Positions 1 to 64,000 of a stretch of 64,000 nt of DNA are shown here, one piece after another. Both the position numbers and the translations under genes were made by a program. The stretch spans positions 30,857 through 94,856 of the forward strand of contig CAKUBM010000006.1 in assembly GCA_934643145.1 (NCBI GenBank). Reading direction: 5' to 3'. The notes under the pieces were generated by a model, which was given only the letters and a program-made list of their open reading frames with translations, had not been told where the DNA came from and searched no databases. Numbering within the stretch: position 1 is the stretch's first letter; each line of letters starts with the position of its first letter. Origin of the DNA: an uncultured Collinsella sp. (GTDB taxonomy: Bacteria; Actinomycetota; Coriobacteriia; Coriobacteriales; Coriobacteriaceae).

Positions 1-1773
1 ACCTACTCCTACATTCTGCTCGAGGACGTCATCCTCGCCTGCCTGGACAGCTGCTTTGGCTCCTATAAGCCGCTCGACCGCGCGCTCATCCGCGTCACCC
101 GCAACGCCGACATCGATCCGGACGGCGAGGGCGTCGAGGAGGAAGAGGACTACCGCCAGCACATGAAGCGCATCCTCAAGAAGCGCCTGCGTCTGCAGCC
201 GGTAGTGCTCGCGGTCTCGGGGTCGCTCGAGAAGGCGACGCTCAAGACCATCCGCAAGGCGCTCGAGCTTTCTCGCCGCTCGGTCTTTACTTGCGATATC
301 CCGCTCGACCTGGGCTACGTCTTCGGCATTGAGGGCAAGATTCCCGAGCATCTACGCAACGAGCTGCTCTTTACGCCGTTTAAGCCGCAGCCCAACCCCA
401 CCATCGATATGACCCGCTCCATCCGCGAGCAGGTGCTGCAGCACGACAAGCTGCTCTTTTACCCTTACGAGGCCATGAATCCCTTCCTGGATCTGGTGCA
501 CGAGGCCGCCTACGACCCCGAGTGTATCTCACTGCGCATCACGCTCTACCGCGTGGCCAAGCAGAGCCGCCTATGCGAGTCACTGATCGATGCTGCCGAG
601 AACGGCAAAGAAGTCACGGTGCTCATGGAGCTCCGCGCGCGCTTTGACGAGCAGAACAACATCGAGTGGGCCGAGCGCCTGGAAGAGGCCGGCTGCACCG
701 TCATCTACGGCTCCGAGGGCTTTAAGTGCCACTCCAAGATCTGCCAGCTCACCTATCGCGAAGGCATGGCGCTAACGCGCCTGACGCTGCTGGGCACCGG
801 CAACTTTAACGAGAAGACGGCCAAACTCTACAGCGACTTTATGCTCATGACCGCCCACCCCGGCATCGGCGAGGACGCCAACTTGTTCTTCCGCAACCTG
901 TCGCTGGGCAATCTGCGCGGCGATTACCGCTTCCTGGGCGTGGCGCCGGTCGGCCTGAAGCCGCTCATCATGCGCGGTCTGGATCGAGAGATTCAGCGCG
1001 CTCTCGCTGGCGAGCCCGCCCGCGTGTTCTTTAAGCTCAACTCGCTCACCGACCGCGAGGTCATCGACAAGATCGCCGAGGCATCGTGCGCTGGAGTCCG
1101 CGTGGACATGATCATCCGCGGCATCTCGTGCCTCAAGCCCGGTGTTCCGGGCAAGACCGAGAACGTGCATGTCCGCTCCATCGTCGGACGCTTTTTGGAG
1201 CACGCCCGTGTTTACGCTTTTGGCGTGGACTCGGACATGATTTACCTGAGCTCGGCAGACATGATGACACGCAACACCGAGCACCGCGTGGAGATCGCCT
1301 TCCCCGTGCTCGACCCCACCTGCCGCGCCCTGGTACACGAGTACATGGGCATGCAGCTGCGCGACAACGTGAAGGCCCGCAGCCTCACGAGCGACGGCAC
1401 CTGGGTCCCCGTGGAGCGTGCAGAGGGTGAGAAACCCTTCAACTCGCAGGAAGCCCTGCTGGAGCGTGCCTATCGCAACGCCGAGGCCGCGCCCGAGCCC
1501 GTCATTGAGGCGAAACCCGCCCCCGAGCCCGAGCCGCAGCCGGCGGCACCCGAGGTCCAGAAGGTCCAGGCGACCGTCATTGAGCCCGAGCCTGCACCTG
1601 CGCCTCAGCCCGAGCCGCAGGTCGCCAAGCCCGCGCCCGAGACGAGCGCCCGTCGCAAGAAGCCCGCTGGCAAGACCAAGGCCATCGAGCGCCACCGTCC
1701 CGGTCGCGTGCGCATGGGCCTGGGGCTGATCGGCCTGGGTCTTAAGACGCTTATTACCGGCAAAACGAAATAG
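1..1773 (+). CDS. ppk1: Polyphosphate kinase 1, 5' end cut by window
   Basis: PPK1 reversibly moves the terminal phosphate of ATP onto polyphosphate. The reading frame is open from base 1, so about 590 C-terminal residues are visible and the start lies outside. Family landmarks seen are KCHSK (bases 724-738, the autophosphorylated His motif), GTGNFNEKTAKLYSDF, the RGISCLKPGVPG block, FLEHARVYAFG and YLSSADMMTRN. After the catalytic core comes a Pro/Glu/Ala-rich tail of about 90 residues and a basic C-terminus. Odd: the second His that E. coli PPK has just before GTGN (His454, in AHIGTGN) is Leu here (codon 787-789). A terminator follows. Family assignment is very secure. Confidence 0.95.
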   Translation, partial: TYSYILLEDVILACLDSCFGSYKPLDRALIRVTRNADIDPDGEGVEEEEDYRQHMKRILKKRLRLQPVVLAVSGSLEKATLKTIRKALELSRRSVFTCDIPLDLGYVFGIEGKIPEHLRNELLFTPFKPQPNPTIDMTRSIREQVLQHDKLLFYPYEAMNPFLDLVHEAAYDPECISLRITLYRVAKQSRLCESLIDAAENGKEVTVLMELRARFDEQNNIEWAERLEEAGCTVIYGSEGFKCHSKICQLTYREGMALTRLTLLGTGNFNEKTAKLYSDFMLMTAHPGIGEDANLFFRNLSLGNLRGDYRFLGVAPVGLKPLIMRGLDREIQRALAGEPARVFFKLNSLTDREVIDKIAEASCAGVRVDMIIRGISCLKPGVPGKTENVHVRSIVGRFLEHARVYAFGVDSDMIYLSSADMMTRNTEHRVEIAFPVLDPTCRALVHEYMGMQLRDNVKARSLTSDGTWVPVERAEGEKPFNSQEALLERAYRNAEAAPEPVIEAKPAPEPEPQPAAPEVQKVQATVIEPEPAPAPQPEPQVAKPAPETSARRKKPAGKTKAIERHRPGRVRMGLGLIGLGLKTLITGKTK

Positions 1774-1797
1774 ACGTTTGTAGAAGCGGTTTGTAGA

Positions 1798-1840
1798 AGC
1801 GCCCCGCATTTGAGGAAAGCCTCGGATGCGGGGCGCTTTT
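1798..1840 (+). terminator. Rho-independent terminator after ppk1
   Basis: A 12-bp stem (1798-1809 with 1826-1837, core GCGCCCCGCAT) is followed by a T run. It separates ppk1 from the next gene. Confidence 0.85.
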
Positions 1841-1887
1841 CCCTGCTACCATGGTTGCGGACAACAACGCGAATGACAGGCAGGAAT

Positions 1888-3201
1888 ATGAAGCTCACCA
1901 TAGAATCGATGACCTACGGCGCCGACGGACTGGCGCACGCCGACAACGGCAAGGCCGTCTTTGTGCAGGGCGCCGTGGCGGGCGACACCGTCGAAGCCGA
2001 GGTCATGCAGGACGGCAAGTCATTTATGCGTGCCCGCACCACCGAGATTCTGGAGCCAAGCCCCGATCGCATTCAGCCTCCCTGCCCCTTCGTGGGTATC
2101 TGTGGCGGCTGCTCGTGGGGCAATCTCTCACGCACCGCACAGCTCGCCGCAAAGGAGCAAAACCTGCGTTCCACGCTCGAGCGCATCGGCAAGTTCGCTC
2201 CTGAGCAGGTCGATAAGTTGGTACAGCCCATCTGCCACACCAAGGACGACTGGGGCTACCGCAATAAAATCGAGCTCGAACCGACCGTCGTCAACGGTCG
2301 CGTGCGCCTTGGCATGCACGGTGTCGACCCCAGCAAAATCGTGACCGTCGATGCGTGCCCGCTGTTCGATAAGCGCTTCCCGAAGGCGCTCAAATCGGTC
2401 GTCGGCGCACTCAACTATCTAAGCGGCAGCCATGACTTGGGGCTCGAACGCGTGGGCATTCGCGCATCGCGCCGCACCAAGGCGCTCGAGGTCGCACTCT
2501 GGACGCCTACGGGCTCTTTTCCGCGCTCGCAGGTTTCCCGCGTGCTGGCGGACGCCGCTCATCCCACGAGCATCGTGCGCGTGATGAGCAAGGGCGAAAA
2601 GAAGGCCCGCCGTGTCTCCAAGGTCGAAATGCTCGCCGGCGAGGGCTCGTGGACCGAGAACATCGCCGAGGGCCAGATGCGCTTGTCTGCCCCGTCGTTT
2701 TTCCAAGTCAACACCAAAGGCGCCGAGATTTTGATTGATCTCGTTATGGACGCCCTCGACCCGCAGGAAGACGAGCTTGCCGTGGACCTGTACTGTGGCG
2801 CCGGAACCTTTACCCTGCCGCTCGCCCGCCGCTGCGACTTCGTCGCCGCCGTCGAGGCCTACGGCCCGGCCGTGCGCGACCTGCGCCGTAACCTGGAAAT
2901 CAACAAGCTTGATAACGTCGACGTCATTGGCGGAGACGCGGTGCGCGAGTTCCCCGACCAGGATGCCGACGTCTTGGTGGTCGACCCGCCGCGCGCAGGC
3001 CTCGCCCCCGAGGCGATCGACCTTATCGCCAGCACGAGTGCTCGCGACGTCGCCTACGTGAGCTGCGACCCGGCGACTCTGGCCCGCGACCTCAAGCGCT
3101 TTATCGAGGAGGGCACCTTCTCCCCCGTAAAGATCACGCCAGTCGACCTGTTCCCACAAACCTTCCACTGCGAGACCGTCGTCCACCTTAGGCGCAACTA
3201 G
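1888..3201 (+). CDS. 23S rRNA (uracil-5-)-methyltransferase, RlmD/TrmA family
   Basis: SAM-dependent RNA m5U methyltransferase of 437 residues. An N-terminal TRAM-like beta domain is followed by the Cys cluster CPFVGICGGC and a later Cys in DACPLF, as in the 4Fe-4S members of the RumA/RlmD group. The SAM-binding motif DLYCGAGTFTLPLA and the catalytic motif VSCDPATLARDL near the C-terminus are intact. The ATG at 1888 is chosen because AGGCAGGA lies just upstream and the TRAM domain begins there; an in-frame extension to 1810 overlaps the terminator. Whether the target is 23S rRNA or tRNA cannot be told from sequence alone. Confidence 0.88.
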   Translation: MKLTIESMTYGADGLAHADNGKAVFVQGAVAGDTVEAEVMQDGKSFMRARTTEILEPSPDRIQPPCPFVGICGGCSWGNLSRTAQLAAKEQNLRSTLERIGKFAPEQVDKLVQPICHTKDDWGYRNKIELEPTVVNGRVRLGMHGVDPSKIVTVDACPLFDKRFPKALKSVVGALNYLSGSHDLGLERVGIRASRRTKALEVALWTPTGSFPRSQVSRVLADAAHPTSIVRVMSKGEKKARRVSKVEMLAGEGSWTENIAEGQMRLSAPSFFQVNTKGAEILIDLVMDALDPQEDELAVDLYCGAGTFTLPLARRCDFVAAVEAYGPAVRDLRRNLEINKLDNVDVIGGDAVREFPDQDADVLVVDPPRAGLAPEAIDLIASTSARDVAYVSCDPATLARDLKRFIEEGTFSPVKITPVDLFPQTFHCETVVHLRRN

Positions 3202-3307
3202 CCACTTAATCATTGCTCAGAAAAATCATTGGGAAATCGAGCGTGGCAAGCGGAGGTCTTCGGGGTATAAGACGGCTAATTGTATGCCGCCTATGAAAGG
3301 AACCCTC

Positions 3308-3850
3308 ATGCCCAGCGTTGCCGTTCTCGCCGCCGATGGCTTTGAAACTATTGAATGCTTGACCATGGTCGATGTCATGCGTCGCGGCGGCGTGCGTGCC
3401 ACGCTCGTCTCGATCATGCCCACGCGTGAGGTCGTAAGCTCGCTGCAGATCCCCGTGACCTGCGATGCGCTCTTTGATGAGATCAACTTTGACGAGTACG
3501 ACTGCATTGTGCTGCCCGGCGGTCTGCCCGGCGCTACCAATCTGCGCGCCGATCAGCGCGTCTGCGACGTGGTCTGCGAGTTCGCCGCGACCAAGCACGT
3601 TGCCGCCATCTGCGCCGCCCCGTTTATCTTGGGCGAGCTCGACCTGCTAGAAGGGCGCCACGCCACGTGCTTCCCCGGCTTTGAGAAGAGCTTCCCCGAG
3701 GGAGCCTATACCGGCGAGAAGGTCACGCACGACGGCAACATCATCACCGCCAGCGGCATGGCCCAATCACTCCCCTTTGCGCTTGAACTGCTGCGTACGC
3801 TTGCCGGCGATAAGGCCGTCGAGAAGGTTGCCGAGGGTATCCAACTATGA
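3308..3850 (+). CDS. DJ-1/PfpI family protein
   Basis: A 180-residue single-domain protein of the DJ-1/ThiJ class. It has the early conserved Glu in ADGFETIE and the nucleophile-elbow Cys in AAICAAPFIL, the pair that defines the DJ-1 active site (stress response, glyoxalase or deglycase-like activities are reported in the family). The start at 3308 follows AAAGGAACC; the upstream in-frame ATG at 3284 has no ribosome site. The stop overlaps the maf start (ATGA), so the two are translationally coupled. Exact substrate unknown. Confidence 0.85.
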   Translation: MPSVAVLAADGFETIECLTMVDVMRRGGVRATLVSIMPTREVVSSLQIPVTCDALFDEINFDEYDCIVLPGGLPGATNLRADQRVCDVVCEFAATKHVAAICAAPFILGELDLLEGRHATCFPGFEKSFPEGAYTGEKVTHDGNIITASGMAQSLPFALELLRTLAGDKAVEKVAEGIQL

Positions 3851-4428
3851 TTTTGGCCTCGCAATCGCCTCGCCGCATTGAGCTCATGCGCGAGGCCGGC
3901 TATGACATTCGTGTTATCCCTGCCGACATCGACGAAACGCCGTTTGACGGCGAGGCGCCGCTTACGCTTGTCGAGCGCCTGGCACGCACTAAGGCCGCTG
4001 CCGTTGCCGCCGAGCACGCCGAGCCCAACGAGCTGACCGTCGCCGCCGACACGATCGTCACCTTCGACGGCAAGATCTTGGGTAAGCCGGCAAACGAGGA
4101 CGAAGCACGCACTATGCTCCGTGAGCTTTCGGGCCGCACGCATCAGGTCGCAACCGGCGTCTGCATCGTTAAGGCAGGCGACACAGCCGCCCCGCATGCC
4201 GCCGAGAGCCTATCCTTTGTCGACGTGACCGACGTGACGTTCTATGAGCTCACTGACGAGCAGATTGAGCGCTACGTCGCCTCGGGCGAACCCATGGATA
4301 AGGCCGGCGCCTACGGTATTCAGGGTGTCGGCGGACGCATGCTCGTGCACGATATTTCGGGCGACTTCTACAACGTGGTGGGTCTACCCATCGCACGCGT
4401 CGCACGCGCGATTCAAAAACTCTCGTAA
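3847..4428 (+). CDS. maf: Maf-family nucleotide pyrophosphatase
   Basis: Maf proteins hydrolyse non-canonical or modified nucleoside triphosphates (dTTP/UTP or 7-methyl-GTP subfamilies) and have been linked to septum control. The 193-residue protein has the N-terminal signature ASQSPRRIELM, the catalytic Asp in AADTIV, and the late motif DKAGAYGIQGVGG. Its ATG lies inside the stop of the DJ-1 gene, giving a two-gene unit. Full length for the family. Confidence 0.92.
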   Translation: MILASQSPRRIELMREAGYDIRVIPADIDETPFDGEAPLTLVERLARTKAAAVAAEHAEPNELTVAADTIVTFDGKILGKPANEDEARTMLRELSGRTHQVATGVCIVKAGDTAAPHAAESLSFVDVTDVTFYELTDEQIERYVASGEPMDKAGAYGIQGVGGRMLVHDISGDFYNVVGLPIARVARAIQKLS

Positions 4429-4530
4429 TTGCATCTGGCGCTGGGTATCCCCCAGCGCCTACAATTTTGGCGAACCGTACGGATCCCGACCGGGCAAAAG
4501 GCCCGGCGGAAAACCGATAGGAGTAAAAAC

Positions 4531-5532
4531 ATGGATACACTGCTTGAAGCCATTGACGTTTGCGATGTCGATGGCTTTTGCTTTGGCAACTATACGGACG
4601 AGGAGGCCGGCACCGGTTGCACCGTAATCGTGGCAGCCGAAGGCGCCACCGGCGGCGTCGACGTTCGCGGCGGTGCCCCAGCATCGCGCGAAACCGACCT
4701 GCTGCGCCCCGAGAACACCGTCGACAAGGTTCACGCCGTCTGCCTCTCGGGCGGATCGGCCTTTGGCCTCGAGGCCGCAAGCGGTGTTGCCCGCGAGCTC
4801 GAGAGCCGCGGCATCGGGCTGCCCGTCGGCCCCACGCAGGTGCCCATCGTATGCTCCAGCTGCATCTTCGACCTTGCCTACGGCGACCCCACGGTGCGCC
4901 CCGACATCGATGCCGGCATCGCCGCCGTGCGCGAGGCGCTCGATAACACCCCCACCACCCTTGAGCAGGGCAACGTGGGCGCCGGCACTGGCGCCACGGT
5001 GGGCAAGCTCATGGGTCCTGCCACCTGCATGAAGGCCGGCCTTGGCGCCGCCGCCGTGGCACTCGGCCCCGTCAAGGTGGGTGCCGTGGTCTCGGTCAAT
5101 GCCTGCGGCAACGTCGTTGACCCCTTCACCGGCGAGTGGGTCGCCGGTATGAGAGCCGCAGCCGATAGCGACCAGATCGTCGACATGGAGACCGCAGCCT
5201 TTGCCGCCGCCGGCTCCATGCAAATGCCGCTCGACCGCACCAACACCACCATCAGCTGCATCGTCACTAACGTGGAGCTCACCAAGGCCCAGGCCACCAA
5301 GGTCTCCCAGATGGCCGCAGACGCCTACGCACACGCCATCCGCCCCACGCACACCACCAACGACGGCGACACCATCTACACCCTCGCCAGCGGCAAACTG
5401 GGCACCCAGGCAAGCGCCGCCGTTCCCCTAGACCTGCTGGGCATGCTCGCCGTAAGGGCTTTGCAAACCGCCATCGTAAACGGAGCCAAAACCGCCAAAA
5501 CCTCCCACGGCATCCCCGGCGCCGCGAAGTAG
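4531..5532 (+). CDS. P1 family (S58/DmpA-type) aminopeptidase
   Basis: A 333-residue protein of the P1/DmpA N-terminal-nucleophile peptidase family, which self-cleaves into two chains and releases N-terminal residues or hydrolyses beta-peptides. Seen are the CLSGGSAFGLEAA block, GAGTGATVGKL, and the likely autoprocessing region DRTNTTISCIVTN. Start at 4531 has TAGGAG six bases upstream; the 34-codon extension to 4429 begins right at the maf stop and lacks a ribosome site. No signal peptide is apparent, so it is probably cytoplasmic. Substrate unknown. Confidence 0.85.
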   Translation: MDTLLEAIDVCDVDGFCFGNYTDEEAGTGCTVIVAAEGATGGVDVRGGAPASRETDLLRPENTVDKVHAVCLSGGSAFGLEAASGVARELESRGIGLPVGPTQVPIVCSSCIFDLAYGDPTVRPDIDAGIAAVREALDNTPTTLEQGNVGAGTGATVGKLMGPATCMKAGLGAAAVALGPVKVGAVVSVNACGNVVDPFTGEWVAGMRAAADSDQIVDMETAAFAAAGSMQMPLDRTNTTISCIVTNVELTKAQATKVSQMAADAYAHAIRPTHTTNDGDTIYTLASGKLGTQASAAVPLDLLGMLAVRALQTAIVNGAKTAKTSHGIPGAAK

Positions 5533-5544
5533 CCTAACCTGACC

Positions 5545-5669
5545 GGTTGCCCGGTGGGGCTTGGTTATGTTTGCTGCTCTACAGTCCTGGCTCGCACGAA
5601 GAGCACATTAAGTGCTCTTCGGCTCGTGCGGAACTCGCGACAAACATAACCAAGCCCCACCGGGCAACC
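5545..5669. repeat. Long palindrome 1, 29-bp perfect arms with structured core
   Basis: Arms 5545-5573 and 5641-5669 are exact reverse complements. Inside is a second hairpin, GAAGAGCAC (5598-5606), loop ATTAA, GTGCTCTTC, with an outer CGCAC/GTGCG stem and a GGCTC bulge. The element lies between two convergent genes. The core matches that of the palindrome at 5763-5872 in reverse orientation. Confidence 0.9.
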
Positions 5670-5762
5670 TACCAACCAGCTTCTTTTCAGCCCAGGCCCC
5701 TGTGTACCGCGCGTCGAAGATCTTCAAATTCAAACTGTCTGACAATCGAATCTTATAGCAGA

Positions 5763-5872
5763 GGCCCCTTGTCCTTTAGTTTGATACAAGTTCCGCACGA
5801 GCCGGAAAGCACTTAATGTGCTTTCCGTGCGAGCAGGACTGTTCGCAGTAGCAAACTAAAGGACAAGGGGCC
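5763..5872. repeat. Long palindrome 2, 21-bp perfect arms with same core inverted
   Basis: Arms 5763-5783 and 5852-5872 are exact reverse complements and unrelated to those of palindrome 1. The core, GGAAAGCAC (5804-5812), loop TTAAT, GTGCTTTCC, plus CGCAC-GAGCC/GTGCG, is the reverse-orientation counterpart of the neighbouring core with paired base changes in the stem. Confidence 0.9.
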
Positions 5873-5904
5873 CAGTCAACCTATCAGCAGCGATTACTCA
5901 ACAG

Positions 5905-6936
5905 CTAGTTGAATTTGAAGATCTTTGAGGCAAGACGGTATAGGCCGAGTGTGGTTTTGTCTCCGGCCCGTCCGTGCAGATTGGTAAAGAAGCCCACCAC
6001 ACCATAACGTGCGCGACGATACATGCGCTCGTCGTAAGCCTTCAGATCATTCCACAGCGTCTTCAGGCGCTCATCGGCGCATTCTTCCTCGGAAAGTTTG
6101 GTGAGCACCGAGCAGATCGCCATCATCATGGTGAAGTAGCCCATCATGTACGAGCGCAGGCGCGAAGACTCAACATCGCCGTACAGATGGAACGACTCCA
6201 TCATAATGCGCGTAACGCGGAACTGCTGGTCCAGACGCTTGACCATCGTAGCCTCGTTGACACTCTGGCCCTCGCGGCCAATGAAGTAACGGTAGAGGTC
6301 GATATCGGCGTAGTACATGGTCTTGCAGCGCGGCAGCGGCACGTATGCGTAGATGTTGTCCACGTAGAAGGTGTGCGGCGGCATGGGCAGGTTAGACTCG
6401 CGCAGCACATCCGTGCGATAGCACAGACTGTGCATAAGCAGATTCTGGTCCAGACGGAAGTGCCCGATCTGATCCCAGGTGAAAATCTTTTTACGCGGCA
6501 GGGCAAACTTGTAGCCAATAGCGGTATGCGTGCCCTCGTAGACTTTCTCGTACACGTAGTTGGAGATAAACAGATCGACGCGCTGGTCGCGCTCCTCGAA
6601 GCCGCGCAGGATCGACAGCATGGTCGAAAGGGCCGCGCCGTCGAGCCAGTCGTCGGAGTCTACGACCTTGTAGTACGTACCCTGCGCCTCTCGCAGGCCC
6701 GAAAGAACGGCGATACCGTGGCCGCCATTTTCCTGGTGCACCGCGCGGATGATACCGGGGTAACGCGCCTCCCACTCATCGGCCTTGGCGGCCGTCTCGT
6801 CCTTGGAGCCGTCGTCGACCACGATAATCTCGATATCGGTGGCGTAATTGCTTCCCTCCAGGATGGAGGTGATGCAATGGTCCATGTCCTTGGCGGCGTT
6901 ATACGAGGGAATACCGAATGTTATGACTTTATGCAT
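5905..6936 (-). CDS. Family 2 glycosyltransferase
   Basis: A GT-A fold glycosyltransferase of 343 residues. The N-terminus FGIPSYNAAKDMD, the nucleotide-sugar segment IIVVDDGSKDET, QENGGHGIAVLSG and the metal-binding VDSDDWLDG are typical of GT2 enzymes; the C-terminal half is helical with no clear transmembrane segment. It starts 8 bases inside the end of glf, so the two are coupled, suggesting transfer of galactofuranose or another sugar in a cell-surface glycan. The start at 6936 begins the conserved domain; the six-codon extension is less likely. Confidence 0.88.
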   Translation of the reverse strand: MHKVITFGIPSYNAAKDMDHCITSILEGSNYATDIEIIVVDDGSKDETAAKADEWEARYPGIIRAVHQENGGHGIAVLSGLREAQGTYYKVVDSDDWLDGAALSTMLSILRGFEERDQRVDLFISNYVYEKVYEGTHTAIGYKFALPRKKIFTWDQIGHFRLDQNLLMHSLCYRTDVLRESNLPMPPHTFYVDNIYAYVPLPRCKTMYYADIDLYRYFIGREGQSVNEATMVKRLDQQFRVTRIMMESFHLYGDVESSRLRSYMMGYFTMMMAICSVLTKLSEEECADERLKTLWNDLKAYDERMYRRARYGVVGFFTNLHGRAGDKTTLGLYRLASKIFKFN

Positions 6937-8131
6937 GGCAGGCGATAATCTCATCCGAAAGATCGAGGGCAGAATTGGTCACGGCGTCCATATCGTAGTA
7001 GCGATACTCGGCCAAGCGACCCACCGGGTGGAAGTTCGTCAGGTTCTGAACGCGCTCAAGATAGCGCTCATAGAGCTCGCGGTTCTCGGGCTCGAGAATG
7101 GCGTAGTACGGCGTCTCGCCCGAGCCGGGCGTATAGGCCTTGGAGTATTCCTTCATGATGGTGGTCTTGCCGGGCAGGACCTGACCAGTCATGTTCTTGA
7201 ACTCGGTGATGCGCGTGTAGTCCTCGCTCGTGGTGTAGTTGACGGTGCCCACGGGTTGGAACTGATCCATATCGAGCGTCTCGAACTTCATATCGAGCGT
7301 GCGGTACGGCAGAGCACCCAGGTCGAGATTGAACAGCTCATCGAGCGGACCGGTGTAGACGATCTCGCCGCCATAGACCTTACCGTCGACCTTGACGGTG
7401 GTCTCGTCAATCTCGAACAGATCGCGAGCGTCCACGTCGCAGAACACGTCGATCAGGTCGTGATCGAGCATATGCTCGAACAGCGCAGTGTAACCGTCCT
7501 GCGGCATACCCTGGAAGGGGGCCTGCGGGAAGTAGCGATCGTCATCGCCCACAAAGACGGGAACGCGACCAGTGATCGAGGGATCGATCTGGTCGGGCGT
7601 CTGGCCCCACTGCTTCATGGTGTAATGCAAAAAGACGTTCTCGTAGACGTAATCGGCGACCTCGGCAAGATCCGGGTCGTTCTTCTTGCGCAGCTCCATG
7701 ATGGGCACCTTGACGTCCTTGCCAAAGGTCTCCACAAGCTTCTGATACAGCTCCTCGCCGCGCTCATCGCCAAAAGCAAGCTTGAGGCTCGCGTGGTTGA
7801 AGGGCACGGGCATAAGGGTGCCGTTGATGTTGGCAAGCACCTTGTGCTGATAGTCCGTCCACTTGGTAAAGCGCGACAGGAAATTGTGCACGCGCTCGTT
7901 AAAGGTGTGATAGATATGCGGACCGTACTCGTGGATCAGGATTCCGACCTCGTCAGTGCAGTCATAGGCATTGCCCGCAATGTGGCTACGGCGCTCCAAA
8001 ACGGCAACACGATAGCCGATGGTCTCGGCAAGACGGCGGGCGCAAACGGCACCGGCATATCCAGCACCGACGACAATCATGTCGTACGCGCCGGCGTTAA
8101 AGCCTTCAGGCAGGCCTGAGGTAATCTGCAT
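6929..8131 (-). CDS. glf: UDP-galactopyranose mutase
   Basis: Flavoenzyme converting UDP-galactopyranose to UDP-galactofuranose. The FAD-binding motif VVGAGYAGAVCARRLAE is at residues about 20-36, followed by RRSHIAGNAYD and HEYGPHIYHT, and later TMKQWGQTPDQ and GRVPVF. At 400 residues it is full length. The start follows AAGGAG. It is the upstream gene of a two-gene unit with the glycosyltransferase, so the glycan made probably contains galactofuranose. Confidence 0.96.
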   Translation of the reverse strand: MQITSGLPEGFNAGAYDMIVVGAGYAGAVCARRLAETIGYRVAVLERRSHIAGNAYDCTDEVGILIHEYGPHIYHTFNERVHNFLSRFTKWTDYQHKVLANINGTLMPVPFNHASLKLAFGDERGEELYQKLVETFGKDVKVPIMELRKKNDPDLAEVADYVYENVFLHYTMKQWGQTPDQIDPSITGRVPVFVGDDDRYFPQAPFQGMPQDGYTALFEHMLDHDLIDVFCDVDARDLFEIDETTVKVDGKVYGGEIVYTGPLDELFNLDLGALPYRTLDMKFETLDMDQFQPVGTVNYTTSEDYTRITEFKNMTGQVLPGKTTIMKEYSKAYTPGSGETPYYAILEPENRELYERYLERVQNLTNFHPVGRLAEYRYYDMDAVTNSALDLSDEIIACHA

Positions 8132-8174
8132 CGATACTCCTTGTCAAAAGCCACGGGCTCGTTAGCTGGGCTTT

Positions 8175-8235
8175 TCTCGAACATTCTTCGAGACATATTT
8201 ATCAGAGCGATTATAGCGCTAATGCGTCCTATAAT
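8175..8235. promoter_or_regulatory. Divergent glf/pta promoter region with 19-bp palindrome
   Basis: A perfect palindrome, TCTCGAA-CATTC-TTCGAGA (8175-8193), lies 44 bp before glf. Two TATAAT hexamers are present, one reading right (8230-8235) and one reading left (8215-8210), but neither has a strong -35. Operator function and the cognate regulator are inferred only. Confidence 0.5.
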
Positions 8236-8288
8236 GAGCTTGCCACACAAGGAAAGCTCAAGCACCGCGGCGTACATAATTGAAAGGT

Positions 8289-8309
8289 AAACCCGCTAGC
8301 AGCGGGTTT
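8289..8309 (+). promoter_or_regulatory. Hairpin in pta leader
   Basis: A 9-bp perfect stem, AAACCCGCT with AGCGGGTTT, and a 3-base loop, lies 53 bp before the pta start. It resembles a small terminator but has only a weak T tail. It may be an mRNA leader structure. Confidence 0.45.
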
Positions 8310-8362
8310 ATTCGTGAACAGCCGGGCGCCTGGAGCTTAGCGAAACGCTTGCAAGGAGTAAC

Positions 8363-9343
8363 ATGAGCGATTTCCTAAACCGTATGAAGTCTGCCGCCAA
8401 GGCCGACCTTAAGACCATCGTCCTGCCCGAGGGCGAGGATCCGCGCACCATCGTCGCGGCCAACAAGATCATCGAGGAAGGCCTGGCCAACATCGTCATC
8501 CTGGGCGATCCCAACGAGATCAACGTTCCCGGCGCCACCGTCATCGACCCGCGCAATGCCGAGAAGCACGAGGAGTACGCACAGAAGTTTGCCGAGCTCC
8601 GCGCCAAGAAGGGCGTTACCATCGAGCAGGCTCGCGCCCAGGTGATGGACGCCACCTACTTTGGCACCATGATGGTCAAGATGGGCGACGCCGACGGCCT
8701 GGTCTCCGGCGCCTGCCACTCCACCGCCGACACCCTGCGCCCCGCGCTTCAGATCCTCAAGACCGCCCCGGGCACCAAGCTGGTCTCGGCCTTCTTCGTG
8801 ATGTGCACCGACACCCCGCAGTTCGGCACGGACGGCACGCTGATCTTCGCCGACTGCGGCCTCAACATCAACCCGTCCTCCGACGAGCTCTCCGAGATCG
8901 CCATCGCCTCCGCTCACTCCTGGTCCACCTTCATGGGCAACGTTGAGCCGCACGTGGCCATGCTCTCCTACTCCACCATGGGCTCCGCCGGCGGCGAGGT
9001 CGCCAAGAAGGTCCAGGAGGCCGTGAAGTTCTGCAAGGAGAAGGCTCCCGAGCTCGCCATCGATGGCGACCTGCAGCTCGACGCCGCTATCGTCCCCACC
9101 GTCGCCCAGCTCAAGGCTCCCGGCTCCTCTGTCGCCGGCAAGGCCAACGTGCTCGTGTTCCCCGACCTCGAGGCCGGCAACATCGGCTACAAGCTGGTCC
9201 AGCGCTTCGCCGGCGCCGATGCCTACGGCCCCATCCTGCAGGGCATCGCCAAGCCGGTCAACGACCTGTCGCGCGGCTGCTCTGCCGACGACATCGTGGG
9301 TGTCGTGGCCATCACCGCCGTCCAGGCTCAGATGGCTGAGTAA
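8363..9343 (+). CDS. pta: Phosphate acetyltransferase
   Basis: Converts acetyl-CoA and phosphate to acetyl phosphate, the first step of acetate formation. The 326-residue protein is the short, single-domain PTA type. Conserved segments seen are VLPEGEDPRT, LVSGACHSTADTLRP, the GTDGTLIFADCGLN block, MLSYSTMGSAGG and the C-terminal ANVLVFPDLEAGNIGYK. The start follows AAGGAG. It converges with the acetate kinase genes rather than sharing an operon with them, although the enzymes act in sequence. Confidence 0.96.
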   Translation: MSDFLNRMKSAAKADLKTIVLPEGEDPRTIVAANKIIEEGLANIVILGDPNEINVPGATVIDPRNAEKHEEYAQKFAELRAKKGVTIEQARAQVMDATYFGTMMVKMGDADGLVSGACHSTADTLRPALQILKTAPGTKLVSAFFVMCTDTPQFGTDGTLIFADCGLNINPSSDELSEIAIASAHSWSTFMGNVEPHVAMLSYSTMGSAGGEVAKKVQEAVKFCKEKAPELAIDGDLQLDAAIVPTVAQLKAPGSSVAGKANVLVFPDLEAGNIGYKLVQRFAGADAYGPILQGIAKPVNDLSRGCSADDIVGVVAITAVQAQMAE

Positions 9344-9358
9344 CGTACATATCCCCTC

Positions 9359-9483
9359 GGGACCCTACAGGGTAAAGCTCTGAAAACGTCCTCAGGCATG
9401 CGAGAAGCCCCGCTGCGCACTACGTGCGGCGGGGCTTCTCGCGCCTTGCGGATTGTTTTCAGAGCTTTACCCTGTAGGGTCCC
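9359..9483. repeat. Long palindrome 3, 29-bp perfect arms
   Basis: Arms 9359-9387 and 9455-9483 are exact reverse complements. An inner 14-bp perfect stem (9400-9413 with 9429-9442) follows the GCGAGAAGCCCCGC motif. It has the same two-storey design and arm length as palindrome 1 but different sequence, and lies just after pta in a convergent gap. Confidence 0.9.
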
Positions 9484-9645
9484 TGCCGCTACGTGATGCT
9501 CAGGGAATCTGGGATGGACGGCGGCTTGGCTACGAGCTGGGGCTGCTAATCTGGATGGTTGGGTGCCGTCGCTGGGAGCGCAGGCGTTACTGGTGATGGT
9601 CACTTTGGGACCGAAATGTTGGCTGAGCTCGACGTCCGTCCAACC

Positions 9646-9820
9646 GGAAAGCGCGTCCCGGTTTGGAGGTGGATTATGGGATGCGATTTCCGCTTGGGGC
9701 CTGTTTGGGAAAGTGCGGGACGGAATTTTGCTTTATTGTGGGTCGTAGTTTCCGTAACGTACCTCAGCTGGAAAGCGTGTCCCGGAATTCGTGCTCTAAA
9801 TGGGATGGAGTTCCCGTCGT
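9646..9820. repeat. Three degenerate tandem copies of a 62-bp unit
   Basis: Copies begin with GGAAAG at 9646, 9708 and 9770, exactly 62 bp apart; the third is partial. Each holds GGAAAGYGYG, then a CCCGG or GGACGG element, an AT-rich middle, TGGGAT or TGGGTC, and TTTCC or TTCCC, so each can fold on itself. No gene is supported here. The remainder of the 9484-9834 gap shows nothing else I can name. Confidence 0.75.
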
Positions 9821-9834
9821 CTGCCTGTCACCAA

Positions 9835-9869
9835 AAAGGCCTCCCGAGCTGTTGCTCAGGAGGCCTTTC
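9835..9869. terminator. Bidirectional terminator, end of ackA copy 1
   Basis: Stem AAAGGCCTCC with GGAGGCCTTT extended by CGAGC/GCTC-type pairing around a TGTT loop. A or T runs on both sides allow termination in both directions. Confidence 0.85.
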
Positions 9870-9889
9870 TTCAATCGCAAGCGAACGCG

Positions 9890-11068
9890 TTAGTTGTTTC
9901 CGGTCAGACGCTCGACGTCGTGGGCGATCATGTATTCCTCGTCGGTGGGGATGACCATGACCGTGACGGAAGAGCCGGCGGCGCTGATGACCTGCGGGCC
10001 GTTACCCACGGCCTCGCGGTTCTTGTTGTTGTCGATGCGCACGCCCAGCCACTCAAAGCAGTCGCAGAAGGCCTTGCGGATCGACCAGTCGTTCTCGCCG
10101 ATGCCGGCGGTAAAGGTGATGGTGTCCACGCCCGCCATGGAAGCGATCATGGAGCCGGCCTGCTGCATGGCCTTGTAGGCGAACATATCGAAGGCGAGCA
10201 GGCAGCGCTCGTCGCCCTCGGAGGCGCGCGTACGGATGTCACGGGCGTCGTTGGAGATGCCCGAGATGGCAAGCAGACCAGACTGCTTGTTCATCATGTC
10301 ATCGACTTCCTGGTAGCTGTAGCCGCCCTCGCGCTGCAGGTAGCACACGGTAGCCGGGTCAATGGAACCACAACGGGTGCCCATCATCAGGCCGTCGAGC
10401 GGCGTGAGGCCCATCGTGGTATCGCGGCATACACCGTCCTCAATGGCGGCGAGCGAAGCGCCGTTGCCCAGATGACACGAAAGCAGACGGTGGCAGCGCG
10501 TGCCCAAAATCTCCTTGGCCATCATCCACTCGTAGCGGTGGCTCGTGCCGTGGGCGCCGTACTTGCGCACGTGATACTTATCGCACACGTCCTTGGGCAG
10601 CGCGTAGGTGTAGGCGACCTCGGGCATGGTCATGTGGAACGACGTATCGAAGACGGCCACGTTGGGCAGCTCCGGATATTTCTCGCGGCAATACTCAATT
10701 GCTGCGGCCTCACCGTAATTGTGCAGCGGGGCGAGCGGGGCCACCTCAAGGATCTTAGCCATGACCTCATCGTCGACGACCGCGGAATCATCGAAGTGCC
10801 AGCCACCCTGAACGATACGGTGGCCGATGCCATCGATCGTAAAGTCGGTCTTCTCGAGCTCCTCGAGCACGCGCGCAATGGCGCAGCGATGATCGGGAAA
10901 AGGAATCTCCTCGGTCTGCTTGGCACCACCGTTCTCGGAGTGGCCAAAGATGCCCATCTCCGAGCCGATACGCTCGCAGTTGCCCTTGGCGAAAACCTCG
11001 CGGGTATCGGTATCCAAAAGCTGATATTTAAGGCTCGAGCTGCCGGCGTTGACAACAAGTACGTTCAT
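9890..11068 (-). CDS. ackA: Acetate kinase, canonical copy
   Basis: Makes ATP and acetate from acetyl phosphate. The 392-residue protein has NAGSSSLKYQ, GHRIVQGG (residues 82-89), APLHN, the catalytic HGTSH (His173, His177), the PHOSPHATE2 motif CHLGNGAS with Asn202, GTRCGSIDP, FTAGIGEN and PTDEE. The only obvious departure from most acetate kinases is Gln87 where GHRVVHGG is usual. It lies 164 bp downstream of a second acetate kinase on the same strand. Start follows AAGGAG. Confidence 0.95.
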   Translation of the reverse strand: MNVLVVNAGSSSLKYQLLDTDTREVFAKGNCERIGSEMGIFGHSENGGAKQTEEIPFPDHRCAIARVLEELEKTDFTIDGIGHRIVQGGWHFDDSAVVDDEVMAKILEVAPLAPLHNYGEAAAIEYCREKYPELPNVAVFDTSFHMTMPEVAYTYALPKDVCDKYHVRKYGAHGTSHRYEWMMAKEILGTRCHRLLSCHLGNGASLAAIEDGVCRDTTMGLTPLDGLMMGTRCGSIDPATVCYLQREGGYSYQEVDDMMNKQSGLLAISGISNDARDIRTRASEGDERCLLAFDMFAYKAMQQAGSMIASMAGVDTITFTAGIGENDWSIRKAFCDCFEWLGVRIDNNKNREAVGNGPQVISAAGSSVTVMVIPTDEEYMIAHDVERLTGNN

Positions 11069-11185
11069 GAGACTCCTTCGTGATTACAGTACGGTCGGCA
11101 AACCTATAAGGCGGCCGTACCCTTAATAAGAAGTTATCAGAATCCAATAAATAACTATTAAACTCTTCGCCCAAAGAGCGTAAAA

Positions 11186-11218
11186 GGGGGCTGAACGGCA
11201 CAAGGCCATCCAGTCCCC
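11186..11218 (-). terminator. Hairpin between the two acetate kinase genes
   Basis: An 8-bp stem (GGGGGCTG with CAGTCCCC, one G-T pair), followed on the minus strand by TTTT, lies just after the upstream kinase. It probably limits read-through into the second copy. Confidence 0.6.
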
Positions 11219-11232
11219 TCCTCTTGCATCAA

Positions 11233-12411
11233 TTACTTACTGCTGACGATGCGCTCGACGTCGGAAGCGATCATAAACTCCTCGTCCGTGGGGATGACGA
11301 AGATCTTGACCTTGGAATCCTTGGCGGACAGGCACCAAGCGCCGTCGCCACGCAGGGCGTTGCGGGCGTGATCCATCTTGACGCCCATAAAGGCCAGACG
11401 GTCGGCCACGCCGGCGCGAACAGCCGGAGCGTGCTCGCCGATGCCGGCGGTGAAGACGAGCGTGTCCATGCCGCACATGGAGGTTGCCATCTCGGCGGCC
11501 TTGGCGGCAATCTTGTAGACAAACATATCGAAGGCGAGCTGAGCCTCGGGATCGCCAGCAGCGGCGAGCTCCTCGACGTTGCGGCAGTCGTTGGTCTTGC
11601 CGCCGGTCACAGCCATGAGGCCGGACTTCTTGTTCATCATCTCGTCAACCTCGTCGAAGGTGTAGCCACCCTCGCGCTGCAGGTAGCACACGGTAGCCGG
11701 GTCGATGGAACCGCAGCGGGTGCCCATCATGACGCCGTCGAGCGGGGTAAGGCCCATGGTGGTGTCCATGCACTTGCCGTCCTCGATAGCGCACAGGGAA
11801 GCGCCGGAGCCGATGTGGCACACGACGACCTTGCGGGCCTCGCCGTTGGTCATCTCGGCAACCTTCTTGGAGATGTAGCGGTAGCTGGTGCCGTGGGCGC
11901 CGTACTTACGGATGTGCAGTTTGTCGCAGACGTCCTTGGGCAGGGCGTAGGTCTTGGCGACCTCGGGCATGTTGAAGTGGAAAGCGGTGTCGTAGACCGT
12001 GACGTTGGGCAGGTCGGGATACTGCTCCAGGCAGAACTCGATAACGTTGGCCTCGGGGTTGTTGTGCAGCGGGGCGAGTGGGGCGACCTCGCGGATCTTG
12101 GCAAGAACGTCCTCGTCGACGAGGGAGGAATCGCCAAAGTACCAACCGCCCTGAACGATGCGGTGGCCGATGCCCTCGATCTTGACGCCGTTGGCCTCGA
12201 GGTCCTTCAGGACGACCTCGATGGCGACCTTGTGGTCGGGGAACTCGATGTTCTCGGTCACCTTCTTGGAGCCGTTGGCAGCGTGGGTGAAGGTACCGCC
12301 GGTAAAGCAGACGCGCTCGCAGGAGCCCTTTGCGGACACCTTATGGGACTTGGTATCGATGACCTGATACTTAAGGGTCGAAGATCCTGCGTTGACGACC
12401 AGAACGTTCAT
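11233..12411 (-). CDS. Acetate kinase paralogue with altered active-site motifs
   Basis: Same length (392 residues) and colinear with the neighbouring acetate kinase, but with changes at positions conserved in the family: HGTSH is HGTSY (Tyr177), CHLGNG is CHIGSG (Ser202 for Asn), and SGLSNDFRD-type is GGKTNDCRN. His173, Arg84, GTRCGSIDP, FTAGIGE and PTDEE are kept. It also carries Gln87 like its partner. It may be a less active, differently specific (for example propionate or butyrate) or regulatory kinase; which one cannot be decided here. It is the promoter-proximal copy. Start follows GGGAG. Confidence 0.85.
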   Translation of the reverse strand: MNVLVVNAGSSTLKYQVIDTKSHKVSAKGSCERVCFTGGTFTHAANGSKKVTENIEFPDHKVAIEVVLKDLEANGVKIEGIGHRIVQGGWYFGDSSLVDEDVLAKIREVAPLAPLHNNPEANVIEFCLEQYPDLPNVTVYDTAFHFNMPEVAKTYALPKDVCDKLHIRKYGAHGTSYRYISKKVAEMTNGEARKVVVCHIGSGASLCAIEDGKCMDTTMGLTPLDGVMMGTRCGSIDPATVCYLQREGGYTFDEVDEMMNKKSGLMAVTGGKTNDCRNVEELAAAGDPEAQLAFDMFVYKIAAKAAEMATSMCGMDTLVFTAGIGEHAPAVRAGVADRLAFMGVKMDHARNALRGDGAWCLSAKDSKVKIFVIPTDEEFMIASDVERIVSSK

Positions 12412-12464
12412 GTGTCTCCCTACTAACAGGCGGTGTGGCGCCGCCAGGTTACATACGCTTCAAT

Positions 12465-12498
12465 AATAAACCCAAACGCCCTCGCGCTCGGGTTTATT
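12465..12498 (-). terminator. Terminator after MFS gene
   Basis: Stem AATAAACCC (12465-12473) with GGGTTTATT (12490-12498) downstream of the leftward MFS gene. It also sits just upstream of the promoter region of the acetate kinase pair. Confidence 0.7.
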
Positions 12499-12531
12499 GC
12501 GTTGATATATAAGTTATCGATGCCTGGTCGC

Positions 12532-13692
12532 TCATGACCTTTGACTTGTAAGGCGAAATAGCGCGGGGACATACGCCAGAGAAGAAATCCCAAGCGCAAC
12601 AAGCAGCACAACCCGAATACCCACAACGCTACTCAACACAGCGTTGAGCAGATAGAAAAGAACGGCACCCACCGCCACCATCTGGCTTTGAACCGAAATC
12701 AGTGAACAGCGCATCGAAGAATCGGCTGCTTTTTGAAAAATTGAGTATTTAATTGGAGCAAATAACGAGTACGCAACCGTCTGCAGCACATAGAACACGG
12801 GCAGCAAATTAGCCGGAGTAAGGGGAATCAAAAACAAAGCTGTCAGGAAAAGACGCACGATGCCGCAAATACGCGCAAAGCGGCCCTTGTCGACATGAGC
12901 AATCGCACAGGGCACAATAAACCCTATGGAGGCGGAGACAAAGAGCTGGACCGCAATGGTCACACCCGAAGCGACGGCATTCATTCCGCGACCCGCAAGC
13001 AGCAGTGAGAAAAAGTCTTCAAGAGCGACGAAAGCAAATGCCTGGGAACAATCCATGATGAACGCCGAGCGAAGAATGCTATTACCCGCAATAGCGGCCC
13101 TGATCATCTTCGGGTTAATTCTACGCCCGGGTATTGCAGCAGCGCCCCCGCTTCGCCCCTCAGGAATACAGGCAACAGCAACCAACGTCAACGCCATTGC
13201 AACGATATCGATCGAAAGACCGATGAGATACGCGCTGGCAGACGAGATGAAGCCGCCCACACAAGCGGAAAGGGCATATGCCGCATAGAAGACAAAACGC
13301 TCAACTACATTTAGTTCCACGAGCTGGTCCCGAGAGACGCTGTCGATGTAAATCGCTTCAATGGACCCGCTCACGCATGCAACGGCAAAACCTTTGAGAG
13401 CAAACGCGCCGATTAAAAGCAGAGGAGATCGGACGAGAAGCAAGGCGGCGTAGTACCCAAGCATTCCCATGATGCCAACGAGGCCGCTCGCCTTTCGTCC
13501 AAACCTGTCTGCAATATAGCCAGTAGGAACCTCAAGAATGAACTTGCTCACTTGGTATGCAATCATCATGCCAGAAATCGCAACCATCGAGAATCCGACG
13601 AACTCAAGGTAAACCGTCAGAAAATACAAAATGGTGCTGAAGTTCGACAGGAAAACAAACGCCATATACAGCCAAACTGTATGGTTTTTCAT
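12532..13692 (-). CDS. MFS transporter, drug/solute exporter type
   Basis: About 386 residues with roughly 12 hydrophobic segments. The loop between helices 2 and 3 reads GYIADRFGRKASG, the MFS signature, and VPTG precedes it. Substrate is unknown; this pattern is common in multidrug and sugar exporters. ATG 13692 is preferred because GGAGGAG lies directly before it, although the spacing is short; the alternative at 13737 has no ribosome site. It follows a LysR gene on the same strand by 112 bp, a probable regulator. Base composition is lower in GC than the flanking core genes. Confidence 0.8.
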   Translation of the reverse strand: MKNHTVWLYMAFVFLSNFSTILYFLTVYLEFVGFSMVAISGMMIAYQVSKFILEVPTGYIADRFGRKASGLVGIMGMLGYYAALLLVRSPLLLIGAFALKGFAVACVSGSIEAIYIDSVSRDQLVELNVVERFVFYAAYALSACVGGFISSASAYLIGLSIDIVAMALTLVAVACIPEGRSGGAAAIPGRRINPKMIRAAIAGNSILRSAFIMDCSQAFAFVALEDFFSLLLAGRGMNAVASGVTIAVQLFVSASIGFIVPCAIAHVDKGRFARICGIVRLFLTALFLIPLTPANLLPVFYVLQTVAYSLFAPIKYSIFQKAADSSMRCSLISVQSQMVAVGAVLFYLLNAVLSSVVGIRVVLLVALGISSLAYVPALFRLTSQRS

Positions 13693-13804
13693 ACTCCTCC
13701 AAAGACCGATTATCCGAACCGGGGTCTCGAAAAGCATGAAGGCAATGCCGTCAGCTATGCGTTACAAAGCGTCAATATCCATTTGACGGAACGAAGCAGT
13801 AGTC

Positions 13805-14695
13805 TCAAGAAGCGAGATGGCGCAATAGGTGAAGAAATACCGTCTGATGCCGATCTGTCCAGGCATTTTGCCGGTAGCAAAAGTAGATAGGCAGAGTTAC
13901 GTCACGCGATCCTTCAATGGAACACTCGCTCACTTCTGATCCATCCGATGCGAGAGAAGAGCCTGCCAAGCTCAGTATCAATCCCCCCGCTTGAAGAAAC
14001 TCAACCTGAGCCCTGCTTCCGTATTCAACATCACGGAAGCGGAAATTAACGAGCTGAGCTTCGGGGCATTGGTTGATTGCACTGAGACAGGGCGACAAAT
14101 TAATTGGAACAGCGAGCCTGCCGCCCAGTAGCTCACGAATGGTCATAGCGTCCACAGATTGATGGCCCGCCGGGCACGAAAGAACCTTGAGCTCCTTTTC
14201 ACCCAAGTATTTCGAAGAAAGGGCGCTGTCCCGTGGTTCTTCAAATGAGATGGCTGCATCCGAAATACCAAGCATGAGCGACTCAAAACATGTTGCAGTT
14301 GGCTGATGCCACACATCGAGGTGGATCTGAGGATGCAAGCGCTCAAACGAGTCATACCAGTTTTCAACAAAAAGGCGCCCCCGTCCATGAAGGCAAGGGG
14401 CGTAAAGACGAAAGTGGCCGTCGGGCGAAACGCCATCGCCCCTCGATTGAGCGTACTTTTTGAGATCGTCGACTTGCGCTAGGATCACGCGTGCACGACG
14501 CGCAAATTCTCTGCCCGCCGGAGACAAAACAGCCTCCCCCGCCGATCGGTCGAGCAAAACAATCTGATACTCAGATTCCAACTTCTTAATTGCCGACGAA
14601 ACGGCCTGTGGACTCACATGGACGGCGCGAGCAGCCTTGCGCACGCCGCCATAGCTCGCTACCGCTTGAAGGTATTCGAGTTGAGAAAGCTGCAT
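13805..14695 (-). CDS. LysR family transcriptional regulator
   Basis: 296 residues. The N-terminal winged HTH is clear (MQLSQLEYLQAVASYGG, then ARAVHVSPQAVSSAIKKLE), followed by a linker helix and a substrate-binding-like effector domain. The effector domain is divergent and its ligand is unknown. It lies directly upstream of, and on the same strand as, an MFS exporter, which it probably controls. GC is lower than in neighbouring core genes, suggesting an accessory pair. Confidence 0.85.
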   Translation of the reverse strand: MQLSQLEYLQAVASYGGVRKAARAVHVSPQAVSSAIKKLESEYQIVLLDRSAGEAVLSPAGREFARRARVILAQVDDLKKYAQSRGDGVSPDGHFRLYAPCLHGRGRLFVENWYDSFERLHPQIHLDVWHQPTATCFESLMLGISDAAISFEEPRDSALSSKYLGEKELKVLSCPAGHQSVDAMTIRELLGGRLAVPINLSPCLSAINQCPEAQLVNFRFRDVEYGSRAQVEFLQAGGLILSLAGSSLASDGSEVSECSIEGSRDVTLPIYFCYRQNAWTDRHQTVFLHLLRHLAS

Positions 14696-14736
14696 AGATT
14701 ACTCCAAAGGCAGCCAAGGCGACGGACTGCGCGCCC

Positions 14737-15072
14737 TCAGATGAGGTTCTCGCCCAGGTTCTTGCCGCCGAGGACGTGCATGTGGAAGTGCATAACGGTC
14801 TGGCCGGCGTTGACGCCCTTGTTGGAGATGACGCGGAAACCGTCCTCCAGACCCTTGGCCTTGGCGACCTCCTGGATGGCGTGAGCCATGGCGCCCATGG
14901 TCTCGGCAGGCACGTTGTCGGCGATGTCGCTGTAGTGCTTCTTGGGGATCACGAGCGTATGGACCGGCGCCTGGGGGTTAAGGTCGTCGAACGCGATGAC
15001 CTGGTCGTCCTCATAGACAACGGTCGAGGGGATCTCGTGGTTAGCGATTTTGCAGAAGATGCAATCACACAT
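14737..15072 (-). CDS. HIT family nucleotide-binding protein
   Basis: HIT proteins hydrolyse nucleoside phosphoramidates and related nucleotides. The 111-residue protein starts MCDCIFCKI, with the Zn-type Cys pair, and ends with the histidine triad HFHMHVLGG (H-x-H-x-H). The start at 15072 follows AAAGGA; an upstream in-frame extension lacks support. A typical single-gene housekeeping HIT protein sitting between two accessory transporter loci. Confidence 0.92.
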   Translation of the reverse strand: MCDCIFCKIANHEIPSTVVYEDDQVIAFDDLNPQAPVHTLVIPKKHYSDIADNVPAETMGAMAHAIQEVAKAKGLEDGFRVISNKGVNAGQTVMHFHMHVLGGKNLGENLI

Positions 15073-15223
15073 AGCTGGTTCCTTTCTAGTGACAACGCAA
15101 AAAGTCATGTTGTTCAGTGAAACACCAAAACAGTTTAGCCCACTTCAAAGATCCCAATTGAGCGAAATCTATTCCTCGGCAATCGCAATGGCCAGAGGGT
15201 TTCATCCATCCATATGCTCTCAC

Positions 15224-16444
15224 CTATTTTGAGCGTTTGACCTCGGGAACGATCAACACCGGAAGGACGGATAGACCGTAAAGCAGAGTAATAAGCATCA
15301 TTTGTTTGTCGTAATCTGAACCGGAAATAGCCGCAATCCCAATAGGAAGCATATAAGAGCCCAAAAGGCTAACTTCGGCCATAATGCCGCCAGCGCTGCC
15401 AGCATAACGAGTGCCGATTTCAACAAATGAAACTGGCAGAGCTTGAACAACTGGACCCATCATGCTCGTAACGATGCCGCACACTGCAAGCAATACCCCC
15501 ATGGACTTTAAGCCCGAGGCAAACCACGCAACCGCAATTGAAATGGAACCAAGAAGCCCGACAATCACAAGATACGGTCGCGTAAGGCGGCATTTGCCGT
15601 AAAGAATCGGAGCAATCAAGCAACCGACAATCCCAGCAGCGGTTGTCAGCGCCGCCATTTCGCCGGCCGTCGAGGCATCGGTGCCTCGCACAAGCTCAAG
15701 AGCCTGAGGCAGCACACCAGAAAAGGCGGTCGTGGCAGCAAGTGAGAAAGCGGCGCAAATCGCGCAAAGCCAAACGTTGCGCGAGCGAAATGCAGTCAAA
15801 AGTGCTTGGTCGTGCTCAATGCCATCAGGAATAAGTGAGTCATTCTGCACGTTCCTACCAAATATGCCCCAGAAGATAGTCAGAACGGCCAACAACCCTT
15901 CTGCAGCTGTATAGCCCATTAGCACGGAAGGCATAAACGCCGATGACGCCTGGGCCGCCGCGATGCCAAAGCAAGTCGCCGCATAGTAAATGCCCATCGC
16001 AACATCCGTCTTATCTGCAAACCAAAGTCCAAGCGTCTTTGCATTATTGGCAGTCAATGCCGCCATCCCCACGCCGATGCAAAACATCGAGACAAGTTGA
16101 GCAGGATAGTTCGATAGGGTGAAAATTCTGATAGCGCCGCCGACTAAAGAAACACAGAACCCGCCAAGTATCACTACTTTGGGCCCAAGTCTATCTCCAA
16201 GTGATCCGAACGGGAGACTAAAGAAAACGGCCGCAAGCATTGGCGCCAGAAAGAGAGATGAGAATCCGACAGGGTCGATATTCATCTGAGGTATGATGAC
16301 CGTGGCATAGGCAGCGACCTGATACTGCATGAAGTTGCCCAAAAAACAGAGACCACACGTCAACAGCAATATTAACCAGCGGTAACCACTCGAAGCCCGC
16401 TTTTGCTCAACTTTGTGCGCAACTTCGCACGCTTCACCATCCAT
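15224..16444 (-). CDS. MFS transporter, distal member of esterase cluster
   Basis: 406 residues, about 12 membrane segments. It is clearly homologous to the adjacent upstream MFS protein: both share YRWLIL or YRWMIL near the N-terminus, GNFMQYQV or ANFMQYQV, LPFGSLGDRLG or IPAGSLADRYG, and RYAGSAGGI or KYAGSAGGI. Tandem duplication followed by divergence is likely. It ends the leftward carboxylesterase-MFS-MFS gene row. Substrate unknown; perhaps the ester or the acid handled by the esterase. Confidence 0.8.
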   Translation of the reverse strand: MDGEACEVAHKVEQKRASSGYRWLILLLTCGLCFLGNFMQYQVAAYATVIIPQMNIDPVGFSSLFLAPMLAAVFFSLPFGSLGDRLGPKVVILGGFCVSLVGGAIRIFTLSNYPAQLVSMFCIGVGMAALTANNAKTLGLWFADKTDVAMGIYYAATCFGIAAAQASSAFMPSVLMGYTAAEGLLAVLTIFWGIFGRNVQNDSLIPDGIEHDQALLTAFRSRNVWLCAICAAFSLAATTAFSGVLPQALELVRGTDASTAGEMAALTTAAGIVGCLIAPILYGKCRLTRPYLVIVGLLGSISIAVAWFASGLKSMGVLLAVCGIVTSMMGPVVQALPVSFVEIGTRYAGSAGGIMAEVSLLGSYMLPIGIAAISGSDYDKQMMLITLLYGLSVLPVLIVPEVKRSK

Positions 16445-16465
16445 TGCACCAACCTCACATTAAAA

Positions 16466-16503
16466 ATGGTCGCGACCCCCATATCAACTGGAGGTCGCGA
16501 CCA
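16466..16503 (-). terminator. Hairpin between the two MFS paralogues
   Basis: A perfect 11-bp stem (GGTCGCGACC core) followed on the minus strand by ATTTTTA. It lies after the first MFS gene and would reduce expression of the distal one. Confidence 0.7.
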
Positions 16504-16520
16504 GGCAAAACACCGATTAA

Positions 16521-17738
16521 TTATAATTCAGAAGTCTCAGGCATCTCGGCTTTTGCCGCCGCACCAGTCTCGGGCAACATCGCAATAGGCAAAACGCTCG
16601 CAAGGAAAAGAATCGATTCGATCGTAAAGTTCAACGTCCAATTGTCACCAGAAATAGACGAAACAATAACGGGAACAAAATAGGAGCAGAGAAGGCCGAC
16701 AGTACCGATTATTCCACCAGCGCTACCGGCATATTTCGCGCCAATCTCAGGAAGATCAGGAGTCATTGCCTGAATAATGGGGCCAGAAAGAGCGGTCATA
16801 AAACCATTGAGGACGAGAGCAACCCACATGACAGTGCCAAGCGGCAAAAACCAGTTTGCAACCATTACAACGGCGGCAATCACCGTGGTTACAATGAGAA
16901 ACGGTTTATTCTTACCGAGCTTGAGGACGGCAGCCGGTCCCGCAAAACAAGCAAAGAAGCTACCAACTGTAATAATTGCTGCCATAGATCCAGCGGTGGC
17001 AGTATCAACGCCGCGAACGAGCTCAAGCGCAGACGGCAGAATTGCACAATATGCCGTGGTTGAAGCGAGGGTAAGACCATAAGCCAAGGCAATGCACCAA
17101 ACGCCGCGCGACTTAGCGGCAATCTTAATGTACTTCATAACCGGCTCGGGCTCGGGCATGGGCTCGCCCTCCGGGACGTTCCTCATAAAGAAGATCCACA
17201 GCGCAGCAGTTACAGCTTCGGCAATAGCAGCGACCAGATAAGACACGTCAAGCGTAGGAAAATAAGTGCTGAATGCCTGGGCTATCACGATGGACACACA
17301 TGAAGCAGCATAGAAAACTCCCACGGCAAGGGAGGTCTGCTGTTTAAACCAGGAACCCAGCACCTTTGCCAGATTGGCATTGAGCGCCGCAATGCCAAAG
17401 CCGATCATAAACATCGAAACGATCTGCACGGTAAAGTCATTAATCATGAAATAACGCAGAAAGCCGCCTACAGCAGAAAGCACCATGCCAATTGACACGA
17501 CAAGCTTAACGCCGTAGCGATCAGCAAGAGATCCTGCAGGAATCGACAAAAACACAGCGGTGAGCATCGGCATCAACATGAGATTGGTAAGCCCACCGGC
17601 ATCGATGCCGAGAGTCGTCATCACGACGACACCCCATGCTGAAACCTGATATTGCATGAAGTTTGCCATGAAGCAAATGAGGCAAACTACGAATAAGATC
17701 ATCCACCGATAACCCGATAGCTTTTCTTCTTGAGCCAT
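16521..17738 (-). CDS. MFS transporter adjacent to carboxylesterase
   Basis: 405 residues with about 12 hydrophobic helices and the MFS signature in IPAGSLADRYGVK. It lies 77 bp downstream of the carboxylesterase start-to-stop unit and on the same strand, so it is probably co-expressed and controlled by the divergent MerR gene. A paralogue follows. Start has AGGAGAAAG upstream. Substrate unknown. Confidence 0.82.
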   Translation of the reverse strand: MAQEEKLSGYRWMILFVVCLICFMANFMQYQVSAWGVVVMTTLGIDAGGLTNLMLMPMLTAVFLSIPAGSLADRYGVKLVVSIGMVLSAVGGFLRYFMINDFTVQIVSMFMIGFGIAALNANLAKVLGSWFKQQTSLAVGVFYAASCVSIVIAQAFSTYFPTLDVSYLVAAIAEAVTAALWIFFMRNVPEGEPMPEPEPVMKYIKIAAKSRGVWCIALAYGLTLASTTAYCAILPSALELVRGVDTATAGSMAAIITVGSFFACFAGPAAVLKLGKNKPFLIVTTVIAAVVMVANWFLPLGTVMWVALVLNGFMTALSGPIIQAMTPDLPEIGAKYAGSAGGIIGTVGLLCSYFVPVIVSSISGDNWTLNFTIESILFLASVLPIAMLPETGAAAKAEMPETSEL

Positions 17739-17815
17739 TTCTTTCTCCTTACGCAGGGATAGTTCAAGCTGAATTCAATGGGGCTAATTAGCCCACTCCA
17801 TTGCGGTTTCTTTCA

Positions 17816-19306
17816 CTAATCGTTGAGTAGTACCTCGTACATAGGACGGAACACCGAATCTTCTTTGGCATGCAGCGAATGCACCGGCTTCCACTCGTTT
17901 TCGTCAATTACCATATGAATGTGGTTCTCAGCGGTATAGGGGTCCCATGGTGCCTTGCCCTCAACAAACGGTTTGCCCGTCTTCGCAAAGCTGAACCACG
18001 CATCGTTCATTTCATCCGCGAGATGCGCTGGAGGATTGTCACCCGTAAACATCAGACCACTCGCGGTATCAAGATTCTTGAAAACGAACGGCACCTCGAT
18101 TGCGTGGCAAGAACCCATTCCCTCGACACGAGATTTATAACGGAACAAATAGTTGTACACGGGCTTAAACGCCGACTGCTCTTCAGCCATAAGGTCGGTG
18201 CCGACAAAGAAACCGGTTGAGTTCATAAAATTGGTGTAATTCTCGGCAAAATCGCGCTCAGGCCATGCCTCTCGATATGCCTGCTCCCAGTAATCAATAT
18301 CAATCTGATCATCAAAATGAATCGGGAATTGGCCGTGCCAGAATCCGGGAAGGTCATCGAAGTAGAAATGGAAATACGTAAACTCGTCCTCGGTACACCC
18401 AATCATAATATCGATATCCTTGGCTGCGCCCTCCGCCCAGGCCTTCATCGGCTTTTTAGGAAGGAAAGTACCGTCGCAAACCGGCGAGAAAATTAGCGAC
18501 ACTTCGTAAGTATGACGATCGCACCACACCTGCATGCCCTCAATGAGCTCGTCTGCCGACTTCGCCAAGAGATCTTGGGCGGTTTTGCATCCCATGATTT
18601 CGGCGAACTCCCGAGCAAAGTGCTCGCCGCGCTCACGGGTCTTATAAAGCTGGATAGGGCCGGATTCCAAAATCGCACGTTGGAAATACTTATTTGCCTC
18701 TGGCAAAATGGATAGAAGAGCCTGGCTGGAAGAACCTGCCGACTCACCGAAAAGCGTAACGCAATTGGGGTCACCGCCGAAGGCGGAAATATTCTCATGC
18801 ACCCACTCGAGCGCGCGGATTTGATCAAGAATGGCAAGATAACCAGCCTCTTTGTAATCCTCCCCACCCGGCAGGCAATCGAGCAGCAGCGATCCAAACA
18901 AGTTCAGACGGTAGTTAATCGAAACAATAACGACATCCTTCGCTGCCGCAAAATTGGAGCCGTTATATAGCGGGTCGGCAGATCCGCCTGAGAAGTAGGC
19001 ACCTCCATGGATATACACCATGACAGGAAGGTTCTTGCGCTCGTGTCCCCTGACCCACACGTTAAGGCTCAGGCAATCCTCCCCCTGCTCATGAAGCGAA
19101 GCGAGTTCGACTTCATCGATAAACTGCCTGGCAGAATGCCCGAATTCCACGCATTCAATTTCCTCATCGGAATCGTCAAGGCGCTCGGGGGCACGCCAGC
19201 GAAGATCACCTACCGGTTGCTTTGCATAGGGGATGCCCAAAAATGCTTCAACCCCGTTATCGAGCGTCTTGCCCGAAACTATGCCCGTCCTAGTCTTGAC
19301 CTTCAT
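17816..19306 (-). CDS. Type B carboxylesterase
   Basis: Alpha/beta-hydrolase of 496 residues in the carboxylesterase/para-nitrobenzyl esterase family. Seen are FLGIPYAKQPVGDLRW, EDCLSLNVW, the oxyanion loop YIHGGAYFSGGS, the nucleophile elbow FGESAGS, and a late GSCHAIEVPFVF that supplies the catalytic His; the acid residue is probably in the CTEDEFTYF segment. No signal peptide, so cytoplasmic. It is the first gene of a leftward row with two MFS carriers, divergent from a MerR regulator. The logic suggests import or export of an esterified compound that is hydrolysed inside. Natural substrate unknown. Confidence 0.88.
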   Translation of the reverse strand: MKVKTRTGIVSGKTLDNGVEAFLGIPYAKQPVGDLRWRAPERLDDSDEEIECVEFGHSARQFIDEVELASLHEQGEDCLSLNVWVRGHERKNLPVMVYIHGGAYFSGGSADPLYNGSNFAAAKDVVIVSINYRLNLFGSLLLDCLPGGEDYKEAGYLAILDQIRALEWVHENISAFGGDPNCVTLFGESAGSSSQALLSILPEANKYFQRAILESGPIQLYKTRERGEHFAREFAEIMGCKTAQDLLAKSADELIEGMQVWCDRHTYEVSLIFSPVCDGTFLPKKPMKAWAEGAAKDIDIMIGCTEDEFTYFHFYFDDLPGFWHGQFPIHFDDQIDIDYWEQAYREAWPERDFAENYTNFMNSTGFFVGTDLMAEEQSAFKPVYNYLFRYKSRVEGMGSCHAIEVPFVFKNLDTASGLMFTGDNPPAHLADEMNDAWFSFAKTGKPFVEGKAPWDPYTAENHIHMVIDENEWKPVHSLHAKEDSVFRPMYEVLLND

Positions 19307-19370
19307 TGCTTGTCCTTCCTCACAATTAAGATGCTAGATCGATATGGTTTAAGCTAGCTGGCTTGAAGCC

Positions 19371-19401
19371 ATCTTAAAATTTGGAGAAAGTCAAAGGTCA
19401 A
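19371..19401 (-). promoter_or_regulatory. MerR-type promoter with 19-bp spacer
   Basis: On the minus strand TTGACC (19401-19396) and TAAGAT (19376-19371) are 19 bp apart, the over-long spacing typical of promoters that MerR-family activators remodel. The -10 lies in an inverted repeat (TTAAGATG 19326-19333 with CATCTTAA 19370-19377). It would drive the carboxylesterase gene. Confidence 0.65.
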
Positions 19402-19551
19402 CGACGTGTTTCAATGGAATACCAACTGGAAACCAGGCGCTTAATACCGTTCACCTCGTCAAAACGACCGCTTGCCCGACAATGACGGTGTAACAAACAT
19501 TAGAATAGCTCCAAGGTTTTGAGTGGCCCTAGGGCAGTCGGAAGGTGTGAC

Positions 19552-20382
19552 ATGGAACGCGAGTTTTCCCTTAATATCAAGCAGACGGCCGGCCTCTACG
19601 GCGTAAGCGCAGACACCCTTCGCTATTACGAGTCAATTGGTCTAGTTGCCCCAAAGCGCGGAGCGAATGCCTACCGTGAATACAGGAAGGACGATTTCGG
19701 CAGGCTTAACATCATCATGTCAATGCTCAACATGAATTACACGCTTAGCGAAATCAGGTCTTTCCTAGACAACCATTCACTCGAAACAAGCTTTGAGCTG
19801 TTCAGCAACGAACTTGACAGCATCGACGCAGCCATTGCAAAGCTATCGCAACGGCGCCGAAAGATCGAGCATTGCATGCAAAATATATCCATGTCGTTAA
19901 GAGCGCGCGAGGAGAAGCAATCGAGGGTGGTTCATAAGGGACCCCGAGGATATGTCATCGTAAGCGAAGACGAGCTAAGCGGCGACATAATTCCCTACGC
20001 CACCATTAAACGCATGAAAGAACTCGGGATGGAAATCGACTCGATACACACGGTTCCATGCTTCATCCTTGACCCATCGCACATGAGCACCGATGGCTGC
20101 TTAGTGGCAAAGAAAACATTGCTTTCGCTCGGATCAAGCGAAGATAAAGGATGTGAGTTTTTTCCGGAAGGCAACTATCTCTGCAGAACAACTGCTGGCC
20201 CAGCAGAAATAACACCAGCAGTATGGAGGGAGATGAACGAGTTCATGGCCCAGAATCACCTCACAGCAGCAGGTCCACTTCTAGAGTTCTGGTATGTAAG
20301 TGAGTACATATCTGATAATCAAGATGAATACTTACATACGCTTGAAATAATGGTCAAATCCAGTGAAAACGAGCAGCAATAA
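19552..20382 (+). CDS. MerR family transcriptional regulator
   Basis: 276 residues. The N-terminal domain reads KQTAGLYGVSADTLRYYESIGLVAP, the classic MerR HTH and wing, followed by REYRKDDFGRLNIIMSM, a dimerisation coiled coil, and a C-terminal domain of about 150 residues that resembles ligand-binding (GyrI-like) domains of multidrug-type MerR proteins. ATG 19552 has GGAAGGTG upstream; a TTG at 19519 is an unlikely alternative. Divergent from the esterase-MFS row, which it probably activates. Inducer unknown. Confidence 0.88.
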   Translation: MEREFSLNIKQTAGLYGVSADTLRYYESIGLVAPKRGANAYREYRKDDFGRLNIIMSMLNMNYTLSEIRSFLDNHSLETSFELFSNELDSIDAAIAKLSQRRRKIEHCMQNISMSLRAREEKQSRVVHKGPRGYVIVSEDELSGDIIPYATIKRMKELGMEIDSIHTVPCFILDPSHMSTDGCLVAKKTLLSLGSSEDKGCEFFPEGNYLCRTTAGPAEITPAVWREMNEFMAQNHLTAAGPLLEFWYVSEYISDNQDEYLHTLEIMVKSSENEQQ

Positions 20383-20395
20383 CATCTGAGCAATT

Positions 20396-20437
20396 CATCC
20401 CAAATGGACTCGGAGACAAGCCCACCCATTTGGGATG
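20396..20437 (+). terminator. Hairpin after merR gene
   Basis: A perfect 12-bp stem, CATCCCAAATGG with CCATTTGGGATG, then a short T run. Confidence 0.7.
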
Positions 20438-20451
20438 TTTCTAACAGACCA

Positions 20452-20561
20452 GGGTAGTCTTTTTGGGACGGGGCTTTTTTGACTACTTTTCGCGAACGCA
20501 AGCGCTCGGCGAGCCGTCGCGCAAGGGTAGTCAAAAAAGCCCCGTCACAAAAAGACTACCC
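20452..20561. repeat. Long palindrome 4, 35-bp arms
   Basis: Arms 20452-20486 and 20527-20561 match at 34 of 35 positions. An inner CGCGA/TCGCG stem lies between. The element fills the gap between convergent merR and xseB. Confidence 0.88.
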
Positions 20562-20581
20562 CAAAGTTGGCTGTGAGGTGG

Positions 20582-20848
20582 TTAGAACGAGAGGTTGTCG
20601 TCGGTGTTGGCGGCTTCGCCGTCGGCGAGCACGTCGTTGCCGTCGACATCCTTAAGGAGCACCGAGACCTTCTGCTCGGCATCGGCCAGGCGGGTACGCA
20701 GGCTCTTGAGGAGCTCGACGCCGCGGGTGTAGCTCTCGAGCGACTCCTCGAGTTCCATGTCGCCCGACTCCAGGCTGCGGATAATGAGCTCCAGCTCCTG
20801 CGAGGCCTGCTTGTACGTAAGCTGCTCGACCGGGGTCTTCTCTGCCAT
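20582..20848 (-). CDS. xseB: Exodeoxyribonuclease VII small subunit
   Basis: 88-residue partner of XseA in the single-strand DNA exonuclease ExoVII. LTYKQASQELELIIRSLESGDMELEES is the family core, followed by a helical stretch and an acidic C-terminal tail. It lies 42 bp downstream of xseA on the same strand, the usual arrangement. Start follows AAAGGA. Confidence 0.95.
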   Translation of the reverse strand: MAEKTPVEQLTYKQASQELELIIRSLESGDMELEESLESYTRGVELLKSLRTRLADAEQKVSVLLKDVDGNDVLADGEAANTDDNLSF

Positions 20849-20890
20849 ATCTGTTTCCTTTCCTAAAGGTCTATCACCATAAAACGCGGT

Positions 20891-22342
20891 TTACTCAACC
20901 GTATCGACGGTTGCTGCCACGTTACCATCCGCCATACGCACGCGGATGGCGTCACCGGGCTTAAAAGTCTTAGCGCTCGTAGCCACGCCGCCATCGCTGT
21001 ATGCGATGGAGTAGCCGCGGGCAAGCACCTTGAGCGGTGACAGGGCATCGAGCGAGGCCGCTGCGCGACCCAAGTCGGACGCGGGTTTGCTCAACATCGT
21101 GCGTCCCTGATGCTCCAGACGGGAACTCGCGAGCGTAAGCGCATGGCGCTTGCCATCGAGCCCCGAGGTGCTTGCGACCAAGCGCTCGGGCAGGCGCTCG
21201 AAGTTGGAGCGGAAGGCACCGACCGAGCGCGCAATGGCGCCCGACAGGCGATCGGCCGTCAGGGCAAGCTCCGACTCGCGACGCTCGACCATAAACGTGG
21301 GGTCGTTGAGGCACGGGCGGCATGCAGCTGCATCGAGCGCATCGCCCAAGCGTGCCGTATAGGTATCCCAGGCACGCCGACCGCGCTGATCGAGCATCTC
21401 CAGATCGACTTGATCCGACCCGATCATCGATGACATCGCAGCGCCCAGACGCTGATGGCGCGTCTCGAGCACGTCGGCCAGCTCTGTCATGGCTGGCGCC
21501 ACGGATTCTGCAGCCGCCGTTGGCGTGGAGGCACGACGGTCGCTCACCATGTCGCAGATCGAGGTATCGGGCTCATGGCCAATACCCGTCACCACAGGCA
21601 CGGGACAGGCCGCCACTGCACGGGCAAGCTCCTCGTCGTTAAAGGTCATGAGGTCCTCGAAGGAACCGCCGCCACGCACGAGCAAGATGCAGTCGGGAGC
21701 CGGCGTGATGGAAGCGGCGCGACGCAAGCCCTCAATGAGCTCTGCCGGCGCACCTTCGCCTTGCACCTTGGCGCCCACGCAGACAAGCTCGACAAGCGGG
21801 TTGCGACGGCGCAGTGTGCGCTTGACGTCGTCGATCACGGCGCCCGAAAGCGAGGTGACGACCGCCACGCGCGAGCAAAACACCGGAATGCGACGCTTGC
21901 AGGACTCGTCCATCAGCCCCTCGCGGCGCAGCTTCTCGGCCAACTGTGCCACCTGTTGACGCAGCAGGCCCTCCCCCGCCAGCGAGAACGAACGGGCGAC
22001 AAAGCTCATACGGCCCGTGGGCTTATAGAGATTGAAGCTGCCCTTAAAGCTCACCTGCATACCGTCGCGCAAGTCGAAGGTGCGCTTAAGATAGGCACCC
22101 TTCCAGATGATGCAATCGACGGCAGCCGAGTCGTCCTTGATCTGGAAGTAGCAGTGGCCGCTTCGGGCATTGGGGCCACGAAAGCCGGTGACCTCGCCCA
22201 GGACGCTCAGCTGCGGAATGGCATCGAGCGCACCAGCGGCGATCTCCACCGCCTGGCTCACGCTGAGCTCTTTGCGCTCCTGCTCGTCCGAGCCGTCGAA
22301 CTCGGCAGAAACGCTATTGCCGGTTAGATTCCAGCCTGCCAC
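20891..22342 (-). CDS. xseA: Exodeoxyribonuclease VII large subunit
   Basis: 483 residues. An N-terminal OB fold (LSVLGEVTGFRGPNARSGHCYFQIKD) binds single-strand DNA; the catalytic domain holds VVTSLSGAVIDDV, ILLVRGGGSFEDLM, PVVTGIGHEPDTSICDMVSDRRASTPTAAAE, and a long helical C-terminus ends with a GYSIAY barrel motif. I place the start at a GTG (22342) because AAAGGAGG lies five bases upstream; longer in-frame starts at 22369 (GTG) and 22360 (ATG) would put this ribosome site inside the gene. Operon with xseB. Confidence 0.94.
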   Translation of the reverse strand: MAGWNLTGNSVSAEFDGSDEQERKELSVSQAVEIAAGALDAIPQLSVLGEVTGFRGPNARSGHCYFQIKDDSAAVDCIIWKGAYLKRTFDLRDGMQVSFKGSFNLYKPTGRMSFVARSFSLAGEGLLRQQVAQLAEKLRREGLMDESCKRRIPVFCSRVAVVTSLSGAVIDDVKRTLRRRNPLVELVCVGAKVQGEGAPAELIEGLRRAASITPAPDCILLVRGGGSFEDLMTFNDEELARAVAACPVPVVTGIGHEPDTSICDMVSDRRASTPTAAAESVAPAMTELADVLETRHQRLGAAMSSMIGSDQVDLEMLDQRGRRAWDTYTARLGDALDAAACRPCLNDPTFMVERRESELALTADRLSGAIARSVGAFRSNFERLPERLVASTSGLDGKRHALTLASSRLEHQGRTMLSKPASDLGRAAASLDALSPLKVLARGYSIAYSDGGVATSAKTFKPGDAIRVRMADGNVAATVDTVE

Positions 22343-22411
22343 GCAGCCTCCTTTCGTCATTGTGTACACGGGCTCCAGCCCTGTGTAAATTCAAGTCCCA
22401 CACATAGTACA

Positions 22412-22441
22412 GCGCCGCGGGGACACGAATCCCCGCGGCGC
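22412..22441. terminator. Strong GC hairpin between metallopeptidase and xseA
   Basis: A perfect 12-bp stem, GCGCCGCGGGGA with TCCCCGCGGCGC, and a 6-base loop. There is no T run, so termination is possible but not certain. Confidence 0.55.
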
Positions 22442-22457
22442 CCAGCGACCCAATTTG

Positions 22458-23162
22458 TTATCGGTTGGAGTTTCTGTTGTAGCGAGCCATAAGATAGAGC
22501 AGCTGAATAATCGAGGTGAGCGCCGCAGCCACATAGGTAAGCGCGGCGGCCGTCAGCACCTTCTTGGCACCGTTGACCTGTTTGGAGCTCATGCCCGACT
22601 GCTCGATATACGCCACGGCGCGGCGGCTGGCGTCAATCTCGACCGGCAGCGTAACCAGTTGGAACAGCACGCTAAACGAGAAGAAGACCAGCGCGAGGGT
22701 CGTGAGCCCGGCAATGTTCATAAACAAGCCCATGAGCAGCACGATCGTCCAGGTATTCTGGGTAAAGTTGACGACCGGCACGAGGGCGCTGCGCACCTTC
22801 ATCATGGCGTAACCGCTTTGACGCTGGGCGGCATGGCCCGCCTCGTGGCAGGCGACGGCAACGCTTGCGACCGACCCGCCCGAACGGTTAGCGTCAGACA
22901 GATACAGGTTGTTGTCCTGCGGGTTGTAGTGGTCGGTGAGCTCGCCGGCAACGCCCTTGATGCCCACGGCGTTGCAACCGTTGGCATCGAGCATGCGGCG
23001 AGCGACCGTAGCGCCCGTGTCGCCGTCCGATCGTACCTTGGACCACGTCTTGTACGTCGAGTTGATATAGCTCTGTGCGGCAAGACCAAGCACCGTACAG
23101 ACAAGAACAACCAGCAGGTACAGCGGGTCGATGCCAAAGCCGTATCCATAGTAATAAGGCAT
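22458..23162 (-). CDS. Membrane zinc metallopeptidase, YugP type
   Basis: 234 residues, with an N-terminal transmembrane helix, the zinc-binding HEAGH motif in AVACHEAGHAAQRQSGY, and two or three further hydrophobic helices. NNLYLSDAN precedes the motif as in YugP-like (M48-related, family peptidase_Mx) proteins. The role is unknown; such proteins are probably membrane quality-control proteases. The start follows AGGAAT. The gene stands between rnd and xseA on the same strand. Confidence 0.85.
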   Translation of the reverse strand: MPYYYGYGFGIDPLYLLVVLVCTVLGLAAQSYINSTYKTWSKVRSDGDTGATVARRMLDANGCNAVGIKGVAGELTDHYNPQDNNLYLSDANRSGGSVASVAVACHEAGHAAQRQSGYAMMKVRSALVPVVNFTQNTWTIVLLMGLFMNIAGLTTLALVFFSFSVLFQLVTLPVEIDASRRAVAYIEQSGMSSKQVNGAKKVLTAAALTYVAAALTSIIQLLYLMARYNRNSNR

Positions 23163-23226
23163 GCGAATTCCTCCGGATCGAGTTACACGTTGGAGGCATT
23201 CTACCCACTCAGGCGGTTAGGCTTCC

Positions 23227-24360
23227 CTACAGTAGCTCGATTTTGCCGTCTTTGACCGTCAACCCCATGTTGCCCGAAAGCAAATCGTCCAGGCGCGAGC
23301 CCACGAGCTCAAAGCGCCAGCCTTCGCGCAAGGGACTCTGCTCGGGATGCTCAATGTAGTCAGCCAGATCATCGCGCGAGGCAATGACTGAGGTTGCCAC
23401 GCCCGAGCGCTCGGCAACCAGGCGGATGAGCGCGTACATCAGGTCCGTCACGCTCTCCAGCTCCGGCGAGATCTGACGGTGCCCGCGCACCATGAGCGGC
23501 AGGCGATCGTGCGGGCAGCTCGCGCCGCGCTTGATGGCCATGAGCGCGCCGTCCACGTCGCGCTCCCCCAGCTGATCGGTACCGCGAATGCTACGGAACT
23601 CCTCAACGCGCACGGGATTGCGCTTAACGAGTGCAAGCAGCGTGTCATCGGACATGACCCACTTGCGCGGGATGTTACGGCGCTCGGCGCGATCCTCGCG
23701 CCAGGCGGCGAGCTCGCGCGCGATGCCCAACTGGTGACGGCTGCACGAATTGATGCGTTTGACCTTACGGAACGCCTCGTGGCGATCGGCGCGATAGTGC
23801 GACTCGTCAGCCAGCGGGCGCAGCTCGTCGAGCACCCAGTCCACACGGCCCAGTTCGCGCAAGCGGCTCATCATCTCGGTATAGGCGACGATCAGGTACT
23901 TGACGTCATCGATCGCGTACTCAATCTGCTTATCGGTCAGCGGGCGACGCGACCAGTCGGTCAGCGACTCAGTCTTGGGCAATGAGACGCCGCAAAACGT
24001 CTGCACGAGCGCGCCGTAGGAAATCTGCTGACGTTCGCCCAAAAAGGCGGCGGCCACCTGCGTGTCAAAAATCGGACGCGGCAACACGCCTACGGTATGA
24101 AGCATAACTTCCATGTCCTGCGAGCAAGCATGGAACACCTTGGTTACGCTCTCATCGGCCATAAGCTCGGCGAGCGGCGACAGGTCGTCGATCACCAGGG
24201 GGTCGACCGCGACGCTCTCGGCAGGGGTGGCAATCTGGACCAGGCACAGACGCGGATGGAACGTGCGCTCGCGCAAAAACTCGGTATCGACGGCAATCGC
24301 GTCGAACTCGCGGGCGCGCTGGCAAAAGTCGAGTAGAGCCTGATGTGTGGAAATGTACAT
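23227..24360 (-). CDS. rnd: Ribonuclease D
   Basis: 3'-5' exoribonuclease for RNA trimming, 377 residues. The DEDDy exonuclease domain shows DTEFLRERT (first acidic pair), HACSQDMEVM, and YAIDDVKYL (Tyr-x3-Asp). An HRDC domain follows (about residues 210-290, RNIPRKWVMSDDTLLALVK). The ATG at 24360 begins the domain; a GTG at 24396 is an unsupported extension and the ribosome site at either is weak. Confidence 0.9.
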   Translation of the reverse strand: MYISTHQALLDFCQRAREFDAIAVDTEFLRERTFHPRLCLVQIATPAESVAVDPLVIDDLSPLAELMADESVTKVFHACSQDMEVMLHTVGVLPRPIFDTQVAAAFLGERQQISYGALVQTFCGVSLPKTESLTDWSRRPLTDKQIEYAIDDVKYLIVAYTEMMSRLRELGRVDWVLDELRPLADESHYRADRHEAFRKVKRINSCSRHQLGIARELAAWREDRAERRNIPRKWVMSDDTLLALVKRNPVRVEEFRSIRGTDQLGERDVDGALMAIKRGASCPHDRLPLMVRGHRQISPELESVTDLMYALIRLVAERSGVATSVIASRDDLADYIEHPEQSPLREGWRFELVGSRLDDLLSGNMGLTVKDGKIELL

Positions 24361-24458
24361 ATCAACCCATCGAATAAGGTTAGGCCCGAAAAACACGGGT
24401 AGGATATCGGCATTGCCTTACAACTATACTCGGTTAGTCACAGAACGGGAACGTAAGT

Positions 24459-25376
24459 ATGCGCTGCCTTATCATCCACAACCCGGCATCGGGCCCCAGC
24501 TCAGATGAAATCTTCGCATTCACGCACGCCCTCGCGCAGGGCGGCGACGAGGTCGTGATGCGCTTTATCGGCGACGGTATGGAGCCCGAAGACGCCGTGG
24601 CAGACGTGCGCGAGTTCGATCGCGTGGTGGTCTCGGGTGGCGACGGCACCGTCTCCAATGTGCTCGACCAGATGCGCGGATGCGGCGTCCCCACGCTCGT
24701 CTTTCCCTCCGGCACGGCCTGTCTGTTCTTCAACAACATCGGCAATGCCCCCGAGGCGGCGGCACTCGCCAAGGCCTGCCGCGCCGGCCGCACGGTCAAG
24801 GTCGACATGGGCGAGCTCTTTTGGCTCGACGAGGACGGCAACGAAAAGCGCCATGGTTTTATCATCATCGCCGGCTCGGGCTTCGACGCCGAGATCATGA
24901 TGAAGGCCGCCCCCACCAAAAACGACATCGGCGAGATCGCCTACTTCCTGTCGGCGCTTGCCACGCCCAATCCCACGGTGGCGCACTTTACGATTGAGCA
25001 TGACGGCATTGTCGAGGAGCTCGACGGCATCTGCTGCATGGCAGGCAACACCTCGGTCATCCAAAACGACATCAACCTGTTCCCAGACTGCCGCATGAAC
25101 GACGGCATGGTCGACATCGCGGTCATCGAGCCCGTGCGCACCGTGCAGCTGCTGCCCACCGTGATCACCGCTGCGCTCGACCCCGCCGGCAAGGTGCTCG
25201 GTCGCCCACAGTTCAAGATCATCCAGACCAAGGAAGCTAAGATTACCTGTACACCGTCGCTGGGCATGCAGTTCGATGGCGAGATTATCTCCAGCAACTC
25301 CGGCGTCTTTGGCGCCCGCGCGCTTCCGCAATGCCTCGACCTCATCGTCGACGAATTCTCACCGCTTGGTAAATAG
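24459..25376 (+). CDS. Diacylglycerol/NAD kinase-fold protein
   Basis: 305 residues. The N-terminus LIIHNPASG and the glycine-rich VVVSGGDGTVSNVLDQM are the nucleotide-binding core of the diacylglycerol kinase catalytic domain. FPSGTACLFFNNIG replaces the more common PLGTGNDFA segment, so the lipid or sugar substrate may differ from classic diacylglycerol kinases. The C-terminal beta domain with QFDGEII is typical. Probably phosphorylates a membrane lipid. It is followed at once by a 30-codon membrane peptide gene. Confidence 0.82.
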   Translation: MRCLIIHNPASGPSSDEIFAFTHALAQGGDEVVMRFIGDGMEPEDAVADVREFDRVVVSGGDGTVSNVLDQMRGCGVPTLVFPSGTACLFFNNIGNAPEAAALAKACRAGRTVKVDMGELFWLDEDGNEKRHGFIIIAGSGFDAEIMMKAAPTKNDIGEIAYFLSALATPNPTVAHFTIEHDGIVEELDGICCMAGNTSVIQNDINLFPDCRMNDGMVDIAVIEPVRTVQLLPTVITAALDPAGKVLGRPQFKIIQTKEAKITCTPSLGMQFDGEIISSNSGVFGARALPQCLDLIVDEFSPLGK

Positions 25377-25385
25377 GAGGACCCC

Positions 25386-25478
25386 ATGAACGACAATCCC
25401 CTGCTCGGCTTTATCGTCATTGTTCTGGCCATGCTCGTCGGCTATGCGATCAACGTGATCCACCGCCGGAAGAAATAA
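25386..25478 (+). CDS. Small single-pass membrane protein
   Basis: A 30-residue reading frame beginning MNDNPLLGF, with one hydrophobic helix and the basic tail HRRKK. GGAGG lies six bases before the ATG and the gene starts 9 bp after the lipid-kinase-like gene; a strong terminator follows. This makes translation likely. Function unknown; perhaps a partner or membrane anchor for the kinase. Confidence 0.65.
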   Translation: MNDNPLLGFIVIVLAMLVGYAINVIHRRKK

Positions 25479-25514
25479 TTCCACATTGGTATGATACTCA
25501 TCCAATTATCGTCT

Positions 25515-25557
25515 CCCCCGCTGTTTATGCATTTGCCAAACAGCGGGGGATTTTTTC
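25515..25557 (+). terminator. Strong terminator
   Basis: Stem CCCCCGCTGTTT with AAACAGCGGGGG followed by a T run. Ends the lipid-kinase unit. Confidence 0.93.
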
Positions 25558-25626
25558 TTTGCGACCCAGCCATGTGCTTTATCAAGGTAGAGTAATTGCA
25601 GGGTGCCTTTATTTAACTAAAGCCAC

Positions 25627-25705
25627 AAAATGAGTATTCTTATCCGCTTATCGCATATTTTAGAACGCTTATCGAGTATTTAATCAAAGTTGATGAATAC
25701 TATTT
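25627..25705 (+). promoter_or_regulatory. Four repeats at 21-bp period upstream of C69 gene
   Basis: GAGTATT-type elements begin at 25632, 25653, 25674 and (degenerate) 25695, exactly two helical turns apart; copies two and three share CGCTTATCG followed by (C/A)(A/G)TATT. The phased layout suggests side-by-side regulator binding upstream of the dipeptidase gene at 25787. The rest of this AT-rich gap holds no gene. Confidence 0.6.
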
Positions 25706-25786
25706 CAACTTCCGATAGGCTAATAGGTGTATTTATTAGCTGGAATCTCGCACGGTTGTGCGGGGTTTCAACCGTTGGGAGGGATT

Positions 25787-27592
25787 ATGAGGTTTACTCA
25801 TCCTGTCAACACGCTCAAAAAGCTTGGCTGCGGCCTTGCATTTGGAGCTGCGGCCATTATGGCCATGCCGACTTCAGCGCTTGCCTGCACCCAGATTTAC
25901 ATGGGCAGCAAGCTCACGGCAGACGGCAACACGTACTACGGCCGCGCAGAAGACTTTGGTACGCGCTACCTCAAGCACTTTGGCATCGAGCCCGCGCACA
26001 AGGACGGCACCGAGTACACTTCGCTCGAGTCCGGCTTCGACTACAAGTCCAAGGGCGCAACCTACCGCTACACCTTCGTTCGCGACAACCCCTCGCAGTG
26101 GGAAGATCGCTATGACGCTTATTCCGAGGCCGGCATCAACGAGAAGGGCGTTTCCTGCTCTGCCACGCTGAGTACCTCCTACAACGAGAAGGCCGAGGAG
26201 GCCGACCCCATCACCGAGGAGACCGGTATCGGCGAGTATAGCTACGCCAGCGTCATCCTGGGCGAGAGCGCCACGGCACGCGAGGGCGTCGAACTCATCG
26301 GAAGCCTGATCGACGAGCAGGGGACCTGCGCCAACGACCAGGTCATCATCGCCGACAACAACGAGACCTGGCTGTTCGCCGCGCTTTCTGGCCATCAGTG
26401 GATCGCCATGAAGCTCACCGACGACATCGCCTCGGTCAACCCCAACATAGGCAACCTTAACTACGACATCGACCTCGACGACACCGAGAACTGCCTCCAC
26501 TCCGAGGGCATTCAAACCATGCCCGAGGAAAAGGGCTTCGCCAAGTACTTCGAGGATGGCAAGCTCGACGTTGCCCAGACCTACGGAGAGGAAATTAGCG
26601 AGAAGGCCATGCATTCTTGGTCTCGCTATGTCCAGGGCCGCGATTACTTCATGGCTCCGCTTGCCGAGGGCACCGACTACGAGATCGTCAAGGACGAGCG
26701 CGAAGACGCTCGTGCCACGACTGGCGCCCTGGTCCACGAGCTGCAGCCGCTGTTCTTTACGCCCGGCAAGTCCGACTGGAACACCTTTGAGATGATCCGT
26801 TCCTTCGCCGCTCGCGGCGAGAACGTCGCCGGCCTCAACGCCAACACCGACGGCGCCTATGCCATCGGCTCTAACCGCAACACCGAGATTCACACTTTCC
26901 AGATCCGTCAGGGCATGGACCCCGAGATCGCGACCATTCAATGGGAGATGCTCTCCAACGCCGAGTTCTCCGTCGCCATCCCCCTCTACTCCGCACTGCT
27001 CACCGAGGTCAGCCCCTACTTCAGCGATCAAGATGTCTCCTTCGATCACTGCGAAGAGGAAGACGTCGTGAACAACGAGGAGCCCAAGAACTCCATCAAC
27101 TACGTCCTCATGGACATCAACACGCTCGCCTATGAAAACCGCGACCACTGCGCCACCGGCGTCCGCGCCTATCTCGACGCTCTGCAGAAGGAGCTCATCG
27201 AGCAGAACCTGACCGTCGACGAGGCCATGCAGGCCGAAGAAGGCACCGAGGCCCGCACCGCCCTGGCCAACAAGGCCGGCAAGGCTGCAACCAAGAACAC
27301 TTATGTTAAGTGCAAGGCCATGCTCGAGGAGATGCGCGACTATCTCCAGGAGGGCGACTTCTCCGAGGAGTTCGTCCCGAGTGACTACGATGCCGACAAC
27401 GACTGCCTGGTCAAGTCCATCACCTACGCCGACGAGGCCCTTTCCGATGAGGACGTGGCCGAGCCCGAGGCCGAAGAGGAAGAGACCACCGAGGAGAAGT
27501 CCGAGGGCAACAACATGGCCGCCATGGCCGTTGGCGCCGTCGTCATCATCGGTGTCTGCGCCTACGTGATCTATCGTCGCAAGAAGGCCTAA
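25787..27592 (+). CDS. Secreted, membrane-anchored C69 family dipeptidase
   Basis: 601 residues. A signal peptide (basic start, hydrophobic core, AMPTSALA) is directly followed by Cys in ACTQIYMG; in C69 enzymes this Cys becomes the N-terminal nucleophile after cleavage. NTYYGRAEDFG, GISEKGV-like GINEKGVSCSAT and the Ntn-hydrolase core follow. The C-terminus has an acidic linker, one transmembrane helix and RRKKA, so the enzyme should sit on the outside of the membrane. Start 25787 follows GGGAGGG. Probably degrades host or dietary peptides. Several paralogues per genome are usual in related gut bacteria. Confidence 0.9.
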   Translation: MRFTHPVNTLKKLGCGLAFGAAAIMAMPTSALACTQIYMGSKLTADGNTYYGRAEDFGTRYLKHFGIEPAHKDGTEYTSLESGFDYKSKGATYRYTFVRDNPSQWEDRYDAYSEAGINEKGVSCSATLSTSYNEKAEEADPITEETGIGEYSYASVILGESATAREGVELIGSLIDEQGTCANDQVIIADNNETWLFAALSGHQWIAMKLTDDIASVNPNIGNLNYDIDLDDTENCLHSEGIQTMPEEKGFAKYFEDGKLDVAQTYGEEISEKAMHSWSRYVQGRDYFMAPLAEGTDYEIVKDEREDARATTGALVHELQPLFFTPGKSDWNTFEMIRSFAARGENVAGLNANTDGAYAIGSNRNTEIHTFQIRQGMDPEIATIQWEMLSNAEFSVAIPLYSALLTEVSPYFSDQDVSFDHCEEEDVVNNEEPKNSINYVLMDINTLAYENRDHCATGVRAYLDALQKELIEQNLTVDEAMQAEEGTEARTALANKAGKAATKNTYVKCKAMLEEMRDYLQEGDFSEEFVPSDYDADNDCLVKSITYADEALSDEDVAEPEAEEEETTEEKSEGNNMAAMAVGAVVIIGVCAYVIYRRKKA

Positions 27593-27609
27593 GGCCCTCA
27601 TGTCCTTGT

Positions 27610-27691
27610 CGAGTGGGCAAGGCAGCAATGGCAGCCTCGCCCACTCAGCCCGTCCTTTTGACCGGCGGGAAACCCGCCTGAAATCTTTTTA
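27610..27691 (+). terminator. Hairpins after C69 gene
   Basis: GAGTGGGC...GCCCACTC (27610-27647 region), then GGCGGG-AAA-CCCGCC, then the T-rich palindrome AAATCTTTTT. One or more probably terminate the dipeptidase transcript. Confidence 0.6.
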
Positions 27692-27723
27692 AAAAAGATT
27701 TCCCCGCACACACTTCGCTGTGC

Positions 27724-27729
27724 TATAGT
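27724..27729 (+). promoter_or_regulatory. Putative -10 of the Trp leader transcript
   Basis: TATAGT lies about 60 bp before the leader peptide start. No convincing -35 is visible. Confidence 0.4.
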
Positions 27730-27787
27730 GCAGCGCAACAGCAACTAGGTGCGACCGCGCCACGGCATCACGAAAGGAGCCACCAAC

Positions 27788-27856
27788 ATGAAGAACACGA
27801 TGAAGTCTCTCAACAACTGGTGGTGGCGTGATGCGAATACGATCGGTCGACAGTGA
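27788..27856 (+). CDS. Tryptophan-rich leader peptide
   Basis: A 22-codon reading frame with AAAGGAG upstream. Residues 11-13 are Trp-Trp-Trp in the context NNWWWRDA, the pattern of actinobacterial trp leader peptides. It is followed by a terminator hairpin and the ECF transporter genes. Ribosome stalling at the Trp codons when charged tRNA-Trp is scarce would allow read-through. Confidence 0.88.
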   Translation: MKNTMKSLNNWWWRDANTIGRQ

Positions 27857-27924
27857 GTCCCTCACGCCTATTTTTGCGCTCTAGGTGATTGGAAGGCCTC
27901 CGGTTTCGACCGGGGGCCTTTTTC
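27843..27924 (+). promoter_or_regulatory. Trp transcription attenuator
   Basis: The terminator is a 10-bp stem (27894-27903 with 27910-27919, one G-T pair) plus a T run to 27923. An upstream segment, TCGGTCGA (27843-27850), can pair with TCGACCG and the next G (27906-27913), which form the loop and 3' side of that stem. The two structures exclude each other. The segment lies 17 bases past the last Trp codon, so it is free when a ribosome stalls there. Confidence 0.75.
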
Positions 27925-28000
27925 TATCTCGAGCCCGATCGCATTCGCATCACGCGCCTCCGCTTTTCTCCTGCACTCCCCTTCCGAAAGGATTTTCACC

Positions 28001-28573
28001 ATGTCTCAGAACACCACCGCCACCCAGCCCCGCACCGTCCAGGCCGCCGACCGCGGCAAACTCGATGTTCGCGCCCTCGTCCTGCTCGCCATTCTGCTTG
28101 CCGCCGGCTTTATCCTCAACTTCACCGTCGGCAAGGCCATCTCGGGTATCTCGGGCGGCATGATCAGCCCCGAGTTCATCATCTCGGCCTTCTGCCTCAC
28201 CATCCTGGTCGTGCGCCCCAACATCGGTCAGGCGCTCGTCATCGGCCTTATCTCGGCCGCCGTGATCCAGATCACCACCACCTCGCCGTTCATCGATTTT
28301 GCCGCCGAGGGCATCGCCGCCATGCTCATGGCCGCCATCGTCAACGCCGCCGGCAAGAAGGGCCAGGTTAAGCCCGCTGTCGCTATTGTCGCCACCTTCG
28401 TGACCACCTTTGTCTCGGGCGTTATCTTCATGGTCATCAAGATGGCTATGCTCGGCGTGGTGGGCGAGCTCGCCGCCGCCATGCTGCCTGTCGTCGCCAT
28501 GACCGCCGTCTTTAACGCCATCCTGGTCGGTGCCCTCTACCTGCCCATCCAGAAGGCTCTGAAACTCAACTAA
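28001..28573 (+). CDS. ECF transporter substrate-binding (S) component 1
   Basis: 190 residues, five to six hydrophobic helices, and the N-terminal pattern LLAILLAAGFILNFTVG typical of S components that contact the T subunit. Its expression sits behind the Trp attenuator, so the ligand is probably tryptophan or a related compound. A paralogue (LAILLAAGFILNMTVG) follows, then the ATPase and T genes. Start follows GAAAGGA. Confidence 0.82.
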   Translation: MSQNTTATQPRTVQAADRGKLDVRALVLLAILLAAGFILNFTVGKAISGISGGMISPEFIISAFCLTILVVRPNIGQALVIGLISAAVIQITTTSPFIDFAAEGIAAMLMAAIVNAAGKKGQVKPAVAIVATFVTTFVSGVIFMVIKMAMLGVVGELAAAMLPVVAMTAVFNAILVGALYLPIQKALKLN

Positions 28574-28579
28574 CCCGCT

Positions 28580-28679
28580 CGGCTTTACGAGCCACCCCAT
28601 CTTGGCGTTCATTCGTCGCTCGCGTACCCAAGTACGCTTCGCTCCTCTTTCGCGCCAACCTGGGCCCCTCGTAAAGCCG
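28580..28679. repeat. Palindrome between the two S genes
   Basis: Outer arms CGGCTTTACGAG (28580-28591) and CTCGTAAAGCCG, then paired TTGGCG/CGCCAA, and an inner GCGTACCC/GTACGC-type hairpin. Same general design as the convergent-gap palindromes, but between codirectional genes. Confidence 0.75.
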
Positions 28680-28781
28680 TCTCCGTGCTCCATTATTCAA
28701 AATTAATCCCCTTTTCGATTTAACCCCTTTCGTGGGGGTCTAGGACACGCTTATCTCAAATCCCACCTTAAGGAGAACATC

Positions 28782-29333
28782 ATGGCCACCAACACTCAGG
28801 CTCGTACCATTTCTGCCAACGCCGCTTCCGACAAAGGCATCCTCGACATCACCTCGCTCGTCCTGCTCGCCATCCTCCTTGCCGCCGGCTTTATCCTCAA
28901 CATGACCGTCGGCAACGCTCTTGCCGCAACGGGTATTAAGCCGCAGTTCATCATTGCCGCCTATGCCCTGGCCATCGCACTCACGCAGGCAAGCTTTGCC
29001 CAGGCAGCCATCTTTGGCATCCTGTCGGCCGCCGTCATCCAGATCACCACGTCAATCCCCGGCCTCAACTTTGTCACCGAACTTGCCGGCGCGCTGACGA
29101 TGGCGGCGCTCATCAAGTCCAACATCGGCGGTAGCAAACTCAACCCCTTCATCGCCGGCCTGCTCACCACCTTGGTCTCGGGTGCCCTCTTCGCCGTCCT
29201 GGGCACCGTCATCATGGGTGCCGCGCTGCCCACGGCGCTCGCCAAGGTGCCCATCGTGCTCGGCACTGCCGTCTTCAACGCCGTCGTGGTCCAGGCCCTC
29301 TTCTTCCCCCTGCGCAAGGTGCTCAACAAATAG
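28782..29333 (+). CDS. ECF transporter substrate-binding (S) component 2
   Basis: 183 residues, about six membrane helices, homologous to the preceding S protein over its whole length (shared LLAILLAAGFILN, AAVIQITT, VSG, TAVFNA). Two S proteins with one energising module would allow uptake of two related ligands. Start has AAGGAG. It lies 208 bp after the first S gene with a palindrome between. Confidence 0.82.
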   Translation: MATNTQARTISANAASDKGILDITSLVLLAILLAAGFILNMTVGNALAATGIKPQFIIAAYALAIALTQASFAQAAIFGILSAAVIQITTSIPGLNFVTELAGALTMAALIKSNIGGSKLNPFIAGLLTTLVSGALFAVLGTVIMGAALPTALAKVPIVLGTAVFNAVVVQALFFPLRKVLNK

Positions 29334-29345
29334 CCTGATATGATG

Positions 29346-29373
29346 GACGGGGCCGCGCGCAAGCGGCCCCGTC
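29346..29373 (+). terminator. Hairpin after second S gene
   Basis: Perfect 11-bp stem GACGGGGCCGC with GCGGCCCCGTC; no T run. Could partly block transcription into the ATPase gene. Confidence 0.5.
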
Positions 29374-29401
29374 ACTAAAGACTGTCCCAAACAGCTAGCT
29401 T

Positions 29402-29445
29402 TTGGGGACGTTCTTAGACGATTAGTCATTTAAGAACGTCCCCAA
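29402..29445. repeat. REP-like palindrome before ATPase gene
   Basis: Perfect 15-bp stem, TTGGGGACGTTCTTA with its complement, and a 14-base loop. The left part can instead pair with GTCCCAAA at 29384-29391. Ends 18 bp before the ATPase start. Confidence 0.75.
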
Positions 29446-29463
29446 TGACTATGAAAGGTATCC

Positions 29464-31215
29464 ATGAAAACGATCATCAACGTCGACGATGTCTCGTTCT
29501 CCTATGGTGCGCAGACCGAGCAGGCGCTTAAGCACATCTCGCTCGACGTGAACAAGGGAGATTTCATCGGCATCATCGGGCCCTCAGGCGCCGGCAAGTC
29601 CACGCTTGCTGCCTGCCTGTCGGGCGCCGTTCCCCACCACTACACCGGCACGTTCTTTGGGTCCGTCATGGTTGACGGCCGTGACACCTGCGAAGTCTCG
29701 CTCACCGACGTGTCGCAGATCGTCGGCAGCGTGCTGCAGGACATCGACACGCAGATGGTCGCCTCGGTCGTCGAGGACGAAATGCTCTTTGGCCTGGAGA
29801 ACTTTGGCGTCCCCCACGATCAGATCGAGCAGCGTGTAAGCGAGACACTCGAGACGGTCGGCATCAGCGACCTGCGCGACCGCGAAATCGCCACCCTCTC
29901 GGGCGGGCAGAAGCAAAAGGTGGCCATCGCCGCCATCCTCGCCATGCGCCCCCGCGTACTGGTGCTCGATGAGCCCACCGCAGCACTCGACCCCGCCAGC
30001 TCCACGCTGGTCTTCGAGACCCTGCGCGAGGCAAACCGCGCACTCGACATCACCATCGTCGTCGTTGAGCAAAAGGTCGCCCTGCTCTCGGAGTACTGCA
30101 ACCGCGTGCTCGTGCTCAACCATGGCGAAATCGCGCTACAGGGCGAGCCGCACGAGGTCTTCGCGCACACCGATGAGCTTCGCACCATTGGCGTCGACTG
30201 CCCCCGCGTCACACGCATCTTCAATAGCCTGGAGGCCGATGGTCTGGCAAGCGGCACCCCTTGCTTGGATGTCGACGAGGCCGAGCGCCTGATTTCGGGC
30301 ATCGTCGACCCCGCGCACGCGGCCAGCGAAGCCCAGGCTCCCGCGGGCTCCCCGCACGCCCCGTCGTTGCGCCCTCATGCCAAGGACGCCGAACCCGTGC
30401 TCACCTTCGACCATGTTGAGTTTGCCTATCCCAACGGCGGTGCCGCCGTCCACGACCTCAACCTGACCCTCTACCCCGGCGAGCTCGTGGGCATTGTCGG
30501 CCAAAACGGCGCCGGCAAGACCACGCTCACCAAGCTGCTCACGGGCCTGCTTAAGCCCGCCTCGGGCAGCGTGCGCGTCACGGGCCTTGACACCGCCGCG
30601 GTTCCCACGAGTCGCATTGCCCGCGAGGTCGCAACGCTCTTCCAAAACCCCGACCGCCAGATCTGCAAGGACACCGTGCTCGACGAGGTCGCTTTTGGCC
30701 TGGAGCTTGCCGGCATCGACCGCGCCGAAGCCTTGCGCCGTGCCCAGCTCGTCATCGACCGCTTTGGCCTGCCCGCCGACGAGGCTCCCTTCTCGCTTTC
30801 GCGCGGCCAGCGACAAATGGTGGCGCTCGCCTCCGTCGTAGTGGTTGAGCCCAAGATTGTAGTGCTCGACGAGCCCACGAGCGGCCTTGACTACCGCGAG
30901 TGCATGACCGTCATGGAAACGGTGCGCACCATGGCCGAACGCGGCTGTGCCGTGATTATGGTCTGCCACGATATGGAAGTCGTTTCCGACTTTGCCGAGC
31001 GCATCGTTGTGATGGCCGACGGCCGCATCCTCGACCGCGGACGCACACACGAGCTGTTCTCGAATATCGAGCTCATGCAGCGTGCCTACGTGGAACCGCC
31101 CCAGGTCATTGAGCTCTCGCGCCGTTTGGCATCCTCCGTCTCTCCCGCTTTTGCGCAGGTGAGCGAGGTCACCGATATCGTTCGCATTACCAAGGAGATG
31201 GTCCGTCGTGGTTAA
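29464..31215 (+). CDS. ECF transporter ATPase, two ABC domains in one chain
   Basis: 583 residues. Domain 1 has Walker A GPSGAGKST (residues 39-47), signature LSGGQKQKV and Walker B VLVLDEPTAALD. After an Ala/Pro linker near residue 290, domain 2 has GQNGAGKTT, signature LSRGQRQMV and IVVLDEPTSGLD. Such fused EcfA-EcfA' proteins replace the usual heterodimer. The stop overlaps the T gene by 8 bases. It powers uptake by the S proteins encoded just upstream. Confidence 0.9.
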   Translation: MKTIINVDDVSFSYGAQTEQALKHISLDVNKGDFIGIIGPSGAGKSTLAACLSGAVPHHYTGTFFGSVMVDGRDTCEVSLTDVSQIVGSVLQDIDTQMVASVVEDEMLFGLENFGVPHDQIEQRVSETLETVGISDLRDREIATLSGGQKQKVAIAAILAMRPRVLVLDEPTAALDPASSTLVFETLREANRALDITIVVVEQKVALLSEYCNRVLVLNHGEIALQGEPHEVFAHTDELRTIGVDCPRVTRIFNSLEADGLASGTPCLDVDEAERLISGIVDPAHAASEAQAPAGSPHAPSLRPHAKDAEPVLTFDHVEFAYPNGGAAVHDLNLTLYPGELVGIVGQNGAGKTTLTKLLTGLLKPASGSVRVTGLDTAAVPTSRIAREVATLFQNPDRQICKDTVLDEVAFGLELAGIDRAEALRRAQLVIDRFGLPADEAPFSLSRGQRQMVALASVVVVEPKIVVLDEPTSGLDYRECMTVMETVRTMAERGCAVIMVCHDMEVVSDFAERIVVMADGRILDRGRTHELFSNIELMQRAYVEPPQVIELSRRLASSVSPAFAQVSEVTDIVRITKEMVRRG

Positions 31216-31954
31216 CGTCATCGACTACATGCCGGGCGACACACTGCTGCACCGCCTGAACCCCGTCGTCAAGCTGGGCCTCGCTGCCTCCATCATCATA
31301 GGCATCTTCTTGTCCGACACCTATGTGGCGCTGCTGGGCTTTTTGGCACTCACCCTTGCGTTGGGCGCCTACGCCGGCGTCGTCGATCGCCTGTTCTCGC
31401 TGCTCAAGCTGCTGATTCCGCTCGCACTTATCATGTTGTTGCTCCAGCTGGCCTTTATGCGCGATGGCAACGTGATATGGGGCTTTATCACCGACACGGG
31501 GCTCATCACCGGATCAAAGGCCTGCCTGCGCCTGCTGGGTGTGGCATTGCCACTCATCCTCATGCTCATGGTGACCAAGCTCAACGACCTTGCCAACGCC
31601 TGCGTCGAGGTGCTGCACGTGCCGTATCGCTATGCCTTTACCTTTACCACGGCACTGCGCTTTGTGCCGGTGTTTGGCCAGGAGATGAACGCCATCATGG
31701 AGGCGCAGACCGCACGCGGCGTCGAGTACGACACCAAGAACCCCATCAAGAAGCTCAAGCTCATGCTGCCGCTGTGCGTACCGCTGCTTATCTCGAGCGT
31801 GGGCAAGACCGACGCCACCGCGCTTGCCGCCGAGCAGCGCGGCTTCTACCTGCGCACGCGCGCCAGCTCGTACAAGCGCTATCCCATCAAGGGTCTGGAT
31901 ATCGCCGTGCTCGCCATCAGCGTCGCCCTCATCATCCTGGGATTCCTGTTCTAG
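31208..31954 (+). CDS. ECF transporter transmembrane (T) component
   Basis: 248 residues with about five or six membrane helices. The coupling-helix motif region ARGVEYDTKNP and EQRGFYLRTRA matches the Ala-Arg-Gly signatures of EcfT that contact the ATPases. GTG start inside the end of the ATPase gene. Completes the S-S-AA'-T module. Confidence 0.9.
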   Translation: MVNVIDYMPGDTLLHRLNPVVKLGLAASIIIGIFLSDTYVALLGFLALTLALGAYAGVVDRLFSLLKLLIPLALIMLLLQLAFMRDGNVIWGFITDTGLITGSKACLRLLGVALPLILMLMVTKLNDLANACVEVLHVPYRYAFTFTTALRFVPVFGQEMNAIMEAQTARGVEYDTKNPIKKLKLMLPLCVPLLISSVGKTDATALAAEQRGFYLRTRASSYKRYPIKGLDIAVLAISVALIILGFLF

Positions 31955-31982
31955 CAATCGCCAGCGGCAACCGGTACATGCA

Positions 31983-32019
31983 AAAGGCCTCGGCTCGCGC
32001 CAAACGAGCCGAGGCCTTT
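31983..32019. terminator. Bidirectional terminator
   Basis: Perfect 15-bp stem AAAGGCCTCGGCTCG with its complement between convergent ecfT and the racemase gene. A second, smaller AACCTG/CAGGTT hairpin with a CTTTTT loop lies at 32051-32073. Confidence 0.88.
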
Positions 32020-32078
32020 ACTGTTTCCCCAGATAATACCTACCAAAATAAACCTGTCCCTTTTTGGCAGGTTGAGGG

Positions 32079-32825
32079 CTATTGGCGGTAGGGGGCGCCG
32101 CTGCGAATGATGGACTCGCGCACCAGGACGTCCATGGCGTCGAGGGTAATCTCGGGCATCTCGCGGTATTTCTGCAGCACCGAAAGCTCCGTGCAGGCCA
32201 GAATGACGCGATCGCAGCCGCTGCGGGCAAACTCCCACATCACGCGGTCGAACTTATCCATATCGGGCTCGCGTCCGGCCTTCACATCGTCGTAGATAAG
32301 CGACATCACATCGACCTGACGCTTCTCGCTGGGATAGACGACCTCGACGCCCGCCGCCTCACATTCGCGCCCATAGACGCCCGCGCCCACAGTTCCGTCG
32401 GTGCCCATGATGCCGATCTTGCGCACCGGCTCGGCCGGCATGCTCAGGTTAGGATCGAACTCGCACTCCCCCATCACCGCGCCCGCTAGGGCATAGCGCA
32501 CCGACTCGCGCGGCATGTGGATAATCGGCACCTTCGTAAACGACTGAATCTGATCGTAAAAGTAGTGTGACGTGTTGCAGGGAATGGCGATATGCGCGCA
32601 GCCCAGCGACTCGAGCGCCTGGGCGCACTCCTTCATAGTCGCCAGCAGCTCGGCATGCTCGCCGGTCTTGATGGCCAGCGTGCGGTCGGGCATGGTCGAC
32701 TTGGAAAGAACCGCCATGTCGATATGCTCCTGGTCGCACGTAGCCGCCGTATGGCGCACCACCTGGTCGTAGTAATACGACGTGGCCTCGGCGCCCATGC
32801 CGCCGATAACTCCCAGCTTTTCCAT
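32079..32825 (-). CDS. Aspartate/glutamate racemase family protein, probable aspartate racemase
   Basis: 248 residues of the Asp/Glu racemase superfamily. The N-terminus KLGVIGGMGAEAT and the two catalytic Cys in IPCNTSHYF and LACTELSVL are intact. Cofactor-independent, it would interconvert L- and D-aspartate. It lies 84 bp downstream of an ATP-grasp ligase on the same strand; in Enterococcus faecium a racemase and the D-Asp ligase Aslfm are similarly paired. Start 32825 follows AAGGAGG; a longer frame to 32909 lacks a ribosome site. Confidence 0.85.
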   Translation of the reverse strand: MEKLGVIGGMGAEATSYYYDQVVRHTAATCDQEHIDMAVLSKSTMPDRTLAIKTGEHAELLATMKECAQALESLGCAHIAIPCNTSHYFYDQIQSFTKVPIIHMPRESVRYALAGAVMGECEFDPNLSMPAEPVRKIGIMGTDGTVGAGVYGRECEAAGVEVVYPSEKRQVDVMSLIYDDVKAGREPDMDKFDRVMWEFARSGCDRVILACTELSVLQKYREMPEITLDAMDVLVRESIIRSGAPYRQ

Positions 32826-32909
32826 CGCCGCCTCCTTGGTGACGCCCGCGCAATTGCGCGTATCATACCCGCGCCCGCCCGATGTAAACCGGACGGGCGC
32901 CGCACTCAT

Positions 32910-34166
32910 CTACTTGTAATACGTCTTGAACAGCTTAAAGTGGCGCAGTTTGGTGTGCCACATGCGCAGCCAGCGGTTAAAGACAAAGTCGCCCTTCATA
33001 AACGAGGGGTCGGCGCCCTTACCCTCCTTGGCCAGGCGATGTACCTTCGCGCGCAACTCGGGATCCTTGACGTACTTGTCGACGACACCCATGGGAACGA
33101 CCATCCACAGCGCCTCGTCCTGCGCCGTCACAAACTCCGGCTCAAACGGGCGGTTGAACACATACTCATCCACCACATACTTGGCAACGTTAAAGCCGCT
33201 GTTGGTTACGTAGTAGTTGCTGCGGCCCTGGCGGGTGTTGAAGTCGAAGAACTTAAACGAGCCATCGCGCTCATCGTACTTAACGTCAAAGTTGGAATAG
33301 CCCACAAAGTGCAGGTCCTCGAGCAGCTTGCGGACGCCATCCATGAGCTCATCGTTGGGCTCAGTGATGATACAGGCGTGGTTACCGACGCCGTGGGGCT
33401 GATGCTCCTCGAGCAGCACGTGGCCCAAGCACATCATGCGCACCTTACCGTTGCGGTCGGAATAGCTGGTGAGCACGCGCATATACTCGTCGTTGCCGGG
33501 CACGCGATCCTGCAGGATCAAATCATCGGTGTAGCCGCTCGCATAGGAATCGCGGATAACCTGCTCCAGCTCGGCGCGATCGGCAATCTCATAAGCCTTC
33601 TTCTGGCCTTCAAACTCATGCTGCCACCACATGATGCCGTCGGACGGCTTCAGAATCATCGGGAACGGGAAGTCAATCTGGTCGAGCACCTCGGCCGGCG
33701 CCTCGCCTTGCGCGTTGAGCATCTGCGCAGTAAAGGTAAACGTATGCGGATACGGCACGCCATGCTTTTCGCACAGCTCGTAGAAGATCTCCTTCTTCTG
33801 GCACTGCTCGAGCATGCTGTAGGGCGCGTAGGGCGCGACGATGTTATCCGCCAGCTCATCGGCATCCTTTGCCTGAGCCACCAGGGCAACATAGTTATCG
33901 CCGCAGCCCATCAGGACAATCGTCTTATCGGCATGCGCCTGAGCAATGCCATTGACGATTTTGAGCATCACGGGCATGGTATCGATGTCGACGTTGGGCG
34001 TGTAGTCGATAATCTGGCTTCGATACGCAGGGCCCGTCTGGTACTTGCCAAAGACCAGACTCTTGACCTGATACTCCTCGTAGAAAGCGCGCGCCACCGA
34101 ATAGGCGTTGATGTCGCCACCGAGCAGCACGGGAATGAACTCGCGCTCTGTTAATTGCAATGCCAT
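32910..34166 (-). CDS. ATP-grasp ligase, probable D-aspartate ligase for peptidoglycan
   Basis: 418 residues. LLGGDINAYSVARAFYEEY begins a pre-ATP-grasp domain; FPMILKPSDGIMWW supplies the ATP-binding Lys; QDRVPGNDEYMRVLTSY and FDVKYDERDGSFKFFDFNTRQGRSNYY form the metal-binding end. Length and order match the Aslfm type, which adds D-Asp to the side chain of the stem-peptide lysine or ornithine. Pairing with an Asp racemase supports this. Older labels would be carboxylate-amine ligase. The reaction is inferred from family and context. Confidence 0.78.
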   Translation of the reverse strand: MALQLTEREFIPVLLGGDINAYSVARAFYEEYQVKSLVFGKYQTGPAYRSQIIDYTPNVDIDTMPVMLKIVNGIAQAHADKTIVLMGCGDNYVALVAQAKDADELADNIVAPYAPYSMLEQCQKKEIFYELCEKHGVPYPHTFTFTAQMLNAQGEAPAEVLDQIDFPFPMILKPSDGIMWWQHEFEGQKKAYEIADRAELEQVIRDSYASGYTDDLILQDRVPGNDEYMRVLTSYSDRNGKVRMMCLGHVLLEEHQPHGVGNHACIITEPNDELMDGVRKLLEDLHFVGYSNFDVKYDERDGSFKFFDFNTRQGRSNYYVTNSGFNVAKYVVDEYVFNRPFEPEFVTAQDEALWMVVPMGVVDKYVKDPELRAKVHRLAKEGKGADPSFMKGDFVFNRWLRMWHTKLRHFKLFKTYYK

Positions 34167-34391
34167 GGAAACTTCCTATCATGAACTGCCCGCACAACGG
34201 GCGGTCTTAGTGCAACCGATTCATTCTAGCGTGCCAAACCGCCAGTGCCCAAAGTTCCACCGTATCTATGGCAATCGGAGGAGCAAACTCGGCGCAAAGA
34301 CGGCACTCACCGCTGTACGACAACGGACAATGAACCTACCGTTGTTGTAGGATTCAACATATTGTCAATCTCATAAGCGAAAGGCGCACGC

Positions 34392-35024
34392 GTGCCCCAA
34401 GAACATCTGACCGACGACCCCATCCTTGACGCTGCAAAACGGGAGCTAGCGGAACGTACTCAGACAACCGCTCCCCTACGCACCGCCAGCAACGCCTACG
34501 AAGGACCCGCCCGCATCGTCTCGATTAACACGTCGGCGCACAAAGGCACACGCAAGTCGCCCGTCTCCGATGGGCACGATACCGTCATTGAACAGTTTGG
34601 CCTCGCTTCCGATGCGCACGCCGGGCACTGGCACCGCCAAGTCTCGTTTTTGGCCGCAGAATCAATCCAGACGGCACAGCATCGCGGGCTCGATGTGCGC
34701 GAAGGCGACTTTGGGGAGAATTTCACCACACAAGGCATCAACTTGCTTTCGCTCCCCTTGGGCACACAGCTCAAGATCGGCAACGATGTTCTGATCGAGA
34801 TCAGCCAGATCGGCAAGGTCTGCCACACCCGCTGTGCTATCTACTATCTCGCCGGTGATTGCATCTTTCCCCACGAGGGCATTTTCGGTGTGGTGCTTCG
34901 AGGCGGAGAGGTGCATGTCGGAGACGGTATCCAAACAGTCAAGCTCGGCGACGGCACGTGTTCCTTCACCCCAGCCGAGGCGCTCGAAGAAGTTGAGCAG
35001 GCTCGCCGCGAGGGAACCCTATAG
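34392..35024 (+). CDS. MOSC domain protein
   Basis: 210 residues. The MOSC beta-barrel is recognised from VSINTSAHKGTRKSPV, FGLASDAHAGHWHRQVSFL, GDFGENFTTQGI and the conserved Cys in IGKVCHTRCAIY. MOSC proteins carry sulfur or bind molybdenum cofactor. No molybdenum enzyme gene is present in this window, so the role is open. GTG start with a weak purine stretch upstream. Divergent from the ATP-grasp gene. Confidence 0.82.
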   Translation: MPQEHLTDDPILDAAKRELAERTQTTAPLRTASNAYEGPARIVSINTSAHKGTRKSPVSDGHDTVIEQFGLASDAHAGHWHRQVSFLAAESIQTAQHRGLDVREGDFGENFTTQGINLLSLPLGTQLKIGNDVLIEISQIGKVCHTRCAIYYLAGDCIFPHEGIFGVVLRGGEVHVGDGIQTVKLGDGTCSFTPAEALEEVEQARREGTL

Positions 35025-35084
35025 GTGCAAAACCCCATGTTGGAGTAGCTCTTAAGGCGTGAATCTGCGATCAGACAGAGTTCC

Positions 35085-35200
35085 GTAACGTTAAAGTTGA
35101 ACTCTATGGTTTCTCAACAATTCACTATAACTGCAGGTCAAAGCCAAAGCCTCAAGTTCAACTTGACCCTTTGAAACCTTTAAGGTTCAAGTTGAGGTCG
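35085..35200. other. Gap with repeated AAGTTGAA-like words
   Basis: Between the MOSC and coiled-coil genes, AAGTTGAAC (35092 region), TCAAGTTCAACTTG (35152 region) and GGTTCAAGTTGAGG (35186 region) recur in both orientations. They could be regulator sites for the downstream hydrolase. No gene or terminator is evident. Confidence 0.4.
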
Positions 35201-35258
35201 AAAGCAGTAGTAGAATACCGTTCGAACCATAACCTACGATTGATTGCAGAGGGATTGG

Positions 35259-36392
35259 ATGCAGCATTCGAATCATCGCGTCGCAGCGCTCATCGCGTCG
35301 AAGCCGGCTCGTATCATCACGAGCGCCGCACTCGCTGTCGCACTGACTGCCACGCCGATGCTCTCCCCCGTTGCGGCGTATGCCGCCTCGCAGGCAACGC
35401 AGGATCAGCTTTCCGCCGCACAGCAAAAAATTGAAGCCGCCACGAGCGCCTACAACGATGCCCGCACCAAACTCGACGACCTGCAAAAGCAAATCGACTC
35501 CAATGAGGCGAGCATCGAGGAAATCGAGGCTAAGCTTCCCGAGCAGCAGGCCAAGGCAAGCTCCGCCATGCGCGATCTGTACAAGTACCAGAAGGGCACC
35601 AATCCCATCGTGAGCTTCCTGGTCAACGCGCAGAGCCTGGGTGAGTTCATCACCACCTGCAAATACACCAACCAGATCACGAGCTCGAGCGTCGACGAGA
35701 TCGAAGAGCTCAACAACATGCAAACCGAACTCGAGCAGAACAAGGCCGAACTCCAGCAGGCCAAGTCCCAGCTTGAGGCAGAGCAGAAAAACGCCGAAGA
35801 TGCGCTGGCACAGGCCCAGCAGCTCCGCAGCGAGGCGCAGGCAAAAGCCGAGCAGGAAAATGCCGCCGAGCTTGCCAAGCTTGAGGCCGACAAGGCCGCT
35901 GCCGCCGAGAAGCTCTCGGGCGAGGGAGTAAGCGGCAGCAATTCCAGCAGCCAGGCCACCAACACCAACACCACCATCGATACCACGGTGAACAACGCTA
36001 ATACCGGTAACTCCGATTACGATACGTTCATCAACGAGTGGACGAGCCGCATCGACAATTATCTTGCCGGCTCCCCCATGGCAGGCCAGGGCTACAACTT
36101 TGCCGTCGCCGCTTGGAATACCGGCGTCGACCCCCGTTGGTCCCCCGCCATCGCCTGCATCGAGAGCACCAAGGGCACTTATTGCGCCAATTCCTACAAC
36201 GCCTGGGGCTGGAGCGCTCGTGGCGGCGGTTGGCGCAGCTTTGGCAGCTGGAGCGAGGGCATCTCCGCTCATGTTGCCTACCTGGGCGCCAACTACGGCT
36301 CCACCCTTACCCCGGCAGCGGCCAAAAAGTACTGCCCGCCCACGTGGCAGGACTGGTACAACAAGGTCGCCGCTCAGATGAACCGCATCTAG
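35259..36392 (+). CDS. Secreted coiled-coil peptidoglycan-hydrolase-like protein
   Basis: 377 residues. A signal peptide (through about residue 43, PVAAYAAS) is followed by a PcsB-like coiled coil (about residues 45-220, rich in Glu/Gln/Ala/Lys), a Ser/Asn/Thr linker, and a C-terminal lysozyme/transglycosylase-like domain with AWNTGVDPRWSPAIACIES, YNAWGWSARGGGW and SEGISAHVAYL; the Glu in ACIEST is the likely catalytic acid. Such proteins act in cell division and wall splitting. ATG 35259 follows GAGGGATT; a TTG at 35244 is less likely. Confidence 0.82.
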   Translation: MQHSNHRVAALIASKPARIITSAALAVALTATPMLSPVAAYAASQATQDQLSAAQQKIEAATSAYNDARTKLDDLQKQIDSNEASIEEIEAKLPEQQAKASSAMRDLYKYQKGTNPIVSFLVNAQSLGEFITTCKYTNQITSSSVDEIEELNNMQTELEQNKAELQQAKSQLEAEQKNAEDALAQAQQLRSEAQAKAEQENAAELAKLEADKAAAAEKLSGEGVSGSNSSSQATNTNTTIDTTVNNANTGNSDYDTFINEWTSRIDNYLAGSPMAGQGYNFAVAAWNTGVDPRWSPAIACIESTKGTYCANSYNAWGWSARGGGWRSFGSWSEGISAHVAYLGANYGSTLTPAAAKKYCPPTWQDWYNKVAAQMNRI

Positions 36393-36402
36393 GTGCAACT
36401 GC

Positions 36403-36428
36403 AAAGGGCCCCAATGGGGCCCTTTTCT
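36403..36428. terminator. Bidirectional terminator
   Basis: Perfect 10-bp stem AAAGGGCCCC, loop AAT, GGGGCCCTTT, then a T-rich tail, between convergent genes only 37 bp apart. Confidence 0.9.
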
Positions 36429-36429
36429 T

Positions 36430-37809
36430 TTAGGTAGCGGAGGTATCGACGACGCCGGTCGCATTGGCAACCGTGACTATGACGATCATGCATAGGAGCA
36501 GCACACTCAATGCCTTGAGCCAGAGTTTCGCGAGTTTCTTGCCGCGATAGCTGTCGAGCAGTGCGAATCGCCGACGAAGACGGCGCTTATCGAGCAGCGC
36601 AAAATGCATAAGCACCATAAGGCCATCGACAAAGAAAAAATACTCGATTATGAGAAGCCACGTCGGGTAGCTTTGGTTTGCTCCCGTGGGGCGAAAGACA
36701 GCAAAGTGACTTCCGGCAAAGAACACAAGTAGCGAGAAGCAGACAAGCGTATTCCAAATGCGCCCCAGAGACTCCGGAACGCGAGAGAGCAGACCGCATG
36801 CAGCGGAGGCGGCAGACCCAGGAAGCCCTGCGGGGTTCTGGGGCCCTTGGGGCGTCAGCTCCGCCTCCGATGCCGGAGTACGGACAGGCGCAGGCGCAGG
36901 AGGCCGCACGGGGCGGCTCAGATCATATGCCGTGCGCGTCGCCCGTCCCAACGCTTCCGCACTCGCAAAACGCTTGGCCGGGTCGAGCGCCATCGACATG
37001 CAGACGGCATCGGCAAGTGGGGTGGGAATGCCACGCGCCTCGCATTGCTCGCGCATGTCGAGCCCTGGTTTAGGGTCGACTCCCGTCAAGCAGAAGAACA
37101 ACAGGGCGCCCAGTGCGTAGACGTCGCTGCGCACGCTCGTCTGCCCAAACCCATACTGCTCGGGTGGCGCATAGGGTCGCGTGCCGAACTTGACGGTGTC
37201 GGCATCGGCGCCAGCGCGCCACACGCGCGCGATCCCCAAGTCAATAATCACCAGCGACGAAAACGTCAGGCCGTCATCAGGCGTATAGTTGGCACCTGTC
37301 ACGATGATATTCGACGGCTTGAGGTCGCGATGGATCACCGGCGCCGACGTCTCCCCCGCCATTGCAAAACCGGCGTGGAGCTCGCCCACGGCATCGCATA
37401 GGGCAGGATACAATTCACGCGCATAATCGGGGGTGGCTCCCAGACAGTCCACCAGCACCCCGAGCGTCTCCCCTTCGATGTATTCCATAACCACGTTGAG
37501 CTCGTCGCCCACACGACGACAATCGACGATTCTGGGCAGGTGCTCAAAACGCCTGCCCGCCCGCTGAGCGGCAAACAGACGCTCGTATGCCCCTCCGATT
37601 TGAGCCGAAGCATCGATACGTTTACGGACAAAGGGGCCGAGCGAGCCACCGCCGGTTCCTTCAAAGTACACGAGCTCGGTTGTTTCAACGGACGAGCGCT
37701 TAAGTACACGCTCCACGCGATAGCTGTCGTCGCGATCGAGCGACGCCAGGTGCTCGGCAAGCGCTGCGGTCAGCTCGTCATCGGAATATGTTGGGGTCTG
37801 AGTATCCAT
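36430..37809 (-). CDS. Membrane-bound Ser/Thr protein kinase
   Basis: About 459 residues. The kinase domain shows YIEGETLGVLVDCL, the catalytic loop HRDLKPSNI, IIDLGIAR (DLG in place of DFG), and GTRPYAPPEQYGFGQ in the activation segment, with SDVYALGALLF after it. A Pro-rich linker follows and then two to three hydrophobic helices, so the kinase is anchored from the C-terminal side with no obvious PASTA sensor. An HTH gene precedes it by about 100 bp on the same strand. Start 37809 lies close to GGAGG; 37818 and 37839 are alternatives. Confidence 0.85.
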   Translation of the reverse strand: MDTQTPTYSDDELTAALAEHLASLDRDDSYRVERVLKRSSVETTELVYFEGTGGGSLGPFVRKRIDASAQIGGAYERLFAAQRAGRRFEHLPRIVDCRRVGDELNVVMEYIEGETLGVLVDCLGATPDYARELYPALCDAVGELHAGFAMAGETSAPVIHRDLKPSNIIVTGANYTPDDGLTFSSLVIIDLGIARVWRAGADADTVKFGTRPYAPPEQYGFGQTSVRSDVYALGALLFFCLTGVDPKPGLDMREQCEARGIPTPLADAVCMSMALDPAKRFASAEALGRATRTAYDLSRPVRPPAPAPVRTPASEAELTPQGPQNPAGLPGSAASAACGLLSRVPESLGRIWNTLVCFSLLVFFAGSHFAVFRPTGANQSYPTWLLIIEYFFFVDGLMVLMHFALLDKRRLRRRFALLDSYRGKKLAKLWLKALSVLLLCMIVIVTVANATGVVDTSAT

Positions 37810-37907
37810 AGCCTCCATCATAGCGCAGGGCGCAGACACCCCATGGCATCTGTGCCCCGTTCGTTTACATCGTTGTTCGGCAGCTCCGCCGGCTCAGATA
37901 TCAGCCG

Positions 37908-38330
37908 CTAACTTACCGTCTCCTCGCCAAAGCGATACAACTCCTCGTTGACCTTTTGGAGGCTGCACCCACGATCGATGCAAAAGATGATAATCGCATC
38001 GCGGCGATCCTTGCAGTTAAGGACGCTTACCCCGGCAGCCGTCAGCGCACGGTTGGTCTCTTTGAGCGTCAGCGCCATCGCAAAGGCAATCTGCAGCACC
38101 TTATTGCGACTCGGATGACGCGCACCGGTAAAAATCTGATAGCCAAAGGTCTCATTGAGATCGGCCATACGAACCACGCGCGAGCGCTCCAAGCCCTTTT
38201 CCTGCAGTAGCCGCTTCAGGTAGTCCGAAAGCGACGGGGCGGCAAAGTCGTGCTCCCTGATATAGCCATCGATGTTCGGCGCATCGAGAAGCTCATTGAG
38301 CAACTCCTCGGTCAGCTTTTTATCGGGCAT
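37908..38330 (-). CDS. HTH (XRE-like) protein paired with the kinase
   Basis: 140 residues. LSDYLKRLLQEKGLERSRVVRMADLNETFGYQIFTGARHPSRNKVLQIAFAMALTL-type order (seen around residues 33-90) is that of an XRE-like helix-turn-helix, in which tyrosine and Gly-Ala-Arg-x-Pro-Ser form the recognition part. Same strand and just upstream of the Ser/Thr kinase, which may phosphorylate it. Its Shine-Dalgarno is fused to an 11-G tract. Confidence 0.75.
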   Translation of the reverse strand: MPDKKLTEELLNELLDAPNIDGYIREHDFAAPSLSDYLKRLLQEKGLERSRVVRMADLNETFGYQIFTGARHPSRNKVLQIAFAMALTLKETNRALTAAGVSVLNCKDRRDAIIIFCIDRGCSLQKVNEELYRFGEETVS

Positions 38331-38336
38331 ACGACT

Positions 38337-38353
38337 TCACCTCCCCCCCCCCC
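38337..38353 (-). promoter_or_regulatory. G11 tract merging with Shine-Dalgarno
   Basis: On the minus strand eleven consecutive G (38353-38343) run straight into AGGTGA, six bases before the ATG of the HTH gene. Such long homopolymers are prone to slippage and could alter leader spacing. Confidence 0.75.
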
Positions 38354-38368
38354 AGTGCATGTAACATG

Positions 38369-38812
38369 CTAGAAACCGCTTACGTCCGAACGCTCCCAGC
38401 TAGCAACCTGGTCGGGAGACACCGTACCCAGCGCCTCGAACTTCCAGGAGCCGCCCGCCTTCAGATGATTGGTGTTTGCAAGAGCCGTTCCAACCTGGTT
38501 GCCATCGGCATCATACAGAACATACTCAATTTGAATGTAGCTCTTTTCCTTGTCCGTGTTATTGGTCAGCGTGCCCGTGATCTTATAGGCAAACTGACTG
38601 GAGGTGTCTTCAGCCTCGTCAGCAATGGTATACGGTTCTTGCGGTTCTTTTTGCTCCTCAGCCTGCTGTGTCGCCTCGGCAGGTTTTGCCGAATCGCTCG
38701 CAGACGAATCGGTTGAATTGCCACCCATAGAGCCCACGGCACCGACGATAACCAGCACCACGATGACGCCTAGGACAATCTTGCCGATCGGCTTCTTTCC
38801 CTCTTTTGCCAT
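38369..38812 (-). CDS. FxLYD-type membrane-anchored protein
   Basis: 147 residues. An N-terminal cytoplasmic Lys-rich stretch and one transmembrane helix (IVLGVIVVLVIVGAVGSMGG) precede a Ser/Glu/Gln-rich linker and an extracellular beta domain with ITGTLTNNTDKEKSYIQIEYVLYDADG, the FxLYD pattern. Function unknown; these domains are common on surface proteins of Gram-positive bacteria. It may share control with nearby surface genes, but a gap with the G tract separates it from the HTH gene. Confidence 0.75.
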   Translation of the reverse strand: MAKEGKKPIGKIVLGVIVVLVIVGAVGSMGGNSTDSSASDSAKPAEATQQAEEQKEPQEPYTIADEAEDTSSQFAYKITGTLTNNTDKEKSYIQIEYVLYDADGNQVGTALANTNHLKAGGSWKFEALGTVSPDQVASWERSDVSGF

Positions 38813-38976
38813 TATTCATCCTTCCTACGATCCGGCTACCGTGCCGGCACACAGCACATCGTAGAAAGGATTGAACTTGAATTCATTAGCTGAGAGCTAA
38901 GGTTGCGGTAAACGGCCAATGCAGCTATCCAGACGCCGAGCAAACGCACTTTGCGTGACCATCTGCTGGCAGCGCA

Positions 38977-39300
38977 TCAACCCACCGTGACGGATTTCCC
39001 GATAAAGGCACTGATCATCATTAGGACAAAGAACACCAGGTAGCTGATGCTCAATAGGTACGCAATGATCAGGAAGACGACCCAGCCGACATTGGTCTTA
39101 CCGTCGGCGCGGCGCTGCTCGCGAGAACGGCACAGCCAGACCGTCACGCCAATGGCCGCAATCAGCAACACGAGTGCCGCCGCTGCCACCCCGGCAAGCG
39201 CAAACATCACGCCAATGCTCACAGCAATAACCGGAAGCAGTAGCAAGCCACACCCGCATCCACCCGGGCTATATACGGCAGACTGTCGGCGTCGTTCCAT
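38977..39300 (-). CDS. Small membrane protein of unknown function
   Basis: 107 residues with three hydrophobic helices, a Cys/Gly-rich start (SPGGCGCGLLLLP) and an Arg-rich cytoplasmic loop. I do not recognise a family. ATG 39300 has GGAG upstream and lies 2 bp after the stop of the M20 deacetylase gene on the same strand, so it is probably co-transcribed. Confidence 0.65.
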   Translation of the reverse strand: MERRRQSAVYSPGGCGCGLLLLPVIAVSIGVMFALAGVAAAALVLLIAAIGVTVWLCRSREQRRADGKTNVGWVVFLIIAYLLSISYLVFFVLMMISAFIGKSVTVG

Positions 39301-39302
39301 CG

Positions 39303-40490
39303 TCACTCCAAGCCAAGCAATCGTTTGTAGACATCGAGGCCCTTGAGTAGGATTTCCTCGTCGAAGAGCATGTTATCGGTATGTAGAGCGCTTGTGGCAT
39401 AGGCTGGGCAGCCATCAGCGTCGATCGGGTTGCCTTGGTCCTCTGGCACGCCCGTGCCCAGCAAGAAGAACACGCCCGGCAGATGGCGCTGATAGAACGC
39501 GAAATCCTCGGCGATTAGCAGCGGCTCGTCCACAAGTTGTAGCTCGGACAAGGCAGGCGCGATATGGGCGAACAGCTCGGGGTCGTTATCGACCGGCGGA
39601 TAGCCCTCGGCAAAGTCGAGATCGTACGTGCAGCCCGTTGCGGCACAGGCATCGTCCAGCACGCGACGCACGCCCTCGCGCGCGCGGTCGAACATGTCGT
39701 CCGTAAACACACGCAGGCTTCCGGCCACATGGGCCTCCCCCGCCACCGCATTGCAGACGGTGCCTGCCTGCAGCAGGCCGAACTTGCCAATGCAGGGCTC
39801 ATCGGCACCCAGGTCATCCATCAGTTCGCGCTCGGCAACCAAGAACTTGGCAGCTGCCAGCGCCGCATCATGCGACTCCTCGACCGGAACGCCATAGGTC
39901 TTAGCGATATGGATGCTCGTCCCGTGAATATGAATGTGCGTCTCGCTCGAACGCGCCAGCAGCGGACCGGAACAACTCGCCAACGTGCCGGCAGGCAGAT
40001 CGGGCCACACATGGAAACCAAAAATGCGGTCGGCCCCATAGCGCTCGAACACACCACTCTCGCATACCGTCTTGGCACCACCGGTCGTCTCCTCGGCCGG
40101 CTGGAACACAAAGAGAACGTTGCGCCTAATGGCGCCCGGCTGTTCGCGAATCGTACGGTCGACATACGTCGCGGCGGCAAGTGCCATGGCCATGTGTCCG
40201 TCATGTCCGCAAGCGTGCATCTTGCCAGGATGGGTCGAAGCGAACGCTGCCCCCGTTGTCTCGGCAATGGGCAGCGCATCCATATCGGCGCGAATCGCCG
40301 CGGCATGCGCGGCACCAACGCCAGCGTCGAAGAAAGCGCAGACGCAGCTGGGGCACGGATGGGTCACCTCGCAGGCGAGCGGAGCGAGCACGCCCTCGAT
40401 ATAGGCGATGGTTTGCGGAAGATCGAAGTCGAGCTCCGGAATGCGGTGCAAGTCGCGACGATAACGACGGAGTTCTTGGAGCTCGGTCAT
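39303..40490 (-). CDS. M20 family amidohydrolase, probable N-acetyldiaminopimelate deacetylase
   Basis: 395 residues of the M20D amidohydrolase group. Metal ligands are seen in HACGHDGHMAMAL and in PAEETTGGA; RYRRDLHRIPELDF is the usual start. A dimerisation domain lies in the middle and DFAFYQRHLPGVFFLLG near the end. Related enzymes split N-acetyl-amino acids and hippurate; because the divergent operon encodes DapH, which makes N-acetyl intermediates, deacetylation of N-acetyl-LL-DAP is the most economical role. ATG 40490 follows AAAGGAA. Hippurate- or auxin-conjugate-type hydrolase is the alternative. Confidence 0.75.
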   Translation of the reverse strand: MTELQELRRYRRDLHRIPELDFDLPQTIAYIEGVLAPLACEVTHPCPSCVCAFFDAGVGAAHAAAIRADMDALPIAETTGAAFASTHPGKMHACGHDGHMAMALAAATYVDRTIREQPGAIRRNVLFVFQPAEETTGGAKTVCESGVFERYGADRIFGFHVWPDLPAGTLASCSGPLLARSSETHIHIHGTSIHIAKTYGVPVEESHDAALAAAKFLVAERELMDDLGADEPCIGKFGLLQAGTVCNAVAGEAHVAGSLRVFTDDMFDRAREGVRRVLDDACAATGCTYDLDFAEGYPPVDNDPELFAHIAPALSELQLVDEPLLIAEDFAFYQRHLPGVFFLLGTGVPEDQGNPIDADGCPAYATSALHTDNMLFDEEILLKGLDVYKRLLGLE

Positions 40491-40600
40491 AGGGATTCCT
40501 TTCATGGGACGACTCGGTTGACACCTATTGTGACGCAGGATTGTGGCACCCTTGTTTCTAGCATGATGCTGCATTTTTTAAACGTTATATACGAATACTC

Positions 40601-40629
40601 TTGTTTGGTAAAGTGCAACGTGGTAGGGT
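40601..40629 (+). promoter_or_regulatory. Putative promoter of lysine operon
   Basis: TTGTTT (40601) and TAGGGT (40624) are 17 bp apart; transcription would begin a few bases before the riboswitch. Confidence 0.5.
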
Positions 40630-40640
40630 CTTTACCACTT

Positions 40641-40868
40641 GATAGAGGCGCGGGCACGAAGAGCCGCGGGCGAGTCGGCAGACTTTGACCCTGCGGGGAG
40701 GCGAAACCCGCCGAACTGGGCATTTCGGGCACGAACAGCCTGGTGGGCCTACGGGAAACACCCGTAGGACTGTCTGCAGCAATGCGGGAGCGCTATCCGG
40801 ACATTGGGTCCACGCTATGCGGATTCGATGCGCAGATGGCGCCGTCTGGATAGCGAGGTTTACGGGAT
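40641..40868 (+). promoter_or_regulatory. Lysine riboswitch (L box) and expression platform
   Basis: The aptamer spans 40641-40797: GATAGAGGCGC pairs with GCGCTATC as P1, and the conserved interior words GGGGAGGCGAAACCCGCCGA, CTGGGC, GGTGGGC, CGGGAAACACCCG and CTGTC appear in L-box order. The 3' strand of P1 and the next bases (40791-40802) can instead pair with GTCTGGATAGCG (40844-40855), which abuts the GCGAGG ribosome site (40853). No T-run terminator is present, so control is probably translational or Rho-linked. Confidence 0.9.
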
Positions 40869-43178
40869 ATGGCATTGACCCCCAACGAGGCATATGCGGC
40901 CAAGCAGCCGTTTGTGGACAAGGAGACGCTCGAGCATATCGTCGAGCAGTTCCCCACGCCATTTCATCTATACGACGAGGCGGGCATCCGCCGCAACATG
41001 CAAGAAGTGCGCGACGCCTTCGCATGGAACCCGGGCTTTAAGGAATACTTTGCCGTCAAGGCCAATCCCAACCCGGCGCTCATCTCCATTCTCAACGAAT
41101 ACGGCTGCGGCTGCGATTGTTCGAGCTATACCGAGCTCATGATTGCCCGCTCACTGGACATCACGGGACACGACATCATGTTCTCGTCCAACGACACGCC
41201 GGCGGCGGACTTTGCCCTTGCAGATAAACTGGGCGCCATCGTCAACTTTGACGACATCAGCCATATCGAGTTCTTTGAGCGCGTCGCGGGCCCCACCCCC
41301 AAGACAGTCAGCTGCCGCTTTAATCCGGGCGGCCTGTTCCAGCTCTCCAACGGCATCATGGACAACCCGGGCGACTCCAAGTACGGCATGACCACCGAAC
41401 AACTCTTCGAGGCTTTCCGCATGCTCAAGGCCAAGGGCGCCGAGAATTTTGGCATCCATGCCTTCCTTGCCAGTAATACCGTCACTAACGGCTACTATCC
41501 CAAGCTCGCACGCATCCTCTTTGAACTTGCCGTGCGCCTGGAGCGTGAAACGGGCGCACATGTCGCCTTTATCAATCTGTCCGGCGGTGTGGGTATCCCC
41601 TACCTGCCCGAGCAGCAGGCTAACGACATCCACGCCATCGGCGAGGGCGTACACGCGGCCTACGACGAGATTCTGGTCCCCGCTGGCATGGGCGATGTGG
41701 CGATCTGCACCGAGATGGGTCGCTTTATGATGGGACCCTACGGCTGCCTGGTGACCAAGGCCATCCATGAGAAGCAGATCTACAAGAACTATATCGGTGT
41801 CGATGCAAGCGCCGTCGATCTGATTCGCCCTGCCATGTATGGCGCCTACCACCACATTACGGTGATGGGTCAGCCGGGTGGCGCCGACAAGACTGCGGCG
41901 CCCGTTACGGACACCTACGACATCACGGGCAATCTGTGCGAGAACAACGATAAGTTCGCCATCGATCGCGAGCTACCGCATATCGACATGGGTGACCTGC
42001 TCGTGATTCACGACACGGGCGCGCATGGCTACTCCATGGGCTACAACTACAACGGCCGCCTGCGCTCCGCCGAGGTCCTGCTGCGCCCCGATGGCTCGGC
42101 CGACCTCATCCGCCGCGCCGAGCGCCCAGGCGATTATTTTGCCACGCTCGACGTGCTGCCGTGCGGCCGCGAGCTGCTGGCAAAGTCGCGCGCCGAAAGT
42201 GCTCGTCGTCGCGCCCAAGACGAGCGTCTGGCCGTCGCCGCCCAATGGAACAAACGCATCCAGATCGCGGAAGCGAAGGAGAAGAGCATGGACATCCGCA
42301 ATCTCGAGGGCTCAATCGTCGCCCTCGTCACGCCGTTTAAAAAGGACGGCAGCGTCGACTTTGACGCACTCGAGCGCCTTATCGATTTCCACCTGCAAAA
42401 CGGCACTGACGCTATCCTCACCCTGGGCACCACCGGTGAGAGTGCCACGATGACCGATGACGAGGACAACTCCGTTGTCGCCGCCGTGGTCAAGCAGGTT
42501 GCAGGCCGCGTCCCCGTCATTGCCGGCTCGGGCTCCAACTCCACGCAGACCATGCTCACCAAGTCGCTCACCTATCAAGGCCTGGGAGCCGACGGCCTGC
42601 TGCTCATTACCCCCTACTACAACAAGTCCAATGAAGAGGGTATCTACCAGCACTTTAAGACCGTAGCGGATGCCGTGGACATCCCCTGCATCCTGTACAA
42701 CATCCCCGGCCGCTGCGGCTGCGGCATCAGCGAGCGCAACGTGGAGCGCTTGGCCGCGCACCCCAACATCATGGGTATTAAGGAAGCCTCGGGCAACGTC
42801 GCCTACGCGGCCAAGATCGCCCACCTGCTGTCCGACGACTTCCGCATGTACTCAGGCGAGGACGCGCTTACCGTGCCGCTCATGAGCCTGGGTGCCTCGG
42901 GCACCATCAGCGTGTGGGCCGATGTTCAGCCGCAGCTCGTGCACGACATGTGCCGCGCCTATCTGGACGGCGACGTGGAGCGCGCCCGCGATATCCAGAT
43001 TGCCGGCCAGCCGCTCATCAACGCCCTCTTTAGCGAGGTCAACCCCATCCCCGTCAAGGAAGCGCTCGCCCAGATGGGTATGATCGAGGCAAACTACCGT
43101 ATGCCGTTGTGCCCCATGGCAGACGACACGCGCGCTGCACTTACCGATGCTCTGAAGGGAGCTGGTCTGCTTGATTAA
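40869..43178 (+). CDS. lysA-dapA: Fused diaminopimelate decarboxylase / dihydrodipicolinate synthase
   Basis: One reading frame of 769 residues. Residues 1-473 are LysA of the type with CTEMGRFMMGPYG and HGYSMGYNYNG: PLP Lys64 in YFAVKANPN and NLSGGVGIPY are present. A charged helical linker (about 440-473) leads without a stop into a complete DapA: TTGE (521-524), YNIPGR (Tyr610) and IKEAS (Lys638), with catalytic spacings identical to E. coli DapA. An internal ATG at 42288 with AAGGAG seven bases upstream could also yield free DapA. The chain thus joins the first committed and last enzymes of lysine synthesis. Downstream dapB overlaps. Confidence 0.92.
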   Translation: MALTPNEAYAAKQPFVDKETLEHIVEQFPTPFHLYDEAGIRRNMQEVRDAFAWNPGFKEYFAVKANPNPALISILNEYGCGCDCSSYTELMIARSLDITGHDIMFSSNDTPAADFALADKLGAIVNFDDISHIEFFERVAGPTPKTVSCRFNPGGLFQLSNGIMDNPGDSKYGMTTEQLFEAFRMLKAKGAENFGIHAFLASNTVTNGYYPKLARILFELAVRLERETGAHVAFINLSGGVGIPYLPEQQANDIHAIGEGVHAAYDEILVPAGMGDVAICTEMGRFMMGPYGCLVTKAIHEKQIYKNYIGVDASAVDLIRPAMYGAYHHITVMGQPGGADKTAAPVTDTYDITGNLCENNDKFAIDRELPHIDMGDLLVIHDTGAHGYSMGYNYNGRLRSAEVLLRPDGSADLIRRAERPGDYFATLDVLPCGRELLAKSRAESARRRAQDERLAVAAQWNKRIQIAEAKEKSMDIRNLEGSIVALVTPFKKDGSVDFDALERLIDFHLQNGTDAILTLGTTGESATMTDDEDNSVVAAVVKQVAGRVPVIAGSGSNSTQTMLTKSLTYQGLGADGLLLITPYYNKSNEEGIYQHFKTVADAVDIPCILYNIPGRCGCGISERNVERLAAHPNIMGIKEASGNVAYAAKIAHLLSDDFRMYSGEDALTVPLMSLGASGTISVWADVQPQLVHDMCRAYLDGDVERARDIQIAGQPLINALFSEVNPIPVKEALAQMGMIEANYRMPLCPMADDTRAALTDALKGAGLLD
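42288..43178 (+). other. dapA: Possible internal translation start for free DapA
   Basis: In frame with the fusion, ATG 42288 starts exactly where stand-alone DapA proteins start and is preceded by GAAGGAG. It encodes 296 residues, normal for DapA. Whether it is used is inference. Confidence 0.55.
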
Positions 43179-43911
43179 GACCGTCATTATGGGAACGGGC
43201 CGCATGGGCTCGCTCATCCGCACTACCGCCGAGGGCGTTGTCGACGCCGCCGGTCAGCCCGTTTTCGACATCGTCGCCCAGATCGGTTTCGATCTGTCCG
43301 AGCTCGAGAGTGCCCCGGCAGCAGACATTATCATCGACTTCTCGAACGTCGTGACCTTTGATGCCGTCGTCGCTTATGTCAAGCGTACAGGCGCCGCGTT
43401 AGTCTCGGGCACCACGGGCTACACACCCGAGCAGATGGACTGCCTGCGCGAGCTGGGTCAGAACGCCCGCGTCATGCACTCCGGCAATTACTCCATCGGC
43501 ATCGCCGCCCTGCGTCATCTGGTAGCACAGGCCACACGCGAGCTGCCCAGCTTTGACTGTGAAATCGTCGAGACGCACCATAACCAAAAGGTCGACGCCC
43601 CCAGCGGCACTGCCAAGTTGTTGCTCGACGCCGTCGTCGAAGCTGAACCCGAGGCAGGCTACCACCCCGTCTATGGCCGCGAGGGCATGTGCGGCGCGCG
43701 TGACCCCAAGGAGATCGGCATGCACTCGCTGCGCGGCGGCACCGTCGCCGGCGTGCACGAGGTGAGTTTCTTTGGCCAGGACGAGGAGGTCACGCTCACC
43801 CACCGCGCCACGAGCCGTCAGATCTTTGTCAACGGCGCCCTGGCAGCCGCGCAGAAGCTCGTCACCCGCGAGCGCGGCTTCTACACCTTCGACCAGGTCA
43901 TGTTCGCCTAA
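43171..43911 (+). CDS. dapB: 4-hydroxy-tetrahydrodipicolinate reductase
   Basis: 246 residues. The nucleotide-binding motif IMGTGRMGS, HSGNYSIGI and the family signature ETHHNQKVDAPSGTAKLL are intact. It reduces the DapA product. TTG start with AAGGGAG upstream, overlapping the fusion gene by 8 bases, indicating translational coupling. Slightly short N-terminal part relative to other DapB proteins. Confidence 0.95.
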   Translation: MIKTVIMGTGRMGSLIRTTAEGVVDAAGQPVFDIVAQIGFDLSELESAPAADIIIDFSNVVTFDAVVAYVKRTGAALVSGTTGYTPEQMDCLRELGQNARVMHSGNYSIGIAALRHLVAQATRELPSFDCEIVETHHNQKVDAPSGTAKLLLDAVVEAEPEAGYHPVYGREGMCGARDPKEIGMHSLRGGTVAGVHEVSFFGQDEEVTLTHRATSRQIFVNGALAAAQKLVTRERGFYTFDQVMFA

Positions 43912-43950
43912 CTAGTTATCAACCATACCCCCTCAAAGGAGAGACAGCAT

Positions 43951-44670
43951 ATGAGCAACGCAGCCGAGATGGACGCACAGGAGATTATCAACTACATCGC
44001 CACCGCGCCCAAAAAGACGCCCGTCAAGCTGTACGTGCGCGAGAAGCCGGGCATGAAGGTCCAGTGGGGCAATGCGCACGTCTACGGCGGTCGTCGTGGC
44101 AAGACCGTCTTTGGTGACTGGGATGAGCTTAAGGCTATCCTGGACGCCAACGCCGATTCCATCGATTACTACGACGTTGAAAACGATTGCCGCAACTCCG
44201 CCGTGCCCATGCTCGACCTTAAGGGCATCAATGCCCGCATCGAGCCGGGCGCGATCATCCGCGACCGCGTCGAGATCGGCGACCGTGCCGTCATCATGAT
44301 GGGTGCCATCATCAATATCGGCTCCGTCATCGGTGAGGGCTCCATGATCGACATGGGCGCCGTGCTGGGCGGCCGCGCCACCGTGGGCAAGAACTGCCAC
44401 ATCGGCGCTGGAACCGTGTTGGCAGGCGTCGTTGAACCCGCAAGCGCCACGCCCGTCATCATCGAGGACGATGTCATGATCGGCGCCAACGCCGTGGTCC
44501 TGGAGGGCGTGCGCGTAGGCAAGGGCGCTGTCGTTGCCGCCGGCGCCGTGTGCGTCGAGGACGTCCCCGCCGGTGCCGTCGTGGCCGGTGTCCCCGCCCG
44601 CGTCATCAAGATGCGCGACGCCCAGACCGACAGCAAGACCGGTCTCGAAGAGGGCTTACGTCAACTTTAA
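43951..44670 (+). CDS. dapH: Tetrahydrodipicolinate N-acetyltransferase
   Basis: 239 residues. An N-terminal helical domain ([22 protein letters not shown]) is followed by a left-handed beta-helix of hexapeptide repeats ([20 protein letters not shown] and on) ending in [11 protein letters not shown]. This is the DapH/DapD-acetyl type, which commits the pathway to N-acetyl intermediates. Last gene of the riboswitch operon, 39 bp after dapB. It requires an N-acetyl-DAP aminotransferase and deacetylase; candidates are at 48462 and 39303. Confidence 0.93.
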
Positions 44671-44672
44671 CA

Positions 44673-44700
44673 GTTACGGCGTTTTACCAAACGCCGTAAC
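44673..44700 (+). terminator. Hairpin after dapH
   Basis: Perfect 12-bp stem GTTACGGCGTTT with its complement and a 4-base loop, directly after the stop. No T run follows. Confidence 0.65.
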
Positions 44701-44713
44701 GACTCGACGCTGC

Positions 44714-44811
44714 AAACGCCCCAGAGCGGCAATCTGACGTTCAATCGTCGGGCATGACCAAAAGGTCAATGCCCTCCTCTTTCACGTCACCTTGCTCGCT
44801 CTGGGGCGTTT
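44714..44811. repeat. Long palindrome 5 in convergent dapH/ndpA gap
   Basis: Perfect 15-bp outer arms, AAACGCCCCAGAGCG (44714-44728) and complement (44797-44811), then partly paired ACGT and GGGCAT/ATGCCC hairpins inside. T run follows on the plus strand. Confidence 0.8.
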
Positions 44812-44852
44812 TCGCTGACTTATGCTCAACCAGTAGCGTAATTAAGCCCCAA

Positions 44853-44892
44853 GTAAAAAGGTCGAAGCCCTCATCCAAGGCTTCGGCCTTTG
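44853..44892 (-). terminator. Terminator of nucleoid-protein gene
   Basis: 13-bp stem GGCTTCGGCCTTT with AAAGGTCGAAGCC (one G-T pair), then TTTTT on the minus strand. Confidence 0.85.
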
Positions 44893-44918
44893 CTTTCCCG
44901 CTGTAGGCGTAACGCAAC

Positions 44919-45923
44919 TTATCGATTCTCGATGCTGCCGATATTCTTGAGCTCGATGGAGATGAGGCCGTTGGGCTCGTTGACGAACTCGATATACTCG
45001 GAGTTCGAACCCATCTCGGCCGGGAAGCTGATCTCGATACCCGTATCGGTACGGATCTTATGATTGCGCACCGCCGCGCGTTCGACCTGCTTGCGCTCCA
45101 CGGGCACACGCTCAGGCACCTTCTCCTCAGTCAGTGCCGCGCGCACGCTCTCCTTGATAACCGGTTCGTCCTCAAAGACCTCATCGACGATATCCCAAGG
45201 CGGCAGTTCCTCGTCATCCTCAACCTTCTCGGCAACGGCAGCCTTGACCTTGGCGAGCGCTACGGCCGTATTGGCACCGTGCTCCTCGGCGACTTCCTCG
45301 ACCACACGCGTCACGGTGTCGATGACCTCCTTGCCCGATACACCCGTGTCGCACTGCAGCAGGCCGTCGGGGATAAGCATACGGTCCTCGCCGGCAATCT
45401 TGCGCTTCTTGTCCACGTAGCCGATCTCCATGGTGCTCGCGCGCACGATGGCATAGCTCGGCACCTTTTGCGAAGGGTTCGGCAGAATGGCATAGTGGCG
45501 CGCGATGTCGTTGCGCACCTCGCCTTCCTCGCGGCCCACCTCGTGCATAAAGGCCTGCTTGGAGCCCAGCAGCATCACGGCAAACCAGCGGGCATCCTCA
45601 TCGTCGTCAAAGTCGGCCACGAGCACGTCGGTGGACTCGGCTTTCTCGGCTTTGGTGAGCTCGGAGGAGATAAACTCCGCAATCTGCTGCGACAGGTCCA
45701 CGAACTCGCGCTCGCCAAAGAAATAACCCTTGAGCTCGCCGCCAAACGCAGAGTTCTCGGCAAACGTGGCGCGCTTATTGTCGGCCGAGGTTCGTGCGCG
45801 GCGCAGATGCGTGGTCACAAAGTTGCGCACGGTACGGCTCTCGATATCGAGCTCGCGTTGGCTCATGACGTTGACGGCAGAGTCAAAGTCCAGGATATGC
45901 AGAATCGCGTGATTGATTTTCAT
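44919..45923 (-). CDS. Nucleoid-associated protein, NdpA/YejK family
   Basis: About 334 residues. The start MKINHAILHILDF and the body (SAFGGELKGYFFGE, HEVGREEGEVRNDIARHYAIL) match the 37-kDa nucleoid-associated family, whose precise cellular role is unsettled; some members act in phage contexts. The C-terminus ends in a beta-rich ISFPAEMGSNSEYIEFVN segment. ATG 45923 fits family starts; an ATG 9 bases upstream is possible. Single gene flanked by terminators. Confidence 0.82.
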   Translation of the reverse strand: MKINHAILHILDFDSAVNVMSQRELDIESRTVRNFVTTHLRRARTSADNKRATFAENSAFGGELKGYFFGEREFVDLSQQIAEFISSELTKAEKAESTDVLVADFDDDEDARWFAVMLLGSKQAFMHEVGREEGEVRNDIARHYAILPNPSQKVPSYAIVRASTMEIGYVDKKRKIAGEDRMLIPDGLLQCDTGVSGKEVIDTVTRVVEEVAEEHGANTAVALAKVKAAVAEKVEDDEELPPWDIVDEVFEDEPVIKESVRAALTEEKVPERVPVERKQVERAAVRNHKIRTDTGIEISFPAEMGSNSEYIEFVNEPNGLISIELKNIGSIENR

Positions 45924-46000
45924 ATACGGCATTCCGTTCTAGATCGATTTAAGCACGAACCAGTATAGCGGTCGAGCCTGCCCCAAGCGCATCGAAGATT

Positions 46001-46030
46001 GGTGCATCGGGGACAGGTTGCTTTGCACCA
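46001..46030. repeat. 30-nt hairpin repeat, left copy
   Basis: GGTGCA...TGCACC hairpin enclosing GACAGGTTGCTT. Matches the copy at 47214-47243 at 27 of 30 bases in the same orientation; the two frame the DUF2974 gene. Confidence 0.8.
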
Positions 46031-46034
46031 ATAG

Positions 46035-47195
46035 CTAGCGCAGGAGTTCGGACTGCCAAGCCTCGAGTTGTTCTGCCAAGCTCTTGCCGGCAGCTGGCAT
46101 GTCGACCTGGGGACGTTTGGGCAGAAGCGCACACTTAAGAATCGCAACGATAGTCTGCGAGACAAAGCGTCGCGTGTCCTTGTCAAAGCCTTGCGCAGTC
46201 TGGAGCATCATGGGCAGGCTCTCGCGCAGATTCCCGGCGATATCCGCAAACCGCTCAGCACCCGTAGCCTCAAACACGGAGAACAACGCATCTACAAAAC
46301 GCTCGCGCTCGCTAGGTGACACTGCAAGCAGCATCTCGCGGATGGAGCCATCAACGTATCGAGCACCGGCGGACAGGCGCTCACAGTACACGAAGTCGCG
46401 ACCATCAACCACCCAGCTAAAGGGATTGTGCTGCAGCAGGCTGAACTCGGTGCTCTCAACGATGGCATAGTCCTCCTGTGTCTCGAACATCATGCCGAAG
46501 ATCGACGACCGAGGTAGCGTCTTGTCGATTCGACCGGAAAGATCGGCAAAGGCGTTGCCGTTCAGAAACTCCTCGACGAAGCCCGGACCATCATGGGAAT
46601 ACACCCGTTCGATTCGATCACGGGCGACATCGGAGCACATCGCCGCACCGTACACCGCAAGGTTTCCACCCTTGGAATGACCTCCGCACAAAAGCGCCCC
46701 GTCAATCGCATCCGCTGCCTCGTCCACATAGCGCGCCGCAGATTCCTGGGAGGGCACGGGACACCGGAACGCCATGTTGAAGTCCTCTTTCCAGCCCACA
46801 ATCGTGCTGTCGGTCCCCCGGAAGGAAAGATAGCTAAACCCCGCCGGAAACCGGAACGCCATGGCTGCAAACTGCTCTGTCGCCACCACATCGCTCACGG
46901 CACGATAGCCGCAAACGTGCACGCCACGGTAGCGAGGGCTTGCTGCCACGGCCTCCAACAAGGCCCTGCTCCCCTCTGGGTCCCACAAGTCGCCAATCAT
47001 GTCCCGGTAGCACTCGGCACGCAGCAGCTCGCGTACGTCTAGGCCCTGCCAGTTCGTCAGCTCCGCCATATCACCCGGCAAACGCAAATAGGACAACCAC
47101 GCAAAGACCAGGCTATCCACCGCGCAGAACGGCTGCTCCTCAAACGGATAAAACGCCGTCTGGGCATAGGTCAAAAAATTAGGCGAATCCGACAT
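46035..47195 (-). CDS. DUF2974 lipase-like protein
   Basis: 386 residues. The centre has LSFRGTDSTIVGWKEDF and the nucleophile elbow CGGHSKGGNLAVY (Gly-x-Ser-x-Gly), as in DUF2974/Mbeg1-like alpha/beta hydrolases; SHDGPGF and the SIFGMMFE region follow. No signal peptide. Substrate unknown. Flanked on both sides by a 30-nt hairpin repeat. Confidence 0.8.
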   Translation of the reverse strand: MSDSPNFLTYAQTAFYPFEEQPFCAVDSLVFAWLSYLRLPGDMAELTNWQGLDVRELLRAECYRDMIGDLWDPEGSRALLEAVAASPRYRGVHVCGYRAVSDVVATEQFAAMAFRFPAGFSYLSFRGTDSTIVGWKEDFNMAFRCPVPSQESAARYVDEAADAIDGALLCGGHSKGGNLAVYGAAMCSDVARDRIERVYSHDGPGFVEEFLNGNAFADLSGRIDKTLPRSSIFGMMFETQEDYAIVESTEFSLLQHNPFSWVVDGRDFVYCERLSAGARYVDGSIREMLLAVSPSERERFVDALFSVFEATGAERFADIAGNLRESLPMMLQTAQGFDKDTRRFVSQTIVAILKCALLPKRPQVDMPAAGKSLAEQLEAWQSELLR

Positions 47196-47213
47196 GGCCC
47201 TCCCATCAACTAT

Positions 47214-47243
47214 GGTGCATTGGAGTCAGGTTGCTTTGCACCA
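47214..47243. repeat. 30-nt hairpin repeat, right copy
   Basis: Second copy of the GGTGCA...TGCACC element, 19 bases upstream of the DUF2974 start and overlapping the ldh terminator flank. Confidence 0.8.
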
Positions 47244-47279
47244 AAAAGGCGCCCGGGCCGTGTGGGCTCGGACGCCTTC
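47244..47279 (-). terminator. Terminator of ldh
   Basis: 14-bp stem with one mismatch (AAGGCGTCCGAGCC with GGCCCGGGCGCCTT) and TTTTT on the minus strand. Confidence 0.85.
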
Positions 47280-47309
47280 ATTGTAGCTTTTCGCTCTCGC
47301 GAGCTTGAT

Positions 47310-48260
47310 TTAGCAGGAGAAGTCGACGCTGTCGATGATGTCCTTGAGGGCCTTGGCGGAGGCAGTGAGCTCATGCTGCTCGTCATCGTTCAGCGGCACG
47401 GGGACGCGGCAGACAACGCCGTCGCGGCCAACGACGGTCGGCATGGAGATGGCAAGATCGGACAGGCCGTACTCGCCCACCATGAGCGAGGAAACGGGCA
47501 GAACGGTCTGCTCGTCACGCATGACGGCAGTGCAGATGCGCTTGACGGCCATGGCGACGCCGTAGTAGGTGGCGTGCTTCTTCTCGATGATGGTGTAGGC
47601 GGAGTTCTTGACGTCCTCGGCGATGCGCTTCTCGGCAGCCTCATGCTCCAGATGACCGTGAAGCTCGCAGAAGGTGTTCAGCGGAACGCCGGCAACCTGA
47701 GCGCTGGACCAAGCGACAAACTCGGAGTCGCCGTGCTCACCCATGACATAGGCCTGGACATCGCGCGGGTCGACCTCGACGTGGGCACCAAGCATCTGCT
47801 GCAGACGGCCGGTGTCGAGCACGGTACCGGAACCGATGACGTGGCCCTCGGGCAGGCCGGACATCTTGATGGCGGCGTAGGTCAGAACATCGACCGGGTT
47901 GGAGACGATGAGCAGAATGCCGTCGAAGCCGGACTTCTTAATCTCGGGGATAATGGACTTAAAGATGCTGACGTTCTTGTTGACCAGGTCCAGGCGAGTC
48001 TCACCGGGCTTCTGGGCAGCGCCAGCGGTGACGACGATCATGGCGGCGTCGGCGACATCGGAATAATCGCCGGCGTAGATCTTCATCGGCTCGGCAAACG
48101 TCATACCGTGCGCGATATCCAGAGCCTCACCCTCGGCGCGGTTCTTGTCCACGTCGATGAGGACCATTTCGGAGAACAGACCGCTCTGCATCAGCGCGAA
48201 CGCCGAAGACGAACCGACGAAACCGCAGCCGACAATAGCGACCTTCTTCTCGTTAACCAT
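47310..48260 (-). CDS. ldh: L-lactate dehydrogenase
   Basis: 316 residues. The Rossmann start KVAIVGCGFVGSSSAFAL, the substrate loop TAGAAQKPGETRLDLV with the lactate-type Gln-Lys-Pro, IVSNPVDVLTY, and the catalytic His in YVMGEHGDSEF are all present. It regenerates NAD from pyruvate in fermentation. Start 48260 follows GGGAG; an upstream frame to 48338 covers the leader hairpin and is not coding. Gln at the specificity loop favours lactate over malate. Confidence 0.95.
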   Translation of the reverse strand: MVNEKKVAIVGCGFVGSSSAFALMQSGLFSEMVLIDVDKNRAEGEALDIAHGMTFAEPMKIYAGDYSDVADAAMIVVTAGAAQKPGETRLDLVNKNVSIFKSIIPEIKKSGFDGILLIVSNPVDVLTYAAIKMSGLPEGHVIGSGTVLDTGRLQQMLGAHVEVDPRDVQAYVMGEHGDSEFVAWSSAQVAGVPLNTFCELHGHLEHEAAEKRIAEDVKNSAYTIIEKKHATYYGVAMAVKRICTAVMRDEQTVLPVSSLMVGEYGLSDLAISMPTVVGRDGVVCRVPVPLNDDEQHELTASAKALKDIIDSVDFSC

Positions 48261-48281
48261 TAGAAACTCCCATCTCTCTCC

Positions 48282-48440
48282 ACAAGCAAGCCGCCCGGGA
48301 ACGACCCGAGCGGCTTGCCGTAATCCCAATACATCCAATCGGGACTTTGATTATGCTCCTATTCGCAGCCAAAAATCGACCGTTTACCGAAATTGTTTGC
48401 AGAAATCGTAAAATAACTGCACGAAATCGGTTTCGAGCTA
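48282..48440 (-). promoter_or_regulatory. ldh leader and upstream repeats
   Basis: A GCAAGCCGC/GCGGCTTGC hairpin (48282-48318) precedes ldh. Further upstream GAAATCG words recur (48402, 48423, plus weaker ones), with TGCAGAAATCG and TGCACGAAATCG about 20 bp apart. These may be regulator sites; no Rex-type box is seen. Confidence 0.4.
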
Positions 48441-48461
48441 TTGACGAGCCGAAATACCTTT

Positions 48462-49625
48462 CTAATACAGGCCCGCCTCGCGAATGGCCTCGACAGCCAA
48501 AGCAATCTGGTCGGGTGGCAGGACCAGCGCCATGCGCACGTGCCCCTCGCCCGAAGGACCAAAGCTCGCGCCCGGCGTCACCACAACGCCGGCCTTCTCC
48601 ATGAGCTCCTCGCAAAACGCCATGGAATCGGTGCGGCCACCGGGAAGCTTGGCCCACACAAACATGGAGCCATGCGCGTTGGGACGCTCCCAGCCCAGGC
48701 CCTCAAGACCGTCGCACAGGGCATCGCGGCGCTCCTGGTACTTCAGACGCTGCGCCTCAACCTCATCGCGCGGACCGTTCAGGCAGGCGATAGCAGCCTT
48801 CTGGATCGGGAAGAACATGCCAAAGTCGATCTGGCCGCGCAGCTTGGCAAAGGCAGAGACCACATCCTCGCGGCCGACCAAAAAGCCGATACGCGCACCG
48901 GTGACGTTAAACGACTTGGAAAGCGAGAAGAACTCCACGCCCACCTCAAGCGCACCGGGATACTGCAAGAAGCTGCCGCCCGGCTCGCCGTCGAACACGA
49001 TGTCGGAGTACGCGTTGTCATGGACGATGAGCAGGTCGTGCTCGCGGGCGAAAGCGATGATCTCCTCGTAGACCTCGGGCGTGCCCACCGAGCCGACCGG
49101 GTTTGCGGGCAGCGACACGATCATATACTTGGCACGATCGGCCACCTCGGGATCGATACCCGCCACATAGGGCAGGTAATTATGCTCGGCGACCAACGGG
49201 TAGTACTCGAGCTTGGCGTCGGCGATCTTGGCGCCCGCCTCAAAGACCGGGTAGCACGGATCGGGAACCAAAATGGTGTCACCCGGATCGAGCAGGGCCA
49301 GGCCCAAATGGCCCACGCCCTCCTGCGTGCCGTTGCACGACTGCACCATAGACGGCGTAATGCCGGAGACACCAAAGCGACGCTCATAGTAATCGCACAC
49401 GGCTTGCTTGAGTTCGGGCAGATCGCGCAGGGCATATTTCCACATCTCGGGGTCCTGGGCGGCCTGGGTCAGCGCCTCGACCACATGGTCGTACGGCTTA
49501 AAGTCGGGCGTGCCCACGCTCATGTTGTAAATGGTCTTGCCCTGAGCCTTCAGCGCGAGAAGCTTGTTGTTGAGCGAGGCGAAGACCTCCGCGCCAAAGC
49601 GATCGAGACGCTGCGATGCCTGCAT
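48462..49625 (-). CDS. PLP-dependent class I/II aminotransferase
   Basis: 387 residues. MSVGTPDFKP, SCNGTQEGVGHL, PDPCYPVFEAGA, SLPANPVGSVG, HDNAYSDIVFDG and the PLP-Lys motif FSLSKSFNVTGARIGF place it near LL-DAP and succinyl/acetyl-DAP aminotransferases and related aspartate-type enzymes. With DapH encoded 4 kb away, an N-acetyl-LL-DAP aminotransferase role is attractive but unproved. Start 49625 follows AAAGGTGG; the longer frame is the leader with a terminator. Confidence 0.85.
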   Translation of the reverse strand: MQASQRLDRFGAEVFASLNNKLLALKAQGKTIYNMSVGTPDFKPYDHVVEALTQAAQDPEMWKYALRDLPELKQAVCDYYERRFGVSGITPSMVQSCNGTQEGVGHLGLALLDPGDTILVPDPCYPVFEAGAKIADAKLEYYPLVAEHNYLPYVAGIDPEVADRAKYMIVSLPANPVGSVGTPEVYEEIIAFAREHDLLIVHDNAYSDIVFDGEPGGSFLQYPGALEVGVEFFSLSKSFNVTGARIGFLVGREDVVSAFAKLRGQIDFGMFFPIQKAAIACLNGPRDEVEAQRLKYQERRDALCDGLEGLGWERPNAHGSMFVWAKLPGGRTDSMAFCEELMEKAGVVVTPGASFGPSGEGHVRMALVLPPDQIALAVEAIREAGLY

Positions 49626-49649
49626 GGTGCCACCTTTCGATATGAAAAA

Positions 49650-49675
49650 CGCGGCGCTCCGACAAGAGCGCCGCG
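49650..49675 (-). terminator. Terminator of nadE
   Basis: Perfect 10-bp stem CGCGGCGCTC with complement and TTTTT on the minus strand, between nadE and the aminotransferase. Confidence 0.85.
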
Positions 49676-49743
49676 CGATACGGGCCATCAGATTGCAAAA
49701 GTGTAACGCTTACAAACCCCGCATTGGTTCAATTTAGCCAACC

Positions 49744-51723
49744 TTAGTCAATTGCATTGAGCGCGTCGATCTGGGCGAGCCACAGGCGCGAGCTGGCGTC
49801 ACTCGGCATGCGCCAATCGCCGCGCGGGCTGAGCGTGACCGAGCCCACCTTGGGGCCATCGGGCAGGCAGCTGCGCTTAAACTGCTGGGCAAAGAAGCGA
49901 CGGTAGAACGTGCGTAGCCACGTGTGAATGGTCTTGACGTCGTAGACGCCCTCGAAGCTCTTGAGCGCCATGCGGTAGATCTTGCCCGGCTCAAAGCCAA
50001 AACGCAGCAGGTAGTAGAGGAAGTAATCGTGCAGCTCGTACGGGCCCACCAAATCCTCGGTCTTCTGCGCAATCTCGCCGTCGCCCGTGGGCGGCAGAAG
50101 CTCGGGGGACACCGGCGTATCGAGGATATCGAGCAAGACCTCGGCAATACGCCCGCCAAAGACATCAGCCGCATAGCGCACCAGATGGCGCACAAGCGTC
50201 TTGGGCACGCTCGCGTTGACGGCGTACATGCTCATGTGGTCGCCGTTATAGGTAGCCCAGCCGAGCGCCAGCTCCGACAGGTCGCCCGTGCCGATGACAA
50301 AACCGCCAGCCTGGTTGGCCAGATCCATCAGAATCTGCGTGCGCTCGCGGGCCTGACTGTTCTCGTAGGTCACGTCCTGCACAGCAGGGTCATGCTCGAT
50401 ATCCTTAAAGTGCTGCTCCACGGCCGCGTGAATCGAAACCTCGCGGAAGCTCACACCCAGGTCGCGGGCAAGCGACTCGGCATTCGACTTGGTGCGATGC
50501 GTCGTGCCAAAGCCGGGCATGGACACGGCAGTGATGCCCGTGCGCGGCAGCCCCAGTGCATCGAAGGCACGCACGGTCACAAGCAGCGCCAACGTGGAGT
50601 CCAGGCCGCCTGAAAGACCGATGACAGCCGCCTTGGTACCCGTATGGGCAAGACGGGTCTTGAGGCCCGCGGTCTGCAGGTCGAGGATGGTCTCGCAACG
50701 CTCGGCCAGGTCACCATGGTCGGCAGGCACGAAGGGTGCGCGGGGGAAGACACGGTCGATGTCGAGCGCATCGCGCAGGACAGGTTCGTCTGCCAGCACG
50801 TCCTCAAACGAAAATTCAACAATCGTGGCCTCCGGCGCATCGTCCGCGCGCGTCCACGTCGTCGAGCGACGGCGCTCGGCAACCAGGCGGTCAAGATCAA
50901 CGTCGGCAACGGCCATATCGCAGGTAAGCAGTTTAGTCGCGGCGAGCTTGGAGCCGTTTTCGTAGACGAGGTTCTCCCCCGCAAAGACCATGTCGGTCGT
51001 GGACTCGCCCTCACTCGCGTCCGCGTAGGCATAAGCGCAGTACAGGCGCGCGCTTTGGTTAGAGATAAGGCTGCGGCGGTAATCTGCCTTACCGATGATT
51101 TCGTCAGAGGCCGACGGGTTGAGAATCACCGTCGCACCGGCAAGCGCCATCTCGGTCGAAGGGGGCGCCGGCACCCACAGGTCCTCACAGACCTCAACGC
51201 CCAGCACCAGGTCCTCGGCGCCCTCATCACAGCAACGGTAGACAAGCCCCGAACCCAGCGGAACCGGACCCTGACCGGCAAATTCAACCCACACGGGATC
51301 CGCGGGCGCCGGAGCGAACCAACGGCGCTCATAGAACTCGCCATAGTTGGGCAAATACTTCTTGGCCGTGAGGCCCAAAAGCTCGCCCGCGCAGCACACG
51401 GCGGCGCAGTTGTAGATATTCTCGGCAACCGCAACGGGAAGACCAATGGTAAAGACAATCGGCAGCTCACGAGTCTCGTCGAGGATATGCACCAGAGCAG
51501 CCTCGCAGGCATGCAGCAGTGTGCGGTTATGGAACAGATCGGCCGCGGTATAGCCGGTCAGATTAAGCTCGGGCAACACCAACGCACGAACGCCACGCTC
51601 GGCAGCATCGCGAACAGCCGCCAGCGCAACCTCGGCATTGCCCTCGACATCGGCAACGCGAATCTGCGGCGACGCCGCCGCCACACGCAAAAAGCCATCA
51701 GACTGAGAAAGGTGAAGATTCAT
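49744..51723 (-). CDS. nadE: Glutamine-dependent NAD synthetase
   Basis: 659 residues, two domains. The N-terminal nitrilase-type glutaminase has the Glu-Lys-Cys triad elements LPELNLTGY, KKYLPNYGEFYE and GVEVCEDLW. The C-terminal synthetase has the PP-loop GLSGGLDSTLALL and GTGDLSELALGWATYNGDHMS. It makes NAD from deamido-NAD, ATP and glutamine. Start 51723 follows GGGAG; the nine-codon extension is unlikely. Confidence 0.96.
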   Translation of the reverse strand: MNLHLSQSDGFLRVAAASPQIRVADVEGNAEVALAAVRDAAERGVRALVLPELNLTGYTAADLFHNRTLLHACEAALVHILDETRELPIVFTIGLPVAVAENIYNCAAVCCAGELLGLTAKKYLPNYGEFYERRWFAPAPADPVWVEFAGQGPVPLGSGLVYRCCDEGAEDLVLGVEVCEDLWVPAPPSTEMALAGATVILNPSASDEIIGKADYRRSLISNQSARLYCAYAYADASEGESTTDMVFAGENLVYENGSKLAATKLLTCDMAVADVDLDRLVAERRRSTTWTRADDAPEATIVEFSFEDVLADEPVLRDALDIDRVFPRAPFVPADHGDLAERCETILDLQTAGLKTRLAHTGTKAAVIGLSGGLDSTLALLVTVRAFDALGLPRTGITAVSMPGFGTTHRTKSNAESLARDLGVSFREVSIHAAVEQHFKDIEHDPAVQDVTYENSQARERTQILMDLANQAGGFVIGTGDLSELALGWATYNGDHMSMYAVNASVPKTLVRHLVRYAADVFGGRIAEVLLDILDTPVSPELLPPTGDGEIAQKTEDLVGPYELHDYFLYYLLRFGFEPGKIYRMALKSFEGVYDVKTIHTWLRTFYRRFFAQQFKRSCLPDGPKVGSVTLSPRGDWRMPSDASSRLWLAQIDALNAID

Positions 51724-51926
51724 AAGAATGCTCCCGTGCGTAGACGCCATTCACAACAATTAGCAAGCTCTATTGTAGTTCAACCGCCGGGTGCAACCGC
51801 ATCCCACCAACTTGGTGAGCTATTGATGAGTTGATGGTATCTGTTAAATGTCACGTACGATTCACATCTGGTGGGTACCCTGATGGCTACACGAAACGAA
51901 GCAGATTTACACCGGGAGGACCCCGT

Positions 51927-52880
51927 ATGACAACCAAGTACACTGACGCGCCGCGCACGCGCGTTATGACGCCGGCATCGCTCAACAACGGCGTGCACGA
52001 GAACCACTCCATCGGCCAGACCATGGCCATCGCGCCTAAAAAAGGTCTGTTCGATGATATTTCCATTCCCCAGATCATCGCCGGCGCCGCAGCTGCGGCC
52101 ACAAGCGTGGCGCTTGCTTCAAAGATCGGCATTGCCGGCTCGGTGATTGGTGCCGCCGTGAGCTCGGTCATCACCGTTGTGTCCTCGCAGGTCTACCGCC
52201 ACTTTATCTCTGCCAGCGCCGAAGCCCTCAAAGGTACACACACCGCCGACGACTACCCTGCCGGCGCCTATGAACCCGTTGAGCCCGATGTCGAGGAGCA
52301 CCTAGGTGGCGCCGCGACCACGCAGGAAATGCGCCAGGTTGCGGGACGCGCGACCACAGCGCGCGTCGCCCCTAACAGCCTGCGCGCCAAGGCCGCGGCA
52401 GAGCGCAGCCAGACGCAAAAGAAGGTCATCGTCTTCTCGATCGCCATCGCCATCGTCGCGGTCATCGCCTGCACCGGCGCCATCCTTATCACCACTGCCG
52501 GTGAGGGTCTGGGCGAGCGCCCCGAGCCAATCCTTTCGTCGCGCACGACCGAGAGCGATGCAAATGGCAACACCCAGTCGCAAGATCAGCAGGCACAGGC
52601 GGACGGCACGCAAGACAGTTCTACCTCTGCCGATTCGTCCTCGAACACCCAAAACCAATCGCAGGGCACCGATTCCTCTACGGCCAACAGTGGCACGCCG
52701 TCCGGCACGACCGACTCAAGCCAAACGACTGACAGCTCGCAGCCGAGCACGGGCGACCAGACAAGCGACAATACATCGGGCACGGGATCTACCGACAACA
52801 GCAGCACTAACAGCTCGAGCGGAACCGCGTCCGGCACGGCATCTGACAGCTCGAGCCAAGGCACGGCGTCGGGCAACTAA
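51927..52880 (+). CDS. Membrane protein with Ser/Thr/Gly-rich surface tail
   Basis: 317 residues. Two hydrophobic helix regions are seen (about residues 50-85, Ala-rich, and about 175-195), then a long low-complexity Ser/Thr/Gly/Gln tail of about 115 residues without a sorting motif. I do not recognise a family; the tail suggests surface exposure or an adhesive or spacer role. ATG 51927 follows GGGAGGA; the upstream frame to 51831 is discounted. Confidence 0.7.
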   Translation: MTTKYTDAPRTRVMTPASLNNGVHENHSIGQTMAIAPKKGLFDDISIPQIIAGAAAAATSVALASKIGIAGSVIGAAVSSVITVVSSQVYRHFISASAEALKGTHTADDYPAGAYEPVEPDVEEHLGGAATTQEMRQVAGRATTARVAPNSLRAKAAAERSQTQKKVIVFSIAIAIVAVIACTGAILITTAGEGLGERPEPILSSRTTESDANGNTQSQDQQAQADGTQDSSTSADSSSNTQNQSQGTDSSTANSGTPSGTTDSSQTTDSSQPSTGDQTSDNTSGTGSTDNSSTNSSSGTASGTASDSSSQGTASGN

Positions 52881-53018
52881 GCACGTTTGCCTCTCATAGA
52901 TAACCGACCTGTATAACGGGCGCGAACCGGCAACGGTCGCGCCCGTTTGCCTTGGGCGCCGTCATGGCAGGCCCTGTGCGATGGTAAGATGCTTCCGTAT
53001 GTAAAGAGGAGATTTGCC

Positions 53019-54320
53019 ATGAGCAAGACAATAGTTAAGCCCGCGCTTTCGCTGGGCAACCACATCTATCTGTATCGCCTGCTGCGCGATGCGATTGGAT
53101 GCGGCAAGCAAACGTTTATGACGCAAGTCGAGGAGGCACTCGCCGCCGGCGATATGGCCGCCTGCGACCTAGGCTTTGAGTCCACGCGCGAATTGCTCGA
53201 GGAACTCGACGACTGCATTAAGCTGACTGTCTTTAAGGGCGGTCGCCTGTATGCCACGGTCATCGCCAACGAGGCATGGGATGCCGCCCTTGCCAAGGGC
53301 GAGGACAAGCCCAAGGCCACCAAGGGCACCAAGCAGTCCTACAAAAAGAAAAAGCGCGGCGAGAAGGACCTCAAGGCCGTGCGCCCCAAGCACGTTAAGC
53401 GTCCCGAGCCCGTGGCCGTGGCCGAAGTCGCTCCGGAGCCCGAGGCAGCGGTTGAAGTCGCTGTTGAAGTAACGGCAGAAGCCGAAACCGAAATCGCCGC
53501 CATGACCGATTCCGAAGTCATATCTAAGCAGGAAGCCACTGCGGAGCTCGACGAGGCCCCCAAGTCGACAACCGAAGAAGCCGCTGACCAGCCCGAGACG
53601 CCCGCGTTCCAAAACAGCGACGTCTTTGGCGACGATGCCGAGGACAATCAGCCCGACGAACCCGTTGAGCAGGACACATCCGCAGCAACGCCGGAACCCG
53701 AAGCGCCACAGCCCGCCATCTCGCTTACGGTCGTCTATGACCCCGAGAACGCCAACGCCGGCATCACCACCATGGCCTCCACACCGGTCGAGGCAAAGTC
53801 GTCTGTCGAGACAGGGGACGCCCCGCAAGCCGATGCCAAAACCGAGACTGAAGACACATCCGTCTCCGTGGAACCGACAGATTCCGCAGCTAAGCCGGAA
53901 CCGGCGCCCGAGTCTGCACCCGTCATCGAGTCCGCATCCGCACCTGTCTATGACCAAATTCCCGCACCGGTACCGGCTTCGGTACCCGCAGCAGCACCGG
54001 CCCCCGCACCCACAGCACCGACCATCCCCGAGGACTTCCCCGTCGATTTCGCAACCGAGGTCTTCTGCCCCGGCCCGCTTCTGCACCAGCTGTCGACCTA
54101 TCTCCCCTACGGCGCCGACACGCTCGGCATCGTCGGCGAGTACTACTGGATCGCCCGCGAGAGCGGTACCATCGAGGCCGCGCGAAACCGCGCAAGCTTC
54201 CCCCTGCGTTACACGCAGGCCGGAGAGCGCCGCGAGGTTGCCGTGCGCATCCGCCGCAACACCACCGGCGGTCTCGGAGCCGCCTGGGTCATCGACAAGG
54301 TCGAAGTCCCGGTCGAGTAA
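53019..54320 (+). CDS. Hypothetical protein, conserved-looking ends and acidic disordered middle
   Basis: 433 residues. The first 100 residues look folded and HTH-like (SLGNHIYLYRLLRDAIGCGK, ESTRELLEELDDC, GGRLYATVIANEAWD), followed by a Lys-rich patch, then about 220 residues of Ala/Glu/Pro/Val repeats, and a folded C-terminal domain of about 85 residues (DFATEVFCPGPLLHQLSTYLP, YYWIARESGTIEAARNRASFP). No family recognised. Start follows AAAGAGGAG. A bidirectional terminator follows. Confidence 0.7.
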   Translation: MSKTIVKPALSLGNHIYLYRLLRDAIGCGKQTFMTQVEEALAAGDMAACDLGFESTRELLEELDDCIKLTVFKGGRLYATVIANEAWDAALAKGEDKPKATKGTKQSYKKKKRGEKDLKAVRPKHVKRPEPVAVAEVAPEPEAAVEVAVEVTAEAETEIAAMTDSEVISKQEATAELDEAPKSTTEEAADQPETPAFQNSDVFGDDAEDNQPDEPVEQDTSAATPEPEAPQPAISLTVVYDPENANAGITTMASTPVEAKSSVETGDAPQADAKTETEDTSVSVEPTDSAAKPEPAPESAPVIESASAPVYDQIPAPVPASVPAAAPAPAPTAPTIPEDFPVDFATEVFCPGPLLHQLSTYLPYGADTLGIVGEYYWIARESGTIEAARNRASFPLRYTQAGERREVAVRIRRNTTGGLGAAWVIDKVEVPVE

Positions 54321-54321
54321 A

Positions 54322-54361
54322 AAACGGCCTCGGATAGCCAATTGACCATCCGAGGCCGTTT
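54322..54361. terminator. Bidirectional terminator
   Basis: Perfect 14-bp stem AAACGGCCTCGGAT with complement, flanked by A and T runs. Confidence 0.9.
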
Positions 54362-54374
54362 GAATTCAGGCCTT

Positions 54375-54767
54375 TTAGTTGTCATCGGCGCATATAGACA
54401 CCAGAGAAGCAAGCTCATCCTCAAGTTGCGGAGCAAAGTATCTAAAAGAAACCTGCACTCCAGTCGGTATCGGCTCAATCATATTCGCAGCATTATCTGA
54501 AACTCGGTACGATGCAGTTTCACCTGTCTTCAAATCCTCTATTGAGCAGACAGCGTCTTCAGCATCAATCGACCTAAGCACGCCTTTTCCTTGTAACATC
54601 ACATCGGCATGCCCGCCAACTATTTCTAATGAACCTGAGTCTGTCGCAGTCACTTCTCCGGAACCTCCGCGCGATATCTCTTCCTTTGTTGAACAGCCCA
54701 CCAATGAAGCCATCAGCACCAAAGACAGAGCTAGACAAATCGCCCTACTTCGAAAAAGTCGTTCCAT
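54375..54767 (-). CDS. Small lipoprotein of unknown function
   Basis: About 130 residues. A basic, hydrophobic leader ends in the lipobox SLVGCSTK, so the mature protein is lipid-anchored outside the cell. The rest is beta-rich with no family I recognise. Its start lies within the end of the Tat-exported papain-like gene, so the two are probably co-translated and functionally linked. AT-richer than neighbours. ATGs at 54776 and 54794 are alternatives. Confidence 0.72.
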   Translation of the reverse strand: MERLFRSRAICLALSLVLMASLVGCSTKEEISRGGSGEVTATDSGSLEIVGGHADVMLQGKGVLRSIDAEDAVCSIEDLKTGETASYRVSDNAANMIEPIPTGVQVSFRYFAPQLEDELASLVSICADDN

Positions 54768-55872
54768 AAGTCCACGCATAATAGCTCTGATCATACTTCA
54801 GGAAGGATAAAGATGAATTCCAGCCGTCCGCTATGCCAATCATCTGCCTTGTCTCTCCAGTTTTCTTACCAGTAAGTGTGGCGTAGGCCTCCGCTGTCAC
54901 AGAATGGGCTGATCCGTTGTACAAACTCGCATGTAAAACATTCGGTCTATTAGAGTTAATCTCATTTTGAATGCTCACGATAGCCGGAGAGGAGACAGTA
55001 CGGGCGATAAGAGTACTTCCTCTGCTTACGCAGTAATTTGTAAACCCCGTTGCACAGGTTGATATCGGCGTTCCGCCCAAAACAACGCCGGGAACAGTCT
55101 GTTCTTCATCGGAAAGAGCATGGGTATTGGTGTAATTCCATATCTGCATATATTGCGAAGGGTCGCTATATAAATTGGCAATGCCATACAGTTCCGCAAC
55201 GTTCGAAAAAGCTGTCACCATACAAGCATAGTGGGCAGTAAGCCTCTCAATCTCGCTTTCATCATATGACATAAACTGAGAAATGGAACGAAATCCAGAT
55301 ACTGTGTAATCCTGCATTTGAGTTGCGTAAATTACGACATCGTTCCAGCTTGAAGGTTTATTCGATAAAACGACAGGCCGTCCTTCTATGGAAACAGCCG
55401 GGATTGTTCTTCCACAATTCGTTGTTATTGAACCGTCCAAAGATTGCACACCGAATTCGAATGGATTGATCATTACGACTGGGTTATTGAAAGAATAAGA
55501 CTCAACACCAAGATCTCCTCCCCGATCCATAGGGCTGACTAAGCCGTCTCCAAAACGATATCCCGTAAGTATTTCATCATCTGAAGCATCTAAAACCAAA
55601 TAGCCCGCGGCTCTATTGAATGTCACAACCGGAACAATGTAGCCAAGCGGGGACCCATCAACGTCTACAAAAGGAATAGGGTCAGAAGGCGTATACGAAG
55701 AGCCGAGGAGTCCCTTTATATATTTATCGGCAAGCTCTTGCGCAATTTCAGAAGTAAATTGTATCTGCTCACCATCAATATTGCCCGTCGAAGCAAAAAC
55801 CTCTTTCGGACGTGCGGCTAAGGCGACAATTGAAGACGCGACAAGTTGCAGAAAACGACGACGCGAAAGCAT
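54745..55872 (-). CDS. Tat-exported papain-like (C39/C10-like) cysteine protein
   Basis: 375 residues. The N-terminus SRRRFLQLVASSIVALAA is a twin-arginine signal. A propeptide-like part follows, including GYLVLDASDDEILTGYRFG, which resembles C10/streptopain pro regions. A likely catalytic Cys sits in HYACMVTAFSNVAELYG (the C-x2-T-A-x3-N pattern), His in GSAHSVTAEAYA, and the acidic or Asn residue in IADGWNSS. Peptidase activity is inferred. Codon use and base composition are clearly more AT-rich than the surrounding genes, suggesting acquisition. Overlaps the lipoprotein gene. Confidence 0.72.
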   Translation of the reverse strand: MLSRRRFLQLVASSIVALAARPKEVFASTGNIDGEQIQFTSEIAQELADKYIKGLLGSSYTPSDPIPFVDVDGSPLGYIVPVVTFNRAAGYLVLDASDDEILTGYRFGDGLVSPMDRGGDLGVESYSFNNPVVMINPFEFGVQSLDGSITTNCGRTIPAVSIEGRPVVLSNKPSSWNDVVIYATQMQDYTVSGFRSISQFMSYDESEIERLTAHYACMVTAFSNVAELYGIANLYSDPSQYMQIWNYTNTHALSDEEQTVPGVVLGGTPISTCATGFTNYCVSRGSTLIARTVSSPAIVSIQNEINSNRPNVLHASLYNGSAHSVTAEAYATLTGKKTGETRQMIGIADGWNSSLSFLKYDQSYYAWTYGTTFSK

Positions 55873-55928
55873 ATGCTCTTCTTTCTAGAGGAGCGACTTA
55901 TAAGATACTCCTATTCTATAACCTTTTT

Positions 55929-55940
55929 TGTAACGTTACA
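55929..55940. promoter_or_regulatory. Perfect 12-bp palindrome upstream of Tat protein
   Basis: TGTAACGTTACA lies 57 bp before the gene start, near AT-rich promoter-like words. Possible operator for an unknown regulator. Confidence 0.4.
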
Positions 55941-56115
55941 GCACTGGTTATATTTCAATTCGATTCGCTTATGTCCTTGTAACCCAATACGTCTTTACGT
56001 TTTAAACGGAGTTAGAAAATCACTCATAGCAAAAACGGGCTTTAATCCCAAAGAGATGACTTTGATTATGAATCAAACCAGCAGCCAGGGCATAGCTGCA
56101 GTGCAATTGCTACAA

Positions 56116-56143
56116 GAAAGGCCGCCCTTGCTGGCGGCCTTTC
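56116..56143. terminator. Terminator of ettA
   Basis: Perfect 11-bp stem GAAAGGCCGCC with complement just after the ettA stop. Confidence 0.85.
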
Positions 56144-56152
56144 TACTTGCTA

Positions 56153-57832
56153 CTAGTCGCGCGTCAGCTTGCGGTGGATGCGATGCGGCTGGGCTGCGTC
56201 CTCGCCCAGGCGCTCGATGCGGTTGGCCTGATAGGCCTCGAAGTTGCCCTCGAACCAATACCAGTTGCCCGGATTCTCATCGGTGCCTTCCCACGCCAGA
56301 ATGTGCGTGGCGACGCGGTCCAGGAACATACGGTCGTGGCTAATGACCACCGAGCAGCCCGGGAACTCGAGCAGCGCCGCCTCGAGCGAGGACAGCGTCT
56401 CGACGTCGAGGTCGTTCGTGGGCTCGTCGAGGAGCAGCAGGTTGCCGCCCTGCTTGAGCGTAAGCGCCAAGTTCAGACGGTTGCGCTCGCCACCGGAGAG
56501 TACGCCAGCGCGCTTCTGCTGGTCCTGGCCCTTAAAGCCAAAGCTCGCCACATAAGCACGGCTCGGAACCTCGGTCTCGCCGACCATCATGTGGTCTAGG
56601 CCGTCCGAGACGACCTCCCACAGGTTCTTATCGGGGTCGATGCCGGAACGGTTCTGGTCGACGTAAGAAATCTTGACGGTCTCGCCCACCTCGAGCTCGC
56701 CCGAAGTCAGCGGCTCCAGACCCACAATCGTCTTGAACAGCGTGGTCTTACCGACACCGTTGGGGCCGATGACGCCCACGATGCCGTTGCGCGGCAGGGT
56801 GAACGAAAGGTCATCGATGAGCACGCGGCCATCGAACTCCTTGTGCAGATGATGGGCCTCGAGCACCTTGTTGCCCAGACGCGGGCCCACAGGGATGCGG
56901 ATGTCGGTCCAGTCGAGCTTCTGGCTTGCGCGGGCCTCGGCCTCCATCTCCTCGTAGCGAGCCAGACGGGCCTTGTTCTTGGCCTGGCGAGCCTTGGGCG
57001 AGCTGCGCACCCACTCGAGCTCGGCCTCCATGCGCTTGGCGAGCTTGGCGTCACGGTTGCCCTGGGCCTCGATACGCGCGGCCTTGGTCTCCAGATACGT
57101 GGAGTAGTTGCCCTTGTAGGGATAAAGGTGACCGCGGTCGACCTCGCAGATCCACTCGGCAACGTTATCCAAGAAGTAGCGATCGTGCGTGACGGCAAGC
57201 ACCGCGCCCTGATAGTTGTGCAGGAAGTGCTCGAGCCACAGGATCGACTCGGCGTCCAGATGGTTCGTGGGCTCGTCGAGCAGCAGCAGGTCGGGGGCCT
57301 CGAGCAGCAGCTTGCACAGGGCCACGCGGCGGCGCTCGCCGCCGGAAAGCACGTTAACCGGCATGTCGGAATCGGGCAGCTGCAGGGCGTCCATGGCCTG
57401 GCCGAGCTTGGAATCGATATCCCAGCCGTCGGCGGCGTCGATCTCGTCCTGGAGCTTGCCCATCTCGGCCATGAGGGCGTCCATGTCGCAATCCGGGTCG
57501 CACATCTCCTCGCCGATCTTATTGAAGCGATCGACCTTGGCGATCATGTCGCCAAACGCCATGCGCACGTTCTCGATAACGGTCTTGTCGTCGTCGAGCG
57601 GCGGCTCCTGCTGCAGGATGCCCACGGTGTAGCCGGGAGTGAGCCTGGCATCGCCGTTGGAGACCTCCTCGATACCGGCCATGATCTTGAGCAGGGTCGA
57701 CTTGCCCATACCGTTGGGGCCCACGACGCCGATCTTGGCACCGGGATAGAAGCTCAGGGTCACGTCGTCAAGAATCACCTTGTCGCCATGGGCCTTACGA
57801 GCCTGATACATCTGGTAGATAAACTCCGCCAT
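56153..57832 (-). CDS. ettA: ABC-F protein, energy-dependent translational throttle EttA
   Basis: 559 residues, two ABC domains without membrane segments. Walker A motifs GPNGMGKST and GPNGVGKTT, signatures LSGGERRRVAL and LSGGERNRLNL, and DEPTNHLD/DEPTNDLD are intact. The arm insertion and linker (LAKRMEAELEWVRSSPKARQAKNKARLARYEEM) and the overall length match EttA, which binds the ribosomal E site and gates entry into elongation in response to ATP/ADP. Confidence 0.93.
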   Translation of the reverse strand: MAEFIYQMYQARKAHGDKVILDDVTLSFYPGAKIGVVGPNGMGKSTLLKIMAGIEEVSNGDARLTPGYTVGILQQEPPLDDDKTVIENVRMAFGDMIAKVDRFNKIGEEMCDPDCDMDALMAEMGKLQDEIDAADGWDIDSKLGQAMDALQLPDSDMPVNVLSGGERRRVALCKLLLEAPDLLLLDEPTNHLDAESILWLEHFLHNYQGAVLAVTHDRYFLDNVAEWICEVDRGHLYPYKGNYSTYLETKAARIEAQGNRDAKLAKRMEAELEWVRSSPKARQAKNKARLARYEEMEAEARASQKLDWTDIRIPVGPRLGNKVLEAHHLHKEFDGRVLIDDLSFTLPRNGIVGVIGPNGVGKTTLFKTIVGLEPLTSGELEVGETVKISYVDQNRSGIDPDKNLWEVVSDGLDHMMVGETEVPSRAYVASFGFKGQDQQKRAGVLSGGERNRLNLALTLKQGGNLLLLDEPTNDLDVETLSSLEAALLEFPGCSVVISHDRMFLDRVATHILAWEGTDENPGNWYWFEGNFEAYQANRIERLGEDAAQPHRIHRKLTRD

Positions 57833-58017
57833 TTGCCTGTTTTATCCTTTCTACCTGCTGTTTCCCTATTCTTGTTTTCGTTTTAGTGGAAACGAAATGA
57901 GGTAACCAGCTCTGAAATTTAACGAAAAAGGGGCATGGTTGCCCACACCCCCTAATACTACCTGGGAAAAGTCCCCCGGAACACACTATGAACTGCGTAC
58001 GCTAGTTTTCCGCAACC

Positions 58018-58722
58018 TTAGCGAACGGCTCGCTGCGATTTGCGCCACAGCAGATACGAATAGACGTAGGCAGCGCCAGCTGAACCAAACGCCAGCACCG
58101 CAATCACCGCGGCGACGACTTCACTCGAAAGCACGCTACCCGCCACGCCCATCACAATCAAGCCAATACCCAGCACCATAAAGCAGGCACCGCCAAAACG
58201 CTGCGTACGGCGCCAGTTCTCGGGATCGGCAAGCGCCCAGGGTGTCTTGATACCGAGCGTATAGTTCTGCTTCACACGCGGCAAGTAGTTACCCACACCA
58301 ATGAAGAGCAAGCCGATAGCGCCGGAAATCAGCACGTTAACCGAACCGACCGCCGGCACCACGCCCCAGACCGTAAGCTCTCCCAGCCAGCTTATGGCGC
58401 ACATGAACAAGGTGAAGGCGATTACGAAGCCCTGATAGAACTTGCCCGAGGTCCGATACGCCTCGCCTTTGGGATCGATGCGCGGCACCACGCGGAACAT
58501 TGCGAGAAGCGCCAGCGGCAGCACGCCGAGCGCGGAGGCCATCCAGCTAGGGCCCCAACCGTCGACGGCGCCGTTCGCGCCCCAGTGCGTGGGAATCTGC
58601 GCAGGCAAGCTCGGCATCACCATGAGGTGCGCTACGACATTGGCGACGCACAGAGCGACCAGCGCAATCCACACGCGCGACGATACCCCCGTGGGGTGAA
58701 TGCCCTTGTTTTCGTTATTCAT
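58018..58722 (-). CDS. SdpI/DUF1648 family membrane protein
   Basis: 234 residues, about six membrane helices. The DUF1648 start (MVMPSLPAQIPTHWGANGAVDGWG) is followed by an SdpI-like second half with NYLPRVKQNYTLGIKTPWALADPENWRRTQRFGG. In Bacillus SdpI is an immunity protein against the SDP toxin and a signal transducer. It starts 8 bases inside the end of an ArsR-type gene, the SdpR-SdpI arrangement. No SDP toxin gene is visible here. Confidence 0.88.
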   Translation of the reverse strand: MNNENKGIHPTGVSSRVWIALVALCVANVVAHLMVMPSLPAQIPTHWGANGAVDGWGPSWMASALGVLPLALLAMFRVVPRIDPKGEAYRTSGKFYQGFVIAFTLFMCAISWLGELTVWGVVPAVGSVNVLISGAIGLLFIGVGNYLPRVKQNYTLGIKTPWALADPENWRRTQRFGGACFMVLGIGLIVMGVAGSVLSSEVVAAVIAVLAFGSAGAAYVYSYLLWRKSQRAVR

Positions 58723-58993
58723 CCTTATCACCTTCCGTGTTTGTAAAGCCCATAAACCAGCCAATCAAATCCTGCATGACGGTGGTGTTTAAGCTGTATA
58801 CGATGTTTTGGCCATGGCGCTCGTCGGTCACCAACCCGGCGTTTTTGAGCGTCGCCAAGTGATGACTCAGCGACGGCTTACTGATATCGAAATGCTCGGC
58901 AAGCTCCCCCGCCGTGCAATTGCCCTCGCGCAGCAACTCCAAAATGCGCCGTCGCGTTGGATCGGCAAGCGCCTTAAAACCCTCTCCCGGCAT
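58715..58993 (-). CDS. ArsR/SdpR family regulator
   Basis: 92 residues. FKALADPTRRRILELLREGNCTAGELAEHFDISKPSLSHHLATLKNAGLVTDE is the ArsR winged HTH (about residues 6-58); no metal-binding Cys pair is apparent, which fits SdpR-like autorepressors. Translationally coupled to the SdpI-like gene. ATG 58993 follows GGAGG; the upstream ATGs are less likely. Confidence 0.9.
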   Translation of the reverse strand: MPGEGFKALADPTRRRILELLREGNCTAGELAEHFDISKPSLSHHLATLKNAGLVTDERHGQNIVYSLNTTVMQDLIGWFMGFTNTEGDKDE

Positions 58994-59102
58994 AAGACCT
59001 CCTCTCATCATCTCTCATGACGCGCACACTATACTCGATATTTAGATGTTTGTCTAACTATCTAATACAGGAACATCTATAGAACATTCGTTCGTATTAA
59101 GC

Positions 59103-59337
59103 TACAATGGAAGTTGAAGCAGATGGGCCAGCTCCCTCTACCCGAGAAGGAGATGGACTATGAGTATTGACGATGTCCTGACGTTGTTATTGCTTGTAAT
59201 CGCGGCTGTGGAGCTCGGCATCCACATTGGAGGTCGAATGAAATAGCCGCCCCCGCGTAATGCGAAGACGGCCACTTCTCACGCCAAAAACGTGTTTCGG
59301 AGTTGGCTAACCCGCGGCAACGGGTGCCATCTGCTTC
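59103..59337 (+). ncRNA. Toxin-like transcript with complementary ends
   Basis: TACAAT (59103-59108) would place the 5' end near 59115. GAAGCAGATGG (59116-59126) is the exact complement of CCATCTGCTTC (59327-59337), and a CCCG-loop-CGGG hairpin precedes the latter. This 5'-3' fold-back resembles that of type I toxin mRNAs. Confidence 0.5.
59160..59246 (+). CDS. Small hydrophobic peptide, candidate type I toxin
   Basis: A 28-residue frame, start MSIDDVLTLLLLV, with one membrane helix and a short basic end (GGRMK). AAGGAG lies nine bases before the ATG. Size, single helix and isolated setting match the putative holin-like/TxpA-type toxins of Gram-positive bacteria. No antisense RNA promoter is certain, so the toxin label is inference. 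Confidence 0.55.
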   Translation: MSIDDVLTLLLLVIAAVELGIHIGGRMK

Positions 59338-59453
59338 ATCTTATGCGAATCCCTGCCCCATTTCAACAATCACCTAGGGCTCAAATGGAATCGTGATAAT
59401 ACCTATAATGGCGATAGCTAAAACACGACCTGCTTCCCCATCGGAGGATATTT

Positions 59454-60251
59454 ATGACCGAAACCGCTGCCGCAGCCGCCATCGAGACACGCGACACCAA
59501 GCTCGAGATCATCATGGGCCGCGAGGCACTCGATAAGCTCGCCGATGCTACGGTGCTGGTGCTCGGCTGTGGAGGTGTGGGCTCCAATTGCTGCGAGGCA
59601 CTTGCCCGCGGCGGTATCGGTCATTTCGTCATTCTGGACAAGGACATCATCGCGCCCAGCAATATCAATCGCCAGGCCATCGCCTTTCACAGCACCGTCG
59701 GCAAGCGCAAGGTTGACGTGATGGAAGCCATGATCCACGATATCAATCCTGCCGCCACCGTCATCAAACGTACCGAATACCTGCTGAGCGACAACATCGA
59801 TGATTTCTTCACGAGCGTTTTGGAGCAGACGGACGGCAAGCTCGACTATGTCGTCGACGCCATCGACACCATCTCGGCCAAGCTCACCATTGCCAAATAT
59901 GCTCAGGACCACAACATTCGTTTGGTTAGCTCTATGGGCGGGGCCAACAAGCTGCATCCCGAATGCTTGCGTTTTGCCGACATCTTCGATACGGTACGTG
60001 ACCCCATGAGCCGCATCATGCGCAAAGAGTGCAAAAAGCGCGGCATCAAGAGCCTGCACGTGCTGTTTAGCTGCGAGGAATCGGTTAAAACCCAGCCCCG
60101 CGACCCTTCCAACATCCACGAGCGCACCGAGCTGGGAACCGCGAGCTTTATGCCACCCATCATGGGACAGATGATCGCCGGCGAGGTTATACGCCAGGTC
60201 AGCGGGCGCGGGTGCGAGCATGTGCGCGCCGACGGCCAGCGCCTAGATTAA
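59454..60251 (+). CDS. tcdA: tRNA threonylcarbamoyladenosine dehydratase
   Basis: 265 residues of the ThiF/E1-like family. The nucleotide-binding LVLGCGGVGSNCCEALARGG and NINRQ, the catalytic region LFSCEE, and the end TELGTASFMPPIMGQMIAGEVIRQV match TcdA (CsdL/YgdL), which cyclises t6A to ct6A in tRNA with ATP. Start follows GGAGG. TatD-like gene follows by 14 bp. Confidence 0.9.
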   Translation: MTETAAAAAIETRDTKLEIIMGREALDKLADATVLVLGCGGVGSNCCEALARGGIGHFVILDKDIIAPSNINRQAIAFHSTVGKRKVDVMEAMIHDINPAATVIKRTEYLLSDNIDDFFTSVLEQTDGKLDYVVDAIDTISAKLTIAKYAQDHNIRLVSSMGGANKLHPECLRFADIFDTVRDPMSRIMRKECKKRGIKSLHVLFSCEESVKTQPRDPSNIHERTELGTASFMPPIMGQMIAGEVIRQVSGRGCEHVRADGQRLD

Positions 60252-60265
60252 CGAGACGCGCAGCA

Positions 60266-61048
60266 ATGGCACCGCAGTTATTTGACGCGCACTGTCACCT
60301 TGATTTAATGGCTCACCCGGACGCCGTTGCCGACGAGGCGACGGCACTGGGCATGGGTCTCTTTGACTGCGGCGTCGATCCGCGCGACTTTGCGCGCGCC
60401 AAGAAGCGCGCTTACAACCGTTCAAATATCTTTGCCGGCATCGGCCTCCACCCCTGGTGGCTCGCCGACGGGCGATGCGGAACCGCCGAAATCAATCTGC
60501 TTTGCGAGGTCGCTGCGCAAGAGCGCTTAATTGGCGAGGTTGGACTCGACTTTTCCGCGCGCTTTGCCGGAAGCGAGCCGCTACAAGTACAGGCATTTGA
60601 CCGGCTCTGCGATGCACTCGTGCAGCACCCTCTTGCCGGGCGCGTGATATCAATTCACGTCGTTCGTTCGGCAGGAACCGTGCTGGACGTCCTCGGGTCA
60701 CATGAATTGCTCATCCCAAGCCCCGACTCCCCCGCTATCATCTTCCACTGGTTTAGCGGTACCTCGAACGAGTTCGTCCGCGCGCGAAACGCAGGCTGCT
60801 ATTATTCCGTGAATGAGCGGATGCTCACCACCAAGCGCGGTCGCGAATACGCCCGACAGATTCCACTCGACCGCTTGCTGCTCGAGACTGATGCACCAGC
60901 CCGGCCGCAAGCAGATGCAAGCGCACAGCAGCTCATCACATCGCTGAAAAGCGTCTCTCGGCACATCGCCGAACTTAAAAACTGCGTCGTGGAGAGCGCC
61001 GAATCGATCGTTTTGGAAAATTCGCGCTTCATATTTGACTTCCGCTGA
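60266..61048 (+). CDS. TatD family hydrolase
   Basis: 260 residues, metal-dependent TIM-barrel DNase family. FDAHCHLD supplies the first metal pair, GIGLHPWWL and IGEVGLDF the centre, ISIHVVRSAG, FHWFSGT and LLLETDAPA the remaining ligands. Slightly divergent from housekeeping TatD. ATG 60266 is 14 bp after tcdA; the longer frame overlaps it. The last codons form part of a large palindrome. Confidence 0.85.
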   Translation: MAPQLFDAHCHLDLMAHPDAVADEATALGMGLFDCGVDPRDFARAKKRAYNRSNIFAGIGLHPWWLADGRCGTAEINLLCEVAAQERLIGEVGLDFSARFAGSEPLQVQAFDRLCDALVQHPLAGRVISIHVVRSAGTVLDVLGSHELLIPSPDSPAIIFHWFSGTSNEFVRARNAGCYYSVNERMLTTKRGREYARQIPLDRLLLETDAPARPQADASAQQLITSLKSVSRHIAELKNCVVESAESIVLENSRFIFDFR

Positions 61049-61295
61049 CCCTGGTGGGCAAAAAACACCAAATATGAGTACTGTTGCAATGCTAGTAGCA
61101 TTATTTTGCGACAAATGAACACCTAGATAATGTACATCCGTTCATTATCTAGGTGTTTTAGTATGGCTAAAGCCGTTTAAAACAGGCTTTTATCGCTCCC
61201 AGGCACTCAGCTAGGGCCTCAAAGGCTTGATTTTGCTGTTACTAAAATAGTTACAGTACTCATATTTGGCATTTTTTGCCCACAGGGTCCCGGAA
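61041..61295. repeat. Large palindrome 6 with structured interior
   Basis: Arms 61047-61084 and 61253-61289 match over about 37 bp with one mismatch pair and one bulge; TTCCG/CGGAA extends them. The interior has a 15-bp perfect hairpin (61118-61132 with 61143-61157, CACCTAGATAATG core, then TTTT), and an AATGCT-AGT-AGCATT hairpin (61088-61102). It fills the convergent gap between TatD and the sugar kinase and has no gene. Confidence 0.85.
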
Positions 61296-61327
61296 AGACA
61301 ACAATTCGACTTCCCGGGACCGCTCAA

Positions 61328-62191
61328 CTATTTAAAAATCGGCGCTCCGTGGCCCCAAGAACCTTCCATGCCGCACACGGTCGAGGCAAACCCGGCAGCA
61401 AAGTCGAGCGCGCGCTCGATGGCCTCGGCGCCATCCTCACCACGCTTGGCGGAATCGAGATAGCACACCAAAAACGAGGTGAGGAACGAGTCACCCGCAC
61501 CCATGGTGTCCTTCATATCCGTTACCGGTTTAGCCAATTGGCGGTAATAACGATCGCCATCATAGGCAATGCAGCCCTCAGCGCCAGCCGTTGCCGATAC
61601 AAAACGCGGACCAAGGCTCTTCACCCATGCCAGACGCTCGCGAATCTCATCCTCGCTCGCAGCGTCTGCCGCGCTAAAGAACGCGAAGTCAACGTAGGGA
61701 GCAATCTGCTCGTAGTACTCATCGGTCGAATCATCCGAGAAGTCAAACGAAACGGTAATACCCGACGCCTTCAGCTTAGGCAGCTCACGCTCGGTAAAGC
61801 AGTAGTTACCCGAATGGACCACATCGAACTGCTTCATATACGCCAGATCAAAACGATCGAGCACATAGCGCGCATCACCGCGGATGCCGCCCTCGTTAGA
61901 CCCCAGAAATACACGATCACCATCGACCACAGTAACGCGTGCCGCACCATTCTCGCCGATGAGCTGCTTGCATTTGGCTAGTTCAACGTCCTCATCCTCA
62001 AGACTCGCAATCACATGCTCAGCAGCAGCGTCATTACCAAAGATGCCCATATACGCGGAGCGCGCGGCACCGCACTTCTTGGCATACACGGCAAAGTTCA
62101 CCGCATTGCCACCCGGATACATCGTGTGGATATGCTCGTAGCGGTCGACGACGTTGTCGCCAAACCCCAGTGCGTTCACGTTAAATGCCAT
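61328..62191 (-). CDS. PfkB sugar kinase, fructoselysine-6-kinase-like
   Basis: 287 residues. The PfkB signature DTMGAGDSF and YPGGNAVNFAVYAKKCGA are present. Details such as GDRVFLGSNEGG, SFDFSDD, FAFFSA and GCIAYDGDRYYRQLAKPVTDMKDTMG follow the E. coli FrlD pattern closely, so phosphorylation of fructoselysine or a similar Amadori product is likely. No deglycase (FrlB) gene is in the window. Two HAD phosphatases follow upstream on the same strand. Confidence 0.82.
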   Translation of the reverse strand: MAFNVNALGFGDNVVDRYEHIHTMYPGGNAVNFAVYAKKCGAARSAYMGIFGNDAAAEHVIASLEDEDVELAKCKQLIGENGAARVTVVDGDRVFLGSNEGGIRGDARYVLDRFDLAYMKQFDVVHSGNYCFTERELPKLKASGITVSFDFSDDSTDEYYEQIAPYVDFAFFSAADAASEDEIRERLAWVKSLGPRFVSATAGAEGCIAYDGDRYYRQLAKPVTDMKDTMGAGDSFLTSFLVCYLDSAKRGEDGAEAIERALDFAAGFASTVCGMEGSWGHGAPIFK

Positions 62192-62251
62192 GACGCCGCC
62201 CCTCTCTTATGCCAACGGAATCACTGTTGTGACAGCAGTACCGCCCAGGAT

Positions 62252-62911
62252 CTACGCGAGTTCCAGCAGGTCCGGCAGCTGATCGATAATCTTATCCGCG
62301 GCGTCCTGACTAAAGCCAAAGCGCTCCTCACGCTTGGCGATTACCGTCAGACCGGCGCGCTTGCCGGCAGTGATGCCAGGCACCGAATCCTCAACGCAGC
62401 AGCAGCGATTCGCGGGCAGCCCCAGCAGGTCCAGCGCATGCAGGTAGATGTCGGGCTCGGGCTTGCTCTCCTTAAACTGCTCGCCACTCACCACATACTC
62501 AAAGGCATCCGACAGCCCGCACGCATTGAGCACTTCCTCGATGCTATCCATGGGAGACGAGCTGGCAAGCGCCACGCGAACGCCGCGGCGCGGCAGCTCT
62601 CGAATCGTATCCACGGCGCCTGGGTTAATCAAAGTCTGATAGTCGCGCGGACGCTTATGCGCCCACTCGTCCCAACGGGCCAACGCTTCCTCGCCAGTAA
62701 AATGCCCCTTACCGGCACGCTCAAACCAATCGACCAGCATGCGGAGAAAGAACTGATGCGAGGTACCGACCTGTCCATTCAACTCCTCTTGAGTCAGATT
62801 AAGCCCAAGCTCCTTGGCAAACGCGGCAGTCTCGCCCAGGTAATAATACTCGGTATCGACAATGACGCCGTCCATGTCAAAGATAACGGCGTCGAACGGA
62901 AATGCGGACAC
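62252..62911 (-). CDS. HAD hydrolase, beta-phosphoglucomutase-like
   Basis: 219 residues, HAD subfamily IA. FDAVIFDMDGVIVDTE holds the nucleophile and acid Asp; ALASSSP, KESKPEPDIYLHAL and CCVEDSVPGITAGKRAG give motifs II-IV. A helical cap (about residues 20-85) lies between motif I and II. Likely a sugar-phosphate phosphatase or phosphomutase. GTG 62911 chosen for GGGAGGG upstream; a frame to 62959 is less likely. Lies 60 bp upstream of the FrlD-like kinase. Confidence 0.85.
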   Translation of the reverse strand: MSAFPFDAVIFDMDGVIVDTEYYYLGETAAFAKELGLNLTQEELNGQVGTSHQFFLRMLVDWFERAGKGHFTGEEALARWDEWAHKRPRDYQTLINPGAVDTIRELPRRGVRVALASSSPMDSIEEVLNACGLSDAFEYVVSGEQFKESKPEPDIYLHALDLLGLPANRCCCVEDSVPGITAGKRAGLTVIAKREERFGFSQDAADKIIDQLPDLLELA

Positions 62912-62975
62912 GGCACCCTCCCTAACAAAAGGACGCCTGCAAGCAGGCGCCCGAACCATGCATTAATCGGCGATT

Positions 62976-63818
62976 CTAACCCAGCAGCTTATCCAGCGCC
63001 ACTGCAATACCATCTTCGTTGTTATTGGCGGTCACCATCTGGGCTACTGCCTTAACCTCATCGACGGCGTTGCCCATGGCAACACCGGTGCCGGCCCACT
63101 CGATCATAGACTTATCATTCTGGCCGTCGCCAAACGAGACGACCTCGCTGGCATCGATGCCGAGCTTGGGCAGGGCACCCTCGAGCGCGCGGGCCTTGTC
63201 GATACCGGGCGCCGTGTACTCAAAGTACCAGTCGGCCGTAAACATGCCCGAAAGCGTCTGGGTAAAGGGCGCATACATCTCCTCGTAATGCGCCTGCAGG
63301 TATGCCGGGTCGCCTGCCGTCAGCAGTTTGTCTACGGGATAAGTGTCCACGACCTCATGTAAGCTCTCGACCTCGCGGATCTTAAGGTCGCAGGCATCGC
63401 GCTCGTATTTGACGATGTTTTTCTGCGAGCCATCCGGCAGCGTAATCATGCAGTGGTACGAATCCTCGACATGCAGATCGCGACCAAGCGAGATCATGGG
63501 GATCACATCATAGTTTTGTAGATGATCAATAAGACGGTGCAGTTCGTCAGCCGGCATGGCCTGGTCAAAAAGGACCTCATCGGTCTGAGCGTCGACCACA
63601 TGCGCGCCATTAAAGGCAACTAGCAGACCGTCATGGTTTTGAAGGTCGAGCTCCTGCGCCAAGGCGTGCAGCCCCCATGCGGGACGACCCGAAGCCAAGA
63701 TGAGCTTAATGCCCGACTCCTGCGCCGCGAGCAGCTTCTCGCGCGTACGCGGGCTGATGACCTTTTGGTCGTTGGTGAGCGTACCGTCGATATCCATTGC
63801 GATGGCTTTGATTGCCAT
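62976..63818 (-). CDS. Cof-type HAD-IIB phosphatase
   Basis: 280 residues. MDIDGTLTNDQKVIS (motif I), LILASGRP (motif II), the C2B cap in the middle, a conserved Lys region, and VVSFGDGQNDKSMIEWAGTGVAMGNA (motifs III/IV) are typical of Cof-type sugar-phosphate or FMN/PLP phosphatases. Start follows AAGGAGG. First gene of a leftward three-gene row with the beta-PGM-like and FrlD-like genes. Confidence 0.9.
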   Translation of the reverse strand: MAIKAIAMDIDGTLTNDQKVISPRTREKLLAAQESGIKLILASGRPAWGLHALAQELDLQNHDGLLVAFNGAHVVDAQTDEVLFDQAMPADELHRLIDHLQNYDVIPMISLGRDLHVEDSYHCMITLPDGSQKNIVKYERDACDLKIREVESLHEVVDTYPVDKLLTAGDPAYLQAHYEEMYAPFTQTLSGMFTADWYFEYTAPGIDKARALEGALPKLGIDASEVVSFGDGQNDKSMIEWAGTGVAMGNAVDEVKAVAQMVTANNNEDGIAVALDKLLG

Positions 63819-64000
63819 ATATGCCTCCTTGCATCGTTTTTATCGCGCACTATCTTATCCGAGCCGGGGCACGTTCACACAGCGCGCGCATGACGGTTGC
63901 AAAACCACCCCATTTGAAACAAAGGTTGATTTCCGATCTCAGCCGAACACATTGAGCAAATAGGCCGTTCCCGCAGTTAGCCGAACGCCCCCGCGGCCCC

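Follow-up and report, generated by a model that had tools for sequence, protein, structure and literature searches.

Evidence for a selected in-frame fusion of lysA and dapA in the Collinsella aerofaciens complex

The stretch of DNA analyzed here, 64,000 nucleotides of a contig from an uncultured Collinsella sp. (hereafter, the window), carries a single open frame that joins a LysA-type decarboxylase to a DapA synthase. LysA, which converts meso-diaminopimelate to lysine, acts last in the lysine branch, and DapA acts first. A reading made from the letters only had proposed a LysA-DapA fusion with a preserved internal start. Comparisons with related genomes partly support this proposal as a whole and, with the intact fusion present in 20 of 43 genomes of the genus, confined to one clade and carrying a linker under purifying selection, support a real and selected fusion. 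Our overall reading, to which we assign a probability of about 0.75, is that a one-time loss of the lysA stop codon gave a bifunctional enzyme that was retained under control of a lysine riboswitch, and that some free DapA is also made.

The fused gene, its two halves and its operon

Positions of the fused gene, its parts and neighbouring features, numbered from the first letter of the window
Feature	Position	Strand	Remarks
Fused lysA-dapA open reading frame	40869..43178	+	769 aa; ATG start; 0 internal stops
LysA-type PLP decarboxylase part, residues 1-431	40869..42161	+	PF02784, PF00278; residues aligned to E. coli LysA
Linker, residues 432-473 (42 residues), charged, Ala-rich	42162..42287	+	dN/dS; nonsense and missense changes depleted
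GAAGGAG, Shine-Dalgarno sequence ahead of codon 474	42275..42281	+	-8.1 kcal/mol
Internal ATG, codon 474	42288..42290	+	fused and unfused junctions compared in register
DapA part (4-hydroxy-tetrahydrodipicolinate synthase), residues 474-769	42288..43178	+	TIGR00674, catalytic residues
Lysine riboswitch aptamer (RF00168), operon leader	40635..40803	+	Rfam
dapB	43171..43911	+	TIGR00036; coordinates from first possible start (TTG)
Tetrahydrodipicolinate N-acetyltransferase (dapH/dapD, acetyl type)	43951..44670	+	TIGR03532
Amidohydrolase gene (TIGR01891), divergent from the operon	39303-40574	opposite	

The single frame described in the sequence-only reading was confirmed. Pfam placed the LysA N domain at residues 39-288 of the protein, the LysA C domain at residues 290-384 and the DapA domain at residues 479-763, with both LysA models (PF02784 and PF00278) scoring above their cut-offs. 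The operon leader matches the lysine riboswitch family with 73.2 bits against a gathering score of 30 (E 3.2e-17), and a lysine riboswitch was found just 5′ of lysA in all 14 loci searched (13 unfused and one fused, out of 80 collected loci). Between the end of the aptamer and the ATG, at positions 40793-40858 of the window, there is an inverted repeat, CTATCCGGAC ... GTCTGGATAG, that stops just before GAGG; it is a possible expression platform through which the riboswitch would act on translation. Downstream, dapB read from its TTG shares 8 nt with the 3′ end of the fusion gene; it scores 178.1 bits with its family model (cut-off 122), while the dapH-type acetyltransferase scores 345.4 bits (cut-off 231.75).

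The DapA half is, as claimed, a complete synthase. It passes the TIGR00674 cut-off (335.8 bits versus 206.15) as well as that of PF00701 (306.8 bits versus 22.1). Thr521/Thr522, Tyr584, Tyr610, Arg615 and Lys638 align with Thr44/Thr45, Tyr107, Tyr133, Arg138 and Lys161 of E. coli DapA, which we take to be the catalytic residues of that enzyme; all six are identical. Among the seven E. coli residues that presumably bind lysine, S48, A49, N80 and Y106 are retained in the fusion, and H53, H56 and E84 are replaced in the alignment by Asp, Asp and Thr, respectively. Since three of the seven positions are changed, inhibition of the fused DapA by lysine is doubtful.

The claim of a complete decarboxylase stood with respect to the fold, Lys64 and most aligned active-site residues; it did not stand in two respects. 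The LysA half scores 268.7 bits with TIGR01048, below the equivalog cut-off of 297.9, and Phe199 occupies the position of E. coli LysA His191, a residue that we take to stack on PLP. Lys64, Cys357 and Glu358 align with K54, C342 and E343 of E. coli LysA (presumably the PLP lysine and the active-site Cys-Glu pair) and are invariant in our alignment A3 wherever the residue is present. Five relatives from the same subfamily likewise fall below the TIGR01048 cut-off (265.2-286.4 bits), and the His191-equivalent position is occupied by Phe in 42, Met in three and Leu in two of the 47 A3 sequences that have a residue there. Because subfamily relatives share both the low score and the lack of a His191 equivalent, neither feature reflects damage to the LysA half. 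The subfamily is common to Lachnospiraceae, other Coriobacteriia and Kiritimatiellales, and its use of Phe, Met or Leu at this position may point to a different mechanism or substrate. At LysA residues 195-204 (window positions 41451-41480), the subfamily reads GIHAFLASN or near it.

The solved structures closest in sequence to the LysA half are diaminopimelate decarboxylases, and the fusion is the sole LysA-like match in 13 of 15 fused genomes checked, the other two (G003 and G010) also carrying a decayed piece. Since the TIGR01048 cut-off is missed, the assignment of diaminopimelate as the substrate rests on context and aligned residues; with the riboswitch and with dapA, dapB and dapH in the same operon, diaminopimelate decarboxylase is the best reading. 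The catalytic activities of both halves are predicted ones.

Distribution and origin of the fusion

We examined 43 genomes of the genus to which the nearest genome belongs (the window's own genome is not among them). The fused 769-codon frame is present in 21 of them at 97-99% identity, 20 times intact and once, in genome G060, with one TAG codon. The stop-free linker noted in the window is thus found in 20 of the 43 genomes, which means that it is not an assembly error. In 12 genomes lysA and dapA are separate and adjacent, and in the remaining ten both are absent at an E-value threshold of 1e-60. The dapB gene is present in the same 33 genomes and absent from the same ten (G002, G006, G015, G020, G026, G027, G028, G033, G034 and G066); G026 has only a weaker DapA-like match (35%, 5e-41). 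Among the 40 genomes with a completeness of 90% or more and a contamination of no more than 5%, all three genes are missing in eight. As judged from gene content, genomes of this kind probably belong to lysine auxotrophs with a cell wall free of diaminopimelate; the argument about the wall comes from the gene loss, there being no direct statement on the Collinsella cell wall in the literature passages. Twelve named contigs (L031-L042), several of which are the same contigs as in the 43-genome count, are all fused; seven bear the name of C. aerofaciens, a common human gut commensal, and the others are Collinsella sp. or uncultured Collinsella.

A survey of the order sampled 247 genomes, of which 109 with a match at E 1e-120 were judged and 138 were not. 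No second stop-free lysA-dapA junction was found among the 109 beyond the known fused frame, which accounts for 21 of them (G060 included). In 24 genomes a single in-frame match spans the two halves and contains one or more stops; in 42 the halves appear as two matches whose coordinates put them either in different frames or in a shared frame interrupted by a stop. Same-frame pairs with a stop were seen in G025, G082, G179 and G223, where the stop was counted in the match, and in G013, where it was shown directly. G013 had been a candidate for a second fusion, with an open-frame figure of 860 that can run through stops, and was rejected on account of the stop between its genes. Nineteen genomes gave a LysA match only; inspection of their DNA revealed dapA adjoining, past a stop or in another frame, in 12 cases and no dapA in the stretch in seven. 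Three genomes gave a DapA match alone. It had been suggested that separate genes in all close relatives would speak against the fusion; in fact, the nearest species carry the fusion, and separate genes are seen in the more distant relatives that we examined.

A set of 14 proteins (P0013-P0018 and P0020-P0027; 77-88% identical) at first sight extends the fusion beyond the C. aerofaciens complex. They were rejected as apparent assembly chimeras: in the alignment, Lachnospiraceae-like LysA segments give way to almost identical Collinsella sequence, at points that differ from protein to protein. Such chimeric entries would mislead surveys of domain architecture. Protein P0030 was left out, as its tail fits none of the frames at the junction; three words of it were also tried against the whole window and fit none there. 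The junction sequence had no match among plasmid records.

A tree was built from 62 LysA+DapA pairs, into which a few genomes entered twice via two collections. It groups the 25 fused sequences, without exception, into a single clade (support 0.998). The LysA tree supports this clade equally (0.998) and the DapA tree less (0.77); which group is sister to it varies between the concatenated, LysA and DapA trees. The fusion therefore arose once, at or close to the base of the C. aerofaciens complex.

Two genomes carry decayed separate pieces of lysA, dapA and dapH in addition to the fusion (G003:C5:26000-40000, locus L118, and G010:C2:18000-31000, locus L119). These pieces cover lysA residues 349-458, dapA residues 470-635 and dapH residues 187-221; ca. 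3 kb separates the piece of lysA from that of dapA, and L118 and L119 are 99.7% alike over 13 kb. The pieces were considered as a clue to the source of the fusion and rejected as such: the top 30 matches for the dapA remnant all show 73-75% nucleotide identity and come from many lineages.

The linker and the internal start

Pairwise comparison of 20 distinct fused sequences gave dN/dS values of 0.038 for the LysA part (residues 1-431), 0.097 for the linker (432-473) and 0.029 for the DapA part (474-769), with pS values of 0.247, 0.246 and 0.212, respectively. The linker is therefore constrained less than either enzyme, its dN/dS being about 2.5 to 3 times theirs. We also counted mutations by parsimony on the gene tree of 23 distinct sequences, with rates taken from four-fold sites outside the linker; counts of this kind are inflated by recombination and multiple hits. 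In the linker, 24 missense changes were observed versus ca. 229 expected, roughly one-tenth of what neutrality predicts, and 91 synonymous changes versus 75 expected, i.e., no reduction. Outside the linker, missense changes numbered 129 versus 2627 expected in LysA and 47 versus 1747 in DapA. One nonsense change was observed in the linker versus 9.0 expected (P=0.001); a more conservative tree-free count, in which each site is taken once, gave one stop site versus 4.2 expected (P(<=1)=0.03). Since missense changes are depleted and synonymous ones are not reduced, the constraint acts, by this comparison, on the amino acids and not at the DNA level, which means that the linker is translated. In two divergent fusions, P0012 (88% identity) and P0019 (85%), the C-terminal half of the linker, WNKRI.IA..KEKNM, is kept.

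AlphaFold2 was run with alignment A3, which was used without the DapA-only rows that had been misplaced in alignment A2. The model shows the linker as one helix, residues 431-468, at low confidence (block-mean pLDDT 61, 65, 51 and 38); the linker of ca. 40 residues is probably helical. The DapA half was modelled poorly (mean pLDDT 69) because A3 lacked DapA-only rows, and with an overall pTM of 0.56 the arrangement of the domains is undependable.

The GAAGGAG and ATG that had been noticed where DapA normally begins are indeed there, 6 nt apart, and when fused and unfused junctions are compared in register, the ATG of codon 474 stands where separate dapA genes begin. We scored internal in-frame ATGs (23-26 per sequence) against the anti-Shine-Dalgarno tail. 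Codon 474 has the strongest match in all 23 distinct sequences, at the energy given in the table for the window, so that the claim of a preserved internal start is upheld. The rival start codons in the window score -8.0 kcal/mol (GTG379) and -7.6 kcal/mol (ATG528), and the true start scores -7.6 kcal/mol. Starts of unfused dapA genes range from -2.6 to -11.2 kcal/mol at the 31 of 33 loci that have a projected ATG or GTG; at the other two, L056 and L062, the projected dapA codon is not a start. RNA folding around the junction revealed no unusual structure (z -0.34).

AAGGAG (codons 470-471) and Met474 are invariant in 23 of 23 sequences. The synonymous invariance of AAGGAG was considered as proof of the internal start and found insufficient: with invariant G-ending codons at ten of 26 conserved Lys and 13 of 34 conserved Glu positions, it has a ca. 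15% chance of arising under coding constraint alone.

Two natural variants bear on the same question. In G060, codon 439 is a TAG located between the enzymes, a few codons 5′ of the position where LysA of its unfused relative G025 ends; it leaves a LysA of 438 residues, an open linker, and open dapA, dapB and dapH. The variant protein P0031, under which 353 member sequences are listed, matches the fusion as far as residue 457, continues in another frame and ends ca. 50 nt into dapA. Provided that the TAG and the frameshift are genuine and that these strains can still produce lysine, DapA has to be initiated at codon 474 or close to it, which supports, only indirectly, the production of both a fusion and a free DapA. 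Alternatively, the two variants may be errors or come from lysine-requiring strains.

Origin of the arrangement, alternatives and meaning

We propose that the ancestor of the C. aerofaciens complex had an ordinary Coriobacteriales operon in which a lysine riboswitch was followed by lysA, dapA, dapB and dapH. The lysA stop codon would then have been lost and the short spacer translated, giving an in-frame fusion to dapA, once, that was subsequently kept. Ribosomes initiating at position 40869 would make one polypeptide with LysA and DapA in fixed one-to-one stoichiometry and in one place, with both activities tethered by the linker and jointly controlled by the lysine riboswitch. The old dapA start would have stayed partly functional, giving some free DapA. 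The fused bifunctional enzyme is most likely the main product, and free DapA is a plausible second one.

That the fusion is an artefact of sequencing or assembly, with two normal genes joined by error, has a negligible probability. Chimeras of this gene do exist, as the 14 chimera-like proteins of similar length attest, but the same stop-free frame recurs in independent genomes of the genus and in all 12 named contigs, which refutes this explanation. A more substantial alternative is that the fusion is neutral or nearly so: the stop was lost, drift fixed the loss, the long protein is tolerated without any advantage, and the fusion persists since a stop in the linker would cost DapA expression. 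The single origin within one species complex, the existence of the re-split G060 and the frameshifted P0031, and the retention by both enzymes of aligned catalytic residues like those of separate enzymes all fit such a history. A useless spacer would not, however, need the strong depletion of missense changes seen in the linker, nor the preservation of its C-terminal half in fusions only 85-88% identical, and we consider neutrality unlikely. Depletion of stops taken separately could reflect dependence of DapA on read-in from lysA rather than a helpful tether, and the re-split and frameshifted variants may mean that the tether is not indispensable.

It is also plausible that the gene is a dual-product one in the full sense, yielding sizeable amounts of the fusion as well as of free DapA, which co-assemble. 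DapA is a tetramer and LysA a dimer, and free DapA would fill the DapA tetramer around LysA dimers. The rank of the codon 474 ribosome-binding site, its energy within the range of unfused dapA genes, the invariant AAGGAG and Met, the KEKNM kept in both divergent fusions, the ordinary folding of the junction RNA and the reliance of dapA in G060 on codon 474 or a nearby start are all consistent with this. A precedent is provided by alpha2beta2 aspartokinase, whose long and short products come, according to a passage of PMC8690038, from in-frame overlapping genes, although its short product is a regulatory subunit and the putative short product in Collinsella is a whole second enzyme. Against dual production stand the fact that the Lys-Glu codons yield AAGGAG anyway, the nearly equal strength of GTG379 and ATG528 in the window, and the nature of the linker selection, which points to the importance of the long form and is silent on the short form. 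We regard production of both forms in quantity as a serious possibility with odds somewhat short of even. A more tentative extension is that fusion and free DapA form a mixed complex of the lysine branch, with internal initiation under a single lysine riboswitch determining its composition, the gene being young, with split and fused forms coexisting. The reading that we prefer remains a retained bifunctional enzyme accompanied by some free DapA.

No description of a LysA-DapA fusion was found in the open-access literature, and there is none in the passages of PMC1885841, PMC5584792 and PMC10624682. The nearest known fusion, and a precedent for the one described here, is LysC-LysA (ask-lysA, Xanthomonadaceae; NF006515), which likewise combines LysA with an early, non-consecutive enzyme of the same pathway. 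Its partner is aspartate kinase and its LysA is C-terminal, whereas in Collinsella DapA is C-terminal to LysA. The Pfam scan revealed no aspartate kinase domain in the fusion protein, and the protein scores 174 bits with NF006515 (cut-off 802), by its LysA part only, at model positions 497-859 of 861. Unfused operons with the same gene order and lysine riboswitch, lysA-dapA-dapB(-dapD), are listed for other Coriobacteriales, Atopobium parvulum and Slackia heliotrinireducens, in Table 1 of PMC5584792. Unlike the fusion, all unfused adjacent pairs of Coriobacteriales that we examined have a stop before dapA or place it in another frame.

LysA and DapA do not catalyze successive steps, so that one would not expect direct substrate channelling, and the usual argument for fusing enzymes does not apply. 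Faster feedback by lysine was suggested as a benefit of the ask-lysA fusion in a passage of PMC1885841; in Collinsella the changed lysine-binding residues of DapA weaken this argument and make quick feedback on DapA an unlikely advantage. The gain from the fusion would more likely lie in co-assembly, co-localisation or fixed dosage. The joint loss of lysA, dapA and dapB from some genomes suggests that diaminopimelate may be dispensable in the genus, so that the operon would serve lysine alone. The unfused sister species, the re-split genome and the frameshifted variant make up natural pairs for testing why enzymes of a pathway fuse.
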